From: Teredinibacter purpureus
GTDB lineage: Bacteria; Pseudomonadota; Gammaproteobacteria; Pseudomonadales; Cellvibrionaceae
Direction of reading: 5' to 3'
DNA: 64,000 nucleotides
Assembly: GCF_014217335.1 (NCBI RefSeq)
Contig: NZ_CP060093.1
Location: 1-64,000, forward strand
Shown here: piece by piece, positions 1 through 64,000 of the stretch
Layout: each line of letters opens with the position of its first letter
Position numbering within the stretch: position 1 is the stretch's first letter
Made by a program: the position numbers and the translations under genes
The notes under the pieces: model-generated
Databases searched by the model: none
Told to the model about the DNA's origin: nothing
What the model saw: only the letters and a program-made list of their open reading frames with translations

Positions 1-96
1 TCGCATTGCTGCCCTTAGCTCCTCATTAAGGCAAGACTGAGTATCTGCAACCTTCTGAACCAAGATACCGGCTGATTTGACCGTTGTAGTGACCAT
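1..96 (-). CDS. Hypothetical protein, N-terminal part only (runs off the window)
   Basis: A minus-strand ORF starts with ATG at 94-96 and stays open to the window edge, giving 32 codons (begins MVTTTVKSAGILVQKVAD). It lies about 40 bases downstream of ssb in the same direction, so it may be co-transcribed with it. A weak AGG lies upstream of the ATG. I do not recognise the product. Confidence 0.45.
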   Translation of the reverse strand, partial: MVTTTVKSAGILVQKVADTQSCLNEELRAAMR

Positions 97-137
97 AAAA
101 ACCTATTAAATGGCGAGAGTTACCTCTCGCATAAGTG

Positions 138-644
138 TTATCGATGAAACCCAGGAACGTCATCTGCAAGACTACTTTCTGGAATATCCATAGCCGGGTG
201 GGATGCCGCCGGCGGAACTTGTTGATAGCCGGGGTCCTGGTACTCTTCGGGAGCTTGTGCCTTATTGGAGGTATTTGGAGTTCGGGACTCTTCATTCTTC
301 CAACCATCAATGATCTGTGCACTGCTAATCTTGATCTCTGTCGTATACCGATCTTGGCCGGCCTGATCCTGCCACTTCCGCGTCTGCAACTGACCTTCAA
401 TATCGATCAATGAGCCCTTACGAGCATACTTAACCAAGTAATCTGCGGTTTTACCAAAAGCAACACAACGATGGTATTCCGATCGCTCCTGCTGTTGCTG
501 AGTCTGCTTGTCTTTCCAAACTTCATTTGTCGCCAAAGTAAATGAAGTCCCTGCATTGGAGTTTGAGTTGTTTGATAGATATGTAAAGTCTGCAGTTGCG
601 TTACCCAATATCAAAACCAAGTTTCTAGATCGACGATGTGCCAT
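138..644 (-). CDS. ssb: Single-stranded DNA-binding protein (SSB)
   Basis: 168 aa. SSB coats single-stranded DNA during replication, repair and conjugative entry, and its C-terminal tip recruits partner enzymes. The OB fold spans about residues 6-113: RNLVLILGNATADF near the start, then FTLATNEVW, EYHRCVAFGKTADYL and GSLIDIEGQLQTRKW. A low-complexity Gln/Pro/Ser linker follows. The tip is unusual: it ends ADDVPGFHR rather than the usual acidic stretch closing in Pro-Phe, so the terminal Phe is missing and basic residues replace it. Plasmid-borne SSBs commonly serve establishment after transfer. Identity as SSB is secure; whether the altered tip weakens partner binding is inference. Confidence 0.95.
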   Translation of the reverse strand: MAHRRSRNLVLILGNATADFTYLSNNSNSNAGTSFTLATNEVWKDKQTQQQQERSEYHRCVAFGKTADYLVKYARKGSLIDIEGQLQTRKWQDQAGQDRYTTEIKISSAQIIDGWKNEESRTPNTSNKAQAPEEYQDPGYQQVPPAASHPAMDIPESSLADDVPGFHR

Positions 645-931
645 TGCTATGTCTCCGTAATTTCAATTCGTAGTATGTCTCAAGGACACCTTTAAACTAC
701 CCCACCCACAGATTGGCGCAAGCAAGATGGAAAACCGACCCTCACCCACTTAATGGAGCTCTTTTAATGAAAACAGAACGCAACTCGGAAGACTAGGGTG
801 AAACTCAAAGATGCAATATATATGCAGCTAAAGCGTAATATTTTGCGATAGCAAAACGCTAGATGCCGCTAAAGTGCGCGATGAAAAGAAACTGATTATT
901 TTCAAACTTATCCGGTAATCCTGCTTTAAAA

Positions 932-1237
932 ATGAAGCAGCATAAACGCAAACATCAAGAGACTATGCGCATGTTATTCATTGAAAAACTGTTTTATTTA
1001 GATCAAGTGGTTAAAGACCAGCAAGCGGCAATTTCAATATTGAATGATGTCTATGAACCACATAAAAGCCTTGCTGAAGAGAATCTCAACGCACAGGAGA
1101 TAGTATGTAGACTGCAGGAGATAGAAAAGGTGATAGAGGATACTCGTTATCACCTCAATAGTGCTATAAGGACCCTCGACACCTTAATTGCTGACATAGC
1201 GGGGAACCGAGCCGAAATTAAAACAATTAAGGCCTAA
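932..1237 (+). CDS. Hypothetical coiled-coil protein
   Basis: 101 aa, highly charged and predicted mostly helical: a Lys/Arg/His-rich N-terminus, then heptad-like stretches (LQEIEKVIEDTRYHLNSAIRTL). No signal peptide or membrane segment. It converges on the next gene with a 4-bp overlap of the ends. No strong ribosome binding site precedes the ATG. It is divergent from ssb across about 290 bp that probably hold both promoters. I do not recognise the family. Confidence 0.5.
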   Translation: MKQHKRKHQETMRMLFIEKLFYLDQVVKDQQAAISILNDVYEPHKSLAEENLNAQEIVCRLQEIEKVIEDTRYHLNSAIRTLDTLIADIAGNRAEIKTIKA

Positions 1238-1626
1238 CGGAGTTTCAGAAGAAAATTCGAACCCATAAAAAAATTTATCTTATCACCACTATCAACGACA
1301 TTTGTTTCGTTAAAGTCGACAGTAGCGCCTTTTGATCTAAGCGTATTAATTATATGTGCCCAAAGATTTTTTGCCGTGTTAGCCGCAGAGTCATGGCGTG
1401 AGACATTTACCAAAACACTCATTAACTCTCCAACCTGGTTGATCGTTATGTCATGAGAGATTCCATCAAACTGAAAGAATGGATATTTGAGAAACAGGCG
1501 CCTTATTTTTTGATGAAAAACTGGGCTAGTATGTGCCACATTTTTTGCGTTAAAAATCACTTCCCCATTACAGGTGACTACCCGTTGGTATAAGTGAGGA
1601 GATGGTTTCTCAATGGTCTCTATCAT
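1234..1626 (-). CDS. Hypothetical protein, paralogue of the gene at 6231-6695
   Basis: 130 aa from the ATG at 1626, which has GAGG eight bases upstream; an earlier in-frame ATG at 1659 lacks this. The central and C-terminal parts align by eye with the protein at 6231-6695: QKIRRLFLKYPFF against QQIRRCFLSNGPF, then an alternating beta pattern, then an AKN box and a helix before a C-terminal strand pair (INFFMGSNFLL against LSLYVGSKKIL). This suggests a small alpha/beta family duplicated on the element. Function unknown. Confidence 0.6.
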   Translation of the reverse strand: MIETIEKPSPHLYQRVVTCNGEVIFNAKNVAHTSPVFHQKIRRLFLKYPFFQFDGISHDITINQVGELMSVLVNVSRHDSAANTAKNLWAHIINTLRSKGATVDFNETNVVDSGDKINFFMGSNFLLKLR

Positions 1627-1759
1627 GGACGTAGCCTCTTTATAACTATGATCAATCATTGACTATAGATAGATCTAATGACAAATTATTTGTTTCGAAA
1701 TGTGCAAATAGCTCGGTCTATAGTGCGATTCAAGAGCGCATTAGAACCAACTACCCGGC

Positions 1760-2209
1760 CTACACCGCTAATGAGGCAAAGTATCTATCTACCTTTTTCT
1801 GAAACTCTTCATATTCTTCGTGCCCATCACTTCCCCCGTCGTAGTACCAATACGACAAGACGTAATTACCACCCCCAACGTCATAGACAGGTTTCACATC
1901 GAAGGTACTGGCAACGCCAATGCTAATTAGGGCTCTCCTAGCATCGTCTTCTTCAAGGGGGCACTGCAAATAGCTCTTACCGTTAAACTGCCTAACAGAA
2001 GGGACACCACAGTATCCAAACAACTTATGGGAAAGATCATAGAAGGCCAATCTTCGAGTCTGCATTGGAGGAAATCCGTTAAAGAAGTTCCCAGCCCCAA
2101 TGAGCGCTCTTTCAACTCGGCGAATAAATCCATACTTTAGCCTGCAATACACGGCTTTTTTTCTGGATATTAATTCTAGCCTTGAAACGTCGTGAACAAA
2201 CCCACCCAT
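1760..2209 (-). CDS. Hypothetical protein
   Basis: 149 aa, basic N-terminal half and acidic C-terminus. It carries a QFNG motif followed by IGVASTF and GGGNYVLSY. A similar order (QFNG, LGVTSTY, GGGDYLFDY) occurs in the protein at 2930-3385, so the two may share a fold. It starts 9 bases downstream of the stop of the SprT-like gene and is probably co-transcribed with it. No function recognised. Confidence 0.6.
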   Translation of the reverse strand: MGGFVHDVSRLELISRKKAVYCRLKYGFIRRVERALIGAGNFFNGFPPMQTRRLAFYDLSHKLFGYCGVPSVRQFNGKSYLQCPLEEDDARRALISIGVASTFDVKPVYDVGGGNYVLSYWYYDGGSDGHEEYEEFQKKVDRYFASLAV

Positions 2210-2218
2210 TGTTATCCC

Positions 2219-2749
2219 CTAGATATCTGCATTTAACGGTACGGAATTCTCTATAAATTCAAAGTGATCTATTGCAACCCCTTTGATAGACATATACCCG
2301 CGTTTATATTCTGTATATCTCTTCGTTTTTCTATGGACGCCGCCAATATCTATCACGGCTCCATCTTCAAGATGAGCTAGAAGCGTGTATTTGAAATTAA
2401 TTTTAAGGTTAATCTGCTTCAACTCTTCTTCAATATCGATCGAGTGATCCACTCCAAAAAGCGACTCGACGCGACGAAATCTCTTGTTGTGATGATGATG
2501 TAGTCCAATTGCCATATGGCTAAACTCATGCCGAATTACCATATCCAGCTTGGTGGTCGCAGTTGTATCTAAAAACAATTCATTTATTAAAACGTCACCA
2601 TCGGGCGTCGCCAACCCGTATGCGGTCTTTTTAGTTGTATAACCTAGCCCCTTAGGCGGAACAGACCATTTTTCTATAGGAATAATATCAGCTAGTTCAA
2701 GTAGAATCGTTTCATATCGAGTGCTTATATACTCTTTTGTAATCTTCAT
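2219..2749 (-). CDS. SprT-like zinc metallopeptidase family protein
   Basis: 176 aa. Residues 74-78 (HEFSH) followed by a His cluster and NKRF at 84-91 fit the SprT/Spartan pattern, in which HExxH plus a downstream His bind zinc and a conserved Phe follows. Family members degrade DNA-protein crosslinks or act in DNA metabolism. The C-terminal part (HRKTKRYTEYKRGYMSIKG) corresponds in position to the SprT zinc ribbon, but all four expected cysteines are absent, so only the catalytic zinc site remains. The element carries several other DNA-processing genes, which fits such a role. The fold assignment is fairly sure; activity is inference. Confidence 0.75.
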   Translation of the reverse strand: MKITKEYISTRYETILLELADIIPIEKWSVPPKGLGYTTKKTAYGLATPDGDVLINELFLDTTATTKLDMVIRHEFSHMAIGLHHHHNKRFRRVESLFGVDHSIDIEEELKQINLKINFKYTLLAHLEDGAVIDIGGVHRKTKRYTEYKRGYMSIKGVAIDHFEFIENSVPLNADI

Positions 2750-2929
2750 TGCTCTACTTAACCCTTAAGATGCATCTTGCATCGAATCAATATCGTAAAA
2801 GTTGATTAGTAAGATAACGCAACAACAAACTAGCGCAAATCAGGTAGAAACAAGGGTAAGAATTCAGTGTAAAAAAAGAGTGTCCGGTTGACTGAAAAAC
2901 ACGTTCACGCGTAATCCAGAAAACCGCGA

Positions 2930-3385
2930 TTAAGCGGCATCCAACCAGCTGACCTTAGATTCAATGCAGTTTGAATAGTCGAACAAGTAGTCACCCCCAC
3001 CCGCATAAGTAGATGTAACACCCAGACGCTCTAGTATTTGTGGGCCTCCCGCAAAGCAAATTGAAGGCCCCCACTCTCCGTTAAATTGGCCTATCGTAAA
3101 CCGAGCAGGCACGGTGCAAGTCATTACACCGTAGCGATTGCAATAGTAAAGAAGGTTGTGAACTTGAACTAGGGCTGCGCGCTTTAGACGCTTCACCACC
3201 TTCGCTTCTTCAACTAGCTCTTCAATAGAGCTTGCCCCTGTAGCTGCCTTAATCATAACTCGTTCACCCTCACCCAGTGTTGTATCGCTAATATCTGCAC
3301 TTTTGGCGCGATCACGTGCCGCCACCAATTCGTCGAAGTGTTTTTGGGTGAATAGTGATTGAATTTTTTCAAGTGATTTTTGCAT
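2930..3385 (-). CDS. Hypothetical protein
   Basis: 151 aa from the ATG at 3385, preceded by GAGAAACGACTC. A longer form from 3421 is possible but has poor spacing. The N-terminal half is helical and charged. The C-terminal half has QFNGEWGPSICFAGG, then LGVTSTY and GGGDYLFDY, resembling the gene at 1760-2209. About 180 bp without a gene separate it from the SprT-like gene. Function unknown. Confidence 0.55.
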   Translation of the reverse strand: MQKSLEKIQSLFTQKHFDELVAARDRAKSADISDTTLGEGERVMIKAATGASSIEELVEEAKVVKRLKRAALVQVHNLLYYCNRYGVMTCTVPARFTIGQFNGEWGPSICFAGGPQILERLGVTSTYAGGGDYLFDYSNCIESKVSWLDAA

Positions 3386-3456
3386 GAGTCGTTTCTCGTA
3401 ATGTTGGTTTACAAGAAACATACCTGCAGTAATTTGTTATGCAATTTAGCTCGAAA

Positions 3457-3687
3457 CTATGGCGACACAGCTTCAATTAGCCCCATCGCAATAGTTGATT
3501 CGCAGACATTTCGATCCATCACCGTTTGCCCTAAAAATTCGTGTGTAGACAAATAGCTAATAGACACTATTACGCCTTCTAGATTGTAAGTGGTATGCAC
3601 GTCCTTAACTGTGCATATACGGGGGTGCTTACCTCGTGTTTTGTATTTCGTACCAGGACTGAACCAAGGTAGCTGTGGGCTCTTCAT
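3457..3687 (-). CDS. Small conserved hypothetical protein
   Basis: 76 aa, with TRGKHPRICTVKDVHTTYN in the first half and THEFLGQTV followed by DRNVCESTIAMGL in the second. From memory this pattern recurs in short plasmid and phage proteins of unknown function. The good site GGAGAGAAACA precedes its ATG at 3687. The probable beta-rich fold has two conserved cysteines. No function can be given. Confidence 0.6.
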   Translation of the reverse strand: MKSPQLPWFSPGTKYKTRGKHPRICTVKDVHTTYNLEGVIVSISYLSTHEFLGQTVMDRNVCESTIAMGLIEAVSP

Positions 3688-3749
3688 TGTTTCTCTCCAT
3701 GTTTAGATTCATTTAAAAAGTAACCTTTCTCGTTAAATAATCCATTCAG

Positions 3750-4093
3750 ATGGAATCGCAAATATACAACACCACTTCTCCACAGACTTCCTCTCTGGTG
3801 TCGTTAATGTCGAGCCATGTTCGCAAGGTGCAGTTCAAAGACATGTACGAGAACTAATCATACATACAGCCTCCGTATTTCTAAGCATACTTATTACACC
3901 ATTCTTTCTATCAAACTATTACTCCGACAATAGAGTCGTTGGATATTTTGTTAACGAGTCTCGAAAAACCAATCCAATGTTGGGTCATGCCTTTGACTGG
4001 GTAATTAGAATACAACCTGTTATCTACCCCTCAGGGAAGAAAACTCACGAATGGCATATCAGGTTAACTCAAGAGATACCGTTTGCAGATTAA
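3750..4093 (+). pseudogene. Frameshifted small membrane protein gene
   Basis: Two overlapping open stretches look like one broken gene. The first starts with ATG at 3750 and stops at 3857 (begins MESQIYNTTSPQTSSLVSL). The second, in the -1 frame, is open from about 3741 to TAA 4091-4093 with no usable start. It encodes a hydrophobic helix (IIHTASVFLSILITPFF) and a soluble tail (GHAFDWVIRIQPVIYPSG). Both stretches read like protein, and joining them near 3850 gives about 110 residues with one membrane segment. No classical slippery heptamer is visible, so mutation or a base-calling error is likelier than programmed frameshifting. Confidence 0.45.
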
Positions 4094-4278
4094 CATTTGA
4101 GTAAAGCCGTTCGATAGATCCAAAGCCTATTATCCTTGACAATCCTCTATAAGCAATAGAATTGCACCTATAGAAAACTGCACATTTTTATATATTTTTG
4201 TTGGATAGACATCTGTCTTTAGATAGCCTAGAAAGGCCCTAACAACAACTCAGATAAATCTATTAGAGAGTGTCTACA

Positions 4279-4587
4279 ATGTCACCCGATATAAAAGCAG
4301 TTCATCTAGAGCTAATAATGAGAGATTCGAGCTATGCCCTCCAAGCATTAGCACAAGGCTATAAAGAGACCGTTGGACTCAACACCGGTGATCCTGGGCT
4401 ACCTTCAGCGTTTAACGAGGAAAGTCTAAATAATTTACGTAAACATCTTGATGATTCGCGGCAGTTAATAAGTATGTCTATCGATGGTATCGATCATTTA
4501 CTGCACCTTCAAAGATCACCTGAACCTGACATAAAATATTCGAATTCAAAAACGAAAAGACTAAACCATCTTCGACTTATCAAATAG
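4279..4587 (+). CDS. Hypothetical protein
   Basis: 102 aa from the ATG at 4279, which has AGAGAG nine bases upstream; a GTG at 4270 is a weaker choice. Mostly helical and charged with no membrane segment. It lies 18 bp upstream of the next gene on the same strand, so the two probably form one operon. Not recognised. Confidence 0.55.
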   Translation: MSPDIKAVHLELIMRDSSYALQALAQGYKETVGLNTGDPGLPSAFNEESLNNLRKHLDDSRQLISMSIDGIDHLLHLQRSPEPDIKYSNSKTKRLNHLRLIK

Positions 4588-4605
4588 AAGACGGAAGGAT
4601 ATTTA

Positions 4606-5320
4606 ATGTCTACCTCCTCCGATACGAAAAGTATATTGCCAATACTGGAGCTACTTCTTAGTGAAAATAGTAGCCCAAACAAAGTGAAAAGAGTTTTTGA
4701 AGAGCTTAACAAACTACCTATTGAATCTTTACTTGAGGTACTACACAACGCCGGGTTCGATGTGAAAACGCACCAACAAATAAGGCAAGAAATAATTCGT
4801 CCACTGTATGAACCAATAATCGCGCGCTTCTCAGCTGGAGAAATGAAAGAACCCAAAAAGTCAGTTTTTGAACCAATCATTCTGACCGAACACGACTACT
4901 ACAATGAAGCTAAAAAAATTGGCGTTATGGCCAAATCTGTTTTAGCTGGCAACAGACCACGCGCAGTGGAAAATGGCAGAGAAATTCAGTTACATATAAA
5001 AAACTTGAAAGCACGAGCAGCAGCTTTTCGTTTCTCCGTGACAGGGAAAAAAGATGATTCCTATTTAGATTCGTTGAATGAGAAGGTTGAAAAACACTGT
5101 GGCCATAAACGAGAGATTGACCGAGTTTGAAAAAACAGCTAGAGAATGGTTGGCTAGTAACCCATCGCCAGAGAAGCTCGAAGTAGCAAAATGTAGACTG
5201 AAATCCCGTATTACTACTCAAGTTACTCTCGAAGTACAAAAAGACATTAACGCTGCGATATTGTTAATAGAAGTTAGATGGCGACAAGATTTGAACTATA
5301 CAAATTACAATTCGCACTAG
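4606..5320 (+). pseudogene. Hypothetical gene apparently split by a frameshift near 5090
   Basis: The upstream ORF (4606-5130, 174 aa, site GAAGGA before ATG) ends in CGHKREIDRV, which looks like out-of-frame sequence. The overlapping ORF at 5078-5320 (80 aa) continues with helical, charged protein (NTVAINERLTEFEKTAREWL). Removing one A from the run at 5090-5094 fuses them into one protein of about 237 aa reading NEKVENTVAINERL across the junction. A real pair of overlapping genes cannot be excluded, but the downstream ORF has no good binding site. The product is predicted helical and is not recognised. Confidence 0.5.
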
Positions 5321-5661
5321 CTCGCCTTCGCGAGTACATTCCCGAACGTCCTAGAAAATAGATTACATCGGGTTAAAATCTCCAGGCAATTAGCTGAATC
5401 TTTTTCTACTGAATAGAATTCATGCAGCCCTGTTTCATTGTGTTCAACAGATATCGTACCACCATCGCACGAAATTGCGATTGTGATACTCGAGTAGAGA
5501 TACTTTTGATGGTCGTGTTTATGGGAAGAATTAATCCAAGAATATAATGCTGGTATTTTTTTTCCAAAATATTTTCTTTCATAAAACCAACCGCGTGAAC
5601 ATATTTGAAAGTTCATTGATCGACAATGTCTTAGTAGGGCCGACTTATCAAGTTTAATCAT
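5317..5661 (-). CDS. Hypothetical protein
   Basis: 114 aa with alternating charged and aromatic residues, probably an alpha/beta soluble protein; no motif recognised. It converges on the plus-strand gene upstream with a 4-bp overlap, and lies 8 bp downstream of a small membrane-protein gene in the same direction, so it is probably the last gene of a three-gene run. Confidence 0.55.
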   Translation of the reverse strand: MIKLDKSALLRHCRSMNFQICSRGWFYERKYFGKKIPALYSWINSSHKHDHQKYLYSSITIAISCDGGTISVEHNETGLHEFYSVEKDSANCLEILTRCNLFSRTFGNVLAKAS

Positions 5662-5669
5662 TTCTCTAC

Positions 5670-5987
5670 CTATTTGGGTTCGATGCTACAGACCAAAGCA
5701 AAACAACTTGTTCCCCAAAAAGCAATATTGAAGATATGAAAAAGAGCCATCGACGGCATGCTAGCACGGATACTACTATCTACATGGTAGGCATCGGTAA
5801 AGTAATTGGCAGTAAAGTAGGCTGCAAACCCAAATAGCAATAGAAACAATGTCGCTCTGAACATTATTTTCATGCAGGTTTCGCAACGGGTGAATATTAG
5901 TTCAAATCTTGATGGTTGTTTTGGGTAGAGTAAATCGTACATAAGATCATTTCCTGAGTAAGTTTGGCCTAAATCAATATTATCCAC
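5670..5987 (-). CDS. Small membrane protein
   Basis: 105 aa from a GTG at 5987. Two hydrophobic segments are visible: about residues 40-60 (IMFRATLFLLLFGFAAYF) and 80-101 (MALFHIFNIAFWGTSCFAL), with a soluble N-terminal third. The start lies inside the end of the upstream small gene (5969-6124), an arrangement that suggests translational coupling. Function unknown. Confidence 0.55.
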   Translation of the reverse strand: MDNIDLGQTYSGNDLMYDLLYPKQPSRFELIFTRCETCMKIMFRATLFLLLFGFAAYFTANYFTDAYHVDSSIRASMPSMALFHIFNIAFWGTSCFALVCSIEPK

Positions 5988-6124
5988 TTCCCACCAAGTC
6001 GGTTTAGGATTGATTTAACCTTGCTATAATTCTTTACGCTCAACTGAGGAACAACTGCAACCGTTCGATTTATATCATCGAAGGCCAAATCATTTTTAAG
6101 TGTTTCAAATAAACTAAAAGACAT
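5969..6124 (-). CDS. Small ORF resembling the N-terminal region of plasmid methyltransferase-type proteins
   Basis: 51 aa, ATG at 6124 with GGAG nine bases upstream. It reads VVPQLSVKNYSKVKSIL followed by RLGGKW. The LGGKW box after a helix resembles, from memory, a segment found before the catalytic part of some DUF4942/methyltransferase-like plasmid proteins, where it continues into Phe-rich sequence. Here it stops five residues later and overlaps the next start. It is either a stand-alone small protein or the left-over head of a larger gene. Confidence 0.45.
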   Translation of the reverse strand: MSFSLFETLKNDLAFDDINRTVAVVPQLSVKNYSKVKSILNRLGGKWIILI

Positions 6125-6230
6125 TGATCGTTACTCCATACTGTATTTAGGAATAACGTAACACCAGTTTATTCTGGGTGCGTACTTCGAGGAAAGTTGA
6201 GCCTCACCACCACTTAATGGAATGCCTTAT

Positions 6231-6695
6231 TTATCTTGGAATCACTCCATCTAATTTAATTCGGCCATCTAAAATCTTTTTTGATCCTACGTACAGGCTC
6301 AGTGTTCCTGATTTCTCATGGTATTCGTCGTCGTGCTCTAGGTCCCAGCCCTCTTCTCGCATTCTGCTGAGGATGTACCTCCAAATATGCAGAGCCCTAT
6401 TTTTTGCTTTTTGTATACGTCCAGTGCTGATATTGATAGCAAGGACATTGAAGTTTTGTATTATTCTTATATCAGTTTTTGCGGTGGACATTAAAAATGG
6501 TCCATTACTTAGAAAGCATCTCCTTATTTGCTGTTGCAAACCTAAATTCCTCTCTGGGAGCAATGCACATTTAGAAGGAAGATCTTCTTCAATTTCAAGT
6601 TCAAATATATCAGGAAAGTCTATTTCAGATTGTGAGTTCATTGGTAAAGAGCCTAGATATTTATCAAGTGCTAATGTCAACATAGACGGTCGCAT
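6231..6695 (-). CDS. Hypothetical protein, paralogue of the gene at 1234-1626
   Basis: 154 aa. The acidic N-terminal third (IDFPDIFELEIEEDLPS) is followed by the region shared with the 1234-1626 protein: QQIRRCFLSNGPF, a strand pair, AKNRALHIWRYIL and LSLYVGSKKIL. No enzyme motif is visible. The gap of about 105 bp on each side holds no further ORF. Function unknown; the family may be specific to this type of element. Confidence 0.6.
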   Translation of the reverse strand: MRPSMLTLALDKYLGSLPMNSQSEIDFPDIFELEIEEDLPSKCALLPERNLGLQQQIRRCFLSNGPFLMSTAKTDIRIIQNFNVLAINISTGRIQKAKNRALHIWRYILSRMREEGWDLEHDDEYHEKSGTLSLYVGSKKILDGRIKLDGVIPR

Positions 6696-6803
6696 TTATG
6701 CCACACATTTCACTACTTTTTGAATAAAAATCTGCCATAGGTGCAATGGAACTACACGATGGGATCTATGCCATGCAGAATGATTCTGCGATAGCAGAAC
6801 GGA

Positions 6804-7418
6804 CTATTGAAACATGAGACGATTTCTTTTCTCTATAATCAAGCCACATAGCTGATCTATGTCAAAGCTCGATAGAGCTTTCATGCTCTCGGGTGCGATT
6901 CTATGCAAATGAAGATATGGCGTTTCCTGATCAAACTCTCTAAGATCTCCGTTTTTTAGTATTGGGTAAAAAGGCCTTTTATAGAATGTTCTCTCCAATA
7001 TATTGAATCCATGTTCTGGAGATAGCGGTCGCGTCCGAGTGACTCCCTGCCTAGTTTTTATAGGCATTGTCATGACATACGGCTTATCAATAGAAAAGTA
7101 CCATCCGGGATAAATGTGCACCCCCGTCGGGCGAATTGAATCCTCATCAATATCAACATACCTTTCGGTGCTATAGGTATTTGGAACGACTACTAGTTTC
7201 TTTTTCCGATGAACTACCATCTCTATAGAATATTGCCCATAGACATGCTGTAACCCTGATGAATAGACACAAAGACGGTCGTTCAGATCGCGCGCAAAAC
7301 TAATAGCCAAGTTCTGCTTTTTGAAGTCTGAGATATCCCAATAGATTTTCTTATTTTGACTCTCTTTACTTGGGTTCTGAGGCCCTTTATCTAGATCTAA
7401 TGCAACGCTAGAGGACAC
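6804..7418 (-). CDS. Hypothetical protein
   Basis: 204 aa, soluble, with many aromatic residues and an apparently beta-rich middle (YSIEMVVHRKKKLVVVPNTY). The site AAAGGAAAAAG precedes the ATG at 7418. About 285 bp separate it from the VRR-NUC gene downstream of that gap; this gap holds a short hairpin (GCCGC-GCGGC near 7560-7575) and no ORF. Not recognised. Confidence 0.55.
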   Translation of the reverse strand: MSSSVALDLDKGPQNPSKESQNKKIYWDISDFKKQNLAISFARDLNDRLCVYSSGLQHVYGQYSIEMVVHRKKKLVVVPNTYSTERYVDIDEDSIRPTGVHIYPGWYFSIDKPYVMTMPIKTRQGVTRTRPLSPEHGFNILERTFYKRPFYPILKNGDLREFDQETPYLHLHRIAPESMKALSSFDIDQLCGLIIEKRNRLMFQ

Positions 7419-7704
7419 ATCTTTTTCCTTTGCATGTGAGCGAATACTTAACGGATACTATTAACCAGCAAGAAGAGATTGCTACCGCAAATCTAGAGAC
7501 TAAACAACGTAATTAACAGAATTAAATTGCACAATATGGAGAAAAACTTGTAAACACGCCGCTGAATTGCGGCATAAGGCGTTTTGATTTGTCCATGTAT
7601 AAAAACGATGCAAAAAGCATCGGATATATTTAAGGTATATCCGCTAAATCAAACGTGATCCACTGAGAGAAAGTATTCAGCATACGAGAAATAGCGCCGA
7701 TATA

Positions 7705-8322
7705 TTAATAATGCTGTATAGCCCAAGATGGCAGATCTATTGCCGTGGATTCAATTTTTAGATAGTCACTAATAACCTGAATCGCGGCTTGATGCCCCCG
7801 ACATACTACTGCTCGATATCCGTGTTTGGCCAAGCGAGTCAACCAATCAACTTGATTATCCGAGGGATTTGCAGAGCGATCATATTTTTTCATTTCTATT
7901 CGAAGCCCATGATATCCATCACTTGGAAAATCCATTAGCAAATCAGGAAATCCACTTTTAACTCCTTCTCCTTTGAGCTGACCTCCTGCGCCGTCAGGTC
8001 GATACCCTCCCATAGGCGTAGCTGTCGTCATATCAAATGCAATCGGGTGGACTCTTTCTAGCCATAAAAGAACAATGGCTTGTTCTATCCGCTCGTAAGG
8101 CTTTGGCTTGCCGTCATTCTTTCTTAGTGATTTAACGCCTAACTTCAACGTAACCAACATTGGGGAACAAGGGCAATACAATATGCCATCATTTATAGCT
8201 AGCTCCGCATACTCCACTAGCATATAGCTTGCAGCCTTATTTTTTGAAACAGACCGTCCTCCACCGGTCGATCGCTTTTTGATTAGCCTATCGTATTCCT
8301 CCTCGGTCATTCGCCAGCCCAT
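7705..8322 (-). CDS. VRR-NUC domain nuclease
   Basis: 205 aa. The C-terminal half is a PD-(D/E)XK-type VRR-NUC domain: GEGVKSGFPDLLMDF (Pro-Asp at 126-127), RIEMKK (Glu-143, Lys-145) and DNQVDWLTRLAKHGY with the conserved Gln-157, then the closing strand AVVCRGHQAA. Such small nucleases are common in phages and large plasmids, often near SNF2 helicases; one lies at 16358. The N-terminal half includes two close cysteines (CPC) but is otherwise unassigned. The gene follows the upstream ORF by 2 bp. Family assignment is secure; the DNA structure it cuts is unknown. Confidence 0.85.
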   Translation of the reverse strand: MGWRMTEEEYDRLIKKRSTGGGRSVSKNKAASYMLVEYAELAINDGILYCPCSPMLVTLKLGVKSLRKNDGKPKPYERIEQAIVLLWLERVHPIAFDMTTATPMGGYRPDGAGGQLKGEGVKSGFPDLLMDFPSDGYHGLRIEMKKYDRSANPSDNQVDWLTRLAKHGYRAVVCRGHQAAIQVISDYLKIESTAIDLPSWAIQHY

Positions 8323-8324
8323 AC

Positions 8325-9026
8325 CTATCCCTCGCTATGCTCTCTGACAAAAACACACTTACTTGGAGTAGTGGCGTAATGTGAAAAGGCCTCAAAAGGC
8401 ATCTCTAAATACTCGTGAAGCTCTTTCCCGTCAATGATGGTATCGTCGTGCCATGTATCAATGAGCGTGGACAATTCTTCATAGGTCTTATTTATATGAA
8501 GCCTGCCTTCACGAATATGAGCCATCTTCGTAGGCGCAAAGGTTATCACCTGGGCAACGTTGTACCCGGAACCAAGCTTAATGATAGAGAGGTGTGAGAT
8601 CTTGCTTTCAAGATCTGAAATTATTTTTTGACAATCGTCTAAAGAAAATGGCCCTTCGTATAACTCTGAAACAAGACAGCGTTCAGATTCTAAGTCTTCC
8701 TTCGTTTTATGGATTGTATCTGCATCCGTGAATGTAGTGTCGATCCAAAATTTCGCCGCCAATCCAGCTGTAAAAGATGGTGAACAAGAGCTGTTTACAA
8801 TAACGCCTTTCGTTTTCACATAACGCATCACCTCCCCATCACACCCCCTACTTTTTAAATCATCTATTGATTCATCTAGGTTCTCACGTACGGGAAATTG
8901 ACTCGTGGCAACACCTGCTCTGGCATAGATCGAAGAGCATCTTCCTGTTAATGGATCACGTTTACCTGCCTGAAAAACGAAGCTTGTTGTCTCGTCTGGA
9001 TCTAGCTCATACACTCTACAATACAT
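8325..9026 (-). CDS. Hypothetical protein co-transcribed with the VRR-NUC gene
   Basis: 233 aa, GAGAGGAAAC precedes the ATG at 9026. It has a compact N-terminal part with GKRDPLTGRCSSIYARAGV, a helical middle and a C-terminal helix (HEYLEMPFEAFSHYATTPS). No membrane segment or recognised motif. It is placed directly before the VRR-NUC gene and after a DNA methyltransferase gene in the same direction, suggesting a DNA-processing operon. Confidence 0.6.
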   Translation of the reverse strand: MYCRVYELDPDETTSFVFQAGKRDPLTGRCSSIYARAGVATSQFPVRENLDESIDDLKSRGCDGEVMRYVKTKGVIVNSSCSPSFTAGLAAKFWIDTTFTDADTIHKTKEDLESERCLVSELYEGPFSLDDCQKIISDLESKISHLSIIKLGSGYNVAQVITFAPTKMAHIREGRLHINKTYEELSTLIDTWHDDTIIDGKELHEYLEMPFEAFSHYATTPSKCVFVREHSEG

Positions 9027-9121
9027 AATGTTTCCTCTCGAATGAGTTCATAGAGGAAACATATCTTGATACTGGGGATCTGCAACTTTGAAGGAAACGC
9101 TTAAAAACTACGTGATAAACC

Positions 9122-10528
9122 CTACATGCCGAATGACATTTGAAGGGCGTTATTTCCAGTTTTCGATAGCAATGGATTAAGAATGTTTTTCGCAATCATA
9201 CAACCAATACCTCTCGCATGATTAAACAGTATCGACTGCCCTAACCCTTCATGCGCCAAGGTAGCTGCTGTGTTCTCGATGAGTGTTTCAGGTATACCCT
9301 TTGCCCGACTATGCTCTACCGGCGAGAGTAAACGTTCTTTACCATCTACCCTCGTAATCATTGGTTCCGTTGATCTACGCTTCATGTAGTGCCGTCCAAT
9401 ACAATTTATTGAAGTTGAAACTTCCGAAACAAGGTTCCGCTTAAAGCCTTTGCCGGCATTATCATCACGAACCGCTTTGTCCTTTAAGTATTGGTTATCT
9501 GACCAAGCGCTATCGGGCATATCTGTATTTTCTATGAGCTCTGTTAAGTAACGGTACTGGCGTTCGTAGACAGGGATATCATCAATATATGGCTTATTCA
9601 GACCAATTGAAGTGGCAATCAACCAATACCGTGTACGCTTTTCAAAAGAACCCGCCTGCTTTGCATCAAGGTCTACCTCAAGTAATCCATATCCCAACAA
9701 CTCCAGCATTCCTTTTATTAAACAGTACGTAGCTGAATTTTTCGCATCAACCACATTTTCAGAAACAATAATCGCTGGGTTCACATGCTCAATAACTCGC
9801 ATCAACCCAAAAACAGCGGTTGCATCTGTAGCATGGTTTTCGGCAATAAATTCGGTTTGACCAGATAGGCTCTTGTTTTTAGTCTTTCCGCTTTTTGAGT
9901 GGCCGGTACATGGCAATGACACTTGCAGCAAGTCAACAGGTTCAAGTAGATTCGGTTCCAACTCTTCAAGAGAGGACTCGTAGATAACGGCATCTTTTAA
10001 GATAGGATTATTGTTTTTAGCGATCTGAAGGTACTTGCTCTCTCGGTCAACCACCCAGCTTACGTTTGAATTAACCCCCATTTCGGAAAGCCCCTGATGT
10101 AAGGCTAATGCCGCGACACCGATCCCAGAGCACAATGAGGCTTTTTTGATGCTGTTTTTTTCTGCATTCTGCTTTAAACGCTTTTCTCGTTCTATTCTTT
10201 TGGATGCATGATGATGTATCGATATCCGTATATATCCTTTCGCATAATCCACTCTTACAGATTCTTGGCCTTTGGTTATGGTGACTACCTCTTCGTTACA
10301 GATGTCTACAATCGAAGAGTACCCCTCCCCTTGTTTCTTTCCTGAGACCAAACGGCTTCCGTCCTCATCGAGGATAAGCTCAATAAACCCATAATCCTCG
10401 TCGTAATCTACGCGATACTTTGAGCCTTTATCAAACCCACAGTCACTTAGGCGTAAACCTTGAAGCCAAATGCGTTTTTTCCCTCTATGTGGAGCAACTT
10501 TCGTATATGAATGCTGTAAAAAATGCAT
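9122..10528 (-). CDS. DNA (cytosine-5-)-methyltransferase with N-terminal extension
   Basis: 468 aa from the ATG at 10528 (AGG upstream). It transfers a methyl group from SAM to cytosine C5, protecting or marking DNA. Residues below count from the TTG two codons earlier. Motif I is CSGIG (135-139), motif IV SLPCTGHSKSG has the catalytic Cys-209, motif VI is ENVV (259-262), and KRTRYW (299-304) corresponds to motif VIII. An N-terminal domain of about 110 residues (KRIWLQGLRLSDCGF, VDYDEDYGFIELILDEDG) resembles the extra domain I recall on plasmid and phage C5 enzymes. No restriction enzyme is adjacent, so an orphan protective methylase is likely. Target site unknown. Confidence 0.88.
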   Translation of the reverse strand: MHFLQHSYTKVAPHRGKKRIWLQGLRLSDCGFDKGSKYRVDYDEDYGFIELILDEDGSRLVSGKKQGEGYSSIVDICNEEVVTITKGQESVRVDYAKGYIRISIHHHASKRIEREKRLKQNAEKNSIKKASLCSGIGVAALALHQGLSEMGVNSNVSWVVDRESKYLQIAKNNNPILKDAVIYESSLEELEPNLLEPVDLLQVSLPCTGHSKSGKTKNKSLSGQTEFIAENHATDATAVFGLMRVIEHVNPAIIVSENVVDAKNSATYCLIKGMLELLGYGLLEVDLDAKQAGSFEKRTRYWLIATSIGLNKPYIDDIPVYERQYRYLTELIENTDMPDSAWSDNQYLKDKAVRDDNAGKGFKRNLVSEVSTSINCIGRHYMKRRSTEPMITRVDGKERLLSPVEHSRAKGIPETLIENTAATLAHEGLGQSILFNHARGIGCMIAKNILNPLLSKTGNNALQMSFGM

Positions 10529-10783
10529 AGTCAACCTGCCTCTCTTTTATTCGCAGAAGTTCTTTAACTGATTAGAGAGTTCAAATTAGCCTTAAAATAT
10601 TTTGCAGCAAGTTATGTGGAAACCTTATGTAGGTGCGGCGAAACGAAATATCTTATCTAACGCGCAGCCCAGTAGCGCGAAGGCGTGAAAATGTTTAGAA
10701 AAGTGAAGTTTTAGCTGTAATTTGTTATGTGCCGTGCTTAGCATGACCAAGCCTTTTATAAACCACACCAAAGGAAATTAGAT

Positions 10784-11137
10784 ATGCTAAAGAATGTAAC
10801 TGGTGAAGTCTCTATCACTTGGGGAGACAAAACCATCAATAAAACCCTCTCCGGCGCCTTGATTCAGTTGGCGCTGGCGGCATCTATCACAGTGCTCTTC
10901 ACCTCTATTATTGCTTTTGTAATATTGGGGATTTCGTTGCTCGGATTTCTCGCGTTATTTATCATATCCGCCGCGGGTATCGGCGCTGCTTGCTATTTTG
11001 GACGTGACTTTCTGACAGGTCTTTTATTTAAAGGTGCCCATATTTCGCAGACCGTTCCAGCAGAAGCCCCGTCATCAGACATTCAATCCACTGAATCTGA
11101 TTCAGGCGCGCCAAGCGATCCTGAAGTCAAAGCCTAA
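10784..11137 (+). CDS. Small membrane protein
   Basis: 117 aa. Two adjacent hydrophobic stretches, about residues 28-50 (LALAASITVLFTSIIAFVIL) and 53-75, are followed by an acidic, Ser/Pro-rich tail. AAAGGAAATTAG precedes the ATG. It stands alone between the C5 methyltransferase (divergent) and a strong terminator. Function unknown. Confidence 0.65.
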   Translation: MLKNVTGEVSITWGDKTINKTLSGALIQLALAASITVLFTSIIAFVILGISLLGFLALFIISAAGIGAACYFGRDFLTGLLFKGAHISQTVPAEAPSSDIQSTESDSGAPSDPEVKA

Positions 11138-11208
11138 TAAATTTCTATCGACTAACGTTGTCGACCAAGGCATCGCGATAGCGTTACGAAGCGGTCAGCT
11201 ATATTTTG

Positions 11209-11247
11209 AAACGCCAGCTCATTTATTTAAGCTGGCGTTTTTTGTTT
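11209..11247 (+). terminator. Rho-independent terminator
   Basis: A ten-base stem AAACGCCAGC/GCTGGCGTTT with a short AT-rich loop runs straight into a T-rich tract (TTTTTTGTTTT). It lies 70 bp after the stop of the membrane-protein gene at 10784-11137. Confidence 0.85.
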
Positions 11248-11552
11248 TCACGGTGAGTTTATCAATCTCCTCCTGAATCCAGTGCCTTCTACCCTCCCCA
11301 GTTTCCATTAAATATCACTGTACCCCGCGAACGATCTAGTCCTTATTCATTTCTGTAATTGCAGCATATTTAGCACTGCTTTTATCAGGCTCTTTAGTAG
11401 CTAGGTAAATTGGTTTAATTTTGAGGTATTATCAAGCTTCATTATTACTCTCTTATTCTCCCTAAAGTAAATTTATATGGTAGGTACGCGAAATACCTAC
11501 CATACCATTTTGTATGGCCCCTTACGACGAATGACTTAGCATCGATAGGCCT

Positions 11553-11568
11553 GTTAAATCAATTTAAC
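11553..11568. promoter_or_regulatory. ParB-type palindrome, copy 1
   Basis: GTTAAATCAATTTAAC: seven-base arms around a two-base centre. The leftmost of six copies in 4 kb; it lies 2.4 kb from the ParB-like gene. Confidence 0.7.
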
Positions 11569-11720
11569 ACCCCCCTTTGAAAACCTTTGGTCACATTATT
11601 TCATTCCCCGCTACTGCCAAACGTTAAAACTTGCCCTCCTCTCGCTAACCACTTCTGAAAAAGCCCTCAAAGTGCGGTTGAATTGCGTTTAGGGTGTTGT
11701 TGTTCGTTATTCGACGACTA

Positions 11721-11806
11721 ATAGGGAGTGACCATTTGTAGCGAACTCCTTATAAGGAGTGACCAAAGCTTTGGTCTCGTTTGCGCTTGTGGCTTAAGGA
11801 GTGACC
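11721..11806 (-). repeat. Outlying iteron cluster (three copies of AAGGAGTGACC)
   Basis: Copies at about 11724-11733 (GGGAGTGACC), 11753-11763 and 11796-11806 match the reverse complement of the origin iterons at 39646-40007 (GGTCACTCCTT). The middle copy is half of a perfect 16-base palindrome. The spacing is irregular (about 30 and 43 bp), unlike the 22-bp period at the origin. The copies lie more than 27 kb from the initiator gene. They are probably initiator-binding sites used for copy control or coordination; that role is inference. Confidence 0.7.
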
Positions 11807-12019
11807 GAAGGTGAAAAACTGATATCTCAAAGATGTCGCGGGATGCTTTTACGTTGAAGGCTATGACTACAACTATTGACCGTCTCTTTAAAAGAGATAC
11901 CAAGAAATTATTTGGCTTATGATAAAGGCAAAAAAACGAAACCAATTTTTTGTCTCCGACTCGGCAGGGGGTCTAACGTCGGTATCAATAACTGTCGGTA
12001 TTCAGGGTGGCGCCATTGA

Positions 12020-12943
12020 CTATATCCACAAAGGGCGTGATTCCCAGTCGACGGGAAAGCCCATCCTGGAGGAATCGATATCGTGTTTTTTTATAAGGTC
12101 TTTTAGGTGTACTTTCCAGTGATGCTCTGGGGCAATCACGTTCATTAAATATAACACCATACTAAAAGTATTGTAGAGCTTCCTTAAGCGCCGATCAGCA
12201 TCTGGCAACACCCAAATACTACTGCGCAATTCGCTTGGCCCGCGCGTTGGTAGTCGCATCTTTTTAGTGATGTCTCGATTCCACAGGCGAGCGTGATGTG
12301 CAGCTATATTCCTCACCAAGGAAAGGTGCTCGCAGAAAGATGTCATCAACGTCTCATCGATACCATAAATATGCGTAATTGCCCTGCGATCCTGTCTTGT
12401 CTTTATGTTTGAAAACCACTTGGAGAGTTGACCCATGGTCATAAGCTCAACAACTGCCCATATCGGGGGCAGTTGTTCCTGATATTTTACTTTTAAATGT
12501 TTTATGAAATCCTCATTACTTTTATCCACTTCTTTTTTCAGATTGCCTATACCCGTCTGATATTTATTAATGTTTTTAAATAGCCTCGGATCGAGATGTG
12601 GGTGTGATGAGCTGTGGCGATGACTTAGGTGATAAGCCATTTGTGTTCTGAGTGACACCTCAATGCGCTCGATAGCATCCATCAACAACAGCCTTAACTC
12701 TCGATCAAAGATATACAGGTTTAACACGTCATCAAACGATGTCCCTGGTTTCACCTGATGAGAAGCATGGCTTTCCTCGAAAGGAAGGCAGTAAGCAGAC
12801 AACCGATAATAATTAATTTGCGATAGATAGAATTCAGCTTTTGCTGGATCTGGAATTATTATACCGTGAGATTCAAGAACCTTAACTTGGTCGCAGAATA
12901 ATCTTGGAGGTTTACTAAAGGGGATTTTGATAGGAGGTGCCAC
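12020..12943 (-). CDS. Abi_2 family abortive infection protein (AbiD/AbiF-like)
   Basis: 307 aa. Abi_2 proteins carry HEPN-type RNase folds and can stop phage growth by shutting down the infected cell. Visible family signs are the N-terminal box FYLSQINYYRLSAYCLPF (38-55), the helix YIFDRELRLLLMDAIERIE (77-95), and the C-terminal RNIAAHHARLWNR (211-223) with the R-x4-H catalytic pattern (Arg-211, His-216). All parts are present, so the gene looks intact. It is oriented away from ParB and flanked by partition-type palindromes. Family assignment is confident; the trigger is unknown. Confidence 0.85.
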   Translation of the reverse strand: MAPPIKIPFSKPPRLFCDQVKVLESHGIIIPDPAKAEFYLSQINYYRLSAYCLPFEESHASHQVKPGTSFDDVLNLYIFDRELRLLLMDAIERIEVSLRTQMAYHLSHRHSSSHPHLDPRLFKNINKYQTGIGNLKKEVDKSNEDFIKHLKVKYQEQLPPIWAVVELMTMGQLSKWFSNIKTRQDRRAITHIYGIDETLMTSFCEHLSLVRNIAAHHARLWNRDITKKMRLPTRGPSELRSSIWVLPDADRRLRKLYNTFSMVLYLMNVIAPEHHWKVHLKDLIKKHDIDSSRMGFPVDWESRPLWI

Positions 12944-13480
12944 TTTTTGTACCCTCCAAAAACGAGTAACCCCTCGCGGTGCGCTGATCTAACGGGAAGC
13001 GGGAGGGGTGTTGTTACCCCCTATTATAGTGGCGCGAACGACTATTGCAACTCTTTCTACCGCTTCTCTTTGCGTCCAGCGAGCGATACCCCTTAACTCT
13101 CAAAATGAATTAGCCCAAATATGGAGAATAGGACGTTACCATCACTTTTCTTACGCTGATCTAACAATCAAAAAGATACGACACTGGTAGGCTTTCTACG
13201 ACACTCCACGGCAAACATCACGAGTTCCGTATCGGAGTGTTCGCCAAGCGTCTAACTACCCAGACTCTACTGGCACCCCCCGTAGCCAGTAATTGCCACG
13301 CCAAAATACGTCATCACACAAAGACGATATCATCTGAACGGTAACGCTGTAGTTACGCCCGATCCGATTAACCCTGTTATAACGACAGGGGGAGGAGAGG
13401 TGTTAAATTGATTTAACGCCTAATTGAGCGATAACTGTGATTAGCCCTAACCCCACCGGAGGAATCATATTTAAAATATT
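12944..13480. other. Intergenic region without recognised gene
   Basis: About 530 bp upstream of the Abi gene. It holds inverted repeats (GTAACCCC near 12970 and GGGG-TTGTTAC near 13005), the repeated octamer-plus GCTGATCTAAC at about 12981 and 13155, and one ParB-type palindrome at 13402. The short ORFs in it do not look coding. Confidence 0.5.
13402..13417. promoter_or_regulatory. ParB-type palindrome, copy 2
   Basis: GTTAAATTGATTTAAC, the same site read from the other strand (centre TG instead of CA). Lies just beyond the 3' end of the gene at 13481-13774. Confidence 0.75.
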
Positions 13481-13774
13481 TTACTGCGACTCTGCTTTGC
13501 TTGTTAGCCACACCCTGAATGTATCACCTTCTACCCTAGAGACAACTGCAACGCTATCATCAATTTTCCCGCGCCTCTTCAGGGCTGCCATAGCTTTATG
13601 TGCCCGGTCAGGCTCACACCAATAAGGAAGCAGGAAGCTGTCACCAACATCCATACTTAAAAAAGGCCAGTTAATCCGCTGGGTATCCTCTAACCCCCTA
13701 GGGATTTTTTGAGTAGGTATATCTATACCTTTTTCAACAGCAGGACAATACTGCTTTGTTTTAGACTTGCTCAC
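13481..13774 (-). CDS. Small conserved hypothetical protein (DUF7303-like)
   Basis: 97 aa. Contains a Pro-rich lead (KGIDIPTQKIPRG), then WPFLSMDVGDSFLLPY, a helix with AMAALKRRGK, and a terminal strand pair ending FRVWLT. From memory this order (basic lead, P/MxVGDSFxVP, Ala-rich helix, RVW) matches small phage and plasmid proteins grouped as DUF7303. These may be DNA-associated but have no known role. It sits 5' of the ParB region and between two ParB-type sites. Confidence 0.65.
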   Translation of the reverse strand: MSKSKTKQYCPAVEKGIDIPTQKIPRGLEDTQRINWPFLSMDVGDSFLLPYWCEPDRAHKAMAALKRRGKIDDSVAVVSRVEGDTFRVWLTSKAESQ

Positions 13775-13928
13775 CTAACCTACTCCTAATTTAATAGATC
13801 GGCCCCGTACGATTTAATCCTCGAATATATAACGGAGCCATTACTAAAGTAGTTACTTAGCTAGATTACACTACATTAGAAATCCGTCTTTATGCTTCAG
13901 CGCAGCTCTTATAGCGTCAAACCTAGGT

Positions 13929-13944
13929 GTTAAACCAATTTAAC
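13929..13944. promoter_or_regulatory. ParB-type palindrome, copy 3
   Basis: GTTAAACCAATTTAAC with arms extended by flanking CCTAGGT/ACCTAGG-like bases. It touches the 3' end of the ParB-like gene (stop at 13947). Confidence 0.75.
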
Positions 13945-13946
13945 AC

Positions 13947-14897
13947 CTAGAAATCATCTTCTGGATTCATATCCCCAAGAACGTCATTGAGATGATCCAT
14001 GTCAGAAATATTCAAAGAAACCAGCCCATTCCAGCGGAGTTCATCTTTACTGTTGCGCTCTATCCTCTCAACAAACCCCACCAGCTCGCCTAGACTGAAG
14101 AACTTAATATCTACCTTACCCTTGTAACCTTTTCTCTTATCGACATTCAATTCAATCGGTGCACCGAGAACATCGCTAAGCTGACTTTCTAGCCCCGATA
14201 GATATGAGTCTTTAGGAACAGGCTCCACAACGCCCGCTGAATTCTTGCCAACCGAACCCTTTGGATTCCAGTCGGGGTTAACCTTTTTGTATAAGGTTCT
14301 CGTATCCCAGCTGTGCTGAATTGCCAGTTTACAAAAACGGTTCTGCTCAGATGCTGTCAGCCGGCTTAACGTCTTACCGTGCTCTATGGATAATTTACTG
14401 CTACGAATAGCCTCTTTTACATCAGAGCTCAACTTAAGTAACTCAAGTCTATTAGTAACAGTTGAACGCTGAATGCCAACTGCTTTGGCTAAGTTTGATC
14501 GACTCCACTGAAAATGCTCTATCGCTTTTTTGTAACACTCAGCAATCGCAATTGGGTCTAAATGATGATGGGAAGAATGTAATCTAAGGGAATGATACAG
14601 GGCTTCTTCATCCGAATAATGGCACGCATTTACAGGCACCTGACTACCGGGAAGCGCTACACGATAGGCCTCAAAATATTCTCGGCCAAACAACACTTCA
14701 TAGTGATCCGTATAAGGCCTAACCAAAATCTCGCCAACCGGTGCCATCAACGCAGATGTGCTGTCAACGAGCTCATCAAATGCGAGCGAATCTATATCAA
14801 CACGAGGCAAATATGGAGCAAGCTTAATCATTTCATGCGAAAGAGACTGCTGCTTTGGTTGTGCCCCTGTCTTTGATGCCTGTATCAGTAAGCTCAT
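13947..14897 (-). CDS. ParB/KorB-like partition or regulatory protein
   Basis: 316 aa. ParB proteins bind centromere palindromes, spread on DNA and, with ParA, segregate plasmids; KorB relatives also repress. The N-terminal domain is visible at about 55-125 (EILVRPYTDHYEVLFGREYFEAYRV, then LDPIAIAECYKKAI). A helix-turn-helix lies at 130-155 (SRSNLAKAVGIQRSTVTNRL). The family GERR box in the CTP-binding region reads GREY here. The C-terminus is a dimer-type domain. Palindromes at both ends of the gene, one 29 bp upstream of the start, imply self-repression. No ParA gene lies nearby, so KorB-like regulation or an unlinked ParA must be considered. Confidence 0.85.
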   Translation of the reverse strand: MSLLIQASKTGAQPKQQSLSHEMIKLAPYLPRVDIDSLAFDELVDSTSALMAPVGEILVRPYTDHYEVLFGREYFEAYRVALPGSQVPVNACHYSDEEALYHSLRLHSSHHHLDPIAIAECYKKAIEHFQWSRSNLAKAVGIQRSTVTNRLELLKLSSDVKEAIRSSKLSIEHGKTLSRLTASEQNRFCKLAIQHSWDTRTLYKKVNPDWNPKGSVGKNSAGVVEPVPKDSYLSGLESQLSDVLGAPIELNVDKRKGYKGKVDIKFFSLGELVGFVERIERNSKDELRWNGLVSLNISDMDHLNDVLGDMNPEDDF

Positions 14898-14925
14898 AGT
14901 CCACCTTTTGCTGGAGAGTAGGGGT

Positions 14926-14941
14926 GTTAAATCAATTTAAC
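14926..14941. promoter_or_regulatory. ParB-type palindrome, copy 4 (probable autoregulatory operator)
   Basis: GTTAAATCAATTTAAC with the extended arms GGT/ACC, centred about 36 bp upstream of the ParB-like start codon. This is where a bound repressor would block the promoter. Confidence 0.8.
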
Positions 14942-14951
14942 ACCCTCGCAG

Positions 14952-14969
14952 TGTTTCTGCGCAGAAACA
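14952..14969. promoter_or_regulatory. Second-family palindrome, copy A
   Basis: TGTTTCTGCGCAGAAACA, a perfect 18-base palindrome. It sits 10 bp from ParB-type copy 4, upstream of parB. The binding protein is unknown. Confidence 0.75.
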
Positions 14970-15013
14970 TAAGGTAGATTATATCTATCCCGCGGGGGGA
15001 TTCAAGACTTAAA

Positions 15014-15031
15014 TGTATCTGCGCAGAAACA
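15014..15031. promoter_or_regulatory. Second-family palindrome, copy B
   Basis: TGTATCTGCGCAGAAACA, one mismatch from the perfect palindrome, 62 bp from copy A. Confidence 0.75.
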
Positions 15032-15258
15032 TTTGATAGGTTCCAGTAAATACACTGGGACACGAAAAGATAATTTGCCTATATATTTCAATGACTTACA
15101 TTATTTATTGCGTGCAACGCTAGTCTGTAGTGATAATAGAGGATTGCCTATAAAAATAGGGACGATTTACCTATGGCTAGCCATTGAGGCGAGCCCCTTC
15201 CCCTAAAGCAAGCTAAAGAAGCCTTAAGCAATATGATAAGGAGGGAATAACGCAAAGA

Positions 15259-15276
15259 TGTTTCTGCGCAGAAACA
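15259..15276. promoter_or_regulatory. Second-family palindrome, copy C
   Basis: TGTTTCTGCGCAGAAACA, identical to copy A and about 245 bp from copy B. Confidence 0.75.
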
Positions 15277-15408
15277 TAAAGTCTAGTCAGGAAGCTGTTT
15301 GGCACTTACAGCCCATTAATATGCCGGAAAACGCACGCAAAGCCGGTAGAGGTATGTTTTTTGGTGGCGGGGGCGCCGTAAAGTGTCGGAAACCGCATAA
15401 AGGTAGGT

Positions 15409-15424
15409 GTTAAACCAATTTAAC
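15409..15424. promoter_or_regulatory. ParB-type palindrome, copy 5
   Basis: GTTAAACCAATTTAAC with flanking GGT/ACC arms and a terminal CTAG, nearly the same 22 bases as copy 3. Confidence 0.75.
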
Positions 15425-15562
15425 ACCTAGATACCAATCTCGAGTGAATACTACGCTATGGTTGAATATTGAAGATTATGGATAGATGCCCTTCATATTT
15501 AATGCACATGAAAGCTACATAATGCTAGTCTCTTTAAGCAATTAGAAAACACCGTGCCTAGT

Positions 15563-15578
15563 GTTAAATCAATTTAAC
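15563..15578. promoter_or_regulatory. ParB-type palindrome, copy 6
   Basis: GTTAAATCAATTTAAC about 65 bp upstream of the gene at 15643, which could be under its control. Confidence 0.75.
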
Positions 15579-15642
15579 GTCAAACAAGCGGCCATGTCAT
15601 AGATAGTTCACAGCTTGGCATATTTGCTAGGGGAGGGCGCAT

Positions 15643-15972
15643 TTGGTTCAAATTAAAAAAACTATCCTAGAAGAAACTCAAACCGACAGTCTTTTATCGT
15701 CAGTAGATCTAGAGGTCATTGAAAAATTGAGTTCCACAACACTAGAGTGGGTATCGATTAGCACGACCCTTGAATACCTGGGATGCACCAAAGAATTCCT
15801 GCTTGATTGGTTTAGACGCCAATCAACAAATAAGATTTCTTGCGTTGGAAATAGGAGGGTAGGGGGGTATACCGTAGTAAAAGCATGGATGTACGATCCG
15901 AACAAATCGACTATTTTCTACGCCTTTTCACCTTTTCTTTATGAGGGTGACCAACAACACTTTTTTGATTAA
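15643..15972 (+). CDS. Hypothetical protein
   Basis: 109 aa from a TTG start with the strong site GGGGAGGG six bases upstream; no in-frame ATG is available. The middle (WVSISTTLEYLGCTKEFLLDWFRR) looks like a small helix-turn-helix of the MerR/excisionase kind, so a DNA-binding role is possible. A ParB-type palindrome lies just upstream. Family not recognised. Confidence 0.6.
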   Translation: MVQIKKTILEETQTDSLLSSVDLEVIEKLSSTTLEWVSISTTLEYLGCTKEFLLDWFRRQSTNKISCVGNRRVGGYTVVKAWMYDPNKSTIFYAFSPFLYEGDQQHFFD

Positions 15973-16111
15973 GCGCCAACAACGCAAAAGTTGAATATTC
16001 TTAAACAAAACATTTGCCTAGCTTTTGTTAACCTTGATACCTTGAAAGCTGCACTGCCGTGCTTACCATGTCAGTGTAGCCCTAACGCCTCCCCGAAAGG
16101 CAAGGGTAGTA

Positions 16112-16131
16112 GGGGGTGTGAAAGCACCCCC
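16112..16131. terminator. Hairpin between convergent genes
   Basis: GGGGGTG/CACCCCC with a six-base loop, placed between the end of the gene at 15643-15972 and the convergent yheU-like gene. There is no T-run, so intrinsic termination is only a possibility. Confidence 0.4.
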
Positions 16132-16133
16132 AT

Positions 16134-16343
16134 TCAACTGTCTATTCTAGGCGCTAACCACGCCAAATTATTGATTTGAGAATATACTACGGTCATCTTG
16201 CCCTCTGCTAACGCAGCTAATACGACAGATCGGTTTTCTGTTACCGGGTCGATCTGACCGTTTAGTCCGTGCTCCTGAAGTATATATTGTTCGATCAGGC
16301 CATTTAAGGAATCTTGGGATAGGCACTCATACGGAATAAGCAT
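16134..16343 (-). CDS. yheU: UPF0270 / YheU family protein
   Basis: 69 aa. It begins MLIPYECLSQDSLNGLIEQY and continues through an acidic spacer to a VVYSQINN strand and a terminal APR motif, matching the small gammaproteobacterial UPF0270 (YheU) family of about 70 residues. The function of the family is unknown. It is normally chromosomal, so finding it 14 bp behind a plasmid SNF2 helicase gene is unusual and suggests capture from a host. Confidence 0.8.
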   Translation of the reverse strand: MLIPYECLSQDSLNGLIEQYILQEHGLNGQIDPVTENRSVVLAALAEGKMTVVYSQINNLAWLAPRIDS

Positions 16344-16357
16344 ATTTTTATTTAACC

Positions 16358-18112
16358 TCAGATTAACAATAACTGCTCTTCACTTAATCCAATATCAGTG
16401 TCTTCATCCTCATGTTTATCGGCAAAGCTATGATCAATGTCCTTGGATTTAAGATAAGCTTTCGCAAGCTTTTTTATACGCTCCGGATCAGCTTGATAAA
16501 TTTCAACATCTTTTCCTGGATCAACGATCCCATGGCTCTGACTTGATTTGAGACCCAAGACATCAATCAATACAGGGTCAGATCCGAATTCAGTAGCAAC
16601 ATAAAAAACGAAGACCTCGTCTTCTTGACCGTCGCGATCCAATCTCCCTATACATTGCTCATGAACCTTGGGAGACCAATCAAACTCACCGAATACAACT
16701 GTAGAGGATCGATGCTGAATACCATCGGCTCCCGCTCCAGAACGCAGGCTCATAATAAGAATGTCAGACTCACCATTAATAAACGCCTTCTTCGCCCGTT
16801 CCTTCTGGGTAGCAGTCTCTTCTCCTGTGTAGAAGAGTGGATTTAAATCTCTCAACTCCTCTTCCCAAATACGGTACACCTCCCGATGCCAACCGAACAG
16901 TAGGACGGGTTTACCCGTCTCTACCAGCATGCGAACATAACTTGCCGTTGCCTTGGCTTTGACAATACCAGTCATCTGACGCAAGCGCATATCAAACTCT
17001 CGAGCTGCTGACCCTGCTTCCGAAAAAGAACCGGTTAGCGTTGTCATCGCAAGTTGCTTGGCCAAATCTTCTGAATCTTCTACAGCCTTTTCGTTAGGAT
17101 CAACCCATTCAAGATGTGGTGCTGTCTGTTTAGCTTCTTGTCCCACATCTTTTTTAGTCCTCCTAAGAAAAACTAACGATTCACGCAGATAGGCACCTAA
17201 AGCTTTTGGATCTTTTACTATACCCCTTCGGCCGTTATCATCTGTACACCACTCTATCAAAAACTCTTCACGCGTACCTAATAATCTCGGCTTAATCGCT
17301 GCATCAATAATATTGAACGCCTCAATTCCATAATTAAATAAGGGGGTTGCGGTCAAGTCTACCCGTGTATCTATTGTTTGAATAATAGCCTTGGCCGCTG
17401 CCCCTTTCGCAGAAGCGACCCCTGTTCTAAGCTGCTGTATCTCATCAAAAACAATGGACTTAACCCAACCCTGCGACAACACATCAACCCAGCCGGAAAG
17501 TTGCGTATACCGAAAAAGATAAATGTCTGCGCTTGGTAAATCATAAGGACGATTACCTTTTGGGCAGTCAATCCGTAAATTTATAAATGACTCTGCTTTT
17601 TCCTTCCATTGGATTTGTAAGTGAGGCTCAACAACAATAACTACCGGCATAGTATTTGATAGTAAAGCGACGCCAAGCCCTTCATAGGTTTTTCCTAAAC
17701 CAATATCATCAACCAAGATTGCCTGCCTAACCTTCTCAATAAAATCCAAGCCTTGAGACTGATAGAGGCGAAAAGCTTGGCCGGCCAAAAGCCCAGAGCG
17801 GCTATGTGGAACCCAGTCAGGCAGTAATATTTTTTCTGCATCGGACTGAAAGCTGAAAAAAGATTCCGATTGATTGAGAAGGTAATCATAATCTTTAGGA
17901 GTAGTTTGGAGAGGGTAGCGATCCAAAAACCACTTAATATCGGCAGAGGCGTCGTTATTAGCCCTAATAAAAAAAGGCCCCGCTGAATACTTAGGTATTT
18001 TAGGGAACAATTGCTTTAAACGAATTGCGACATGAGGCTCTAGATCACTTAACTCCCAGGCGTCTTCTGTAACCAAATACCTGAGGGCACCATACGTTTT
18101 GCGAATACTCAT
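16358..18112 (-). CDS. SNF2-family helicase (superfamily 2 DNA translocase)
   Basis: 584 aa. Motif I is DDIGLGKT (135-142), motif II is DEIQ (223-226, in place of the usual DEAH), motif III is LTATP, and motif VI is the QCIGRLDRDGQ arginine-finger box, so both RecA-like lobes are complete. An N-terminal part of about 110 residues has no recognised domain. Such ATPases translocate on double-stranded DNA. In phages and plasmids they sit next to small nucleases, as here. The start overlaps the stop of the upstream nuclease gene by 4 bp (ATGA), so the two are translationally coupled. Superfamily is certain; role in recombination, replication or defence is inference. Confidence 0.9.
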   Translation of the reverse strand: MSIRKTYGALRYLVTEDAWELSDLEPHVAIRLKQLFPKIPKYSAGPFFIRANNDASADIKWFLDRYPLQTTPKDYDYLLNQSESFFSFQSDAEKILLPDWVPHSRSGLLAGQAFRLYQSQGLDFIEKVRQAILVDDIGLGKTYEGLGVALLSNTMPVVIVVEPHLQIQWKEKAESFINLRIDCPKGNRPYDLPSADIYLFRYTQLSGWVDVLSQGWVKSIVFDEIQQLRTGVASAKGAAAKAIIQTIDTRVDLTATPLFNYGIEAFNIIDAAIKPRLLGTREEFLIEWCTDDNGRRGIVKDPKALGAYLRESLVFLRRTKKDVGQEAKQTAPHLEWVDPNEKAVEDSEDLAKQLAMTTLTGSFSEAGSAAREFDMRLRQMTGIVKAKATASYVRMLVETGKPVLLFGWHREVYRIWEEELRDLNPLFYTGEETATQKERAKKAFINGESDILIMSLRSGAGADGIQHRSSTVVFGEFDWSPKVHEQCIGRLDRDGQEDEVFVFYVATEFGSDPVLIDVLGLKSSQSHGIVDPGKDVEIYQADPERIKKLAKAYLKSKDIDHSFADKHEDEDTDIGLSEEQLLLI

Positions 18113-18498
18113 TGTAAAAAACCTATACCCAACTGAAGAACCTTTACCGGCTTTCCATTTATACTTGCCGGCATCCCCTGGATTTTACCGGTAGCCAATA
18201 ACAAGCCTTTAACATCCTTATGTTGAAGATACTTTTCACACTGTCGATACACCTCCATTTTGCTCCACGCTTTTCCAGCCTTCACCTCCAATACTAATTG
18301 TGAGCGAGGGAAGTAAAAATCACACACCCCATTTCGACCCAAACAGAATTCTTTTATGTGGTTCACCTTAAACCCTGTCAAAAAAGAGCTGATTTGTTCT
18401 TGGCAGTATTTTTCATCCGAATAATCGAAGCGGCCTGAAGACAAAAGCTTTAGTAGTATATCGAGTGGATCGAGTTCCTTTGATATCGACATAGTCAT
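18109..18498 (-). CDS. Small PD-(D/E)XK nuclease-like protein
   Basis: 129 aa. The core GVCDFYFPRSQLVLEVKAGK supplies the Asp, Glu-Val-Lys arrangement of PD-(D/E)XK nucleases. The following YRQCEKYL helix has the Gln often conserved in this fold, and LLLATGKIQGMP gives the last core strand. The size fits stand-alone nucleases that partner SNF2 helicases. It overlaps its neighbours on both sides by 4 bp. Activity is likely but target is unknown. Confidence 0.75.
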   Translation of the reverse strand: MTMSISKELDPLDILLKLLSSGRFDYSDEKYCQEQISSFLTGFKVNHIKEFCLGRNGVCDFYFPRSQLVLEVKAGKAWSKMEVYRQCEKYLQHKDVKGLLLATGKIQGMPASINGKPVKVLQLGIGFLQ

Positions 18499-18860
18499 AT
18501 TTGATACTCAGGATGCGCGCAAACTATTCGCTTAATCCCATCCCTGAATCGAGAAAGATAATCAAATTTATCGATAACTGTGAGCGACCTTAGTGTCTCT
18601 AGAGTTACATTGAGGCCAAAAGCAATTGGCGTGACAGATATAAGTCGACCACTGTGTAATACCTGAAACTGCGCAAGTGATTTGGGAGCCATAAAAACCA
18701 TATCGGATATTTCGTAGAATCCCCAATCTCCGCCTCTATAGCGAGGATCTACTTTCCTAGCCAGGGCATAGACAGACTGCTCAAAGTGCACCTGATCTCG
18801 CTCTCTAACCAAGTTTCTCAAGGGGCTCTCAGCCAAGAAAATCTCGCGTGCCTCAATCAT
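18495..18860 (-). CDS. Antirestriction protein, ArdB/KlcA family
   Basis: 121 aa. ArdB/KlcA proteins protect incoming plasmid DNA from type I restriction without mimicking DNA. The signature is RGGDWGFYEISDMVFMAP (family form: GGYW-FYE-SNGGFYMAP), followed by a strand pair and a region matching the Ala-rich MSADAAG helix, less conserved here (VTPIAFGLNVTLETL), then a terminal CAHPE. Length matches the family minus a few N-terminal residues. It overlaps the upstream and downstream genes by 4 bp each. The assignment rests on the motif order and is fairly sure. Confidence 0.8.
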   Translation of the reverse strand: MIEAREIFLAESPLRNLVRERDQVHFEQSVYALARKVDPRYRGGDWGFYEISDMVFMAPKSLAQFQVLHSGRLISVTPIAFGLNVTLETLRSLTVIDKFDYLSRFRDGIKRIVCAHPEYQI

Positions 18861-20194
18861 GCTACTTCAACCTTATTACCCGAAATTGGATAATTTGATT
18901 CAACGAGTGCACTCGCCACATTGGGTGATACTGAGTTTCCGCACATCTTGACCTGGTTAGTAGCCGAAATGCGCTTACCGTCTTCATCCCTATCGTGGAT
19001 ATACTCATCATCAAAACCTTGAGCTTTAAATAGTTCCTTTGGAGCAAGCATTCGGAGGCCAATATCCACAACGACGTATTCACCAACAACAACGGCCGCG
19101 GGACGGGGAGAAGGAATAAGCTCATCGCCACAACAGATATCAGAATGATCCTCCATGAATCTAACGACCCACCACGCCATATAACGCTGATCTTCTGTAA
19201 GTCCCTCGACCGAACCTTCAACTTTTTCGCCACCTTTGCTAAGTAGCGTTCTGATTTCTCCTACATGCAACCCACCAGCAGTGATAGTTGAAAGAGGCTC
19301 ATTAAGTGATTGTCCATGCCGGCACGTCCCACGAAGCTTTATAAGGTGGCTTGCTACCAACGAGTGATGATCAACTGCGGTTATAGTTCCTAAGGGATTT
19401 TTAAGTTCATGCCCATACACACCGGTATAGTGCTTTGCCATAAATGCCGTAAGTAATTGCGTTTTCCCACCACCTCCAGCAGTTATGGTTGCCATGGGAG
19501 TATCCGCAGCGTGGCCAACACTTTTACCAAACTGTCTTGCAAAACACGCAGTAACAATACTACTGTTGTTCACGGCGCTCGTGTTGCCATCTTTAGGATC
19601 TTCAACGTTATTACATTGAGGGGCCTTTCTTTGACGATCACCATGGCGGGGGACAAGAAAAGGACTTACTAAGCAATGCTCAGCCTTTGTTGTTATCGTT
19701 GTAAGTGGATTCTCCAATGAATACTGCAGACGATCTTTACCAAAACCTGTCTGGCAGATTCTCGCTAGATAAGGAGTGACTAAACCAAAACGGTTTTCTG
19801 TGGTTTGTGTTGGTAAAGGTCTCTCGAGCGGTAATCCTCGAAATTCACCACTATTCTTCGGACCGTAATAAGAGACTATGAAGGGGTTAGGGCTGTTTAT
19901 AACAAATTTTTCAAGCCCTTTTGCAATTCGTCGAAGGGTATTCGTTGCTAGCGGACGGCGGACGTTGTATTTTTTTGCCTCCTCCTTCGTCAAAAATACA
20001 GAGTAGCAAGGGATAGTCCAATCAATACACTCCGCAGCAGTTCGAATAGGTTTTATAAAAAAACAACCATCGTTCGTTTCTGAGTTAACAAATCCCGAGA
20101 TTAGTTGATTACTCTCAACTAATTCATCTAGAAGAAAAACTGCTGCTTTTTCTAAGGACGCGCGATTCTTCTCGCAATTTAAAATATCTTGCAT
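18857..20194 (-). CDS. C5 DNA methyltransferase-like protein lacking the catalytic half
   Basis: 445 aa, GAGGTTGAT before the ATG. Residues from about 50 match the C-terminal portion of large plasmid cytosine methyltransferases (RRPLATNTLRRIAKGLEKFVI). Five repeats of the type PL-TITA-x(n)-LV then follow, and the end carries LAPKELFKAQGFDDEYI and QVKMCGNSVSPNVASALV, the motif IX-X region. The N-terminal half with motif I (FxGxG) and the catalytic Pro-Cys is absent, and no such half lies upstream. It could be a decayed enzyme, half of a split enzyme, or a DNA-recognition protein reused by the SNF2/nuclease operon. The long intact frame and the 4-bp coupling to ArdB argue that it is expressed. 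Confidence 0.75.
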   Translation of the reverse strand: MQDILNCEKNRASLEKAAVFLLDELVESNQLISGFVNSETNDGCFFIKPIRTAAECIDWTIPCYSVFLTKEEAKKYNVRRPLATNTLRRIAKGLEKFVINSPNPFIVSYYGPKNSGEFRGLPLERPLPTQTTENRFGLVTPYLARICQTGFGKDRLQYSLENPLTTITTKAEHCLVSPFLVPRHGDRQRKAPQCNNVEDPKDGNTSAVNNSSIVTACFARQFGKSVGHAADTPMATITAGGGGKTQLLTAFMAKHYTGVYGHELKNPLGTITAVDHHSLVASHLIKLRGTCRHGQSLNEPLSTITAGGLHVGEIRTLLSKGGEKVEGSVEGLTEDQRYMAWWVVRFMEDHSDICCGDELIPSPRPAAVVVGEYVVVDIGLRMLAPKELFKAQGFDDEYIHDRDEDGKRISATNQVKMCGNSVSPNVASALVESNYPISGNKVEVA

Positions 20195-20233
20195 ATCAAC
20201 CTCAAAGAGTACGGTGGTTTCCCACCCATTTAC

Positions 20234-20491
20234 TTACCCATTTAAGACAACTGGGTCTGCATTAAAATATTCAAAGCCACATATAGTGGAACCGCTATTA
20301 TTTTTGTGAGATTTTATGAGGTGATTTAATTTAACCATCTCTTTAGTTGTCGATAATTGCTTAACTTTTTCTATATCTAATCCGCTAAGCCGAGCGATAT
20401 CCGCTTCACTTACATCCCCCAACACCAAAACTATTAGCCTTTCCATGTCACATACATATGACTCTATCATTGGATTTGAATTCACTGTCAT
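20234..20491 (-). CDS. Small hypothetical protein
   Basis: 85 aa. The stretch LGDVSEADIARLSGLDIEKVKQL looks like a short helix-turn-helix, suggesting a regulator. It lies 39 bp before the methyltransferase-like operon in the same direction. GAGG precedes the start at short distance. Not assigned to a family. Confidence 0.5.
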   Translation of the reverse strand: MTVNSNPMIESYVCDMERLIVLVLGDVSEADIARLSGLDIEKVKQLSTTKEMVKLNHLIKSHKNNSGSTICGFEYFNADPVVLNG

Positions 20492-20625
20492 TACCTCATT
20501 GGTTAGTTACAAACTTTAATTACTAACAAGTAATAATCCAACCAACTACAACAATCAAAACAAAACGGCCAATTAAAGTGAGGTTGCAACATAAATGCTG
20601 CACATAATGGTCACGGCTCCAACCC

Positions 20626-20928
20626 TTATGAGCTGGTCTTTTCTAGTGAAATGAATATTCGGTTATATCCATCACTGTATGCTTTTGTGAAAAAATAGCG
20701 TAAATGGCTGGAAAAGGTATCAGAGCCAGTCATGGCGACCTCAGAAGCCTTATCCATTTTCAAATCAATCTGTATCCCGCCGTCTCGATGAGAAGGCATA
20801 AATGGACCACTCCATTCGTCAAAACCTATAATATCTAATAACAGACCAACGTCCTCACTCAATATGTCCGCGTCTTTTATTGCTATTTCTTTAATGTTAG
20901 AAATTTTTGGGGTCTGCTCATGGCTCAT
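20626..20928 (-). CDS. Hypothetical protein
   Basis: 100 aa, acidic, soluble, no motif recognised. The gaps on both sides (about 135 and 340 bp) are AT-rich and hold no further ORF that I can support. Confidence 0.5.
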   Translation of the reverse strand: MSHEQTPKISNIKEIAIKDADILSEDVGLLLDIIGFDEWSGPFMPSHRDGGIQIDLKMDKASEVAMTGSDTFSSHLRYFFTKAYSDGYNRIFISLEKTSS

Positions 20929-21270
20929 CTTCGATTAACCTCGTTGTTACAAGCTTGTACACGTAAGTAAGGTTGCTTTAGAGATACTAATCCAGAACAA
21001 TCTCTACTTTTCTACATAATTCCCAAAAGCACTTATAGAGATGCTATCACAGGCTTTCTATCACTCAATGAAACTGCATGTTGGCGTGATTGACCTAGGA
21101 CTTTTAAATTTTGAACAAGCGTTTCAAGTATTCCAAAACTAGAAATAAAACGATCAACCATATCGTCCGTTGGTGTGACCCGCGTTACGATCTGTAGGTA
21201 AGCCTTTATTCGAGATCTAAGCTCTTAATCTGGGCTTGATACATGACTGGACATCAGCGAATACTCATTT
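20929..21270. other. Intergenic region, nothing recognised
   Basis: About 340 bp of AT-rich sequence with no convincing ORF, repeat or terminator apart from short imperfect inverted repeats (TACAAGCTTGTA at about 20948-20959). Confidence 0.4.
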
Positions 21271-21510
21271 TCAATGAACCATTGGTTCGGATTGCAGAGG
21301 AGTCATACACGTTAAATAGCATGCGGCGTTCTTCGCTAGGAGAGGAATTGCCGATCGCTCATTCTGAACATCAAACGATATGATTTCTTTAACTTGATCA
21401 GGGGTACGGCCACCAGCGATCAGCTCAGCAACCTTTACTATTACTTCCGGGCTCTCTTGACCCAAAACCTCATAACACTCCTGATTAAATGAATCGACAA
21501 CAACCATCAT
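21271..21510 (-). CDS. Small hypothetical protein
   Basis: 79 aa from the ATG at 21510, which has GAGGA at good distance; the longer frame upstream has none. Predicted helical with EVIVKVAELIAGGRTPDQVKEII, a pattern of short helices. Not recognised. Confidence 0.5.
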   Translation of the reverse strand: MMVVVDSFNQECYEVLGQESPEVIVKVAELIAGGRTPDQVKEIISFDVQNERSAIPLLAKNAACYLTCMTPLQSEPMVH

Positions 21511-21661
21511 GCTTTCCTCTATAAATGAAAAAACGAACAAATATAGGAGGTGAAAATTGGAATGGCGCAATTACCGCCTTTATATTCTCACCCAGTTAAT
21601 ACTGGTACGGTGGTTTCCCACTCACAATTAAAGCGTTACATGTTACGCCCTAAAATTCAAA

Positions 21662-22279
21662 TTATTTCATCTCTTCAAGCATCTCAATTGCATATTCTTC
21701 AGCATTCAAAGATCCCATCGAAACAAGAGAAACAGCTAGCTTTGACATGTCGTAACACGCCTCTTCTACGGGTTGAGTATTCAACGCCTCATCAAACCTT
21801 CTAATAAAAAAGTGCATAAGAGCCAATCCTTTCTTATTGACCGAATTTACTGGGTGGGCCAAGCATGAACACTTAGGGCATTCGCTATCGGTAAAAGGCT
21901 CGTCACAAGCGACCCTCTCCAATAATCTTTTTGCTCGAACGAAATTAGAGCGATGGGCAACGTAAGCGCAATTTTGACACTCGTAATCAGCTTCTGTGAA
22001 ATACGGAATAGAATCAAAGCTAGTGACATAACGAAAATCAATTTTTGAAAGTTCAGCACCGTGACTTGACAATATATTTAACCTGCGCGAAAGGGGCATT
22101 TCCACTTTTTCAGAATCAACAACAATAAAATGAAATTCTGGAAATGGAAAACCGACATCCATTCGTGGAAAATATAAATTCCACCCATCTAATGATGACT
22201 GCTTTAATACTGGTTCAAGAATTAACTCTGCCGACTGATCGAGAAAATTGGTTAAATCAGATAACTCAACTTTGTTCAT
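21662..22279 (-). CDS. Hypothetical protein with a zinc-ribbon-like segment
   Basis: 205 aa. Two CxxC pairs (YECQNCAYVAHR and SECPKCSCLAHP) about 35 residues apart could form one zinc ribbon. The N-terminal third is helical and the middle contains paired aromatic strands. GAGG precedes the ATG. It lies about 290 bp downstream of the PcfJ-like gene, which is followed by a hairpin, so it is probably transcribed separately. Function unknown. Confidence 0.6.
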   Translation of the reverse strand: MNKVELSDLTNFLDQSAELILEPVLKQSSLDGWNLYFPRMDVGFPFPEFHFIVVDSEKVEMPLSRRLNILSSHGAELSKIDFRYVTSFDSIPYFTEADYECQNCAYVAHRSNFVRAKRLLERVACDEPFTDSECPKCSCLAHPVNSVNKKGLALMHFFIRRFDEALNTQPVEEACYDMSKLAVSLVSMGSLNAEEYAIEMLEEMK

Positions 22280-22412
22280 GTTAAGGCCTCAAATATTTAA
22301 ATGTTAAAGCCAACATAAACGTAAAATAAATATTCCGCATTTTCAGTAGAAAACCATTGTTGCCCACCCAATGAAATATAGAATTTGCCGATAGGCAATT
22401 AAGTTCCTCAAG

Positions 22413-22433
22413 CGCCTCCCAAAAAGGGAGGCG
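22413..22433 (-). terminator. Strong hairpin after the PcfJ-like gene
   Basis: CGCCTCCC/GGGAGGCG with a five-base loop, 11 bp after the stop of the gene at 22444-23568. The stem is eight GC-rich pairs. No T-run follows, so it may be a processing or rho-assisted site instead. Confidence 0.5.
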
Positions 22434-22443
22434 ACTCACAAAA

Positions 22444-23568
22444 TTAAGTTTCAACAAGCTGTTCGAAATTTAACTCTTGGTAATGCTCGGTTGTAGATTC
22501 CGTATAGTAACAATCTATACTCGCTTCCAGGCACCTGTTTTCGACGTCAATTGTAAACTCACCTCTCCCTCCATCGTTATTAAACCAGTCGACACCAGTT
22601 TCCTCAAGATAGTCATACACCAAATCTTCAACAGCATCGTATAGAGATTTTTCAGTTTCACAAATTTCACCCTGCCAAGTTCCGTTTTCCCATGATCGAC
22701 TATATTCAACAACATTAACTAACTCACGTCGATGATCATCCTCCATAGCAATACTATCAATTGAACCACTATCCCCACCGCCAAAAAAATTCACTTCAAT
22801 GGTGCTCATTTCCAGCCGTTCAAAAACAGGAATTAGTCTAAGAAGGTTTTCTTTCCATGTCCGAGTTGAATACTGCCTCATACAAGAAACGGATGACGTA
22901 TATACCTCTTCAATATTCAGCAAATTATATATTTCCGAGCGAACTCTTGAGCACGGAGATTTATTAAAGCGTGCTTTAATTTGACCAATCATCAAAGGAT
23001 GATCTTCGCTCTCGCGCTTTATTAACTCAACAGTCCATCGCTGACGATCTACGAAAAGAGTACAAATTGCTGTATTTCTACTTAATAGTCTCGTATGCCA
23101 TGACGCTACGCAATGTCGTTGTCTAAATCCCTCCATACCTAACCGTTTTGATGACCTAATTAGATAACCTGGTATTCGTTTAGGTAGCTTATCTTCAAAA
23201 TACGCAAGATCATAACTTACGTTTTCTTTGCTGAGACGATCTAAGGTTTCAAATCGTGAAAGTCTTTCATGTTGTTCTTGCCAGCGGCAAGGTGACCACC
23301 AAAGATTTACCCGACGGTTTTGTGATTTGGACATGGAAATCACATCAGAAACAGGAACTGACTGTGATCGCAGAAATAAGAAGCTCGTCGCGAACGCTGA
23401 TAACCTGCTTTTATCTTTAGACAAATCACCAGCATCAAGTATGGATGCTAATGAATAATCATCAATGTGTTTCAATGATCGAAGTCCACGTAACACCCCA
23501 GCACATTTTTTAGGTAAAACATTTAAACGTAATTCCAGGTTATCCTTAAGAATATTTATCTTAGTCAT
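22444..23568 (-). CDS. PcfJ-like protein fused to a DUF6878-like domain
   Basis: 374 aa from the ATG at 23568 (AAGGGA eight bases upstream; an ATG 13 codons earlier is less likely). The middle part LGMEGFRQRHCVASWHTRLL, then strand residues and IGQIKARFNKSPC, follows the PcfJ pattern (helix, HCV, a Trp/Tyr strand, QxxxxxN). The C-terminal third (GGGDSGSID, then DYLEETGVDWFNNDGGRGEF) fits DUF6878, which has GSGDSG and GWxNNDGxxGxF. Both families occur on mobile elements with unknown activity. I have not seen this fusion described. It overlaps the DUF6915-like gene by 8 bp. Confidence 0.7.
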   Translation of the reverse strand: MTKINILKDNLELRLNVLPKKCAGVLRGLRSLKHIDDYSLASILDAGDLSKDKSRLSAFATSFLFLRSQSVPVSDVISMSKSQNRRVNLWWSPCRWQEQHERLSRFETLDRLSKENVSYDLAYFEDKLPKRIPGYLIRSSKRLGMEGFRQRHCVASWHTRLLSRNTAICTLFVDRQRWTVELIKRESEDHPLMIGQIKARFNKSPCSRVRSEIYNLLNIEEVYTSSVSCMRQYSTRTWKENLLRLIPVFERLEMSTIEVNFFGGGDSGSIDSIAMEDDHRRELVNVVEYSRSWENGTWQGEICETEKSLYDAVEDLVYDYLEETGVDWFNNDGGRGEFTIDVENRCLEASIDCYYTESTTEHYQELNFEQLVET

Positions 23569-23947
23569 TTCGTAAATCCCTTTTTGAAAGAATTGATAGG
23601 ACTTCATTTTCAGATTTGAAAGTTGTACCTCTTGACATCCAAGGTTCAGGGTTTATTCTTAATAACCAGTCGGAAATGTTTGGGATGCGCCCACCACAAT
23701 CCTCCATTACATGCTGTTCTCCGATGTAACGGGTAGGTATTTTTTTACCTACGCTGTTTGTTATTGTTTGGCCAAATATTTCTTCTGCCCAAAATATGCC
23801 TTCCGAATGATGGCGTAATGCTCTGTGAGTAAAATGAGAATGGCTATACTTGGTCTCATCAAACCAAGAATGTATTTTTATATAATCCTCTGGAATTCCT
23901 GAAAATTTTCGTGCGCTTGATTCAGCATGAATATATGGATGTGTCAT
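23561..23947 (-). CDS. DUF6915-like protein
   Basis: 128 aa from the ATG at 23947, with GGAG seven bases upstream; the longer frame lacks a site. Signature residues are SSARKFSGIPEDYIKIHSWF, then HRALRHHSEGIFWAEEIFG and RYIGEQHVMEDCGGRIP, matching the DUF6915 family recalled from proteobacterial plasmids. The His-rich HRALRHHSEG and EQHVxED could bind metal. It overlaps the PcfJ/DUF6878 gene downstream, so the two are probably functionally linked. Confidence 0.75.
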   Translation of the reverse strand: MTHPYIHAESSARKFSGIPEDYIKIHSWFDETKYSHSHFTHRALRHHSEGIFWAEEIFGQTITNSVGKKIPTRYIGEQHVMEDCGGRIPNISDWLLRINPEPWMSRGTTFKSENEVLSILSKRDLRND

Positions 23948-24032
23948 CTCGTTTCTCCGAATAAATAAAGAAGAAACGGCTTGGGAGAGGATGGCTGTAG
24001 TCCAGCTCATTATCCGGTGCAACCGCGTTTAA

Positions 24033-24251
24033 TTAATCACCATGAACTGGCGCCGAAGAAAACATAGCACTCTGGGGTAAATGATCCACTGAAGCGGATA
24101 ATGTGCCAATCACCACTGAATGAACTATCGCATCCGATAGGAAAGACATTGTTGATCTGAAGAAAAAAAAGAAAATTATAGATATTGCTAATAGATAAAA
24201 TTGAATAATTTTAACCTTGATAAAAAGGTCTTCTGAAGGTTTGTGGAGCAT
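24033..24251 (-). CDS. Small membrane protein
   Basis: 72 aa with one clear hydrophobic helix at about 13-33 (IIQFYLLAISIIFFFFF) and a second weaker one. The Phe run comes from a long A/T homopolymer (AAAAAAAAGAAAA around 24163-24175). Coding status is uncertain. Confidence 0.35.
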   Translation of the reverse strand: MLHKPSEDLFIKVKIIQFYLLAISIIFFFFFRSTMSFLSDAIVHSVVIGTLSASVDHLPQSAMFSSAPVHGD

Positions 24252-24360
24252 CTAAACCAAAACAATACCAAACCCTCAGCTGATCAATAATCAACCTTTC
24301 GTACAAGTCGTTGAAAGCAATGCGCTATTGATAAGTTATCACATGTTTGTCCACTTATAA

Positions 24361-24369
24361 TGTGGATAA
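24361..24369. promoter_or_regulatory. DnaA-box-like sequence
   Basis: TGTGGATAA, a perfect match to the DnaA box (TTATCCACA) on the minus strand; a weaker TTATCACAT lies 25 bp left. It sits in a 150-bp AT-rich gap between two small membrane-protein genes. A single box may be chance. Confidence 0.4.
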
Positions 24370-24404
24370 CTACCAGCAAATCAACTAAAAGATGCTGCCG
24401 TATA

Positions 24405-24713
24405 CTATGTAGTTTTGGGAGATAAAATATGTGCTTTATTCCGTTTTCTATATGTAAAACAGCCCTTAATAGAAGTAAAAAGAAAGGTTGTCGCCATCAG
24501 TACAAGCTCGACGTGACCATAATAGAAATTGAATATAAATAATAAAACATTTGAAAATGTGTAGAGAACATGTGCAAAAAAACCATAGCGTGGATTACTT
24601 GACATCAAATAGGAAGCTCGCCAACTAACTATCCATGCAATTAACCCAACGATACGCATCGGGTCACTATTGTAGTGATTTATTACTACATCGATTATAG
24701 ATTCAATTCCCAT
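24405..24713 (-). CDS. Small integral membrane protein
   Basis: 102 aa with about three hydrophobic helices (MRIVGLIAWIVSWRASYLM, VLYTFSNVLLFIFNFYY, LVLMATTFLFTS) and a basic C-terminus, so it is likely an inner-membrane protein with the tail in the cytoplasm. Family not recognised. Confidence 0.55.
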   Translation of the reverse strand: MGIESIIDVVINHYNSDPMRIVGLIAWIVSWRASYLMSSNPRYGFFAHVLYTFSNVLLFIFNFYYGHVELVLMATTFLFTSIKGCFTYRKRNKAHILSPKTT

Positions 24714-24739
24714 AGCAATGCACCTCGAGTAAAATTAAG

Positions 24740-25195
24740 TTATCTTCTAGGATCAATATTAACGACTTTCGCAACGGTCAAGTTTCCGGTATCTGATTTT
24801 AATATTTTTTCTTCGTACCCCTGGATTAGAGTTGCCTTGCTAAGTGAAGAAGCCAAAACCCAATCACTACCGAATTCAATCGAAAAATAAGGCTTCATAT
24901 TATTGGGTTCGCCTTCGACTGCGCTATATACAATAGCATTCCCATCTAAACGAAAAGCACCTATGGGATTGCTGACAAAAGAAGACGTAAGACCACCATC
25001 AATCCAACCAAAAACAATCCATTTATTACATGAGGGGGACCTTTGTACTGCTGACTTCAACCTGGCTATACCGCGTTCTATAGCAATATCTATTGAAGGC
25101 GCGAAGAATTTTACCGGGGCCCCCATAGGCAATGGCGTCAGATCCGGAATACAAATAGTTTGAAAGATAGTTACCTCGGGATTTTTATTCATCAT
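24740..25195 (-). CDS. Hypothetical protein
   Basis: 151 aa from the ATG at 25195, preceded by TTAGGAGATCA. Predicted beta-rich soluble protein with Trp-containing strands (NKWIVFGWIDGGLT) and a short C-terminal basic tail. It ends 27 bp before the upstream start of the membrane-protein gene, so they may be co-transcribed. Not recognised. Confidence 0.55.
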   Translation of the reverse strand: MMNKNPEVTIFQTICIPDLTPLPMGAPVKFFAPSIDIAIERGIARLKSAVQRSPSCNKWIVFGWIDGGLTSSFVSNPIGAFRLDGNAIVYSAVEGEPNNMKPYFSIEFGSDWVLASSLSKATLIQGYEEKILKSDTGNLTVAKVVNIDPRR

Positions 25196-25320
25196 TGATC
25201 TCCTAATTAAGTACAAGATCAACGTACCCGAAGTACAAGCGCTGGCAAATTGGATAGAAAGGGAAATTTATCTGTGCGTTTTTATCAAAAATCATACTCT
25301 AAGCATCCATGCCTTATTTT

Positions 25321-25527
25321 TTAGTTCCTACTTGACTGTGACGCTAGCGAAAGGTTCTCGCCACCTTCTCGTATCATTCGTTTATAAATCTCTTCACGAT
25401 TAACAGCAACTTCTTTTGGTGCTTGAACACCTATCCGAACTTGATTCCCTTTAACACCCAAAACAGTAACAGTGACATCATCACCAACCATAAGGGTCTC
25501 GCCGATACGGCGGGTTGGTATAAGCAT
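25321..25527 (-). CDS. csrA: CsrA/RsmA family carbon storage regulator
   Basis: 68 aa. CsrA binds GGA motifs in mRNA leaders as a dimer and changes translation and stability. Conserved features are [40 protein letters not shown] with the RNA-contacting Arg-44. The site AAGGAGAAGG precedes the ATG. Position 4 is Pro where chromosomal CsrA has Leu, in the first strand of the RNA-binding surface, which may alter binding. Plasmid-borne CsrA homologues are known and may reset host metabolism or control the element's own mRNAs. Family assignment is certain. Confidence 0.93.
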
Positions 25528-25552
25528 TTCCTTCTCCTTCAGTATTTTTAGG

Positions 25553-25960
25553 TTACATTCTCATATTTCTTCGAAATACTTGATCATTCCCAATAATTTG
25601 AGCATCTACTCTATTAAATGCAGCTTCTTGTAACTGTCCGAACTTTGCATTTAACTCAGTCTCTTTCGCATAAGGTGAGCTCATGTTTTGAATCGCCGGC
25701 AAAATAGTTTCGCGAATACGATCTGGATCAATTCCATGCTCCTTCATTTCATCCACTTTCTGCAGTGCTGTTTTCATCACCTTATCCATTTCAGTTTCCA
25801 TTTTCTGATTATTGGACATGTTCTCTGCGTTCAAATTCCCTGCGTGTGAATTAATTGCACTAGTTGCTGACGCTTCGATTTGATCTACTAAGTTATGTCG
25901 CCAGTCTTTTAAGCGGCTATCGAAATTGGTTAGGTCAAATGTTTTAGTATTATCATTCAT
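25553..25960 (-). CDS. Hypothetical helical protein upstream of csrA
   Basis: 135 aa, strongly helical and Met/Asn-rich, with no cysteine, membrane segment or recognised domain. It ends 25 bp before the csrA start and is transcribed in the same direction, so the two are probably one unit. The promoter side is bordered by an IS21 remnant at 25990, which may have separated it from its original neighbours. Confidence 0.55.
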
Positions 25961-25989
25961 TATTTAATATTCCATGTTTGTTAGTTACC

Positions 25990-26525
<536 letters not shown>

Positions 26526-26536
26526 GTAGGAAAAAT

Positions 26537-26629
26537 ATGCTAATAGCAACGCGCACCCCAAATGCACAAAGAGAGTTAGTTGCACTTTTCGACACTAATT
26601 GCTTGATCGAGACTCGGTGTTACATTTAG
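26537..26629 (+). CDS. 30-aa small ORF, copy 1
   Basis: Starts 11 bp after the preceding stop with GTAGGAAAAAT directly before the ATG, and reads MLIATRTPNAQRELVALFDT. The identical copy is at 28781-28873. The close spacing suggests translation, but it is short and its 3' part may be a truncated gene. Confidence 0.35.
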   Translation: MLIATRTPNAQRELVALFDTNCLIETRCYI

Positions 26630-26748
26630 ATTATCTACGCAGGCATGAAACTTGACTCAACTCTAATTTGCATAGATCAAATATGGTGGTACGTTAGCTT
26701 CAAGAAATAGAAATTATCTAGTAGGAAAAATAGTAGGGAAATGAAATT

Positions 26749-27096
26749 ATGCCTTGGACTTATGTAAACCACGAAAATGATGAAGCCTACTCGAAGTCCG
26801 TACCGCTGGCCCAGACGTTATCGGAAGCCGATCTTCCTAAAACAGAATTTGAAGCGCGCAGAGACCTCGCGCATTGGAAGATGGCTGGTTTTGTACCGTT
26901 TGCCTCGATGAGCTGGCTTGATCGATTTTTAGATAAAGAACGAGCTTCAGAAAGATTCGAAAAGCTCGACGTATTGATGACCGAAATTAAGAGTAGGTGT
27001 GAAGACAAAGCGTATCGCTCAGCGATCAAGCGAGTAGTGTCTTCGATGCCGGCCGAGGCGAAAGATCGAGCCTATATCGAACTAAATATCTTATAG
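26749..27096 (+). CDS. Hypothetical 115-aa protein, copy 1
   Basis: Begins MPWTYVNHENDEAYSKS, followed by helices with LAHWKMAGFVPFASMSWLDRF and a charged C-terminus. Identical at protein level to 28993-29340. The leader GTAGGGAAATGAAATT precedes the ATG. Soluble; not recognised. The absence of any substitution in the copy shows that the duplication is recent. Confidence 0.6.
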   Translation: MPWTYVNHENDEAYSKSVPLAQTLSEADLPKTEFEARRDLAHWKMAGFVPFASMSWLDRFLDKERASERFEKLDVLMTEIKSRCEDKAYRSAIKRVVSSMPAEAKDRAYIELNIL

Positions 27097-27169
27097 GAAA
27101 CTTGATTCCACCTTGGTTTACACCGAATAAAATTGGTGATACTTTGGTTTCAAGCAATAGGAAATTTCA

Positions 27170-27403
27170 ATGAATAGAAAAGTACTACGCTCGCGTATCG
27201 ATTTAATAATAAGGGCGATAGTTGTCCTCGGTTTTAGCGCCATAATTCTGTACTCTATTGAGAGGCCTCCTTCGGAGTGGATATTCTGGTTTACTCTTAC
27301 CGTAACATCTCTTGCAGTTATAGGCATAGCTGTAGAGGTGAACCCCAGGATTAAAGATCGACTGATAACTCGTGTGTGGCGAAAACTCAACCGAGGAATA
27401 TGA
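27170..27403 (+). CDS. Small membrane protein, 77 aa, copy 1
   Basis: Two hydrophobic helices (LIIRAIVVLGFSAIILYSI and WIFWFTLTVTSLAVIGIAV) and basic ends. It differs from the copy at 29414-29647 by three residues (Leu/Phe, Leu/Arg, Pro/Ser). The copy-1 form is the more hydrophobic and looks like the original. The leader ATAGGAAATTTCA precedes the ATG. Confidence 0.55.
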   Translation: MNRKVLRSRIDLIIRAIVVLGFSAIILYSIERPPSEWIFWFTLTVTSLAVIGIAVEVNPRIKDRLITRVWRKLNRGI

Positions 27404-27414
27404 AGGAAAATGAT

Positions 27415-27480
27415 ATGTCGATGAATGATGCTGTATTAAACGCTATGTTCTTTGTTAAGAATGGTATTGATTCCTACTAA
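27415..27480 (+). CDS. 21-aa small ORF
   Basis: Begins MSMNDAVLNAMFFVKNGI with GAAGGAAAATGAT in front. It starts just past the end of the direct repeat and is absent from copy 2. It may be only the head of a gene truncated by rearrangement. Confidence 0.25.
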   Translation: MSMNDAVLNAMFFVKNGIDSY

Positions 27481-27496
27481 TGAGGTACTACTTGTC

Positions 27497-27601
27497 ATGT
27501 TAAAGCGGTTTTACCTGATTATTTGCTTGCTGTTCCCCGCAGTTTTATCCATGAGAAAGGCTATAGGTATTCTAGCAAAGAAAAGGGTAAATTATGCTTA
27601 A
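27497..27601 (+). CDS. 34-aa small ORF with hydrophobic helix
   Basis: MLKRFYLIICLLFPAVLSM then a basic tail: a positively charged start plus hydrophobic core looks like a signal anchor or leader peptide. Its stop overlaps the start of the next gene by 8 bp, so it may be a coupled leader ORF. Confidence 0.3.
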   Translation: MLKRFYLIICLLFPAVLSMRKAIGILAKKRVNYA

Positions 27602-27860
27602 TCAAATTTGGATGTTTCTGGCTTCAAGACCGCGTTACATCTTGATCGCTCTAACAATCGACGTAGTCCTAACTTGCATCGGTTTGGCTACAACGGGAGA
27701 CATATCGCTTGCCTTTATTCTTTCTCCGTTTGGGGCGGTAGCTTCACTAATACCTGCCGCTTACTACTACTTCAGTATCCAGTTAACACCTGAAGGTGCC
27801 GAGAGTAGCCATTCAAGATTTTGGGTATGGTATTTTGGACGGCCCTTCACTAAATTTTAA
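27594..27860 (+). CDS. Small membrane protein, 88 aa
   Basis: Two hydrophobic segments (YILIALTIDVVLTCIGLA and FILSPFGAVASLIPAAYYYF) and a Trp/Phe-rich tail. AAAGGGTAAATT precedes the ATG. One of several membrane proteins in this array; not recognised. Confidence 0.5.
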   Translation: MLNQIWMFLASRPRYILIALTIDVVLTCIGLATTGDISLAFILSPFGAVASLIPAAYYYFSIQLTPEGAESSHSRFWVWYFGRPFTKF

Positions 27861-27875
27861 TTTGTAGGAAAAATT

Positions 27876-28103
27876 ATGGGCAGCGAAATGTCATTCAAAG
27901 AACAGATCATTCTAATCCTATTACTTGGTATTTTTATTATAACTGCCATCATATGCGGTATTGGGTATGCAATTGCAGAGGGGGAGCTTGCTGGTTCGTT
28001 CTCAAAATATGGCTCAATAGCCGGTATCACAGCTATTTTAATCGCGATGCTTGGCCACACAACTTTGCGGCTTTTTCAAAGGCTTTTCGGGTTCAAACTT
28101 TAA
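27876..28103 (+). CDS. Small membrane protein, 75 aa
   Basis: A helix at about 10-33 (IILILLLGIFIITAIICGIG) and a second at 46-62, basic end. The leader TGTAGGAAAAATT before the ATG is almost the same as that of the 30-aa ORF at 26537. Function unknown. Confidence 0.5.
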   Translation: MGSEMSFKEQIILILLLGIFIITAIICGIGYAIAEGELAGSFSKYGSIAGITAILIAMLGHTTLRLFQRLFGFKL

Positions 28104-28769
28104 GGGAAAGCTGATTATGAAAAACCTATATTTAATGCTATCGGTAACTCTTATTTTAGCTCTTCTGCCCCATCGCTAAACAAGCTTAAAGATCTTATTG
28201 GGATAAGAAGCACAAATGCGGCACAAAAGCATTTAGACGCTTTGTTAACGAAGAACTTTTTTAAAAAAACATCAGTACATGCAGGAGGTGATGGTAAATA
28301 TCAAATCACAGAAGCTGGATATGAGTTATTGAAAAATAATATTGTCGGTATCCCTGGAGCACCAAGGAAAGTTATGCGCCAAGAGTTTATTGAAAAATTA
28401 GATGAGGCTAGTTGGTCTAAGAGTAAACTAAAATCTCTTATTGAGCATATTGACGCTGAAAAACGGAGTATTAAATCTAGACTCTCACAGTTGTCTAGTG
28501 AGCCCAAAGATAATGATCCAGTTGGTCGAGAAAGACAGGTTTTAATACGGCGAATGAAAGACAAGTCTTCCTTCCTGACAGAAGAAAGAGCGATTGTAAT
28601 AGCAAGGCTAGGTAAGATAAAGATTAACCAGGCAGCGCTAAATAGAGCAAATTGCTCAAAAGCTGGCTATGCAGAGGCATTCATGGCTGCGGCGGAATAT
28701 CGATTAGATGAAGAGCTGCTTTCTGAACTAGATCAGTTAGCAGCATCAATTTTGATGCAGTCAGAATAG
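28104..28769 (+). pseudogene. Winged-helix gene without a start (5' end lost)
   Basis: The frame is open from the preceding stop. The first possible start (TTG 28242) falls inside the domain, giving a 175-aa ORF from 28242. Upstream of it the frame encodes IFNAIGNSYFSSSAPSL, then KDLIGIRSTNAAQKHLDALL and GKYQITEAGYELL, the helix-turn-helix and wing of a LexA/MarR-like winged-helix domain. No ATG/GTG/TTG precedes this. A signal-peptide-like ORF (ATG 28117, MKNLYLMLSVTLILALLPHR) overlaps it in another frame. The C-terminal half is coiled coil. A rearrangement seems to have replaced the 5' end. The tail is repeated at 26344-26525. Confidence 0.55.
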
Positions 28770-28780
28770 GTAGGAAAAAT

Positions 28781-28873
28781 ATGCTAATAGCAACGCGCAC
28801 CCCAAATGCACAAAGAGAGTTAGTTGCACTTTTCGACACTAATTGCTTGATCGAGACTCGGTGTTACATTTAG
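28781..28873 (+). CDS. 30-aa small ORF, copy 2
   Basis: Identical to 26537-26629, including the GTAGGAAAAAT leader. Here it follows the 3' end of the longer wHTH frame. Confidence 0.35.
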   Translation: MLIATRTPNAQRELVALFDTNCLIETRCYI

Positions 28874-28992
28874 ATTATCTACGCAGGCATGAAACTTGAC
28901 TCAACTCTAATTTGCATAGATCAAATATGGTGGTACGTTAGCTTCAAGAAATAGAAATTATCTAGTAGGAAAAATAGTAGGGAAATGAAATT

Positions 28993-29340
28993 ATGCCTTG
29001 GACTTATGTAAACCACGAAAATGATGAAGCCTACTCGAAGTCCGTACCGCTGGCCCAGACGTTATCGGAAGCCGATCTTCCTAAAACAGAATTTGAAGCG
29101 CGCAGAGACCTCGCGCATTGGAAGATGGCTGGTTTTGTACCGTTTGCCTCGATGAGCTGGCTTGATCGATTTTTAGATAAAGAACGAGCTTCAGAAAGAT
29201 TCGAAAAGCTCGACGTATTGATGACCGAAATTAAGAGTAGGTGTGAAGACAAAGCGTATCGCTCAGCGATCAAGCGAGTAGTGTCTTCGATGCCGGCCGA
29301 GGCGAAAGATCGAGCCTATATCGAACTAAATATCTTATAG
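28993..29340 (+). CDS. Hypothetical 115-aa protein, copy 2
   Basis: Identical in sequence to the protein at 26749-27096, with the same upstream leader. See copy 1 for content. Confidence 0.6.
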   Translation: MPWTYVNHENDEAYSKSVPLAQTLSEADLPKTEFEARRDLAHWKMAGFVPFASMSWLDRFLDKERASERFEKLDVLMTEIKSRCEDKAYRSAIKRVVSSMPAEAKDRAYIELNIL

Positions 29341-29413
29341 GAAACTTGATTCCACCTTGGTTTACACCGAATAAAATTGGTGATACTTTGGTTTCAAGCA
29401 ATAGGAAAATTCA

Positions 29414-29647
29414 ATGAATAGAAAAGTACTACGCTCGCGTATCGATTTAATAATAAGGGCGATAGTTGTCTTCGGTTTTAGCGCCATAATTCGGTACTCT
29501 ATTGAGAGGCCTTCTTCGGAGTGGATATTCTGGTTTACTCTTACCGTAACATCTCTTGCAGTTATAGGCATAGCTGTAGAGGTGAACCCCAGGATTAAAG
29601 ATCGACTGATAACTCGTGTGTGGCGAAAACTCAACCGAGGAATATGA
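29414..29647 (+). CDS. Small membrane protein, 77 aa, copy 2
   Basis: As copy 1 but with Phe, Arg and Ser at three positions close together. The Arg falls in the first membrane helix (FSAIIRYSI), which should weaken insertion, so this copy may be relaxing. Confidence 0.5.
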   Translation: MNRKVLRSRIDLIIRAIVVFGFSAIIRYSIERPSSEWIFWFTLTVTSLAVIGIAVEVNPRIKDRLITRVWRKLNRGI

Positions 29648-29671
29648 AGGAAAATAACAGATGGTACTTTT

Positions 29672-29785
29672 ATGAAAACGGCGGCTGTTTATAGTGAAGA
29701 GGATAAGGCTTTGGCTCGTGAGATCCCCGCACATTGCGAGGAGGGTAAAAGTTACGGCATTACGCATATCCAAAGAAAGCTGTTC
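29672..29785 (+). pseudogene. Small gene truncated by the IS3 element
   Basis: Begins MKTAAVYSEEDKALAREIP and is open for 38 codons to the IS edge. Beyond the other IS edge (31114-31179) a frame reads LQFACAIKLLSATKMRD before a TAG and may be its tail. There is no clear target duplication, so the join is uncertain. Confidence 0.4.
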
Positions 29786-29837
29786 TGGTCAAGTAAAACC
29801 GGACACCTATTTTTTATAAATTCCCTGCTAACGCGCT

Positions 29838-30716
29838 TCACTTGTTGACTGCAGAATCGAAGTGTCGAACCTGCTCTATTCGAGCAGAACCGACTCTTCC
29901 ATTTTGCAGCACATACTTGGATTCTTCGTATTTTATTGGCGATAAATCTTCATTCGCCGAATGAAAACGATGTACATTGTAGTAGCGCATATATTTGCCC
30001 ACGTCAGTCTTCATGTGCGCTCTTGTCGGCTGCGCAATCTTAAATATCCAATCGTGTTTAAGGCTTCCGAAGAAGCGTTCAACAACCGCATTATCCCAAC
30101 AGGCACCAACGTCTCCCATACTCGCCCGCATATCGTAAGCCGCTAGAAGTTTTCGATAGCGCTTACTGGTATATTGTGAGCCTCTATCGCTATGAAAAAC
30201 TAAGCTTTTAGGCGGCTGTCTTAGGTTGTAGGCCTTTATCAGGGCCTTGCTCACTAAATTAGTTGTCATGCGCTTATCAATGTACCAACCAACAATTCGA
30301 CGCGAGTACAAATCCATAATAATCGCCAAATACATCCAACCTTCGCCGGTCTTCAGGTAAGTGACATCGCCCGCCCAAATTTGATCCGGCCCCACTGGGT
30401 TAAAATTCTGATTCAGCAAGTTGTCGGCTACGGCATCCGAGGTTTTGCGTTTAGTTGTCACTTTATAGGCGGTTCGCTGAGTGACCCTTAAGCCAAGCTT
30501 GCGCATCAAGTTACGAACCCGATAACGACCAATCTGAAAGCCTTCTTCGCGTAATTTCTTCATCATCTCGCGACTACCCAGGCTATTGCGACTCTGCTCG
30601 AAAAGCCACTTCATCCTACGGTGTAGGTGCAAGGTATCGCTTGTTATCACTGTGCCTGGGCGCTTAAGCCAATCGTAATAGGACGTTTTCCCAACGCCCA
30701 TCACGCGACACAACAT
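29838..30716 (-). CDS. IS3 transposase OrfB (DDE integrase)
   Basis: 292 aa. The DDE core is complete: Asp in WAGDVTYLKTGEGW, Asp in SLVFHSDRGSQYTSKRY, and Glu in NAVVERFFGSLKHDW. The N-terminal region LCRVMGVGKTSYYDWLKRP is the usual HTH_21 part. The frame continues upstream of this ATG (KYDFIQTESPRFPVV) to overlap the end of orfA, as expected if OrfAB is made by a -1 shift. No classic A6G run is seen there. Confidence 0.93.
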   Translation of the reverse strand: MLCRVMGVGKTSYYDWLKRPGTVITSDTLHLHRRMKWLFEQSRNSLGSREMMKKLREEGFQIGRYRVRNLMRKLGLRVTQRTAYKVTTKRKTSDAVADNLLNQNFNPVGPDQIWAGDVTYLKTGEGWMYLAIIMDLYSRRIVGWYIDKRMTTNLVSKALIKAYNLRQPPKSLVFHSDRGSQYTSKRYRKLLAAYDMRASMGDVGACWDNAVVERFFGSLKHDWIFKIAQPTRAHMKTDVGKYMRYYNVHRFHSANEDLSPIKYEESKYVLQNGRVGSARIEQVRHFDSAVNK

Positions 30717-30760
30717 AACTACAGGAAAGCGAGGTGATTCAGTCTGAATGAAATCGTACT

Positions 30761-31051
30761 TTACTTCATTTCTTTCGCAAAGAAGGCACTGGCCTTTTTT
30801 AAAATCTCTTTCTCCATGCGCAGCTCTTTGTTTTCCTTGCGCAAGCGCTTAAGCTCGACTCTCTCATCCTCGGCCAGCACTTCACCTGCCTCACTAGACT
30901 CCACCTTTTCTTTCCATTTGTAGAGCATGTTGGTTGCGATACCCAACGATTTAGCGGCCTCAGGAACGGAATAGCCTTGTTCTCGAACAAGCGCAACGGC
31001 CTCTTCCTTAAACTCTTTCGGGTACTGCTTGTAAGTACGCTTCTGACTCAT
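30761..31051 (-). CDS. IS3 transposase OrfA (helix-turn-helix)
   Basis: 96 aa. It has the family pattern QYPKEFKEEAVALVREQGYS, the HTH VPEAAKSLGIATNMLYKW and a leucine-zipper helix (ELKRLRKENKELRMEKEIL). This is the DNA-binding part that precedes OrfB. Confidence 0.92.
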   Translation of the reverse strand: MSQKRTYKQYPKEFKEEAVALVREQGYSVPEAAKSLGIATNMLYKWKEKVESSEAGEVLAEDERVELKRLRKENKELRMEKEILKKASAFFAKEMK

Positions 31052-31150
31052 AATGACACCTTAATTGTTGACTAATATTGTCTCTCATTAAAGTGTCCGG
31101 TGCTATTAGACCACTACAGTTCGCTTGCGCGATAAAATTACTAAGTGCAA

Positions 31151-31507
31151 CTAAGATGCGCGATAATGATTTGCGCTAGAATTTATTAAAATATTTTCTG
31201 TTTCCATAGGATCCATCACGACAATGGGCTTGCTTAATACTAGTCCTGAAAATAATAGAACTGATCTAATATTTGGCTGGAGACAATCATCCATCATGCT
31301 CATTTTTTCTACATCGTAGTGTGTTGCCTGCCAAAAAGACTTAGCCTTGGCTGATGGATGTATTACCCATAGATCACCGCCTTGACGAAAACCAACCACT
31401 TGACTGCTCTCAACAAGACTCACCATTTCAGCGATATCTGAAATAAGCTGTTGGTTACCTATAGATACTAATTCCGTTTCTTTTCCTAGCGATTCACTAT
31501 GAAACAT
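31151..31507 (-). CDS. Hypothetical protein
   Basis: 118 aa, last gene of a four-gene run that starts at 32869. Its ATG lies 2 bp from the upstream stop. A soluble alpha/beta sequence with a WVIHPSAKAKSFW stretch; no motif recognised. The IS3 right end lies 37 bp past its stop. Confidence 0.55.
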   Translation of the reverse strand: MFHSESLGKETELVSIGNQQLISDIAEMVSLVESSQVVGFRQGGDLWVIHPSAKAKSFWQATHYDVEKMSMMDDCLQPNIRSVLLFSGLVLSKPIVVMDPMETENILINSSANHYRAS

Positions 31508-31509
31508 TT

Positions 31510-31704
31510 CTACGAAATTTGTTCAATATCACTAGGGAAAAGATTTTCTAAAATATCACCGCTGTGTAAACGAACATCAATACTTGGTAAAGGATCTTCT
31601 GGCATCTGCACAAGGCGTACGACTACTCCGCTTTGCCCGTGATAATCTTCATACTCTTCAGCCGAACTTAACAGCCTTACTTTTTGCAATAATTTGAATG
31701 ACAT
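31510..31704 (-). CDS. Small hypothetical protein
   Basis: 64 aa from the ATG at 31704 (AGGTG upstream, 2 bp after the DUF5131 stop). It looks like a small beta-barrel: KVRLLSSAEEYEDYHGQSG, then VVVRL and IDVRLHSGDILENLF. This resembles SH3-like or KOW-type folds. Function unknown. Confidence 0.6.
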   Translation of the reverse strand: MSFKLLQKVRLLSSAEEYEDYHGQSGVVVRLVQMPEDPLPSIDVRLHSGDILENLFPSDIEQIS

Positions 31705-31706
31705 AG

Positions 31707-32465
31707 CTAAAGCACCTTTATGGGAACCATATCTGGTTGAGGAACGGATTGATATTTCTGACCTTGCAGTAAGCATCCACCCTTATCATGACGAGTACCG
31801 CCCATCTGCTTGAAGTAGAATTTTGTATTATATTTTTTGCATAGCATGCGAAGCCCATCCGCCCATTTAGGGTCCATAGGGCGACAATTATGACCAGATT
31901 CGCCGCCAACAATCAGCCAATCTATCGCATTTAATGAAACGTCATTGATCTCTTCTAAAAGAGGTTCAGCAGAGAGGAAGCGCACTTTGGCAGGAATATT
32001 CTTAAGAATCTCTATTCTAGGATAACCATGTTTCTTATTTTCAACTGATACGCCGAGCCAAACATTAGGGTAGCCATCGCCCCAATCATGGGGTAAATAC
32101 TTTGCAATGTTTACGGCTCTTTTTGTTAATAGGAGCCAATCAAGGTTTTCTGTTCTTTTAATTAACTCCCACAACCTACTTCTAGTTTGGGGAGGTATTT
32201 TTTTATCGAAAACATCACACATACTCCCACAGAAAACCCTAGGGCGAGAAATAGCGCCTTGCTCCTTTCTGTTCCAAACAAGTGGTTTTCTCCAATTACT
32301 TTCCGAAGTAACCCTACGAGGAGCGCTCTTCTGCCACTGCACTCCTCCAAATCTCTTATCCCACGATTCTGCGTAGCAATTATCACAACCAGGCGAAACC
32401 TTCTCACAACCAATAACAGGATTGAACGTGTAATTTGCCCAGCTGATCAAAGTATTCTCACCCAT
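31707..32465 (-). CDS. DUF5131 / phage Gp37-Gp68 family protein
   Basis: 252 aa. The signature ISWANYTFNPVIGCEKVSPG with cysteines at 20, 27 and 30 (SPGCDNCYAE), then VFCGSMCDVFD, WLLLTKR, WLGVSVE, LSAEPLLEEI and VGGESGHNCRPMD, is the full Gp37/Gp68 pattern. The cysteine cluster and barrel-like order recall radical SAM proteins. Homologues on phages and plasmids are often found with a TcmP-type partner, not seen here. The start overlaps the upstream stop (TAATG). Activity is unproven. Confidence 0.88.
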   Translation of the reverse strand: MGENTLISWANYTFNPVIGCEKVSPGCDNCYAESWDKRFGGVQWQKSAPRRVTSESNWRKPLVWNRKEQGAISRPRVFCGSMCDVFDKKIPPQTRSRLWELIKRTENLDWLLLTKRAVNIAKYLPHDWGDGYPNVWLGVSVENKKHGYPRIEILKNIPAKVRFLSAEPLLEEINDVSLNAIDWLIVGGESGHNCRPMDPKWADGLRMLCKKYNTKFYFKQMGGTRHDKGGCLLQGQKYQSVPQPDMVPIKVL

Positions 32466-32869
32466 TATGCAAACCTCTTACTAGAGCGCAGCTGTCCTGC
32501 AGATATAAAACTTGGTGAGTTCTTTATTTCCAGAAGCAGCCTTGCTCTTTCTTCCGGAGAAATATAAATTGGCTGAACATCAAGATCTACAAGTGGGGAC
32601 GTATCCAGATCATACGAGCTATTAGCTGCCTCAACAGGAACATCCTGTCCAGGGGGCGCTTCGACACCTGCCAAAACATTAAGCTCATTACGTAAGTAAG
32701 AAATCGTTTCAGTTAAATCGGAAATTTTCGATTCATCATGAGTCGAAAACGAAAAATTCTTTTTTAGCTCTTCTGAAAACCTCATGATTGTGGATTCGAT
32801 ATTTTCAACGTCGATATCCTCAGCCGTTTCCACCCACTGCTTAGCTCTCTCTAAGTATGTTTTCGTCAT
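32465..32869 (-). CDS. Hypothetical protein in the DUF5131 operon
   Basis: 134 aa, GAGGTAGCGTT before the ATG. A helical N-terminal half with coiled-coil character, an acidic linker and a C-terminal helix with basic end (SAGQLRSSKRFA). Coupled to DUF5131 by an overlapping stop/start. Not recognised. Confidence 0.6.
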   Translation of the reverse strand: MTKTYLERAKQWVETAEDIDVENIESTIMRFSEELKKNFSFSTHDESKISDLTETISYLRNELNVLAGVEAPPGQDVPVEAANSSYDLDTSPLVDLDVQPIYISPEERARLLLEIKNSPSFISAGQLRSSKRFA

Positions 32870-33053
32870 AACGCTACCTCTTCAACAATAAGTTCATTTG
32901 AAGCGAAATTAGCATCCACAATAAATGGGTCAAATTTGATGGAAACACTTTCAAAAGAATAATCCCTGAATGCTAGTAAGCAGAAATAAATTGTTTTGAA
33001 AAGTGAAAAAAAACACCAAACATGCTCTTAAAGAGCGTGAATAAAGCATGAAA

Positions 33054-33554
33054 TCAGCTTGCATAGTCGGAGAAGCGATATAAGTTAATACAAGCGGGCG
33101 TCATTATTGGCAAAAAAAGCTCTTCGAGCTGCAAAGCTCTATTATCATCGAAGGCTTCCAGCAATAAATCGCGATAAGAATCATTAATTTTCAAGCCGTA
33201 ACAAAGCTTCTGAAACGTTTCCTCAATCCCTTTCCTTCTAGGACTAAACGATCTCAATTCGGTAGACACATCCATTATATAGCTCAGATCCTGACTTGTT
33301 TGCATACTGTAAATTAAGTGCAGCAGGGAGGTTTGAATCAATAAGGCCTCATTGGTAGTTACCTTTAACTGGCCAAGGTCTGAATCAAAAAGCTGTCCCA
33401 CAAGGCTCTCAAAATTTTCGTTGCTACAGTCGTTAATCCCAAGCCTCTCAGATAGCCTATAGATAAACGCAGGCAGCAAGTTCGTTAGCTTCATGGTCTG
33501 GTAATGCCTTATAGCAATTACCAAACAGAACGAAAAATGATTATTCAACTCCAC
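33054..33554 (-). CDS. Hypothetical helical protein
   Basis: 166 aa from GTG 33554, or 146 aa from the ATG at 33494; neither has a perfect site. Predicted all-helical (LPAFIYRLSERLGIND, LLIQTSLLHLIYSMQ). It lies between the nrd genes and the DUF5131 operon, about 130 bp after a promoter-like AT-rich gap. Not recognised. Confidence 0.5.
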   Translation of the reverse strand: MELNNHFSFCLVIAIRHYQTMKLTNLLPAFIYRLSERLGINDCSNENFESLVGQLFDSDLGQLKVTTNEALLIQTSLLHLIYSMQTSQDLSYIMDVSTELRSFSPRRKGIEETFQKLCYGLKINDSYRDLLLEAFDDNRALQLEELFLPIMTPACINLYRFSDYAS

Positions 33555-33681
33555 AATATACCTCGCAGGTTTGGCAGCTTTCAGAGAAATATACTCACTA
33601 AGTTAGAGCGTAACATGTAACGGCTGTTTGTCAATGGTATGGTAGGTATTGTTAATACCTACCAATATGAATATTTTGATC

Positions 33682-36438
33682 TTACTGGCAGGCATCACAA
33701 TCCTCGTCATTGATACTGCATGCCTTGGGCAGTGATACGGGGTTAACAGCATTGAGGGTACCGGTATTAACGGTGGATTTTTCGGTACTTGTAGCGGCCA
33801 GTGAACGCAAGTAATAGGTAGTCTTTAATCCGAGCATCCAAGCCATGCGATACGTGAGGTCGAGTTTTTTACCATCGGCACCGGCGATATAGATATTTAG
33901 GCTCTGAGCTTGATCCAGCCATTTTTGACGACGACTGGCGGCTTCGATAATCCACTTGGGTTCGACTTCAAAGGCCGTAGCAAACAAGGTCTTGATGTAG
34001 TCGGGAACGCGTTCAATGTTTTTCAACGAACCTTCGTAGTACTTGAGATCGTTTACCATGACGGCATCCCATAGGTCTTCGTCTTTCAGCATCTTGACCA
34101 GGTAAGGATTGATGACCGTGAACTCTCCGGAGAGGTTGGATTTAACAAACAAGTTTTGGTAAGTGGGCTCAATGGATTGGGTCACACCGACAATGTTCGA
34201 TATCGTTGCAGTCGGCGCAATGGCCATGACATTCGAGTTGCGCATACCGGCTTTGGCTTTCTCGCGCAATGCATCCCAGTCCAAGGTCGAAGAGCGATCC
34301 ATCTTCAAGAAATCCTGTCCACGCTCGGCCGCTAACAAATCAATGCTATCGATAGGCAACACCCCTTGGCTCCAAAGTGAGCCTTCAAAGGTTTGATACG
34401 CCCCGCGTTCTTTAGCCAATTCTGCCGAGGCATCGATGGCGGCAAAGCTAACAAGCTCCATAGACAAGTCTGCGAAGGCAACGGCCTGCTCACTGCTGTA
34501 AGGAATCTTCTGAAGGTACAAGGCATCTTGGAACCCCATAATGCCAAGGCCTACTGGTCGATGTTTTTGGTTGGCCTTTTCTGCTTGTGGTACGGCGTAA
34601 TAATTAATATCAATCACATTATCGAGCATACGCACCGCGGTTTTAATGGTGGCATTCAGCTTCTCGCGATCGATACCGTCATCGGAGACGTGTTGAGCAA
34701 GATTGACGGATCCCAGGTTGCACACGGCAATTTCATCGTTACTGGTGTTTAAGGTGATTTCAGTGCATAGATTTGAGCTGTGTACGACACCGACGTGTTG
34801 TTGTGGGCTGCGTAGATTGCAAGGATCTTTAAAGGTAATCCATGGGTGTCCGGTTTCAAAAATCATCCCGAGCATTTTTCGCCATAGCGCCTTGGCGTCA
34901 ATGGTTTTACTTTTGATGTCGCCCGCAGCGGCTTTGGCTTCATATTCTTGATATTTGGCTTCGAAGGCCTTGCCCACTAAATCATGAAGTTCGGGTACCT
35001 GGTTAGGGGAGAACAAAGTCCACGATTCATCGCTAAAAAGACGCTTCATAAACAGATCGGGAATCCAGTTAGCGGTATTCATATCGTGGGTGCGACGTCG
35101 ATCATCACCGGTATTTTTGCGCAGCTCGAGGAACTCCTCGATGTCGAGATGCCAGGATTCGAGATAAGCGCAGACAGCGCCTTTACGTTTACCGCCTTGG
35201 TTCACCGCTACGGCGATATCATTGGCGACTTTCAAGAAGGGTACGACACCTTGAGATTGTCCGTTGGTGCCTTTGATGTGGGCGCCAAGCGCACGTACGG
35301 GAGTCCAGTCATTGCCCAGTCCACCGGCCCATTTAGACAGCATGGCGTTATCGCTCCACGCGCTGGTGATGCCCTTCATATCATCGGGAATGGTGGTGAG
35401 GTAGCAGCTGGACAGCTGGCTGTGTCGGGTACCGGCGTTGAAGAGAGTCGGCGTAGAAGACATGTAGTCGAACGAAGACAGTAAGTTATAGAACTCGATG
35501 GCCCGCAGATTGATATCGTCTTCTTTTAAAGCAAGCCCCATGGCCACACGCATAAAGAAGACCTGAGGAAGCTCAAGGCGTTGGCCCTCATGATGGACAA
35601 AGTAGCGATCGTAAAGAGTTTGTAGACCAAGGTAGGTGAATTGGTTGTCGCGTTCTGGCTTGATGGCTGAACCCAATAGCTCTAAATCAAAGTCGGAAAG
35701 TCTTGAATTAAAAAGCTCTTTATCGATACCAAAATTAATTGCCGCAATTAGATAATCTTCATAACGGAATACCTGACCTGAAATTATACCCAAGGCTTTT
35801 CCGGACTCACGAACAATGGTATTGAGAAGTAACTTAGAAGTAACCAAGCTATAGTTCGGTTCTTCTTCGATTAATGTTCTGCTTTCAATTAACGCTGCAT
35901 TCCAGAGAAGTTCTATATCCATATCTTCATAAGAACTTCTTTTAATACGATCAATAATCAATTCTGCGTCTACGAAATCCAGCTCCTTACATATATCTCG
36001 AACTGCAGTAATAACTGGCGTATTTAGTAAGTCGTAAAAATCATTACCGCTCTTTATTCTTATTCCCGACGAAATTGACTTATATTGTTCACGTTCTCTT
36101 TGGCGTTCTGTTCTGTAAATAACGTAATATCTTGCAACTTGGTGTTCACCAGAACGCATAAGAGCAAGCTCAACTTGGTCTTGAACTTCTTCAATATGAA
36201 TAGTGCCGCCGGAAGGCATTCTGCGGATAAATGTTTCCTGTACTATCTTTGTTGTCTCATCACTTTTATTTTTTAATGCTTGTGATTGATTGGTTAATCC
36301 TCCATTAGCTTGCGGATCCATAAAGGCTTTAGTTATTGCAATACGAATTCTATCAATATCAAAAGGCACTACTTTACCATTTCGTTTTATTACCTGTATT
36401 TCTCCAGGAGTAACAATTCTATTATTTATATCTGTCAT
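33682..36438 (-). CDS. nrdA: Ribonucleoside-diphosphate reductase, class Ia, alpha subunit
   Basis: 918 aa from the ATG at 36438. It reduces ribonucleotides to deoxyribonucleotides together with NrdB. An N-terminal ATP cone (VIKRNGKVVPFDIDRIRIAI) is followed by a second, degenerate cone at about 130-215, as in Pseudomonas NrdA. Active-site boxes are SQLSSCYLTTIPDD, SSNLCTEITLN, AVCNLGSVNLA and PTATISNIVGVTQSIEP, and the C-terminus ends with the redox pair CSINDEDCDAC. No intein is seen. It lies 16 bp after nrdB. The 3' two thirds look more GC-rich than the 5' part, hinting at a recombinant gene. Plasmid RNR could support dNTP supply on entry. Confidence 0.95.
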   Translation of the reverse strand: MTDINNRIVTPGEIQVIKRNGKVVPFDIDRIRIAITKAFMDPQANGGLTNQSQALKNKSDETTKIVQETFIRRMPSGGTIHIEEVQDQVELALMRSGEHQVARYYVIYRTERQREREQYKSISSGIRIKSGNDFYDLLNTPVITAVRDICKELDFVDAELIIDRIKRSSYEDMDIELLWNAALIESRTLIEEEPNYSLVTSKLLLNTIVRESGKALGIISGQVFRYEDYLIAAINFGIDKELFNSRLSDFDLELLGSAIKPERDNQFTYLGLQTLYDRYFVHHEGQRLELPQVFFMRVAMGLALKEDDINLRAIEFYNLLSSFDYMSSTPTLFNAGTRHSQLSSCYLTTIPDDMKGITSAWSDNAMLSKWAGGLGNDWTPVRALGAHIKGTNGQSQGVVPFLKVANDIAVAVNQGGKRKGAVCAYLESWHLDIEEFLELRKNTGDDRRRTHDMNTANWIPDLFMKRLFSDESWTLFSPNQVPELHDLVGKAFEAKYQEYEAKAAAGDIKSKTIDAKALWRKMLGMIFETGHPWITFKDPCNLRSPQQHVGVVHSSNLCTEITLNTSNDEIAVCNLGSVNLAQHVSDDGIDREKLNATIKTAVRMLDNVIDINYYAVPQAEKANQKHRPVGLGIMGFQDALYLQKIPYSSEQAVAFADLSMELVSFAAIDASAELAKERGAYQTFEGSLWSQGVLPIDSIDLLAAERGQDFLKMDRSSTLDWDALREKAKAGMRNSNVMAIAPTATISNIVGVTQSIEPTYQNLFVKSNLSGEFTVINPYLVKMLKDEDLWDAVMVNDLKYYEGSLKNIERVPDYIKTLFATAFEVEPKWIIEAASRRQKWLDQAQSLNIYIAGADGKKLDLTYRMAWMLGLKTTYYLRSLAATSTEKSTVNTGTLNAVNPVSLPKACSINDEDCDACQ

Positions 36439-36454
36439 ATGGTTCACCACTAAA

Positions 36455-37603
36455 TTAATTATCCCAGTTCAGGCTTCCGCCAGTTTGATATTCAACGACA
36501 CGAGTCTCAAAAAAGTTTTTTTCTTTCCGAAGATCCATAATTTCACTCATCCACGGGAACGGATTTTTGGCTCCCTTGTATTCTTCAGTAAGGCCTAATT
36601 GAGAAAGACGTCTATTAGCAATAAAATTTAGGTAGTCTTCCATTACTGAAGCGTTCATGCCAAGTACACCGCGAGGCATTGAGTCTCGAGCATATTCAAT
36701 CTCGAGTTCCATTCCTTCCAAAATCATTGCTCTGGCATCATGTTGAAATTCTAGAGTCCATAGTTCTGGATTTTCTATTTTAATTTGATTAATAACATCG
36801 ATACCGAAATTTAGATGCATGGACTCATCACGCAGGATGTACTGAAATTGTTCAGCAACACCCGTCATTTTGTTTTGTCGACCCATTGAAAGAATTTGTG
36901 TGAAACCACAATAGAAAAATATGCCTTCGGTAACAGCATAAAATGCTATCAGGTTACGAAGGAGTTCTTGATTTTTTTCGATTGTGCCGGTGTTGAAATT
37001 GGGATCCGAGATACCGCGCGTATGTTTTATAGACCATGCAGCTTTCTTGGCTACGGAAGGAACCTCACGATACATATTGAAAACCTTGCCTTCATCCATG
37101 CTTAGAGATTCGACACAGTATTGATATGCATGTGTATGAATAGCTTCTTCGAAGGCTTGCCGTAATAAGTATTGACGGCATTCAGGGTTTGTAATCAATC
37201 GGTAAATAGCCAAAACAAGGTTGTTGGCCACTAGTGAATCCGCTGATGAAAAATATCCTAAAGATCGTTCTATAATTAATCGCTCGTCGTAGGTCAGTCC
37301 AGTTTCTGATTTCCATAAAGCAATATCTTTCGACATATTTACTTCTTGAGGCATCCAGTGATTTGAGCAACCGTCTAGATATTTCTGCCAAGCCCAGTCA
37401 TATTTAAATGGAACAAGTTGGTTTAAGTCTGCCCGGCAATTAATCATTTTTTTATCGTCTACTTGAACTCGGGCGGCTCCTAGCTCTACTTCGTGAATAG
37501 TAGCTTTTGTTTTTACATCCTTTTCGCTGTTTTCTATGCGCTCGTGTAAATCTAACGCGCTGGTATCCAGTGCGTTAATGTCATTGTCATCCCAGTTCAA
37601 CAT
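36455..37603 (-). CDS. nrdB: Ribonucleoside-diphosphate reductase, class Ia, beta subunit
   Basis: 382 aa from the ATG at 37603 with GAGG eight bases upstream. NrdB holds the diiron-tyrosyl radical. [12 protein letters not shown] carries the Glu/His iron ligands and the radical Tyr, EGIFFYCGF a second Glu and [10 protein letters not shown] the last Glu/His. The C-terminal tail (GGSLNWDN) is the expected NrdA-docking end. It is the first gene of the pair, reading away from the origin region. No NrdR box was recognised upstream. Confidence 0.95.
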
Positions 37604-37811
37604 GTGCATCACCTCAAATATTTTGTTAGGTCAGCTTTGAACGTACAACAATAGAATATGATGCGAAACTGAAAGGTGCTTAAACAGAAAGGTTGGCCAC
37701 ATATATGCAGCAAAACGGCAGGAAGGAGGTATTTGATGAGGTTGGAATAGTTAAATGAGAGGTGGATTAAAAGAAGTTTATTAAATTAAATGCAACATAT
37801 AAAAGGCAAAA

Positions 37812-39290
37812 TCATTTGTCTTGAGAGCCAAAATCAAACTGTGGCTGCATTTTTTTTTGAGCTAATAGTTTGTTGTGGAGAGATCTATCGCCGATAATTT
37901 CATCTGATTTATCTCTAAATACATCAAACATAAAATCGTATGACATATGTGGTTCTACTTCAGCAATATAGCCAAAAATGTTAATTCTATTCTTACACCC
38001 ATCAATCCAACGATGTCCAGATTTTTCATGATGTCTTTTTAGTGCAGGAATAAAACGGTCTCGAAAATTCTCATAACTTGCGGCCGGTATCATGAAATTT
38101 TTCAAGTCGGGAAGGGTTATCGTTCTTTTTATTCGGCCTGAACGTTTAATATGAATAGAGCACCATGAATAAAAGATGTGTATCAATCCTGATGACGTTT
38201 TCAAAATTTCTTTGTTGTCGATAAAAGTTGAAATTACATCGGGGTCAATTAAATCCGCAAATGTTTTAGAGTGTAATGCAATACGGTACCATCTAGGTCG
38301 ACGAATACCTCGTCCACCGTATTCACGATCAATGCTTGAGTCGAGTTCTGTAAGGAACCGGAAATTTAAATCATCAGCACCTGGAGTTAACCCAAATTGT
38401 TTAGCAAACTGGCTACCAGCTTCGCTATCTGCGTCAATAATCACATTGAAATTGGTGCTGTATAGCCGTTTCATTGAATCTCTTATCGTGTCCCGGTTGG
38501 CTCCAGATCCATCTAGTCCCATCAGCGACAGTAGATCGACTATATCCACAAAAAATTCGTTCTTAATGTCTTTTCCGAGATCAGATTGTTCGGCTATTAA
38601 AATACAAACAAGTGTAATTATATTACGGATAGTTCTCTGGTCATCAACATGGCATATTTCGCTGTCTGATTGGGCTGAGGTGATGATTTCAATTTTGTCA
38701 CTGCCAAAACGATATATGGTGGAAAATGGCTCCGTTCTTCTAGGGTCTGTTCTTGAAACCCGCATGCAGGATCCGAAAACTCCGTTCCATAATCTTTCTG
38801 ATCTTGCTAATCGAACTGGGAGGCTAGTATCTAAAATTTGTGAATCGCCCTCTATTAACAAGGTTTTGATATCTTTTAATTTCTGACGGTGTGGACGATG
38901 GTCTTTGAATTCACTTTTTTTCGCCGGTACATTAAGGACGTCGGTTGCATCCTGGAGGACAAACAGGTCGGCGGGCTTACATTTTGGTCTTTGGTATTTT
39001 TCTTTTTTGAATAAGCCAATATCCGCTAAAGTGGCGGAGCGCTTTTTCATGATTGTTATGCCACATCCGATATTTTTTTCGCTTAGCCACTCTTGTAATT
39101 GCGAGCGGGTAACATCAAATGTCTGATTTTCAGTCTCAGATGAGTTTTCAAGAGTTGAGCATAGTTCGAGCAAGCCAAGTAAAAATTTAGATTCAATCGG
39201 GGAAAGGCAGTCTAAGGCAGCGTAGATTTTCATTTGCCCTAAATGACGTATTTTAACCCGATAAATCGAGCCTTCTGATTTTGAAGACAT
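37812..39290 (-). CDS. Plasmid replication initiator (iteron-binding, winged-helix type)
   Basis: 492 aa. It probably binds the iterons upstream of its start and opens the origin. Two helix-rich halves with winged-helix character are visible: about 25-100 (SPIESKFLLGLLELCS, FDVTRSQLQEWLSE) and 340-430 (SSGLIHIFYSWCSIHIKRSG, TITLPDLKNFMI). The C-terminal half looks like the RepA/TrfA class, though I cannot place it in a named family. Identity rests mainly on context: a regular iteron array and DnaA box start about 350 bp upstream. AGG precedes the ATG. Binding to the iterons would also autoregulate. Confidence 0.8.
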   Translation of the reverse strand: MSSKSEGSIYRVKIRHLGQMKIYAALDCLSPIESKFLLGLLELCSTLENSSETENQTFDVTRSQLQEWLSEKNIGCGITIMKKRSATLADIGLFKKEKYQRPKCKPADLFVLQDATDVLNVPAKKSEFKDHRPHRQKLKDIKTLLIEGDSQILDTSLPVRLARSERLWNGVFGSCMRVSRTDPRRTEPFSTIYRFGSDKIEIITSAQSDSEICHVDDQRTIRNIITLVCILIAEQSDLGKDIKNEFFVDIVDLLSLMGLDGSGANRDTIRDSMKRLYSTNFNVIIDADSEAGSQFAKQFGLTPGADDLNFRFLTELDSSIDREYGGRGIRRPRWYRIALHSKTFADLIDPDVISTFIDNKEILKTSSGLIHIFYSWCSIHIKRSGRIKRTITLPDLKNFMIPAASYENFRDRFIPALKRHHEKSGHRWIDGCKNRINIFGYIAEVEPHMSYDFMFDVFRDKSDEIIGDRSLHNKLLAQKKMQPQFDFGSQDK

Positions 39291-39429
39291 CTACGTGACC
39301 TAAAATTATTTATTTTGACTCGTTGTAGTACGTAGTAATGAATGTACATGAGTGACTTTTGTCGCTGGATGATAGCGGTGAAAGTGGTAGAGTTCAAGAA
39401 GAAAATGGTGACCATGTGTCTTTATTGAT

Positions 39430-39640
39430 TAACTTTTTTTAAAGGGGTCGAATTTTCTAGCTGATTAAATAATGTGCTATTATTCTTGCTGTTAAATATA
39501 AATATAAGTCTGTAAAAATATGAACACACAATCTCTTTCCAGTATGCCCGCAATAAGATCTTAAAGTAGTTATTCATATCTCCTATATAATAGGGGCAGC
39601 TAAATATCTATATAAATCAAAGAGTTGTCCTGTGGATAAC
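39430..39640. other. AT-rich stretch, probable unwinding region
   Basis: About 210 bp rich in A/T (TTTTTTTAAAGGGG, TGTTAAATATAAATATAAG, TATCTATATAAATC) directly beside the DnaA box and iterons, upstream of the initiator gene. This is the expected place for origin melting. Confidence 0.6.
39631..39639. promoter_or_regulatory. DnaA box at the origin
   Basis: TGTGGATAA, a perfect DnaA-box match, 6 bp from the first iteron and next to the AT-rich stretch. Confidence 0.75.
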
Positions 39641-39645
39641 GAATG

Positions 39646-40007
39646 GTCAGTCCTTATAATAGGAAAAGTCACCCGGGAATTGGAAAAGTCGCTCCTTAAA
39701 CTAGAATGGTCACTCCCTAAGATAAAGAATGGTCACTCCTTGTGATATACAAAGTCACTCCTTACCTGATAAATAGTCAGTCCTTAAATATAGCTTTAGT
39801 CACTCCTTAAGGGGTAGAATAGTCACTCCTTAAAAGAAAATAATATACAGTCCTATTAACAGGATAATCACAGGAAATCAACAGCTTAGTAACAGCTTAT
39901 TACTACAAAATAATTCTATTGCCTACCTTGTTTAGTTTTGGTCACTCCTTAAAACACTCGTTATTTTACTCAAAAGGGTAAATATTTGGTATCTATAGTC
40001 ACTCCTT
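39646..40007 (+). repeat. Iteron array of the replication origin
   Basis: Repeats of GTCACTCCTTA start at about 39646, 39668, 39688, 39709, 39732, 39754, 39776, 39799 and 39822, with a degenerate one near 39846: a period of 20-24 bp, about two helix turns. Two isolated copies follow at 39941 and 39998. The best copies read TAGTCACTCCTTAA; the first three and the seventh carry changes. All point the same way. Confidence 0.93.
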
Positions 40008-40511
40008 GAGTTTCTTCAGCGAGTGGTAAGAAGGTTCTGAGAATGTATATTCAGTGACCATTTATCTATATTTCTACCATATATAGTGTCCGCAACAAGA
40101 AATCACTACAAAAGAGGCTGTAAACGGATTTCAGCTGGAAATATCTAGGGAGTCGGTAGCAAGAATACTCGTGGAGTGACCATACGTGCTGGTAGAAAGC
40201 ATGATGGTTGGCTTGGTCAGCCGTTGGGTATCGGCTAACATGCCGCCAAGTAGCATGAAAGCTTTGGAGGTGACTAAAGGTCACTACTTAAGTGATTTCT
40301 AGTTGTTTCTTGGGTTTCAGATACACCAAATTATTGTAATAATTACAGATAGTTACAGGGAACTCCTAGAATTGGTAGCAACGAATAATAAGGAGTGGCC
40401 GTTCATCGATGATTTGTAGACTGTCATAGCTTTATAAAATCTGGATTCAAAAAGAAGCTATTTATGTGGCAAAAGCGCGTAGAGGCGCCGCGCAGGTACT
40501 CCCAATAAAGT
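40008..40511. other. Origin flank with inverted iteron-like copies
   Basis: About 500 bp without a convincing gene. Inverted or partial iterons occur at about 40051 (CAGTGACC), 40173 (GGAGTGACC), 40268-40288 (GGTGAC and GTCACTACTTA facing each other) and 40391 (AGGAGTGGCC). They may serve control or handcuffing. Confidence 0.6.
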
Positions 40512-41297
40512 TCAGATACGGCCCATCGTCTCCCTAATTCCTGAGCATTTGGTTGGGTCGTTGGTAAACTACAAAATAGGTTCGTAACCAGTGTTTAGCT
40601 GAACTCGATTAACGGATGCCCAATAAGTCGGCCCAGGGGGCTTGTTACTTAGCCAAATCAATCTATCCATTAGGTAAAGACCAAACCTTTCTGATATCTG
40701 AATTGTAAGTTTTTCGAGATAGAGTGATCGAGCCGGGAGGCCTTTTAGAAAAATATCGTTAGAGATGTTTAATGCGATGGATCCGCCTGGCTTTAAGTGC
40801 TTAACAACGGCCTCAAGACTTTTGCATATGAAGTCTGTGTATTCACCAACATCAATCTTTCCGTATGCTCTAGGGTTTCGAATTGGGTAAGGTGGCGAGG
40901 TGAGGCATAAACTTATGGGTTCGTTAATATTCTCGAATGCATCGTAGCAATCTCCCCAGAGAGCAATACCAAGTGTGGTAGAAAAAGCGATAAGCACAGT
41001 TCTACTTTTTAATTTCGTTAGTTGAGTTTTCCCTGATGTGGTGAGCTCCCATACTCCTCGGATTCCAGCGCTTTCGAGCCAACCAGCTTGTTTCATTGTT
41101 TGCTGATGCCAACGTATTTCTCGTTTCAACTTACTTCTTAGTGCTTTGCTTTTACCTATAGGTGACTTGGCCATGAGCTCCTCATCAGACAGGCCTGCTT
41201 TTTGAGCAACAGTAGAGTAAAGCGTTTGGTTGTCTAGGGCTCCGCCTTTCTCTAGATAGGTAGATTGTACGTGCTCAAATAGCGAAAGTTGATGCAT
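40512..41297 (-). pseudogene. Beta-class DNA methyltransferase remnant with an amber codon
   Basis: The open frame (40569-41297, 242 aa) has an N-terminal winged-helix-like region (residues 20-100, as in Mrr N-terminal domains) and the catalytic motif SPPYPIRNPRAYG (134-146). The motif LKPGGSIALNISND follows. It ends at TAG 40569-40571 after GYEPIL. Reading on in frame gives FTNDPTKC, the conserved continuation of this family, where Trp precedes Phe; so TGG became TAG. After another 18 codons the frame stops at 40512, before motif I (FxGxG), which is needed for SAM binding. It is therefore both nonsense-mutated and truncated. Confidence 0.75.
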
Positions 41298-41723
41298 TGC
41301 ATAGCCCTTTGGTAAGTTGACTTAAAAGTCCAAAAAATTCAGTTCTTCAGCTAATACATCGATCAGATACCTATGCAGATGTTGAGTCGTGTACTTGAAC
41401 GCACTGAGATGCTAGTAAAGGTATGCAAACATCTTTGTTTATGCAAAAGAGATAGAAAAAGTGGGCGAACAATCAATTGATATATCCTAAGTGCAGTAGG
41501 GTGGCATGTAAGAAGGTTAAGAAAAGAAGAGTTTTATCTTGGAGTTGTAGTGATAGAGATGATATCTATCTAGTAGAAGTCTTTCGACTATCTGCATGAC
41601 TTGGCATGAATAAAGACTGCCCTACAGAAAGCGGCATAAATAAGGCGAGATTACAGTGTAGTGGTGGCGATATACGTTAAAGGAAGGCTATTCTATTTTT
41701 TGGCGGCACTCTAAAAATTCGTA
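41298..41723. other. Intergenic region, no gene recognised
   Basis: About 425 bp between divergent genes. Nothing convincing was seen; it may contain the decayed upstream part of the polyvalent-protein gene. Confidence 0.4.
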
Positions 41724-41735
41724 GTGAGCATTCAT

Positions 41736-43390
41736 ATGTCTTCAGAGAAAAACGATCATACCAGCAACCGCGCATCGAGCAGTGGTGTAACAGCTTGGCA
41801 CGGTACTCCGGCAGAATTTAGTTCATTCTCGACTGAATTTATCAGCGGGGGGGAAGGTATTCAAGCGTATGGATGGGGTTTGTATTTCGCGAGCGAGGTG
41901 GAAGTAGCGAAGTGGTATAGAAACGCATTGGCAGGGAACAAATCTGGTGTGTGGGTCGGCGAGGAATATTACGAGAAAATAAATGTAGATGATATACAGT
42001 CAAAAAATGATCGATATATCAACTATCAGGCTGCTTTTTTTCTAGAGGATATGGGGCATGAAGGTGCGAGAAACCGAATTCTTCATGATATTGAATCGAA
42101 GAAAAATAGACTGACATTTATCCCGTCAATTGTTGAAAAAAATAAAGAAGATATAGCGGTTCTCGAGTTGGTACTTGAGAAAATTGACGAGTGGAAAGGG
42201 AAGTCAGTGAGGCTTGATCAAGGAAGGATGTATCAAGTAAGTCTAGAGCCCCATGAAAATGAATATCTTAGCTGGGACAAAAGAATGGATGAACAGTCCC
42301 TATGTGTTTTAGATGCGCTAACACAACACAATCATCGGATTGATAGAGAAAGTAGTGGTAGACAGTTTTATGAGGAGCTAGTGAATGAGATAGAGTCTCT
42401 TGATAATAAATCATGGCATTATGCGTCAAGAAAATTAATTTCTGAAGGGAAGGATATTGCAGATTATACTGAGCCTGAAATTGTATCTAAATATTTAAAC
42501 TCTATCGGAATCCCCGGACTAAAATTTTTAGATCAAAATAGTCGATCTAATGGATTGGGAAGTAGTAACTACGTTGTATTTGATGAAAATAACGTATCTG
42601 TTATCTCTAGGTATAAAAGAAACTCGTCTTACAACGGCGCACATCTTAAGAATGCGTTATCAAAAATAGAAATCGAAAAAGCGATTAAGCCTTTAGTTGA
42701 AGAGCTTGGAATTAAAGCAAATATAGTGACAAGTTTTTTAGATCTTCCGCGACATATTATTCGTGAGATAATGCGATAGAGGATGCTCCAGGAGTATATG
42801 ATTCTCGTTGTGGGCAGGCCTATCTTATTGCCAATAACATTAAATCACCTAAAGAGGCTGTTCAGAGCTATCTTCATGAGGTGAAGGGACATGCAGCATT
42901 CCGAGCTGTGTTAGGCGAAAGCTATAATTACACACTTGATCAAATATACGAGGGGATGCCACCAACACTTAGAGAGAAGTTGTATGAAGACAACAAATCG
43001 CAATTGATAAATTTAACACCTCGAGAAATAAAAAGGGTTGTAGCCGAAGAGTGGGTAGCTGGTATAGCTGAGACAAACCCTAAAAACACATGGGTAGAAA
43101 AAATTGCCGCTGTAATTAAAGGTTGGTTAAGGGAAGTTAAGCCAGACCTTTTATTCTCACAAAATGAAATTGTCGCCTTATTGGATAAAGGTTCTTCTTT
43201 GCTTCATGAAAAATCTGATTTACAACACAAGAAAATGATACGTACTGAAAGACCAGGCGAATACAATCCGGGTAAGTTAAACATGAAGGCTTCCGATCGC
43301 CTGCCAACACTTCATGAAACTTATGATAGCTGGCTGGCAGAGAGTGATCGAAAACAAGAGTCGCAAAAACCTACGGTACGCATGAAATAA
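41736..43390 (+). pseudogene. Polyvalent protein fragment: ADP-ribosyltransferase-like plus metallopeptidase-like domains, frameshifted
   Basis: The first frame (to TAG 42777-42779) has AWHGTPAEFSSFSTEFI, then GEGIQAYGWGLYFAS and LDQGRMYQVSLEPHENEYL: the ART-PolyVal domain of phage/plasmid polyvalent proteins, with His-26 and Tyr-54 as likely active residues. Just past the stop, the -1 frame continues with EDAPGVYDSRCGQAYLIANN and a HEVKGH zinc motif at 42875-42892, then helices to 43390. This is the usual domain order, so one gene was broken near 42775. Such proteins are thought to be delivered with transferred DNA. The N-terminal part may be missing, as no binding site precedes the ATG. Confidence 0.75.
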
Positions 43391-43700
43391 CGACTATCAA
43401 GGCAAGCCCGCCATAAGCAGCAATTGTGCTAGCTTTATCTGAACGACCTTTGTTATAGCTGTAAAGCACGCCGGCAAAAGTAAGGTGTGATAGTCCAATG
43501 GTTATAAGCGCAAGTAAAGCTTGCGAGAGGCCACTGACATGCCTAAGAGATGTTATCGGCAAGCCATCGATATAAGAAAGACTTAGCATGAGCACGAGAG
43601 CCATAGGGTATAGGGCCAAAAAAAGCTTATGGATAGCTGGATTATGCCTTTTTAAATGCTTTGACCACTGTATAGCCGTATCCATCGCAGGATTCCTCAT
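43371..43700 (-). CDS. Small membrane protein
   Basis: 109 aa from ATG 43700 (an ATG at 43685 is also possible). Three hydrophobic segments (LFLALYPMALVLMLSLSYI, QALLALITIGLSHLTFAGV, GGLALIVVISCV). Its end overlaps the end of the polyvalent pseudogene by 20 bp. Family not recognised. Confidence 0.55.
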   Translation of the reverse strand: MRNPAMDTAIQWSKHLKRHNPAIHKLFLALYPMALVLMLSLSYIDGLPITSLRHVSGLSQALLALITIGLSHLTFAGVLYSYNKGRSDKASTIAAYGGLALIVVISCVP

Positions 43701-43927
43701 AATCAAGTTTGTGTGCCAAACAGATCACCCATATAAAGTGTAGTGCAAATCAACTAAAAACCACATTGCTTGAGCGTGCTCCCAACTCAGCGATATTCCG
43801 AACCGCAGTATTTAAAAGGCAAAATCACTGGAAAAACGGCGAATTCTTCTAAAAAGTAGAGATATTGGGTTCGTTATGAGCGGATGCCTATTAAACTAGG
43901 TTAGGGCCTATTAGAGAGGAATCCATT

Positions 43928-44197
43928 ATGCCGAACACCACAAACGATATTCTTAGTGAAATTTGCGAAGGCAGAGCAGATCTGCTTGCGCTTGGTTACC
44001 GTTTTAATGAGGAGGCGGAATGCGCAGGCCGCGATCTCAAAGATATGTCTGATTTAAATGAGACCGTAGCAGCCATATTTGAGCTTGAAGACATGCCATT
44101 GACTGACAGAGAGACTCAACTTATTCATGCTATGGATAAGTTGAACTGGTCAGACGATCAAGCAATAGAATTTTTAAAAGCGATGGGAGGTATATGA
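43928..44197 (+). CDS. Small acidic hypothetical protein
   Basis: 89 aa, AGAGAGGAATCC before the ATG. Very acidic, helical and with no basic patch; it ends one base before the next start. The pair arrangement of a small acidic protein and a larger partner is seen in toxin-antitoxin and immunity modules, but no motif supports that. Function unknown. Confidence 0.6.
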   Translation: MPNTTNDILSEICEGRADLLALGYRFNEEAECAGRDLKDMSDLNETVAAIFELEDMPLTDRETQLIHAMDKLNWSDDQAIEFLKAMGGI

Positions 44198-44198
44198 T

Positions 44199-44813
44199 AT
44201 GCAAGCCCAGCTGGAGACTTTCGAAAAATTAATCCTGCATAGAAATTTTAGAGCAGCCCTGAAAGGAGGTGAGAGTAGCTTTAGTCCAGAACATCTTGCG
44301 TCAATTCATCAAGATCTTTGCAAGGGATTAGAGCATCAAGACAAAACCTTAAAATCAGGCGAGTTAAGAGTTGCCGCCGGTGCAGTGTCTCTACTAGGTA
44401 GCGAATCTAACAAAATTGCACTTAATATGATGGGCTCATCAGACAAGGGGCACATATCTCAAAGGGCTGCATATGCAATGCAACGAATTGAACAATTACA
44501 GCCATTTCATAGTTTCAATTCGTTGGTAGGCAAACTCTACAGCCATAATCTAGCTCAAACAGCCGGGTTTCGTATAGACTGGCCATCGATAGATAAATCG
44601 TCTCTGAAAGCTTCCTTAGAAGAATCCAAAGATGGTAATAGTGGTAATTTGGCCAAGCTCATAGAAGCCAACCTGAAGCCGATGTTTGATATGGAAAGCT
44701 CAGTAAAGGTAAAAGATCGTTTAGATTCTGGGTTCGCGGACCGGGCAACTTCCTTTGTTACTTCTCATGGTGGCAGCGCCGAAGTTAAACCGTCTAAATT
44801 AAAAGTTACCTAA
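44199..44813 (+). CDS. Hypothetical protein
   Basis: 204 aa, helical, coupled to the preceding gene by 1 bp. It has a possible three-helix segment with GAVSLLGSESNKIALNMMGS and a charged C-terminus. No membrane segment. Not recognised. Confidence 0.6.
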   Translation: MQAQLETFEKLILHRNFRAALKGGESSFSPEHLASIHQDLCKGLEHQDKTLKSGELRVAAGAVSLLGSESNKIALNMMGSSDKGHISQRAAYAMQRIEQLQPFHSFNSLVGKLYSHNLAQTAGFRIDWPSIDKSSLKASLEESKDGNSGNLAKLIEANLKPMFDMESSVKVKDRLDSGFADRATSFVTSHGGSAEVKPSKLKVT

Positions 44814-44950
44814 ATAGCAATAGTTGTTTTACTCAAATCAACTACTGAAAACCCCAAAAGTACTGATATTTCTGGAGTTTGATCAATCATACTGTCATCA
44901 TATTTGAAACCTAAAAGCAAAAGTAATCCAGTAAAATAGGACTAGAATTG

Positions 44951-45337
44951 ATGACTATTGAAAAGATCAACATCAGCGAAATTGGGAAACTAATAGACAA
45001 TAATATTGGTTTGTGCAATCTAGTTGTTCCTGGTGTAGATAAAAACATGGTTGAAAGTGTTTTAGACAGCCAGGAGTATAACGAATATTTACATGATCAA
45101 ATTTATCGATGGGTAATCAAAACATTCCTTGTTAATGCCAAGCTGCAGGCATGCATTTCTGAAGAGCAATTTGCTCTATACTTGAAAAATATTAAGAGTG
45201 AAGAAGGAAGGGAGGGATTAGCAGCATCCATAGTTCTGTCATCTGTACCCTTTGCGAGCGAATTGAATGCTTTACAATACGTAACCCTTGAATCTGAAGA
45301 AAACACCATTGCCCATCTATCTGTGGCGGCACACTAA
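44951..45337 (+). CDS. Hypothetical protein
   Basis: 128 aa from ATG 44951 with AGGA upstream. Helical, with acidic C-terminus; no motif recognised. A 10-bp perfect stem follows its stop. Confidence 0.55.
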   Translation: MTIEKINISEIGKLIDNNIGLCNLVVPGVDKNMVESVLDSQEYNEYLHDQIYRWVIKTFLVNAKLQACISEEQFALYLKNIKSEEGREGLAASIVLSSVPFASELNALQYVTLESEENTIAHLSVAAH

Positions 45338-45348
45338 TTCATCAATTA

Positions 45349-45373
45349 ACTGGGCTCATTCAGTGAGCCCAGT
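45349..45373. terminator. Bidirectional hairpin between convergent genes
   Basis: ACTGGGCTCA/TGAGCCCAGT with a five-base loop, straddling the stop codon of the convergent gene. It lies between two gene ends, so it probably terminates both, though the T-tracts are weak. Confidence 0.6.
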
Positions 45374-45862
45374 ATCTCCATTATCTGGCACGCACGGCAT
45401 ATCCAAGCTGTCCGATATCAAAATCATGCCATTCAAGTAATGGTAAATATCAAATACATTATTTTTCGAGTTTGATATCATTTTTAATATCGAAGGCTCT
45501 TTCGATAAACGTTTATTTCCTTCAATAAAATGATCTAATTTGCTTAGCCGGTGATTATCAATTTCTTCAATTACCAAGGGTATATTTGAGAAACCTTTTG
45601 CCCTCGCTGCAATATAAGATATCTTTCTTGACAAAAATGCTGTAACCAGAAATACACTCGTGAGGAGCGACTTAATAAGAACATGAATATCAGAGCCTCC
45701 CCAAATAAAGATACAAAGACCAAGTGTGGCCATAATAATAAAATACCGTATCGCTCTTACTTGGCGCAGGAATCTAAGTGCTCTAACTCTGTTTACTGGA
45801 AGCCAGCGGAAAAACTTTAGGACATATTCTTCTGTTTCGGGAAAACTGCTCATCGGATTCAC
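45356..45862 (-). CDS. Membrane protein coupled to a lipoprotein gene
   Basis: 168 aa from a GTG at 45862 that overlaps the lipoprotein stop (GTGA); an ATG three codons on is an alternative. Two hydrophobic segments at about 35-70 (YFIIMATLGLCIFIWGGSDI, LIKSLLTSVFLVTAFLS) and a soluble helical C-terminal domain in the cytoplasm. Function unknown; the pair may act at the envelope. Confidence 0.6.
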   Translation of the reverse strand: MNPMSSFPETEEYVLKFFRWLPVNRVRALRFLRQVRAIRYFIIMATLGLCIFIWGGSDIHVLIKSLLTSVFLVTAFLSRKISYIAARAKGFSNIPLVIEEIDNHRLSKLDHFIEGNKRLSKEPSILKMISNSKNNVFDIYHYLNGMILISDSLDMPCVPDNGDTGLTE

Positions 45863-46521
45863 TTGTAAATTGAAAAATCGAATTGAGTAACGGCTCCTTT
45901 TGGTGAATTACCTAAACTTGTAAATCGAATGCGTCCCTTGGGAGCGCCGTGTTTTAGAATTTCCATAGCTATATTTTTAGCTCGATCATACCCAATGCCT
46001 TTAAAGTTTGAATCAGTAGGGTCTGCCGTCGCTACTAATGCCTGCAGTGTAGGAAAGAGGGTTAACGTTTTTGCTATAAATTCGTAGTCTTCTTTCATGT
46101 CCATTCGGATTCCGCTATTACCCGGTACATTTTCCCATTGCTCGCTGAACACAAGGCTAATGGTTTTTCCTGTTTCGCTTCTCGTAATACTTATACCAGG
46201 ACGCAAAATTGTCATCAGGTGCTTTTCAGCACGGTTTAGCGTTTCAGACTCGTAGCCTGATTTTACACCGCTATAAGCGACGGCTCCGCATAAGGCCGCG
46301 GACACTACGGTAGCGGTATCCCTATGTTTTTTAGATGCCGTTTTGTTGGCAACTGCGCCGCAAAGAGCAGCAGCTCCGATTGCCGCTCCTGTCGAAGCTT
46401 GTTTCTTCGTAGCCTGCTTATGGTGCCTTTCAACGGCGCCATTAGGATGCTTAGATGTCGCGCATCCAGAGATAATAAAAACAGACAAAAGTGCAGTTAA
46501 ATAGCATGTAGATAATTTCAT
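45859..46521 (-). CDS. Lipoprotein with OmpA-like C-terminal region
   Basis: 220 aa. A signal peptide ends in the lipobox IISGC (Cys-20), so the mature protein is lipid-anchored. A Gly/Ala-rich pair of helices (TGAAIGAAALCGAVA and VVSAALCGAVAYSGV) follows. The C-terminal 110 residues (LFPTLQALVATADPTDSNF, GYDRAKNIAMEILKHG) follow the OmpA/MotB peptidoglycan-binding pattern, with the usual Arg-rich helix weakly kept. It overlaps the membrane-protein gene by 4 bp. Confidence 0.75.
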   Translation of the reverse strand: MKLSTCYLTALLSVFIISGCATSKHPNGAVERHHKQATKKQASTGAAIGAAALCGAVANKTASKKHRDTATVVSAALCGAVAYSGVKSGYESETLNRAEKHLMTILRPGISITRSETGKTISLVFSEQWENVPGNSGIRMDMKEDYEFIAKTLTLFPTLQALVATADPTDSNFKGIGYDRAKNIAMEILKHGAPKGRIRFTSLGNSPKGAVTQFDFSIYK

Positions 46522-46727
46522 GTTTCGTCCGGTATTTAATAGAAATATATTTCCCTATGTGCAGTATAGATGCGTGATGAAAATTCAACAAGCATTTGAG
46601 GTGCGCGTAGGGGAAATAAAATGTATTTATGTTAAAAAAGTGCTTTAAATAAAGCATAAAGCGTAGTATTCATTGGTTTTGAATGGTAGTCATCAATAAA
46701 ATCTGGTAATGCTCGGGGGCATTGATA

Positions 46728-47039
46728 ATGGAAACAAATTTGAGTGCAGGCAAAAAAGTTCATAATCTGGCAAATGTTTATACGATAATCGAGGGTATTC
46801 CGATCGCGCTTCCTCAGGATGCAAAATATGTTTGCCAGGACAAAAGAGGATGCTGGTTCTACTGTGCCAGACGCCCTCGAGTTAAAGACGGAGATTGGAC
46901 TCCAAACAAACATCCAATTCAACTGCAAACGGAAACCGGACGCTTGAGCACTCAAGTTCTGATTACTGATCCAAAAGAATCGTGGAAAAGTTCTCTTCAA
47001 ACCACGATTAAAAAAGCGCACCTCCCAATTCAACATTGA
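46728..47039 (+). CDS. Hypothetical protein
   Basis: 103 aa from ATG 46728. It contains a CQDKRGCWFYCARRP stretch with three cysteines and a basic C-terminus. Isolated between two minus-strand genes. Not recognised. Confidence 0.5.
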   Translation: METNLSAGKKVHNLANVYTIIEGIPIALPQDAKYVCQDKRGCWFYCARRPRVKDGDWTPNKHPIQLQTETGRLSTQVLITDPKESWKSSLQTTIKKAHLPIQH

Positions 47040-47053
47040 TTACTGTCCTAATG

Positions 47054-47575
47054 TCATTCTGAGAAAACTTTAATGCGGTCGAGTTGCCATGATTCGACCT
47101 CACTTCTCTTCTCAATGACCCAATCGACAAATAAGACAATTAGAGCCGGTACGGTCTTTTCGAACTCAGGCCGAGCCATTGATAAGTGAACTTTGGTTAC
47201 TGGATCAAATTCCTTATCGATTACCTCAGGATTTGGGCATTCACCTTGTTTTCCGGCCTTGTACATAAGCTCAACCCATGGGTTCGTGCTTATGCGCTTC
47301 ATCTTTTTTTCGGCAGATGCAAATAATCTTTCAAGGCGTTTGTCGCTGGGAAAGTCTTTGCAGAAAAATGCGTTATGTAAAAAGATTGATATATTTGATA
47401 TTACCACGCCTCTAAGCTTGGCTTCTTCCATGCCGGGCATATCATTTGTATAGGGGGGAAGAAGCGCATTTTCCCCTACATCGTCCAATGAGGGCATATC
47501 TGGCGTAGCGGCCAACCCAGTTCGGATAACTGCGTTGTAAAGTAGTGGATACTTCTTCTGAGGTTTATAAAACAT
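47054..47575 (-). CDS. Hypothetical protein
   Basis: 173 aa, AAAGGTATCCACC before the ATG. Mostly helical, with LSMARPEFEKTVPALIVLFVDW near the end. No domain recognised. Confidence 0.55.
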   Translation of the reverse strand: MFYKPQKKYPLLYNAVIRTGLAATPDMPSLDDVGENALLPPYTNDMPGMEEAKLRGVVISNISIFLHNAFFCKDFPSDKRLERLFASAEKKMKRISTNPWVELMYKAGKQGECPNPEVIDKEFDPVTKVHLSMARPEFEKTVPALIVLFVDWVIEKRSEVESWQLDRIKVFSE

Positions 47576-47743
47576 GGTGGATACCTTTAGGTGCGGTTTG
47601 AGTCACAATAGCTTTCTATTATTAGGCGATCTATAAAAAACTACCGAAAAGTGCACTTTGTTAATGCTTCTATATAAAAGCGAATGCAGAATATAAATCA
47701 ATAACTTCGAACGAATCACACAATCTAAATTGGGAGACATTTC

Positions 47744-48199
47744 ATGTCGAATAGAAAATATTTCTTTGGGTTGATTTTTATCTTCATGCTTGTTGCAGGG
47801 TGCAAAAGCGAGAACAAAGGGGTTAGCCAGATGCCTCTAATTTCGAAGGATCTAGGTGTCGGACCTTGGCAAGTTGTCACTTACGACGATAAAAAGATCT
47901 ATCATGAAACGCTAGTATTGGATGGTAGAAGCGTCACGACAAGATCTGAGTCAGTTTATATCAATAATTCAAGCCAATTTGTGTATCGTGATGGGACACC
48001 TATTTTAACTTACGATGGGAAATACATTTATTGGAATAAAGATGGTTGGGTGATTAACAGGCACTTGCAAATTGTGAGGGAAGACCAGGTTTTTGTTGTG
48101 GAAGGAAAGCCAATGCCAGTAAGAACAGCGATGAAATTACGTGACTACCATAAAGGTTCTCGCGCGGTTACATTGGCCGGCACTGATATAGGCGAATAA
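47744..48199 (+). CDS. Lipoprotein of unknown function
   Basis: 151 aa. A signal peptide with lipobox LVAGC (Cys-20) precedes a beta-rich domain with regular Tyr/Trp strands (HETLVLDGRSVTTRSESV, LTYDGKYIYWNKDGWVI). GGGAGACATTTC precedes the ATG. It converges on the next gene with a 32-bp overlap. Confidence 0.65.
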   Translation: MSNRKYFFGLIFIFMLVAGCKSENKGVSQMPLISKDLGVGPWQVVTYDDKKIYHETLVLDGRSVTTRSESVYINNSSQFVYRDGTPILTYDGKYIYWNKDGWVINRHLQIVREDQVFVVEGKPMPVRTAMKLRDYHKGSRAVTLAGTDIGE

Positions 48200-48515
48200 C
48201 CCCCCAAATGGTACGGACGCATATTAGTAGTGCGCTTAGGAAAATTAATATGTAACCAACGCCAAAAAATGCTGTTGCTATACCTAAAAGTAGAAGCAAC
48301 AGCGAATACCAAAATGTTCGAATTTGCCACTTACAATGGCTTTCGGAAATCGTTCCAGCTAATTTGTTTTTTGATACATAGCAAGCAATTACACCAAATA
48401 CCATAAAAAAGAATATTGGCACTCCAGCACCAAACATCGCGTATATGAAAAGACAAATGTTTCGCGCCTTCTTATCATTTTTTGGCAAATCATTTAGTAC
48501 TGCAGTGTTTAGCAT
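48168..48515 (-). CDS. Small membrane protein, DUF4870-like
   Basis: 115 aa. Helices at about 22-45 (LFIYAMFGAGVPIFFFMVFG) and 66-105. Between them ISESHCKWQIRTFWYSLL matches the pattern SHxRWQIRTFW found in DUF4870-type small membrane proteins. GAGAAACG precedes the ATG. Function unknown. Confidence 0.6.
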   Translation of the reverse strand: MLNTAVLNDLPKNDKKARNICLFIYAMFGAGVPIFFFMVFGVIACYVSKNKLAGTISESHCKWQIRTFWYSLLLLLLGIATAFFGVGYILIFLSALLICVRTIWGVIRLYQCRPM

Positions 48516-48651
48516 GAACGTTTCTCTATATCGTGAGCATGTATTGTCATTCGATGCTGAACAGAGATGGTATCTGCCAGCACCTTTCTGCCTTAAGTTT
48601 TCAGTATTGAATATTACAAATCAATTCATTTCTCCTGAAAAATGGACTTTG

Positions 48652-51600
48652 TTACGCGTCTAGTTCTACAAAGCTTTGAGTTGCTGTTAAATACAGCGCT
48701 CGTTTTACCGGCTCAGACCCTAAATGAGCTACTATCGACGCATACTTCTCCAGCTGGGGGGCATGTTGCTCGGTCATACGGGATTCAAAGGTCGCTGCGA
48801 TCTCTCCTTCAATAGGCTCTGCGGTCTTGTAGTCAATTACCCAGCGAATACCGCTTTCTACGAAGGTCCGATCTATTGAGACCGTCGATACTTCCCCCTG
48901 ATCAGATACGGAGACAGATAGCTCACAATCACTTTGCGTGTGTGACTTGAGCAATAGCCATTGCGCTTTAGGCTCATTAAGTAACTTTAGTAGGGTGTCT
49001 TTACACTTTGAAAGAATCCCCGGCGCTAGATAACTAGGAACGCCTAGTTGTAGAAGTTGATGTCTCCAACCTTCCATGCGTGAGTTGATGGATGCCTCAT
49101 TCCAAGTCCCAACACCATCTAGGCAAATTCGTCTCAAAATTCGATGTATGAGAGTACCAACTTGTGAGGCGTAGTCGACTCGCCAGGCTAAGTCGGGAAG
49201 ATCCTGGTTGTTCGTAGATAAGCGACCACGATATTTAGAAAGAAGGTTTCCTTCAGGCAATTCAGGAGACACATTACTGTGCGCTAACCTCGCTGGAGGG
49301 GACGTTGGGTTCTCACTGAAAGATTCTGTGTCATTGTCGTTTTGATCTACTGCCACTATGTTTACCTGATTCTTTGCGCACCCCCAAAGCTTACCGAAAA
49401 AAGAGCGCTTTGCAGGATCGACTGTTTCTCCCGCTTCATTGATGGCAAGGCTTCCGGTTAGGTAGAGAAAGTTTTTAGCACGAGTACAGCCAACGTAAAA
49501 GATCCGATCACTCTCAAGTGCTTGGCGGCTAGAGCCTTGTTTAGTAATGAATTGGTATAGACTATTTTTACCACCACCTATTTCTGGTGATGCCGACAAT
49601 ATAGGCAGCTCTTTTCCCGAGCTGGTTGTATATCTGTCCCATGCGAGAAGCTTGCCCTCATCTGGTCTAGTGGAGCGATCGCAACCAGGGATAAACACAT
49701 GATCGAACTGCAACCCTTTTGACTTGTGGAGTGTCATAACTTGGACCGGGTTAGCATCACTTGCCACAGACTTCGCATAAAGGCGTTTAATCTTTTGTTC
49801 AAAGAGCGAAATCTCAAATCGTGAGTAACTAAAGTCTTTAAGTATTTTGAAAAAAGCCTTCGCGTTGTGGCTGTCACTTTTATTTTCCATGCTGGAAGGT
49901 CCATATAAAGATAGCCACGCCCCTTCGACAAGAATATCTAGATCCTTCCGTTCTTTGTTGCGCAGTGAATCTCTTAGCACCCCCACAAGGTGATTTATAC
50001 GCTGCTGAGACTCTTTAGACAGTGAGCAGACTATCTTGGCATCATTCAACGTTTCCCAGATTAAGCAGTCGGCAGCGGGCCTTGCAACTAATTCCAGCTC
50101 CCCCAGGGTTAACCCACACATCGGGCTTCGCAGCAGGGATAACCATGCAGTGCGGTCACCTAAATGACACAGTGATCTAGTCAGTGAAACAAGGTCACGT
50201 ATTGTGTGCTTATCTTCTAGAGGGTCTATCTCGATAGCTTGATACGGAATTGATAGTTCCTTCAATGAGTTGACGGTATCGATGAGATGGCTTCTGTTTC
50301 TAACCAGTACGGCAATACTTTGCTCGTCGTCATGAGCACGAATATCCTGTATTTGCTTGGAGATCCATCTTCCTTCACCACTCCGTGCTATTTCAGGCTC
50401 ACCGGTAAACCCGTTGATTCTGACGGCAATATCCGAGTCTATGGCATCTCGAAAGGGGGTTGAGCGGTTGTAGGGAATTGCGCCAAGATTTGAGCCTTCC
50501 TCAGATGGGAAAACTTGCTCGAAAGTTGTGTTTACCCAGTTTACGACATTCGATTGCGACCGAAAGTTAACGGTTAGCTCAATGGGGTTAACTTTAAGGT
50601 TGCCAACACCATTATGAACAACATCGAGAAATAGACCTACGTTACTTCCACGAAAGCTATAGACGCTCTGCATTGGGTCTCCGACTAAGAATAGTGTACG
50701 CCCGTCTGAGTGCTCCCAACCAGATGTGATCAGCTCCAAGCCATGCATTTGTAGATTGTTGGTATCTTGGAATTCATCAATCAATATGTGACTTAATTGA
50801 GAGTCGAGGAGGAGAGCAAGGTCCGTTGGTGCTTCACTATCACCGAGCACTCGGAGCGCAGAAGAACCCACTTGTGCGTGATCCATAACACCATCGCGCT
50901 CAAAGACCATAAGAAGCTTCGCAGCTAATACAGGAAGGAGTGTTAAAAGGTGCTGCAATATGCTCCACTCTGCATCGTTGTAGGTGGAAGGGGGTAGGGA
51001 TTGGAGCCGCTTTAGGGCCTCAGTACATCCGGTAGAGAGTGCAATAGAATCAAGCATAGCTTTAAATTCTGTCTTCCGATCGGAATAAAGGGCTTTGAGC
51101 TCTTTGTCTTTAACACCAGAAGGGGCTGGAAATCCTATAGCGGCTGTCGCGGACTTTCTCGGAGCCCCATCTTTAGTTAGCAGGAAGTCGGCAATTGCTG
51201 CCCAGACCTCACCTTGATTCGCTGATGTGTCAGGTAGCATTCCGTCTTCGCCGCACGATTTAAGAGGTAGTAAGTTCTTAGTTTTCTCACCGTCAATATG
51301 ATTAGCAGCAAATGCTAGAGATGAGACAAGGCTAGGAGCCACAAACTCAAGCTCGTTCCGCACATTAGTTAAAATTTCCCCGACAATAACGCTTAGAGTG
51401 TTTTCAAGATTTGCTCTAAGGTCAGTCGCATTTTTTGCGCCAAGCACGATAGGTAACCAGTGCTCTCTCTTCTCGAGTAAGCTAACAAAAAGTTCTTCTG
51501 CACGATCGAATCGGTTGTCCACATGGCGAAGTATCGCGTCTAATGAGTCCGCCCATGATGTTTGCTTTTCTAGTTCCCCAAGTACTTCATGAGCAGCCTT

Positions 51601-52098
51601 AATATAACAAACATGGTAATCATCGGAGATCTGAAGTCCACCCCCTATTAGCCCCGAAAGAGGAGCGCGTCTTGCGAGTGAGCCGTAAAAAGCGTCGATA
51701 GTCTTGATTCTTAGTCTGTTGGGGTTATTCAATACATCCCAACCCTTTCTAGCTGATTGCTCTAGAGCGTTTTTAGCAAGTCGCCAGGTCAATTTTTCGT
51801 AATGCGATGTAGGCTCTGGGCACTGGTCGGCTTTCTGAAGGGCGGAAACAATGCGTGCTCTCATTTCGTTGCCGCTTTTGTTTGTAAACGTGATAGCCAG
51901 TATCTCTTCGGGTTCGTTTACCACAGACAATAACCCGAGATATCGCTGAGAAAGGATTTCAGTTTTACCGGACCCAGCGGGAGCCTTAACTATGTAAGAT
52001 TGAGTGACATCAAGCGAACGAATTCTCCCCTCAAGGTCTTCTGGACCATTCTTTGTTGCTGTTAGATAGGTTTGAGTAATTTGGTTTGCTGTAATCAT
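48652..52098 (-). CDS. AddA-like UvrD/Rep helicase with C-terminal nuclease domain
   Basis: 1148 aa from ATG 52098 (AAGGGG upstream). Walker A APAGSGKT, motif II LIDEFQDTNNLQMH, VGDPMQSVYSFRG, and LHKSKGLQFDHVFIPG with VGCTRAKNFLYL mark an SF1A helicase. The C-terminal RWVIDYKTAEPIE and QLEKYASIVAHLG are the PD-(D/E)XK nuclease residues, so it resembles AddA/RecB. It should unwind and resect double-strand ends. The probable partner AddB-like gene lies at 57758-60397 on the same strand, separated by about 5.7 kb of small genes and a broken IS30. Family certain; partnership is inference. Confidence 0.93.
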   Translation of the reverse strand: MITANQITQTYLTATKNGPEDLEGRIRSLDVTQSYIVKAPAGSGKTEILSQRYLGLLSVVNEPEEILAITFTNKSGNEMRARIVSALQKADQCPEPTSHYEKLTWRLAKNALEQSARKGWDVLNNPNRLRIKTIDAFYGSLARRAPLSGLIGGGLQISDDYHVCYIKAAHEVLGELEKQTSWADSLDAILRHVDNRFDRAEELFVSLLEKREHWLPIVLGAKNATDLRANLENTLSVIVGEILTNVRNELEFVAPSLVSSLAFAANHIDGEKTKNLLPLKSCGEDGMLPDTSANQGEVWAAIADFLLTKDGAPRKSATAAIGFPAPSGVKDKELKALYSDRKTEFKAMLDSIALSTGCTEALKRLQSLPPSTYNDAEWSILQHLLTLLPVLAAKLLMVFERDGVMDHAQVGSSALRVLGDSEAPTDLALLLDSQLSHILIDEFQDTNNLQMHGLELITSGWEHSDGRTLFLVGDPMQSVYSFRGSNVGLFLDVVHNGVGNLKVNPIELTVNFRSQSNVVNWVNTTFEQVFPSEEGSNLGAIPYNRSTPFRDAIDSDIAVRINGFTGEPEIARSGEGRWISKQIQDIRAHDDEQSIAVLVRNRSHLIDTVNSLKELSIPYQAIEIDPLEDKHTIRDLVSLTRSLCHLGDRTAWLSLLRSPMCGLTLGELELVARPAADCLIWETLNDAKIVCSLSKESQQRINHLVGVLRDSLRNKERKDLDILVEGAWLSLYGPSSMENKSDSHNAKAFFKILKDFSYSRFEISLFEQKIKRLYAKSVASDANPVQVMTLHKSKGLQFDHVFIPGCDRSTRPDEGKLLAWDRYTTSSGKELPILSASPEIGGGKNSLYQFITKQGSSRQALESDRIFYVGCTRAKNFLYLTGSLAINEAGETVDPAKRSFFGKLWGCAKNQVNIVAVDQNDNDTESFSENPTSPPARLAHSNVSPELPEGNLLSKYRGRLSTNNQDLPDLAWRVDYASQVGTLIHRILRRICLDGVGTWNEASINSRMEGWRHQLLQLGVPSYLAPGILSKCKDTLLKLLNEPKAQWLLLKSHTQSDCELSVSVSDQGEVSTVSIDRTFVESGIRWVIDYKTAEPIEGEIAATFESRMTEQHAPQLEKYASIVAHLGSEPVKRALYLTATQSFVELDA

Positions 52099-52286
52099 AA
52101 TCTTAATCCCCTTGGATGATTTGTATCTTGATTCGAACGTAGTAAATGCAGAGAGGGGGTGCAAATCAGGTGGAAAGATGAATAGGAAACAGGGAAAGTG
52201 TAGAAAACCGCACTTTTATCTTGAAATTCATTAGGCAAATATGGACTACTACTCCACATAGACACTCACACAAATATGGAGACAAC

Positions 52287-52589
52287 ATGAACGCCACTGA
52301 ATTTTCCAAAACACGCGTATTTATCTACATGAGCAAGCTATGGGAGGAGCACGCATCTCTCAATGGATTGAAAGAGACAATAGAAGACTCTGTTAATAAA
52401 CTACAATCAAGGATCCGGAATTTACAAAAACGTTGGTGGAGTTATTTGACGGTAGGTGCAGTTCGGGACAGCCTAAAACGCATGAAGAAGGAACTTGGTC
52501 TACTACGGAAAAAGCTGCTCACTGTAAAAGAGCGGTGCGAGGCAATCACTAAAACTACAGGATCGTGGACCACTGTATTTGAAGGTTAA
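52287..52589 (+). CDS. Small coiled-coil protein
   Basis: 100 aa from ATG 52287 with GGAGACAAC upstream; the frame before it lacks a site. Basic and heptad-rich throughout (LWEEHASLNGLKETIEDSV, LKRMKKELGLLRKKLLTV). Ends 2 bp before the next gene, so co-transcribed. Function unknown. Confidence 0.6.
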   Translation: MNATEFSKTRVFIYMSKLWEEHASLNGLKETIEDSVNKLQSRIRNLQKRWWSYLTVGAVRDSLKRMKKELGLLRKKLLTVKERCEAITKTTGSWTTVFEG

Positions 52590-52591
52590 AA

Positions 52592-53017
52592 ATGATACTG
52601 GATCAAATCAAACGTACGTTGTTCATCCTGACTTTAACCGCGGGTTCGACTACTGTTAGCGCAGCTGATCAACCGAATAAAACCAGCTTAAATGCTGGGA
52701 AAATATTCGTTGAAGCACTTTCTGAAGGTGCTGAAGAGACCATTTGCGGTACGCAGGAAAGAATTAGAGAGCTTATACTTTCTTCTGAAAACCGCTTAAA
52801 GAATATTGGCTATGCGTGTTTGGCTTCTCAACAAGCTGAAAAAGCAAAGGAAAGGATCCGCGCAGTAGCCGAAAAAAAAGAGGGCAGAGGTGACAGCAGA
52901 TGCTGGCTTGTAAATGGTGTACTTAAGTGCAAAGTATGGTTTCCTGAAACAACAAGAAATGGAATAGTAGAGCCTGCTGGCTATCGAGAAGTAGAGCAGC
53001 TAAGTGAAAATAAGTAA
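52592..53017 (+). CDS. Secreted/periplasmic protein with cysteines
   Basis: 141 aa with an N-terminal signal peptide (TLFILTLTAGSTTVSAADQ, probable cleavage after VSA). Four cysteines in the mature part (ETICGTQ, YACLAS, SRCWLVNGVLKCKVW) could form two disulfides in the periplasm. Helical middle. Not recognised. Confidence 0.6.
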   Translation: MILDQIKRTLFILTLTAGSTTVSAADQPNKTSLNAGKIFVEALSEGAEETICGTQERIRELILSSENRLKNIGYACLASQQAEKAKERIRAVAEKKEGRGDSRCWLVNGVLKCKVWFPETTRNGIVEPAGYREVEQLSENK

Positions 53018-53125
53018 TATGTATTGCAGATATTAATCACGAATGGGAAACAGAAAGTAGTATTTGGAAATATGACAAATCAAATAGCCAAAACCTACAC
53101 GCAGTGATGAATAGAGAGAACGGAA

Positions 53126-53329
53126 ATGTTTGGGAAAAAACGAATTACTGAGTTAGAAGATAAACTGGAATTGAGTAACGACAACAGTATCAACGAAGAT
53201 AATGTAGAACAGTTAGTTTCTGCAATAAAAGCAGGGGCAATTATCGATCCGAGAGCAGATTAGAAATACAGTGAATTGCTCAACCACCCAAAGGTTATAG
53301 ATGCCTTAAAACGCAATAGCGATACCTAG
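53126..53329 (+). pseudogene. Small gene interrupted by an in-frame TAG
   Basis: Good site GAGAGAACGG before ATG 53126. 45 codons (GKKRITELEDKLELSNDNS to IIDPRAD) reach TAG 53261-53263. The same frame then continues with protein-like KYSELLNHPKVIDALKRNSD to a TAG at 53327, 13 bp before the next ATG. This looks like one 66-codon gene with an amber mutation, although a 45-aa product is possible. Confidence 0.5.
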
Positions 53330-53342
53330 CAAAGGTTGGAAT

Positions 53343-53464
53343 ATGAATAACAATGAATCAAATATTGAAATGATAATCGAGTCTTACCAAAGAGACTCAG
53401 AAAAGGTGGGTACTACTTTAAAGGTATTACCAGGTTATCAACTGAAGTGCAATGAAAGTGATTA
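53343..53464 (+). CDS. Small ORF truncated by the IS30 end
   Basis: Starts MNNNESNIEMIIESYQRDSE with AAGGTTGG upstream. Its last nine codons appear to belong to the IS30 end, so the native 3' part is replaced or displaced. Confidence 0.35.
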
Positions 53465-54420
53465 ACGAACATAGACTGCCTCCGGTGTTTCCATATTTAA
53501 ACATTTTCTAGGTCGTCGGTTAAGTTTCATTGCAATTTTATCGCAATCCTTTTGAGTTATGCTCTTCATTGATTCTCCTTTAGGTAAATATTGTCGTATG
53601 AGACCGTTGGTATTTTCGTTTAACCCTCTTTCCCATGAGTGGTAGGGGTTGGCAAAGTAAAATGTTGAGTTAGTGACGTCTTCAATTTTTTTGTATTGAT
53701 GAAACTCGGTACCGTTATCAGCGGTAATTGTTTTTACCTGATTAACCTGTTTTTTGATTAGCTGAATAACTTTTCGATTTAACTCGTCAGTCGTACGGTT
53801 CCTAATTTTGCCAATGATCGTGTATTTACTTTTTCGATCAACTAACGTGACAATTGAATGTTGATCGCGTGAACCATGAACGGTATCAATTTCGAAATTA
53901 CCGATTCGGCTCTTATTTTCTGCCCCTAGAGGTCGCTCAGAGATATGGGCCTTATTGACTAAAACGCCTCTAGAGTCAGGGCTTCTATATCTTTTTCGGC
54001 GTTTCTTGCTTGATTGACGTAAGTGCTTATAGAGATCCCCTGAATAAAACATGTTGTACCAAATATAGCGATAAATGGTCGAATGGCTGATCGATAATAT
54101 ATTGCACTTCTTAAGCCACAAGGAAACTTGTTCTGGGCTCCAATCGAGGCGTATTAAGGCGATGACCATCTGAAGCTCGGTATCATTGAATTGCCATTTA
54201 CGACGAGACTCCCTCCGTATTCGAGAGGTACGTTTTACTGCTCGCGCTGCGCAGTATTTACCGTCTGGGCGACGATTTCGTTTTAACTCTCTGGAGATCG
54301 TGCAAGGATCGCGGCCTAAGGCCCGTGCAATATAGGCTTGAGATTTACGTTGCTTTAAATAGGCCGCTATTTTAAAAGCATTAAATGCTGAAAAATATCG
54401 TTTCCCTGGTTTTTCGCCGG
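53462..54420 (-). pseudogene. IS30-family transposase without a start codon
   Basis: The frame is open to about 54420. It encodes the N-terminal HTH (FKIAAYLKQRKSQAYIARAL, CTISRELKRNRR), the region LIRLDWSPEQVSLWLKK and the DDE core: EIDTVHGSRDQH, TADNGTEFHQYKK and NPYHSWERGLNENTN. Every catalytic residue is present, but no ATG, GTG or TTG precedes the HTH; the first ATG is at 54169. The 5' end and the right IS end are therefore lost, with the breakpoint near 54415-54420. The ORF from 54169 (235 aa) would lack DNA binding. Confidence 0.85.
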
Positions 54421-54485
54421 TGAGCTTTCAATTTGGCAGTGGCTTCATAAATGACGATTATCAATCTCTTGGAAAAGAAGAGACT

Positions 54486-54965
54486 ATGTCTTTGTTAGCA
54501 AAACCAACTCATATTATTCGCGAAGGTCAGAACACATATACTCCTCTCTGGTCATGCTTCAATAGTTCAGCTCAGACCATATTGCAAGATTGGTATAGAT
54601 CTAAGGATTATGAGCTTTGTGAAAAATTACCTCAAGATGATGTAAGTACTCTTCATAAGTGGCTATTCAGTGAGGAATATGATTCGCCAAAAATTAGATT
54701 GCGGTCTTTATTGAAGGGCAAGATTAAGCATGTGACCCCTAGTGAACTTGCCGCTACGGGTTTCTATCTTTTTGACTCAGATTTTCTTGGGACACTTTCA
54801 TTTAATACCAAGATGTACAATACACCACAGCCAATCACTTTTACCAGACGATCCAAGTTGGCGAGCTGGGATATTGAATTTATACCTTTCACCGGCAAGG
54901 TGATATCAGTTACTACTCGGCTAAGGATTTCTAACTCTGGGTTGTATTTTCCCAATGATAGGTGA
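54486..54965 (+). CDS. Hypothetical protein, possibly ended early by TGA
   Basis: 159 aa from ATG 54486 with AAGAG upstream; the frame extends back to 54420 without a better start. After TGA 54963-54965 the same frame stays open for 29 codons (VNKRFHRMTLREHGPEVINI and on) to TAG 55053, 14 bp before the next ATG. A change of CGA to TGA would explain this. Beta-rich, soluble; not recognised. Confidence 0.5.
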   Translation: MSLLAKPTHIIREGQNTYTPLWSCFNSSAQTILQDWYRSKDYELCEKLPQDDVSTLHKWLFSEEYDSPKIRLRSLLKGKIKHVTPSELAATGFYLFDSDFLGTLSFNTKMYNTPQPITFTRRSKLASWDIEFIPFTGKVISVTTRLRISNSGLYFPNDR

Positions 54966-55069
54966 GTAAACAAGCGCTTCCACAGAATGACTCTCCGTGA
55001 GCATGGACCTGAAGTTATTAATATTGATCAATATTATGGCCTTAAAGGTCATTAGAGGATTGTTGGAAG

Positions 55070-55681
55070 ATGGCTATAAAAACTATATTGAATGACGTTG
55101 TTACCTCAGCAAAGAATAAAGTGGATGATGTAACTAATACGGTGGCTGGAGCTACTGAGGAATTATATATATCCGCCGAAACCAGGGTTCTCAATACTGT
55201 AGATTCCGGTTTAGCAACAGCTAAGAAGACATACACAGGGATAGTTGGAACGATACAGGCATTTACTTACGCCGGGATTGCTATTGCTTTTGTAGTGGCT
55301 CCAGTACCCACAGCAGTGGGCATGGCTATGCTTTGGTTAATGGAGTTATCAATAGATGCCGCAAAGAGTGACATCGATACTCAATTAGAAGAGTCACTGA
55401 AAAAAAGAGAATTTGATAGAGCTGTGGGGTTGTTAAAAAAGTATGGGAGAATACCGGCCACGGCAATAGTGGAGACCGAGTATGTTCGCCTTGAGATTGA
55501 TTCTGAGAATGGAACAGCAGACGGGATTATTAAAAAAGGTATATTTAAAAAACAGACCCTATCTACGCTCGATTCAGAAACAATCAATTCGATGATAAAC
55601 AGCTGTCCCAACAATGAATCCAAGGAAATTATCCAGGCATTCAAAGCATTCAAAGCAAAAGCAAAAGCTAAAAACAAGTGA
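55070..55681 (+). CDS. Hypothetical membrane-associated protein
   Basis: 203 aa, GGAAG directly before ATG. A helical N-terminal half resembles long coiled-coil or phasin-like sequence (VTSAKNKVDDVTNTVAG, ETRVLNTVDSGLATAKK), followed by one hydrophobic segment (FTYAGIAIAFVVAPVPTAVG) and a Lys/Ala-rich tail. Family not recognised. Confidence 0.6.
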   Translation: MAIKTILNDVVTSAKNKVDDVTNTVAGATEELYISAETRVLNTVDSGLATAKKTYTGIVGTIQAFTYAGIAIAFVVAPVPTAVGMAMLWLMELSIDAAKSDIDTQLEESLKKREFDRAVGLLKKYGRIPATAIVETEYVRLEIDSENGTADGIIKKGIFKKQTLSTLDSETINSMINSCPNNESKEIIQAFKAFKAKAKAKNK

Positions 55682-55864
55682 GAACGATTAATCTAGTTGG
55701 TGTCGGCGCGATAGGTCTCTTCCTTTTCGCAATGTTAATATAAACAATGTGGTGAGATCAATCACAGAAAACGGATACCCTAGATAAAAATTGGACATTG
55801 GAAATAGAAATCTGTTGTTTTTCTTCACGGGTGATCTGGCTTCAGTCCGCGGAGAAATAGCTAT

Positions 55865-56002
55865 ATGGTGTGCCCAAGTGTTGGCGTGCGAGTGACCCCA
55901 TCAATATACAAGGATGCTGTTGAATACCTTAGTGCAGCCGACCTCGTAATTCTTGGAGCCGCCGTTAGTGGGGCTACTGAACCTATCCCTTGTTCACCCT
56001 AA
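55865..56002 (+). CDS. 45-aa ORF, possibly a gene fragment
   Basis: Reads MVCPSVGVRVTPSIYKDAVE then LSAADLVILGAAVSG; GGAG lies ten bases before the ATG. The composition is protein-like but the ORF is short and unrecognised, and the rest of the 55682-56014 gap has no gene. Confidence 0.3.
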   Translation: MVCPSVGVRVTPSIYKDAVEYLSAADLVILGAAVSGATEPIPCSP

Positions 56003-56014
56003 AAGAGCTGCACT

Positions 56015-56983
56015 TTATTGCTCCCCATGTTTCGGCGTTTCGTTTGACAATGAAATAATAGGTTGTGCAGATGTATTGCCACACAAAACCACTAACAAAT
56101 TGGAAACCAGATTAGCTTTTTGGTTCTTGTCAAACTCAATACTAATATTCTTCTCTTTGCCTTGAGATTCGATATCTGAAATCGCATCAATTGCAACACC
56201 GGTTGCTCCTTTTACAATTTTCCTTCGAGCATTTAAAAAGGCATTTGCTTGCTGCACTTGAAGCATCTCACTGGCAATTTCTGGTGCATACGCCAAGTCA
56301 ATGATGTTAGCGCTAAGAACGATAACGCCTGCTTTTTCTAGCCGTTCCTGAGAGATTTGTTTGAGACGTTCGTTAATGATTTCGCTTGAAGTACGAAGGT
56401 ATACCACATCTGAAATTCCATCGTCATCGTTTAGATTGAACATTTCATCCACGCTATCATCGTCAACGCTTGAACCGTCATACGAATATTCAGATATTAT
56501 TTTACGAATAGAGTATGTGAAAACATCTTGAACATACTCAGTAACATGTTTATCAATATTGAATATTGCAGCTGACGGGTTTTTCACATACCATTCGCCT
56601 TGCATCGCGGCCATGATGGGATTTCCACTAAGATCGTTGATCTTGGATATTGGCGTTGGGGTAATAAAAGACCGAGTACTAACATTTCTTATTACATAAA
56701 AAGGATTTCTCCAGAGAAGACCCTCACCCCCAACAAAATTACCTACGGGCTTTCCAAAAAAAGTACCGACGCCAGCAATATTAGCTGGAAGTATATAGAA
56801 TCCTAAGCTGCCAAAAATAGCAGCCATGCCTAGAATTACGGTCCCCAAAAAGAACTTTAATGCGGTACAGATTATACAGAGGACAATAAGTCCTATGATA
56901 ATACCAAGTGCGCGCCAACCACTCTTGACTGTTACGTCGGCATAACTTCTAAAGTCAGAAGTTAGTTCAGATTTATGTGTCAT
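56015..56983 (-). CDS. SPFH/Band 7 (prohibitin-like) membrane protein
   Basis: 322 aa. Two N-terminal hydrophobic segments (ALGIIIGLIVLCIICTAL and TVILGMAAIFGSLGFYILP) anchor it. The SPFH domain runs at about 85-230 (GGEGLLWRNPFYVIRNVSTR, ISQERLEKAGVIVLSANIID), followed by the coiled segment with EIASEMLQVQQANAFLNARR and GATGVAIDAISDIE. SPFH proteins form membrane oligomers and scaffold or regulate proteases. The anchor is duplicated compared with the usual single one. GGAG precedes the ATG. Confidence 0.85.
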   Translation of the reverse strand: MTHKSELTSDFRSYADVTVKSGWRALGIIIGLIVLCIICTALKFFLGTVILGMAAIFGSLGFYILPANIAGVGTFFGKPVGNFVGGEGLLWRNPFYVIRNVSTRSFITPTPISKINDLSGNPIMAAMQGEWYVKNPSAAIFNIDKHVTEYVQDVFTYSIRKIISEYSYDGSSVDDDSVDEMFNLNDDDGISDVVYLRTSSEIINERLKQISQERLEKAGVIVLSANIIDLAYAPEIASEMLQVQQANAFLNARRKIVKGATGVAIDAISDIESQGKEKNISIEFDKNQKANLVSNLLVVLCGNTSAQPIISLSNETPKHGEQ

Positions 56984-57018
56984 AGTAAATCTCCAAATTA
57001 TTGCTTGATGATTATGTG

Positions 57019-57348
57019 TTAGTGCTTGGTAGCCGATCTCTGAGTTATGGAAACGTGGTCTTGGCTCGGAACAATTGAGCTATGAATGTGTTTGCCGGAT
57101 TCCAAGACGCTTTTTGCTTCGGCAGATAATTCCATAAGAGCAGACTGGTATCTATTCAGCCTTTCTTGCATTGACTCTAGAGTTTCCCTCCCGTTTGTAT
57201 ACTGCCTATTTCCTAGACCGAGTAAATGAATATTCGCTAGTTTGCTGACAATGACAGATACATCATCGTGTGATTCGTTTTTAAGCTTCGATGGCTTAAT
57301 GCCATGTTGATCTAGCAGGGTCGAGTCAATCATTATATTTAGTCTCAT
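57019..57348 (-). CDS. Hypothetical protein next to the SPFH gene
   Basis: 109 aa, helical, upstream of the SPFH gene by 35 bp and in the same direction. Its start is uncertain (ATG 57348 or 57333). From memory, SPFH genes on plasmids often have a small partner at this place, possibly a regulator, but no motif is visible here. Confidence 0.5.
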   Translation of the reverse strand: MRLNIMIDSTLLDQHGIKPSKLKNESHDDVSVIVSKLANIHLLGLGNRQYTNGRETLESMQERLNRYQSALMELSAEAKSVLESGKHIHSSIVPSQDHVSITQRSATKH

Positions 57349-57471
57349 CGTAATTCAAGGTATTAACCAACTATGCCTACCCACATTTAAGTAGGCTAAT
57401 GGCATCTCTACTTTTTGAATATTTTTGTCGGCAATAACCGATATCAACACAGATAGTGCGGTTTGCGGCAA

Positions 57472-57729
57472 TTACGAGCCTTTTCTTATAGACTTTATTT
57501 CTTGGGTCAATAAGAACTCTTTAATCTGGCCTTTAAGCCAGAAAGTTGTAATTGTTATTATGGCCACGTTATAAATAATGTCCCTGTATGGTTCAAGGTG
57601 ACTGTTCAGCCAATTGGTTTGAAATATCACTATAAGCTTCGGTGCGGCCATAGTTGCTGCAACAATAAGCGAAAGTAAAACCGATCCAATAATTAGAACA
57701 GCCCACGCTCTTATTTCTATTTGCTTCAT
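57472..57729 (-). CDS. Small membrane protein
   Basis: 85 aa, AGGAGG before the ATG. Two hydrophobic helices (AWAVLIIGSVLLSLIVAATM and DIIYNVAIITITTFWLKG) and a basic end. It starts 28 bp after the AddB-like gene and is transcribed in the same direction. Confidence 0.6.
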   Translation of the reverse strand: MKQIEIRAWAVLIIGSVLLSLIVAATMAAPKLIVIFQTNWLNSHLEPYRDIIYNVAIITITTFWLKGQIKEFLLTQEIKSIRKGS

Positions 57730-57757
57730 TTGAATGTCCTCCTGAGGGATATTCTAT

Positions 57758-60397
57758 TTATATGCGACAAAGGGTTGAGAGGTGACAGTTGACACACGTA
57801 TTCTTGTTTTTCGGTGAGACGGTAGCCACGCCATCAATAAACTCTTTAGCAAGGCTCTCCAGGCTAACTTTCCATTGTGTTTTTATAGCATCCCAGGTGT
57901 GGGGTAAGTCTACTTTCAGGGCGTCAGCTGGTATGACTCCAGCAGAGACATCTCCGTTTTCAGAAATGCCTTTAATGGAGGACTCACCACGGCGCACCAA
58001 ACCAAAAGCTACTCCCGTGTTGGGTTTATCATCGGTGATAGCGTAAAGAGGGATCTGCGGGGCGTCTGGGCGTTCGCCGGCCCAATTCGATATGGCCGCT
58101 CTACCAGTTTTATAGTCGATGTGAAATCGCTTCCCATCTATTTCGTCAACCCTATCTCTTCTAACTGTAATTGGAAGTCCGCCGACAGAGGTTTTGATTC
58201 TTGATTCACACTCAGAAACAATAAATGGAGCTCGCTTTTTCTCAACTACAAGCCATTCTGTTATAACATGATACAAGCGCTGTTTTTCGATGGAAATAAG
58301 GCGGTCTCCGAGATCCTTTCGTTTTCCTTTTAACCAAAAAACCGAAAAGTCTATTGCTTCGTTCACAAGGAGGTCTTGTTCCTCAGGGCTTAAATTGTGA
58401 AGGTTCTCCTGGGAAATTAGCTTTTTCCAAAGGAATTCTAACGTGTGGTGTATCAGGTCGCCTCGTTCAAGATGATTCAACCCGAGCGATATAGATGGCA
58501 TCTCCGAAGATTTTAAGCGATATTTTGCAAAAGAGCTGAACGGACAACCGGCTTGCGCCGTGAAGATCCCGGTACCACCTTTTACTTCGCTTAAGTCAGC
58601 AATCGGGATTTGACCGTCTTGTATTGGATAGAATTCTGCCGCGCCTAAGAGTAACTGACCATAGTCATCGACAGAGGCAAGAGGTAGGCCGTCCATAGTG
58701 ACGGTCTTGAATTCATGTATTAGGCTGCTATAACGTAGTTCTTTGTCATTATCCCACTCCGCATAGCTCATAATGACTTCTCTGCCGCCCGATATTAGCC
58801 GGTCTAATATCTGCTTGCTAAAGGCCAACTCTCTCTCTCCGGAAGAATGGGGCATCCCTAATGACTTTTGCGAAGAAATAGGTATGAAGGGGTTTGGTTT
58901 TGGTGCCTGAGGCCAAATGTCATCATTTAGATCCATTACCCACACGTAATCAAAATTTAAGCCAGCCGCCTCGAGAATACCAAGTATCTGTATTGGTGAG
59001 TCTGCAGTCTCAGGTTGGAAGACAGTTCGGCCAATGCATTGGCGTAAGAGACTTAACGCTTTATTTCTGCTGCATTCGGTATGAACTAAATCGAGCTTAG
59101 ATAACAGATCAAGCTGGTCATGCCAATGAGTTAGGGCTTGGTATTCCTCCGAATCCAGATTTCGATTACCTGGCCACCCAAGCGTTTCAAGTGCCTTTCC
59201 AAAATGGAAAGCCCATTGGGATGGCTTTTGCTTATGGGGTGCATTGACCGTATGTATAAGGAAGTTTCCAATATGTTTGGCAAATTCTGCAGGGCAGCTC
59301 CCTGTCTGTAAGAGCCCGTCTAGGTTCAAGGTGCCTGAGTGACCATTTTTTAGCTTCAGATCAAACTTGGTTCTGGTTACCAATTCAGCTTCCGAGCTTC
59401 CAATATATGGCGAACGAAGCAAAGCAGATATCGATGACAGTGAGGCGTTAGCTTTACCTAGGCTAAGGAAATCGAGAGCATCTTTAATGAGTGGTACCCC
59501 GCTTAATGGGACACCGGCAGAAAAGTTAAAGGGTAGGGTGTACCTGGGTGTTTGAGGTAGAAGGTATTGAGGTTCAAACACTCGGGCAAACGCTTCCTCC
59601 ATTTCCCCCCTGTGATCGGAAAGCTCAGGGCAAACAATTGCGACTGTTGCATTTTCGTCTAATTCAAGAGCGGCCTTGGCCCAACGAGCGGCAAGGGTAT
59701 ACTGATCCGCACGTTCTTTGACTGGAACCTTACACAGGTTGTCAGGAGTGGCGCGGCTATCGATCGTTGTTATTACCGCGCCAATGTTTTGAATGGCATT
59801 AAATAGCGATTCAAACAACGGCGGTATCTCGTCAAAGGAAAATAGAACGGTCTGAGGGGGGATTGGAATATGCCCGTCTTGAATGGCTTTGATGATAAGT
59901 TTAGTTCGCCCTTCTGGAGTAACCCAGTGACGCCTCTCAATCATCATCAATGCTTCGGATTGCCATCGTCTAAATGACTCCGTCTCTAAAGTCTGCCCAT
60001 CCAAGAAGTCGTAATTCTCAATATCCCACATATCCATAGTGCGTTGAGCGCTGATGGCCGGAGCGGTTAAAGAACTTGGGTTGATAACATCCATTTGGTG
60101 GGTGGAATCGTTAGATATAATCAAAGACCATAAGGCGTGTAGCTGGTTCTGATCCACAAGGACTTTACTGGCGGCGGGGGTGTATCCCTGATCTTGAAGC
60201 TCACACCACTGATCGGTGAGCCATGAGTCTAAGGCGTATGCCTGAGGAGATCGCCATGAAGACATCCCCTTTTCTTGCTGTGCCATACCGTAGGCTTTAC
60301 TGAACTTTCGCTGCAGTCTCAGGTTAGGGGTGAGCACTAATACCTCTGATGCATCTATAGAATCAAAAAGTGTCAAATCAATAAGGTTTTTAGCCAT
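57758..60397 (-). CDS. AddB-like PD-(D/E)XK nuclease (probable DNA repair protein family)
   Basis: 879 aa from ATG 60397 (GGAG seven bases upstream). It begins LTPNLRLQRKFSKAYG, keeps FSFDEIPPLF and other decayed SF1-like features, and ends with a nuclease domain: first cysteine in AGCPFSSFAKYRL, RGDLIHHTLEFLW, VDEIDGKRFHIDYKTG with the Asp-Lys pair, and the cysteine cluster CVNCHLSTLC that completes a 4Fe-4S nail as in AddB. It matches the gammaproteobacterial type of AddB-like repair proteins. With 48652-52098 it would form a two-subunit end-resection machine. Confidence 0.9.
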   Translation of the reverse strand: MAKNLIDLTLFDSIDASEVLVLTPNLRLQRKFSKAYGMAQQEKGMSSWRSPQAYALDSWLTDQWCELQDQGYTPAASKVLVDQNQLHALWSLIISNDSTHQMDVINPSSLTAPAISAQRTMDMWDIENYDFLDGQTLETESFRRWQSEALMMIERRHWVTPEGRTKLIIKAIQDGHIPIPPQTVLFSFDEIPPLFESLFNAIQNIGAVITTIDSRATPDNLCKVPVKERADQYTLAARWAKAALELDENATVAIVCPELSDHRGEMEEAFARVFEPQYLLPQTPRYTLPFNFSAGVPLSGVPLIKDALDFLSLGKANASLSSISALLRSPYIGSSEAELVTRTKFDLKLKNGHSGTLNLDGLLQTGSCPAEFAKHIGNFLIHTVNAPHKQKPSQWAFHFGKALETLGWPGNRNLDSEEYQALTHWHDQLDLLSKLDLVHTECSRNKALSLLRQCIGRTVFQPETADSPIQILGILEAAGLNFDYVWVMDLNDDIWPQAPKPNPFIPISSQKSLGMPHSSGERELAFSKQILDRLISGGREVIMSYAEWDNDKELRYSSLIHEFKTVTMDGLPLASVDDYGQLLLGAAEFYPIQDGQIPIADLSEVKGGTGIFTAQAGCPFSSFAKYRLKSSEMPSISLGLNHLERGDLIHHTLEFLWKKLISQENLHNLSPEEQDLLVNEAIDFSVFWLKGKRKDLGDRLISIEKQRLYHVITEWLVVEKKRAPFIVSECESRIKTSVGGLPITVRRDRVDEIDGKRFHIDYKTGRAAISNWAGERPDAPQIPLYAITDDKPNTGVAFGLVRRGESSIKGISENGDVSAGVIPADALKVDLPHTWDAIKTQWKVSLESLAKEFIDGVATVSPKNKNTCVNCHLSTLCRI

Positions 60398-60569
60398 GAA
60401 CATTCTCCAAAATAAGGGATTTACTTCATTGAGATCGAACGTAGCTCTAGTAAATAACCGGTGCAAATTTGGTGGAAAATGAAAAACTGCACTTTTCAGA
60501 AGTTTTTACTCGGAGAGCGGTATTGATGATGCTTATACTGCCGTAAACCGCATGAATAGAGGGGCTGAA

Positions 60570-61787
60570 GTGAATAAAATTGGATCTTTAGAAGGGCTAA
60601 GGGGCTTAGCAGCACTTGTAGTAGTTAACGAGCATCTATTGAAGCTATTTTTTGTGATGGCTTTTTCCGATTCGGCCATGCGGAATGGGGGTGTACTCGG
60701 TAGTCTTTCATTCCCCCCAATGAACCTATTTCACAATGGAGCATGGGCCGTGTGCGTGTTCTTCGTTCTATCTGGTTATGTTCTAAGTCAATCTTTTTTC
60801 TCAAAAAAACGAGGAGAGTATAAAGAAATAGTAGGCAAGGTGGTGGCGAGGTATTTTCGGTTAGCAGTACCTATAACCGGGAGTTTGCTGCTCGTGTGGA
60901 TAGTCATGTCCATTAACGGAATATACTTCGGAGAGGTTTTGGGCATCACTCACTCCAACGAAGTCGATCAATATGCTTCTTTACCTTTATTGTCAGATTT
61001 GTTTAAGCAAGGCTTCGGTAGCGCTCTATTCTTGAATGATTATGCGTACAACCCACCCCTCTGGACGATGAGCGTAGAAATGATTGCATCGATTGGAATA
61101 TTTATCATTCACATGGTGTTTCTTTCATTTGTAAATCATAAGCATGCTTTTCTTGTAAGGTTAGCAATGTACCTCGGGCTCGTGACCATTTTGTTCCCCA
61201 CTATGTACACAGGCTTTATCCTTGGGATGCTTATATGTGATTGCAAGAACAATAAGCGAGCTGACACGTTTCTAGCTAAGTACGCGAAAATATGGGCGCC
61301 TTTAGCAATTTGCACTGGGATTTTTTTGTGTGGATATATGATTCGGGGCCTATACACAAATCCATATAGTATTGTGACCTTTAATGAGTTTAACCCTTAC
61401 CATGAATATTTATACAACACATGGGGTGCATTCTTCCTTGTTTTTGGAATCTCTTACTCAAAACAAATAAGCAAGTTACTTAGTGGGTCGTATCTAATAG
61501 CCCTTGGGAAGATCTCTTTCCCCTTGTATCTTACCCACTACATTGTTATAAGCAGTTTTACATCGTATGTTTATCTGGCCCTGCCTATTGACAGTCATTA
61601 TTATAAGGCTGTAATTGCAATTGCATTATCTCTACCAGCTATGTTTGTTGTAGCGTACGTATTTGAGAAATTAATTAACGAACCAACAGTCGTTTATTCG
61701 AGAAAAATTACAAGTCGTTTTAGATCTACCTTTGCATCGAGCCCAGAAAAAAAAGATGTTTTAATGCAACCAGGACTAAATGGATGA
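60570..61787 (+). CDS. Acyltransferase 3 family membrane protein
   Basis: 405 aa from GTG 60570 (AGAGGGG seven bases upstream; an ATG at 60552 lacks a site). The start IGSLEGLRGLAALVVVNEHL has the conserved Arg and catalytic-type His of the acyltransferase-3 family. About ten hydrophobic helices follow, including CVFFVLSGYVLSQSFF and WTMSVEMIASIGIFI. Such enzymes acylate sugars of surface polysaccharides or lipids. The stop overlaps the M41 start by 4 bp (ATGA), so the two are coupled. Substrate unknown. Confidence 0.9.
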   Translation: MNKIGSLEGLRGLAALVVVNEHLLKLFFVMAFSDSAMRNGGVLGSLSFPPMNLFHNGAWAVCVFFVLSGYVLSQSFFSKKRGEYKEIVGKVVARYFRLAVPITGSLLLVWIVMSINGIYFGEVLGITHSNEVDQYASLPLLSDLFKQGFGSALFLNDYAYNPPLWTMSVEMIASIGIFIIHMVFLSFVNHKHAFLVRLAMYLGLVTILFPTMYTGFILGMLICDCKNNKRADTFLAKYAKIWAPLAICTGIFLCGYMIRGLYTNPYSIVTFNEFNPYHEYLYNTWGAFFLVFGISYSKQISKLLSGSYLIALGKISFPLYLTHYIVISSFTSYVYLALPIDSHYYKAVIAIALSLPAMFVVAYVFEKLINEPTVVYSRKITSRFRSTFASSPEKKDVLMQPGLNG

Positions 61788-62653
61788 GAGAGATGTTGAT
61801 CAGACAATCTTGGCTGAAAAATATTATGGTAACTTTGGCGGAAGTACTTCCAAGAGGGGTATCAACATGCATGTTTCTATTTGGTGCGGTATTCATTACA
61901 GCTGCTTTAGGCGACGAACAGTTTAATAAGCACATCCTAGCGGTTACCAGCCCACATACCGAGATACTGCTTAAATCATTTAATACCGCATTTATTCTAT
62001 CGATACTATATTGGTTTTCGGTAAATATTATCAGTGCTTTATATGGGCGCCAATGTACGCGGTCGCTTGATGATGGAATGCCGATGGCTGCAGCGTGTCT
62101 ATCCTCTCCTCGAGAAAAAAAACCATTAACAGAAGAACGAGTTTCGAGAGTTGCTTATCATGAGGCCGGCCACCTTCTAGCCACTCGGTATTTCAACAGA
62201 AAACCTAATAAGCTGTCGGCACAGGTTAAGGTGTTTGAAGAACCTACTTTAGGTAGTGTTAGTTATGAATTCGACGATGATTTCATCTGTACAATACATG
62301 CTCATGAAGCGGCAATGAAGGTTTCGTTAGCCGGGGCATTAGCTGAAGAAATTACCTATGGAGATTGCCAGGTTGGTACTCAAACAGATAATCAAAGATG
62401 GGAGAGGCAAGCGAGAAATATGCTATCAGCATTTGTTAGTGATTATCATTGGTTTCATAGTGTCACGAATGAATATGAGGCTCGTGTAAATTCAAATACG
62501 TTGGTTGAAATTAAAAAAAGCATAACGGCCGAGGTCAGTGAAATGCTCGCCGAGAATAAAAATCTTTTAGATGAGGCGGCAAAATACCTTGAAGTGAATG
62601 GTGAATCCGACGGCGATGCACTCCATGACTTTGTGGCGCGAGTCGATATTTGA
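61784..62653 (+). CDS. Free-standing M41 (FtsH-type) zinc metallopeptidase
   Basis: 289 aa with two N-terminal membrane segments at about 27-42 and 65-88 (ILLKSFNTAFILSILYWFSV). YHEAGHLLATRYF (HEAGH 126-130) and SLAGALAEEITYGDCQVG with TQTDNQRW form the FtsH peptidase zinc site; the Asp is the third ligand. There is no AAA ATPase domain, so it differs from FtsH and must act alone or with another ATPase. It is coupled to an acyltransferase gene, suggesting regulated turnover of membrane or surface proteins. Confidence 0.85.
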   Translation: MREMLIRQSWLKNIMVTLAEVLPRGVSTCMFLFGAVFITAALGDEQFNKHILAVTSPHTEILLKSFNTAFILSILYWFSVNIISALYGRQCTRSLDDGMPMAAACLSSPREKKPLTEERVSRVAYHEAGHLLATRYFNRKPNKLSAQVKVFEEPTLGSVSYEFDDDFICTIHAHEAAMKVSLAGALAEEITYGDCQVGTQTDNQRWERQARNMLSAFVSDYHWFHSVTNEYEARVNSNTLVEIKKSITAEVSEMLAENKNLLDEAAKYLEVNGESDGDALHDFVARVDI

Positions 62654-62903
62654 TTGAAAGAAACGTGATTAATCTCTTCTTGAAGGTGCAGCGAATGCAA
62701 GTGACTTTACCTATGAGTAATTTCTCGAGCAAGATTAATAAGTAGGGAAGTGTATTTGTGGAGTTATATTTGAGTAATCTTGAAGTCTGGATATCACAGC
62801 CATTCTATTGGTCTACATGATTGTGAAAGTATGGCTTTTGAGGGTGCCAAAACAGCGTCTTTCAATAAGTAGGAAAGTCATTACATTAAATATCGATGAA
62901 AAT

Positions 62904-63860
62904 TTAGCTTGATAATAACAATTCGGAAAGCATTTCAGTTTCGCTGTCGATATTTTTAGATAGTCGATCTATGGGATTCCATAGGGACGGGAAGCCGTTT
63001 TCAAAAGAATCAACAGGAAGTAAACCTAGTTTCATGTTAGTGATTGCATCTTGACTGTATGACGCCCCAATTAGTTGAATGGAGTCTTCCAAATGATTTA
63101 CAGCGATCAGTAGTGCTTGTAAGCACGTCCTAGCTTCTTTATTCGCCATAGAAAATATACCATTCAAATGAAACGTTTTAAATTTCATATGGGCGTCGAC
63201 TTGCCACTCATGAACCGTAAACAATAGAACGTCGAAAGGGTAGCTTTGACCTTCTATTTCCATTCCGTTGTCGCTTTCCGACGTTACCGCAAGTAAAGAT
63301 CGAGATAGAAGTTTGACACCCTTAAGCTCTAGAGGAGCTCGTAGTTTATTCCAAATTGGATATGCATAATCTCTTGAGTATATTGGCTCAACACCCGTTG
63401 CTGCGTCGGCCGTGCCTGAGAGCCAATCTGTACGAACACCAAAGATATCCGCTAATGCCTGCTTGACTGACGGAGAATAGCTCTCCAGGAGAATGTCATT
63501 ATTGGTCATCCCCCCCAAAGGAAAGCAGTTTCCTAAACTATCAATAATGTGTTTGGCGTGTATCTGGGGGATGCCATGAGCCTGAAAGAGATGTTTGAAC
63601 CGGTCAACCACTAACTCAAACTCTGTTTTAATCGGTGTACTCGTAGCCGCAGCAACTGCGTTGAGTGCAAGTGCCATCATGTCTTGCATGCTTAACCCGC
63701 CCAGTCTTTGTGCGTGATATTCATAGAAGTGGACAGCCCGGGCATCAGGCCTAATCGTAGTCGGCTTTGCCTCATCCGGATTTCCAGATTGCATCGGGGG
63801 TACAGGAACATTAAAAAGATTACCCACTAATTCGTTTAAGCTGATCTTCCGTCTGGCCAT
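62904..63860 (-). CDS. Hypothetical protein, possibly DNA-binding
   Basis: 318 aa, AGAGAGG before the ATG. It starts MARRKISLNELVGNLF with GGLSMQDMMALALNAV further on. A middle segment (VKQALADIFGVRTDWLSG) resembles the end of XRE-type repressors (FGV-x-DWL-G). The C-terminal half is an alpha/beta region with FTVHEWQVDAHMKF. It may be an atypical regulator; no family was recognised. The 250-bp gap between it and the M41 gene holds nothing recognised. Confidence 0.55.
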   Translation of the reverse strand: MARRKISLNELVGNLFNVPVPPMQSGNPDEAKPTTIRPDARAVHFYEYHAQRLGGLSMQDMMALALNAVAAATSTPIKTEFELVVDRFKHLFQAHGIPQIHAKHIIDSLGNCFPLGGMTNNDILLESYSPSVKQALADIFGVRTDWLSGTADAATGVEPIYSRDYAYPIWNKLRAPLELKGVKLLSRSLLAVTSESDNGMEIEGQSYPFDVLLFTVHEWQVDAHMKFKTFHLNGIFSMANKEARTCLQALLIAVNHLEDSIQLIGASYSQDAITNMKLGLLPVDSFENGFPSLWNPIDRLSKNIDSETEMLSELLLSS

Positions 63861-64000
63861 GCTGACCTCTCTGAATATTTACATTTTTAAATAGTTAATA
63901 AATTCAATGCACTACGGTGGTTTCCATCGAATTTGACATGCTTTCTAGGTGATATACGTTAGTTACTTGGTTCAATACCATCTTAGCGGGAAACCGCATT

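Follow-up and report, generated by a model that had tools for sequence, protein, structure and literature searches.

Four overlapping genes on a 249-kb plasmid of Teredinibacter purpureus look like a mosaic, that is, a partly decayed, borrowed toolkit whose members differ in history, and not like a new four-part machine. On balance we favour, with moderate confidence, the reading of a motor-nuclease pair (genes C and D) for mobile-element DNA processing, which stands behind counter-restriction genes and whose associated methylase is probably inactive.

In this reading, D would travel on double-stranded DNA at the expense of ATP, C would make the cuts, and the pair would most likely process branched or stalled DNA of the mobile element, such as recombination or replication intermediates. 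The counter-restriction-type genes in front of the pair would be the ArdB-like B and the orphan cytosine methyltransferase A, whose role, before its catalytic half was lost, would have been to mark the DNA of the element itself. Two reasons might explain why A is kept: its frame may provide translational coupling to B, C and D, or its repeats may still be able to bind DNA. The biochemical activities, the C-D substrate, the counter-restriction role and the time of A's truncation are what we infer in this scheme.

Structure of the operon and its four genes

The four minus-strand frames occupy positions 16358-20194 of the window, the whole stretch of 64,000 nucleotides that was analysed, and are read from A to D:

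Gene A: 18857..20194, minus strand, 445 aa, C-terminal part of a phage-type C5-cytosine methyltransferase (recognition repeats, motifs IX/X)
A/B overlap: 18857..18860, minus strand, ATGA, 4 bp
Gene B: 18495..18860, minus strand, 121 aa, divergent, shortened ArdB/KlcA-like protein
B/C overlap: 18495..18498, minus strand, ATGA, 4 bp
Gene C: 18109..18498, minus strand, 129 aa, predicted minimal PD-(D/E)XK nuclease, partner of D
C/D overlap: 18109..18112, minus strand, ATGA, 4 bp
Gene D: 16358..18112, minus strand, 584 aa, SNF2-type translocase

The initial annotation had described exact ATGA overlaps between the four genes, a methyltransferase-like protein without its catalytic half, a small PD-(D/E)XK nuclease and an SNF2 translocase, and all of these assignments are borne out by the coordinates above and the gene-by-gene evidence below. 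The scan for regulatory signals returned 11 promoter-like sites (versus 14.2 in shuffles) and 6 terminator-like sites (versus 4.6).

The match of A to PF00145 is confined to profile positions 270-320 of 324 (24.5 bits, cut-off 22). Motif X and five recognition-type repeats are retained in an intact 445-codon frame, and the patterns of motif I, the catalytic Cys motif and the ENV motif (I, IV, VI) are absent from A and present in 7/7 relatives tested. Judged by these motifs, A does not belong to the active C5-cytosine methyltransferases and has probably lost its methylase activity. Complete methylases are the rule among its relatives, the nearest being full enzymes with up to 79% identity over 89% of A's length, and one relative, P0004, carries the catalytic motifs. 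A stands close to the multi-repeat orphan C5 methyltransferases of phage type, from which it differs in that the catalytic half is gone; a remnant left by a once complete methyltransferase is a better reading of A than a subunit made for recognition. Residues 1-48 (20194-20051) have no match among the sequences searched.

Matches to A occur in 19 of the 293 genomes of the host's order, the own genome included, which also holds two other PF00145 genes with near-full model coverage (1-322 and 2-319 of 324). A split C5 methyltransferase is ruled out, since neither a lone N-terminal methylase half in the own genome nor a remnant of the missing half on the plasmid (best E 0.56) was found. A frameshift that hides the N-terminal half just 5' of A is ruled out as well, since the ATG is preceded by only 13 open codons (458 versus 445 aa for the open frame) and the plasmid search gave no remnant. 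The intact frame over 445 codons could mean continuing selection, an observation that speaks against A as a dead relic.

The resemblance of B to ArdB, judged from sequence, is weak: B matches PF03230 (antirestriction) with E 1.4e-4 and 22.4 bits, under the cut-off of 25, the KlcA structure 2kmg with E 0.0024 and, weakly, the PHROG anti-restriction group (E 0.012), and has no match in PADLOC. B shares the core with YxGGxW of ArdB/KlcA proteins, but in an alignment with six distant relatives it has a 13-residue gap before this core and lacks the C-terminal extension present in 5/6 of them. The model of B, built from two sequences, is poor (pLDDT 44). One close relative (P0122, 88%) is found in the protein collection; P0122 and P0004 have the same longest contig of 3,682 bp, so that these relatives of B and A may be neighbours. 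B was dropped as a common partner of C-D, with no relative in the plasmids searched, none confirmed among viral contigs and none in the 169 C-D loci collected (best HMM E 0.26).

For C, which itself has no Pfam match, a confident model predicts the restriction-enzyme (PD-(D/E)XK) fold, with restriction enzymes as the best structural matches. The core fold and a D...ExK active site are present in the model, and E29, E50, D60, E71, K73, Q86 and Y90 are identical in 68/68 aligned sequences, which supports C as a PD-(D/E)XK nuclease. The C family has no firm Pfam match of any kind, and VRR-NUC (PF08774) is missing from the 23 Pfam families to which its 68 scanned members have matches at E 0.1; this, together with the restriction enzymes as best structural matches, speaks against the favoured DNA-processing reading.

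D matches SNF2-rel_dom (PF00176, E 1.5e-11, above cut-off) and PHROG 62 'DNA helicase' (E 8.7e-70), and scores just below the cut-off of 23.5 for PF00271 (23.4 bits). The alignment reveals Walker A (GLGKT), DExQ and GRxxRxGQ motifs, and this combination of SNF2 domain and helicase motifs places D among the SNF2-type translocases. D matches are found in 85/293 genomes of the host's order, the own genome included; the best one in another genome has 29% identity and lies within a 1,102-aa frame.

Several established defence systems were considered. ZorD, DpdE and DrmD are matched by D, and DrmMII by A, as partial family matches only. Among 10 nearby window proteins scanned for defence genes, only an AbiD and a second C5 methylase match, and membership in DISARM, Zorya or Dpd is ruled out, as their other core genes were not found among these proteins. 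A type I or III restriction-modification system was also rejected, the operon apparently encoding no active methylase.

The C-D pair in phages and plasmids

The C-D pair is widespread in phages and plasmids. The D loci comprise the best 80 of 324 from genome contigs, the best 80 of at least 493 from viral contigs and 9 earlier ones (5 plasmid, 4 viral); being drawn from best matches, they lean to close relatives of D. From the 169 loci entered, 167 have a D match and 153 retain D after mechanical ORF choice, which leaves 133 distinct loci after merging by identical last 300 residues of D, near-identical loci possibly remaining among them. Their records are named as proteobacteria, bacteroidetes, actinobacteria and others. 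Within the 144 genomes of the host's family, C occurs in the own genome only, and a search with C alone hit no viral locus, whereas the D alignment did.

C lies upstream of D in 123/133 of these non-redundant best-match loci and is fused to D in 4/133. The exact 4-bp overlap of C and D recurs in 95 of the 123 pairs elsewhere and therefore goes beyond chance. Near-constant adjacency, overlap and natural fusions support C-D as a real unit. The genes that directly neighbour the pair include the beta clamp (5/113 best-match loci), RdgC, DnaA, FtsK-gamma, DprA, DnaB, primase-type domains, ERF and a 5'-3' exonuclease, and fit a role in replication or recombination.

Methylases before the pair and alternative readings

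In no more than 20 of 113 best-match loci, the gene directly before C-D encodes a DNA methyltransferase, compared with 4/107 at the downstream control position (+1) and 7/102 one gene further up (-2). These tallies rest on the 25 commonest Pfam families at E 1e-4, where a single protein can be counted under two methylase families, and on loci in which a plus-strand ORF of 70 aa or more lies within reach. A count by motifs gave 7/122 at -1 versus 17/985 over nine other positions (p 0.012) but overlooked the N6/N4 methylases at -1; the Pfam tallies are used instead. The recurring classes are C5, N6/N4 and other methylases, and in Pseudomonas plasmids methylase, C and D follow one another with 4-bp overlaps. 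Luteimonas, too, has a complete cassette of methylase, C and D. This excess is not predicted by a plain recombination role and speaks against it. A methylase-nuclease-translocase cassette is not named in the titles or abstract beginnings of the literature searched.

The same data bear on an unlikely alternative, in which these three genes make up a mobile-element cassette of restriction-like type: the methylase would mark self, C-D would destroy unmarked DNA of the host chromosome or of a competing phage or plasmid, and the plasmid copy, its methylase dead, would be a relic. Several methylase classes directly before C-D, above both control positions, the overlapping Pseudomonas genes and the closeness of C's fold to restriction enzymes argue for such a cassette. 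However, at least 93 of the 113 C-D pairs have no methylase as direct neighbour, and, next to a dead methylase, an active nuclease gated by methylation would presumably damage its host, unless another source supplied the mark.

Slightly less probable still is a DarB-like counter-restriction set, in which D, translocating on entering DNA, would displace or block restriction complexes, with the methylase and the ArdB-like protein as further layers and C as an accessory nuclease. Coupling of SNF2 ATPases to adenine methylases is reported as widespread in phages and plasmids, and DarB of P1 as protecting DNA against type I enzymes (PMC5512222); B, in turn, resembles ArdB, for whose family a block of translocation by type I enzymes has been proposed (PMC10149784). 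Yet the constant partner of D in the loci studied is a nuclease and not a methylase, no DarB-like large protein was seen in the operon, and B's family membership is weak.

We regard as improbable a further variant, an undescribed methylase-nuclease-SNF2 cassette that attacks DNA without the element's mark and has here become methylase-free, with A's repeats only targeting and the ArdB-like B as a brake on the translocase. Most doubtful of all is the single four-protein complex of the initial annotation, which can be cast with A as a recognition subunit without methylase that directs cutting by C-D, and B as regulator: three consecutive ATGA overlaps and the repeats of A in their intact frame agree with it, but the A-B-C-D order was found nowhere else searched, most C-D pairs have no methylase as direct neighbour, the 169 loci collected contain no B relative, and A's relatives, P0004 among them, are mostly complete methylases. 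Of the joint unit and conserved gene order suggested there, C-D and the recurrent methylase before it stand, but the full set of four does not.

Significance and comparison with known systems

A small nuclease outside Pfam thus appears as the near-constant partner of a phage and plasmid SNF2 motor, with natural fusions and recurrent methylase neighbours, and the methylase-nuclease-translocase cassette is the part worth testing. If C-D processes junctions, as in the favoured motor-nuclease reading, it would supply a missing piece of recombination in mobile elements; if methylation gates it, the pair would be a restriction-like weapon that the parasites themselves carry. In the plasmid copy the methylase has no catalytic half, and this copy helps to tell the two readings apart.

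Among known systems, the lytic phages phiEap-2 (PMC4913238) and ZP6 (PMC8515928) are reported to resemble C-D in having a small PD-(D/E)XK nuclease and a motor of SNF2 type among their DNA-metabolism genes. Unlike C and D, the two genes, which are gp47 and gp51 in phiEap-2 and ORF32 and ORF20 in ZP6, are not direct neighbours in these reports, and their nucleases are of the VRR-NUC type, which the 68 scanned members of the C family do not match. Stand-alone VRR-Nuc proteins are described to cleave four-way junctions (PMC4103454), in line with the favoured reading. The archaeal XPB-Bax1 helicase-nuclease, as reported, resembles C-D in its plan of small nuclease and translocase (PMC7293015, PMC7672443). 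The DarB-type SNF2-methylase dyad of polyvalent proteins, as presented in PMC5512222, differs from the operon described here, where the nuclease is the constant partner, the motor is a separate 584-aa protein and the methylase is of the C5 type without its catalytic half; with this dyad, the operon shares an SNF2 ATPase near a methylase on mobile elements and the theme of counter-restriction.

Operon layout and replicon

The initial annotation had described four consecutive genes with 4-bp ATGA overlaps, and the gene coordinates confirm this observation, as each of the A-B-C-D junctions is such an overlap:

18857-20194, minus strand: gene A, C-terminal part of a C5-cytosine methyltransferase, 445 aa
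18495-18860, minus strand: gene B, ArdB/KlcA-like protein, 121 aa
18109-18498, minus strand: gene C, PD-(D/E)XK nuclease, 129 aa
16358-18112, minus strand: gene D, SNF2-type translocase, 584 aa

A UPF0270 (YheU-like) gene lies immediately 3' of D (16134-16343, minus strand). The genome totals 4.89 Mb in two contigs, and the window is the initial 64 kb of one of them, C2 (249,467 bp). C2 encodes an RctB-like initiator, ParB, two ribonucleotide reductase large subunits and a TrbI-like conjugation protein, and is therefore called a plasmid; among 30 C2 proteins scanned with Pfam, a partial annotation of the contig, no phage structural families were found. The initiator (37812-39290, minus strand; PF11826, E 2.6e-8) belongs to a family described for Vibrionales. 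Genes for a large and a small ribonucleotide reductase subunit occupy 33682-37612 (minus strand), and the second large-subunit gene lies on another stretch of the same 249-kb plasmid (L258:5643-8423). Two further plasmid stretches carry a 2,131-aa protein with the TrbI-like domain at its C-terminus only (L255:6938-13333, minus strand) and a 4,743-codon ORF (L256:1433-15664, plus strand). The 72 bp preceding the start of an AbiD-like abortive-infection gene (12020-13015, minus strand; PADLOC AbiD, E 2.6e-76) share 89-92% identity with 15 Salmonella plasmid records, in some of which the sequence is annotated as Abi family protein.

Genes A and B

Gene A indeed encodes a methyltransferase-like protein without its catalytic half, as initially proposed: motif I, the catalytic Cys motif and ENV are present in seven of seven relatives and missing from A, which retains motif X and five P[LM]xT[IQ]T repeats. 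These repeats we take to be target-recognition modules, as in multispecific C5 methylases. The match to the Pfam C5 model is limited to positions 270-320 of 324, and in the alignment A begins anew where the catalytic half of its relatives ends. The protein search listed 119 of 7,882 passing relatives (A excluded), with lengths of 395 to 730 aa. A is longer than just one of these, P0015 (395 aa; 1,702-bp contig), and the closest among those listed has 630 aa and 79% identity over 89% of A. Residues 1-48 matched nothing but A itself in the sequences searched, no remnant of the N-terminal half was found on the plasmid (best E 0.56), and no lone N-terminal C5 half in the host genome, which holds two further C5 genes, each nearly covering the model. 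A second C5 gene of the plasmid lies at 9122-10534 (minus strand; model positions 2-319 of 324).

B matches PF03230 with E 1.4e-4, below the family cut-off, and a KlcA structure entry with E 0.0024. It aligns with six distant relatives, themselves without a Pfam scan, encoded in further genomes from the same order and family as the host; all have the YxGGxW core in common, ahead of which B has a 13-residue gap relative to them, and a C-terminal extension found in five of the six is absent from B. Its predicted structure, from an input of two sequences, is poor (pLDDT 44). In a search of 5.8 billion proteins a single other protein passes (P0122, 88% identity). The longest contig is 3,682 bp for both P0122 and P0004, an A relative retaining the catalytic motifs, and we infer that the two lie together. 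For P0002, another complete methylase, and P0126, a C relative (67%), it is 75,423 bp.

The motor-nuclease pair and its neighbours

C-D is a standing motor-nuclease pair. Directly upstream (-1), a Pfam tally of 113 loci gave nine C5, seven N6/N4 and two N6 methylases, one Dam, one MT-A70 and five beta clamps, thus at most 20 loci with a methylase, compared with four matches directly downstream (+1, 107 loci) and seven one gene further upstream (-2, 102 loci). Relative to +1, the excess at -1 has a one-sided Fisher p between 0.0007 and 0.0036, and relative to -2 one between 0.013 and 0.045; the upper values count 17 methylases instead of 20. A's C5 family occurs somewhere in 13 of 133 C-D loci, and a methylase-C-D arrangement with 4-bp overlaps in two Pseudomonas plasmids. 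Otherwise, C-D is flanked by early genes of phages and by genes for recombination or replication proteins. At one locus, a 629-aa ORF directly upstream of D (L084:4112-6001, plus strand) starts with helicase-like sequence and continues in frame into a C-family nuclease domain.

The methylases near C-D, and the ArdB-like B here, look like counter-restriction-type additions. At least 93 of the 113 pairs have no adjoining methylase, which argues for a methylation-independent task. The initial interpretation, that the four proteins may act as one restriction-like or counter-restriction complex, is partly supported: the motor-nuclease pair is real, the methylase does lack its catalytic half and the ArdB-like B is rare. 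The operon consists of ordinary parts in an unusual order, and whether methylation gates C-D is a question worth asking.

Comparison with known systems

C-D probably processes recombination or replication intermediates. This fits its genomic company, the parallel motor-nuclease combination of SNF2 helicase and VRR-NUC protein in phages (PMC4913238 and PMC8515928) and the junction cutting by VRR-Nuc proteins (PMC4103454). Pfam assigns no VRR-NUC domain to C. What speaks against it is that methylases are in excess at -1, that C is predicted to fold like restriction enzymes and that A's reading frame is intact. Neither the pair nor the methylase-C-D cassette is named in the titles or abstract beginnings listed by searches of open-licence literature, which is no proof of novelty; C-D is apparently under-described. 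The nearest described counter-restriction parallel is the DarB-type methylase-SNF2 dyad (PMC5512222). ArdB has been proposed to block translocation (PMC10149784), which, if true, would make sense of an ArdB-like gene next to a translocase.
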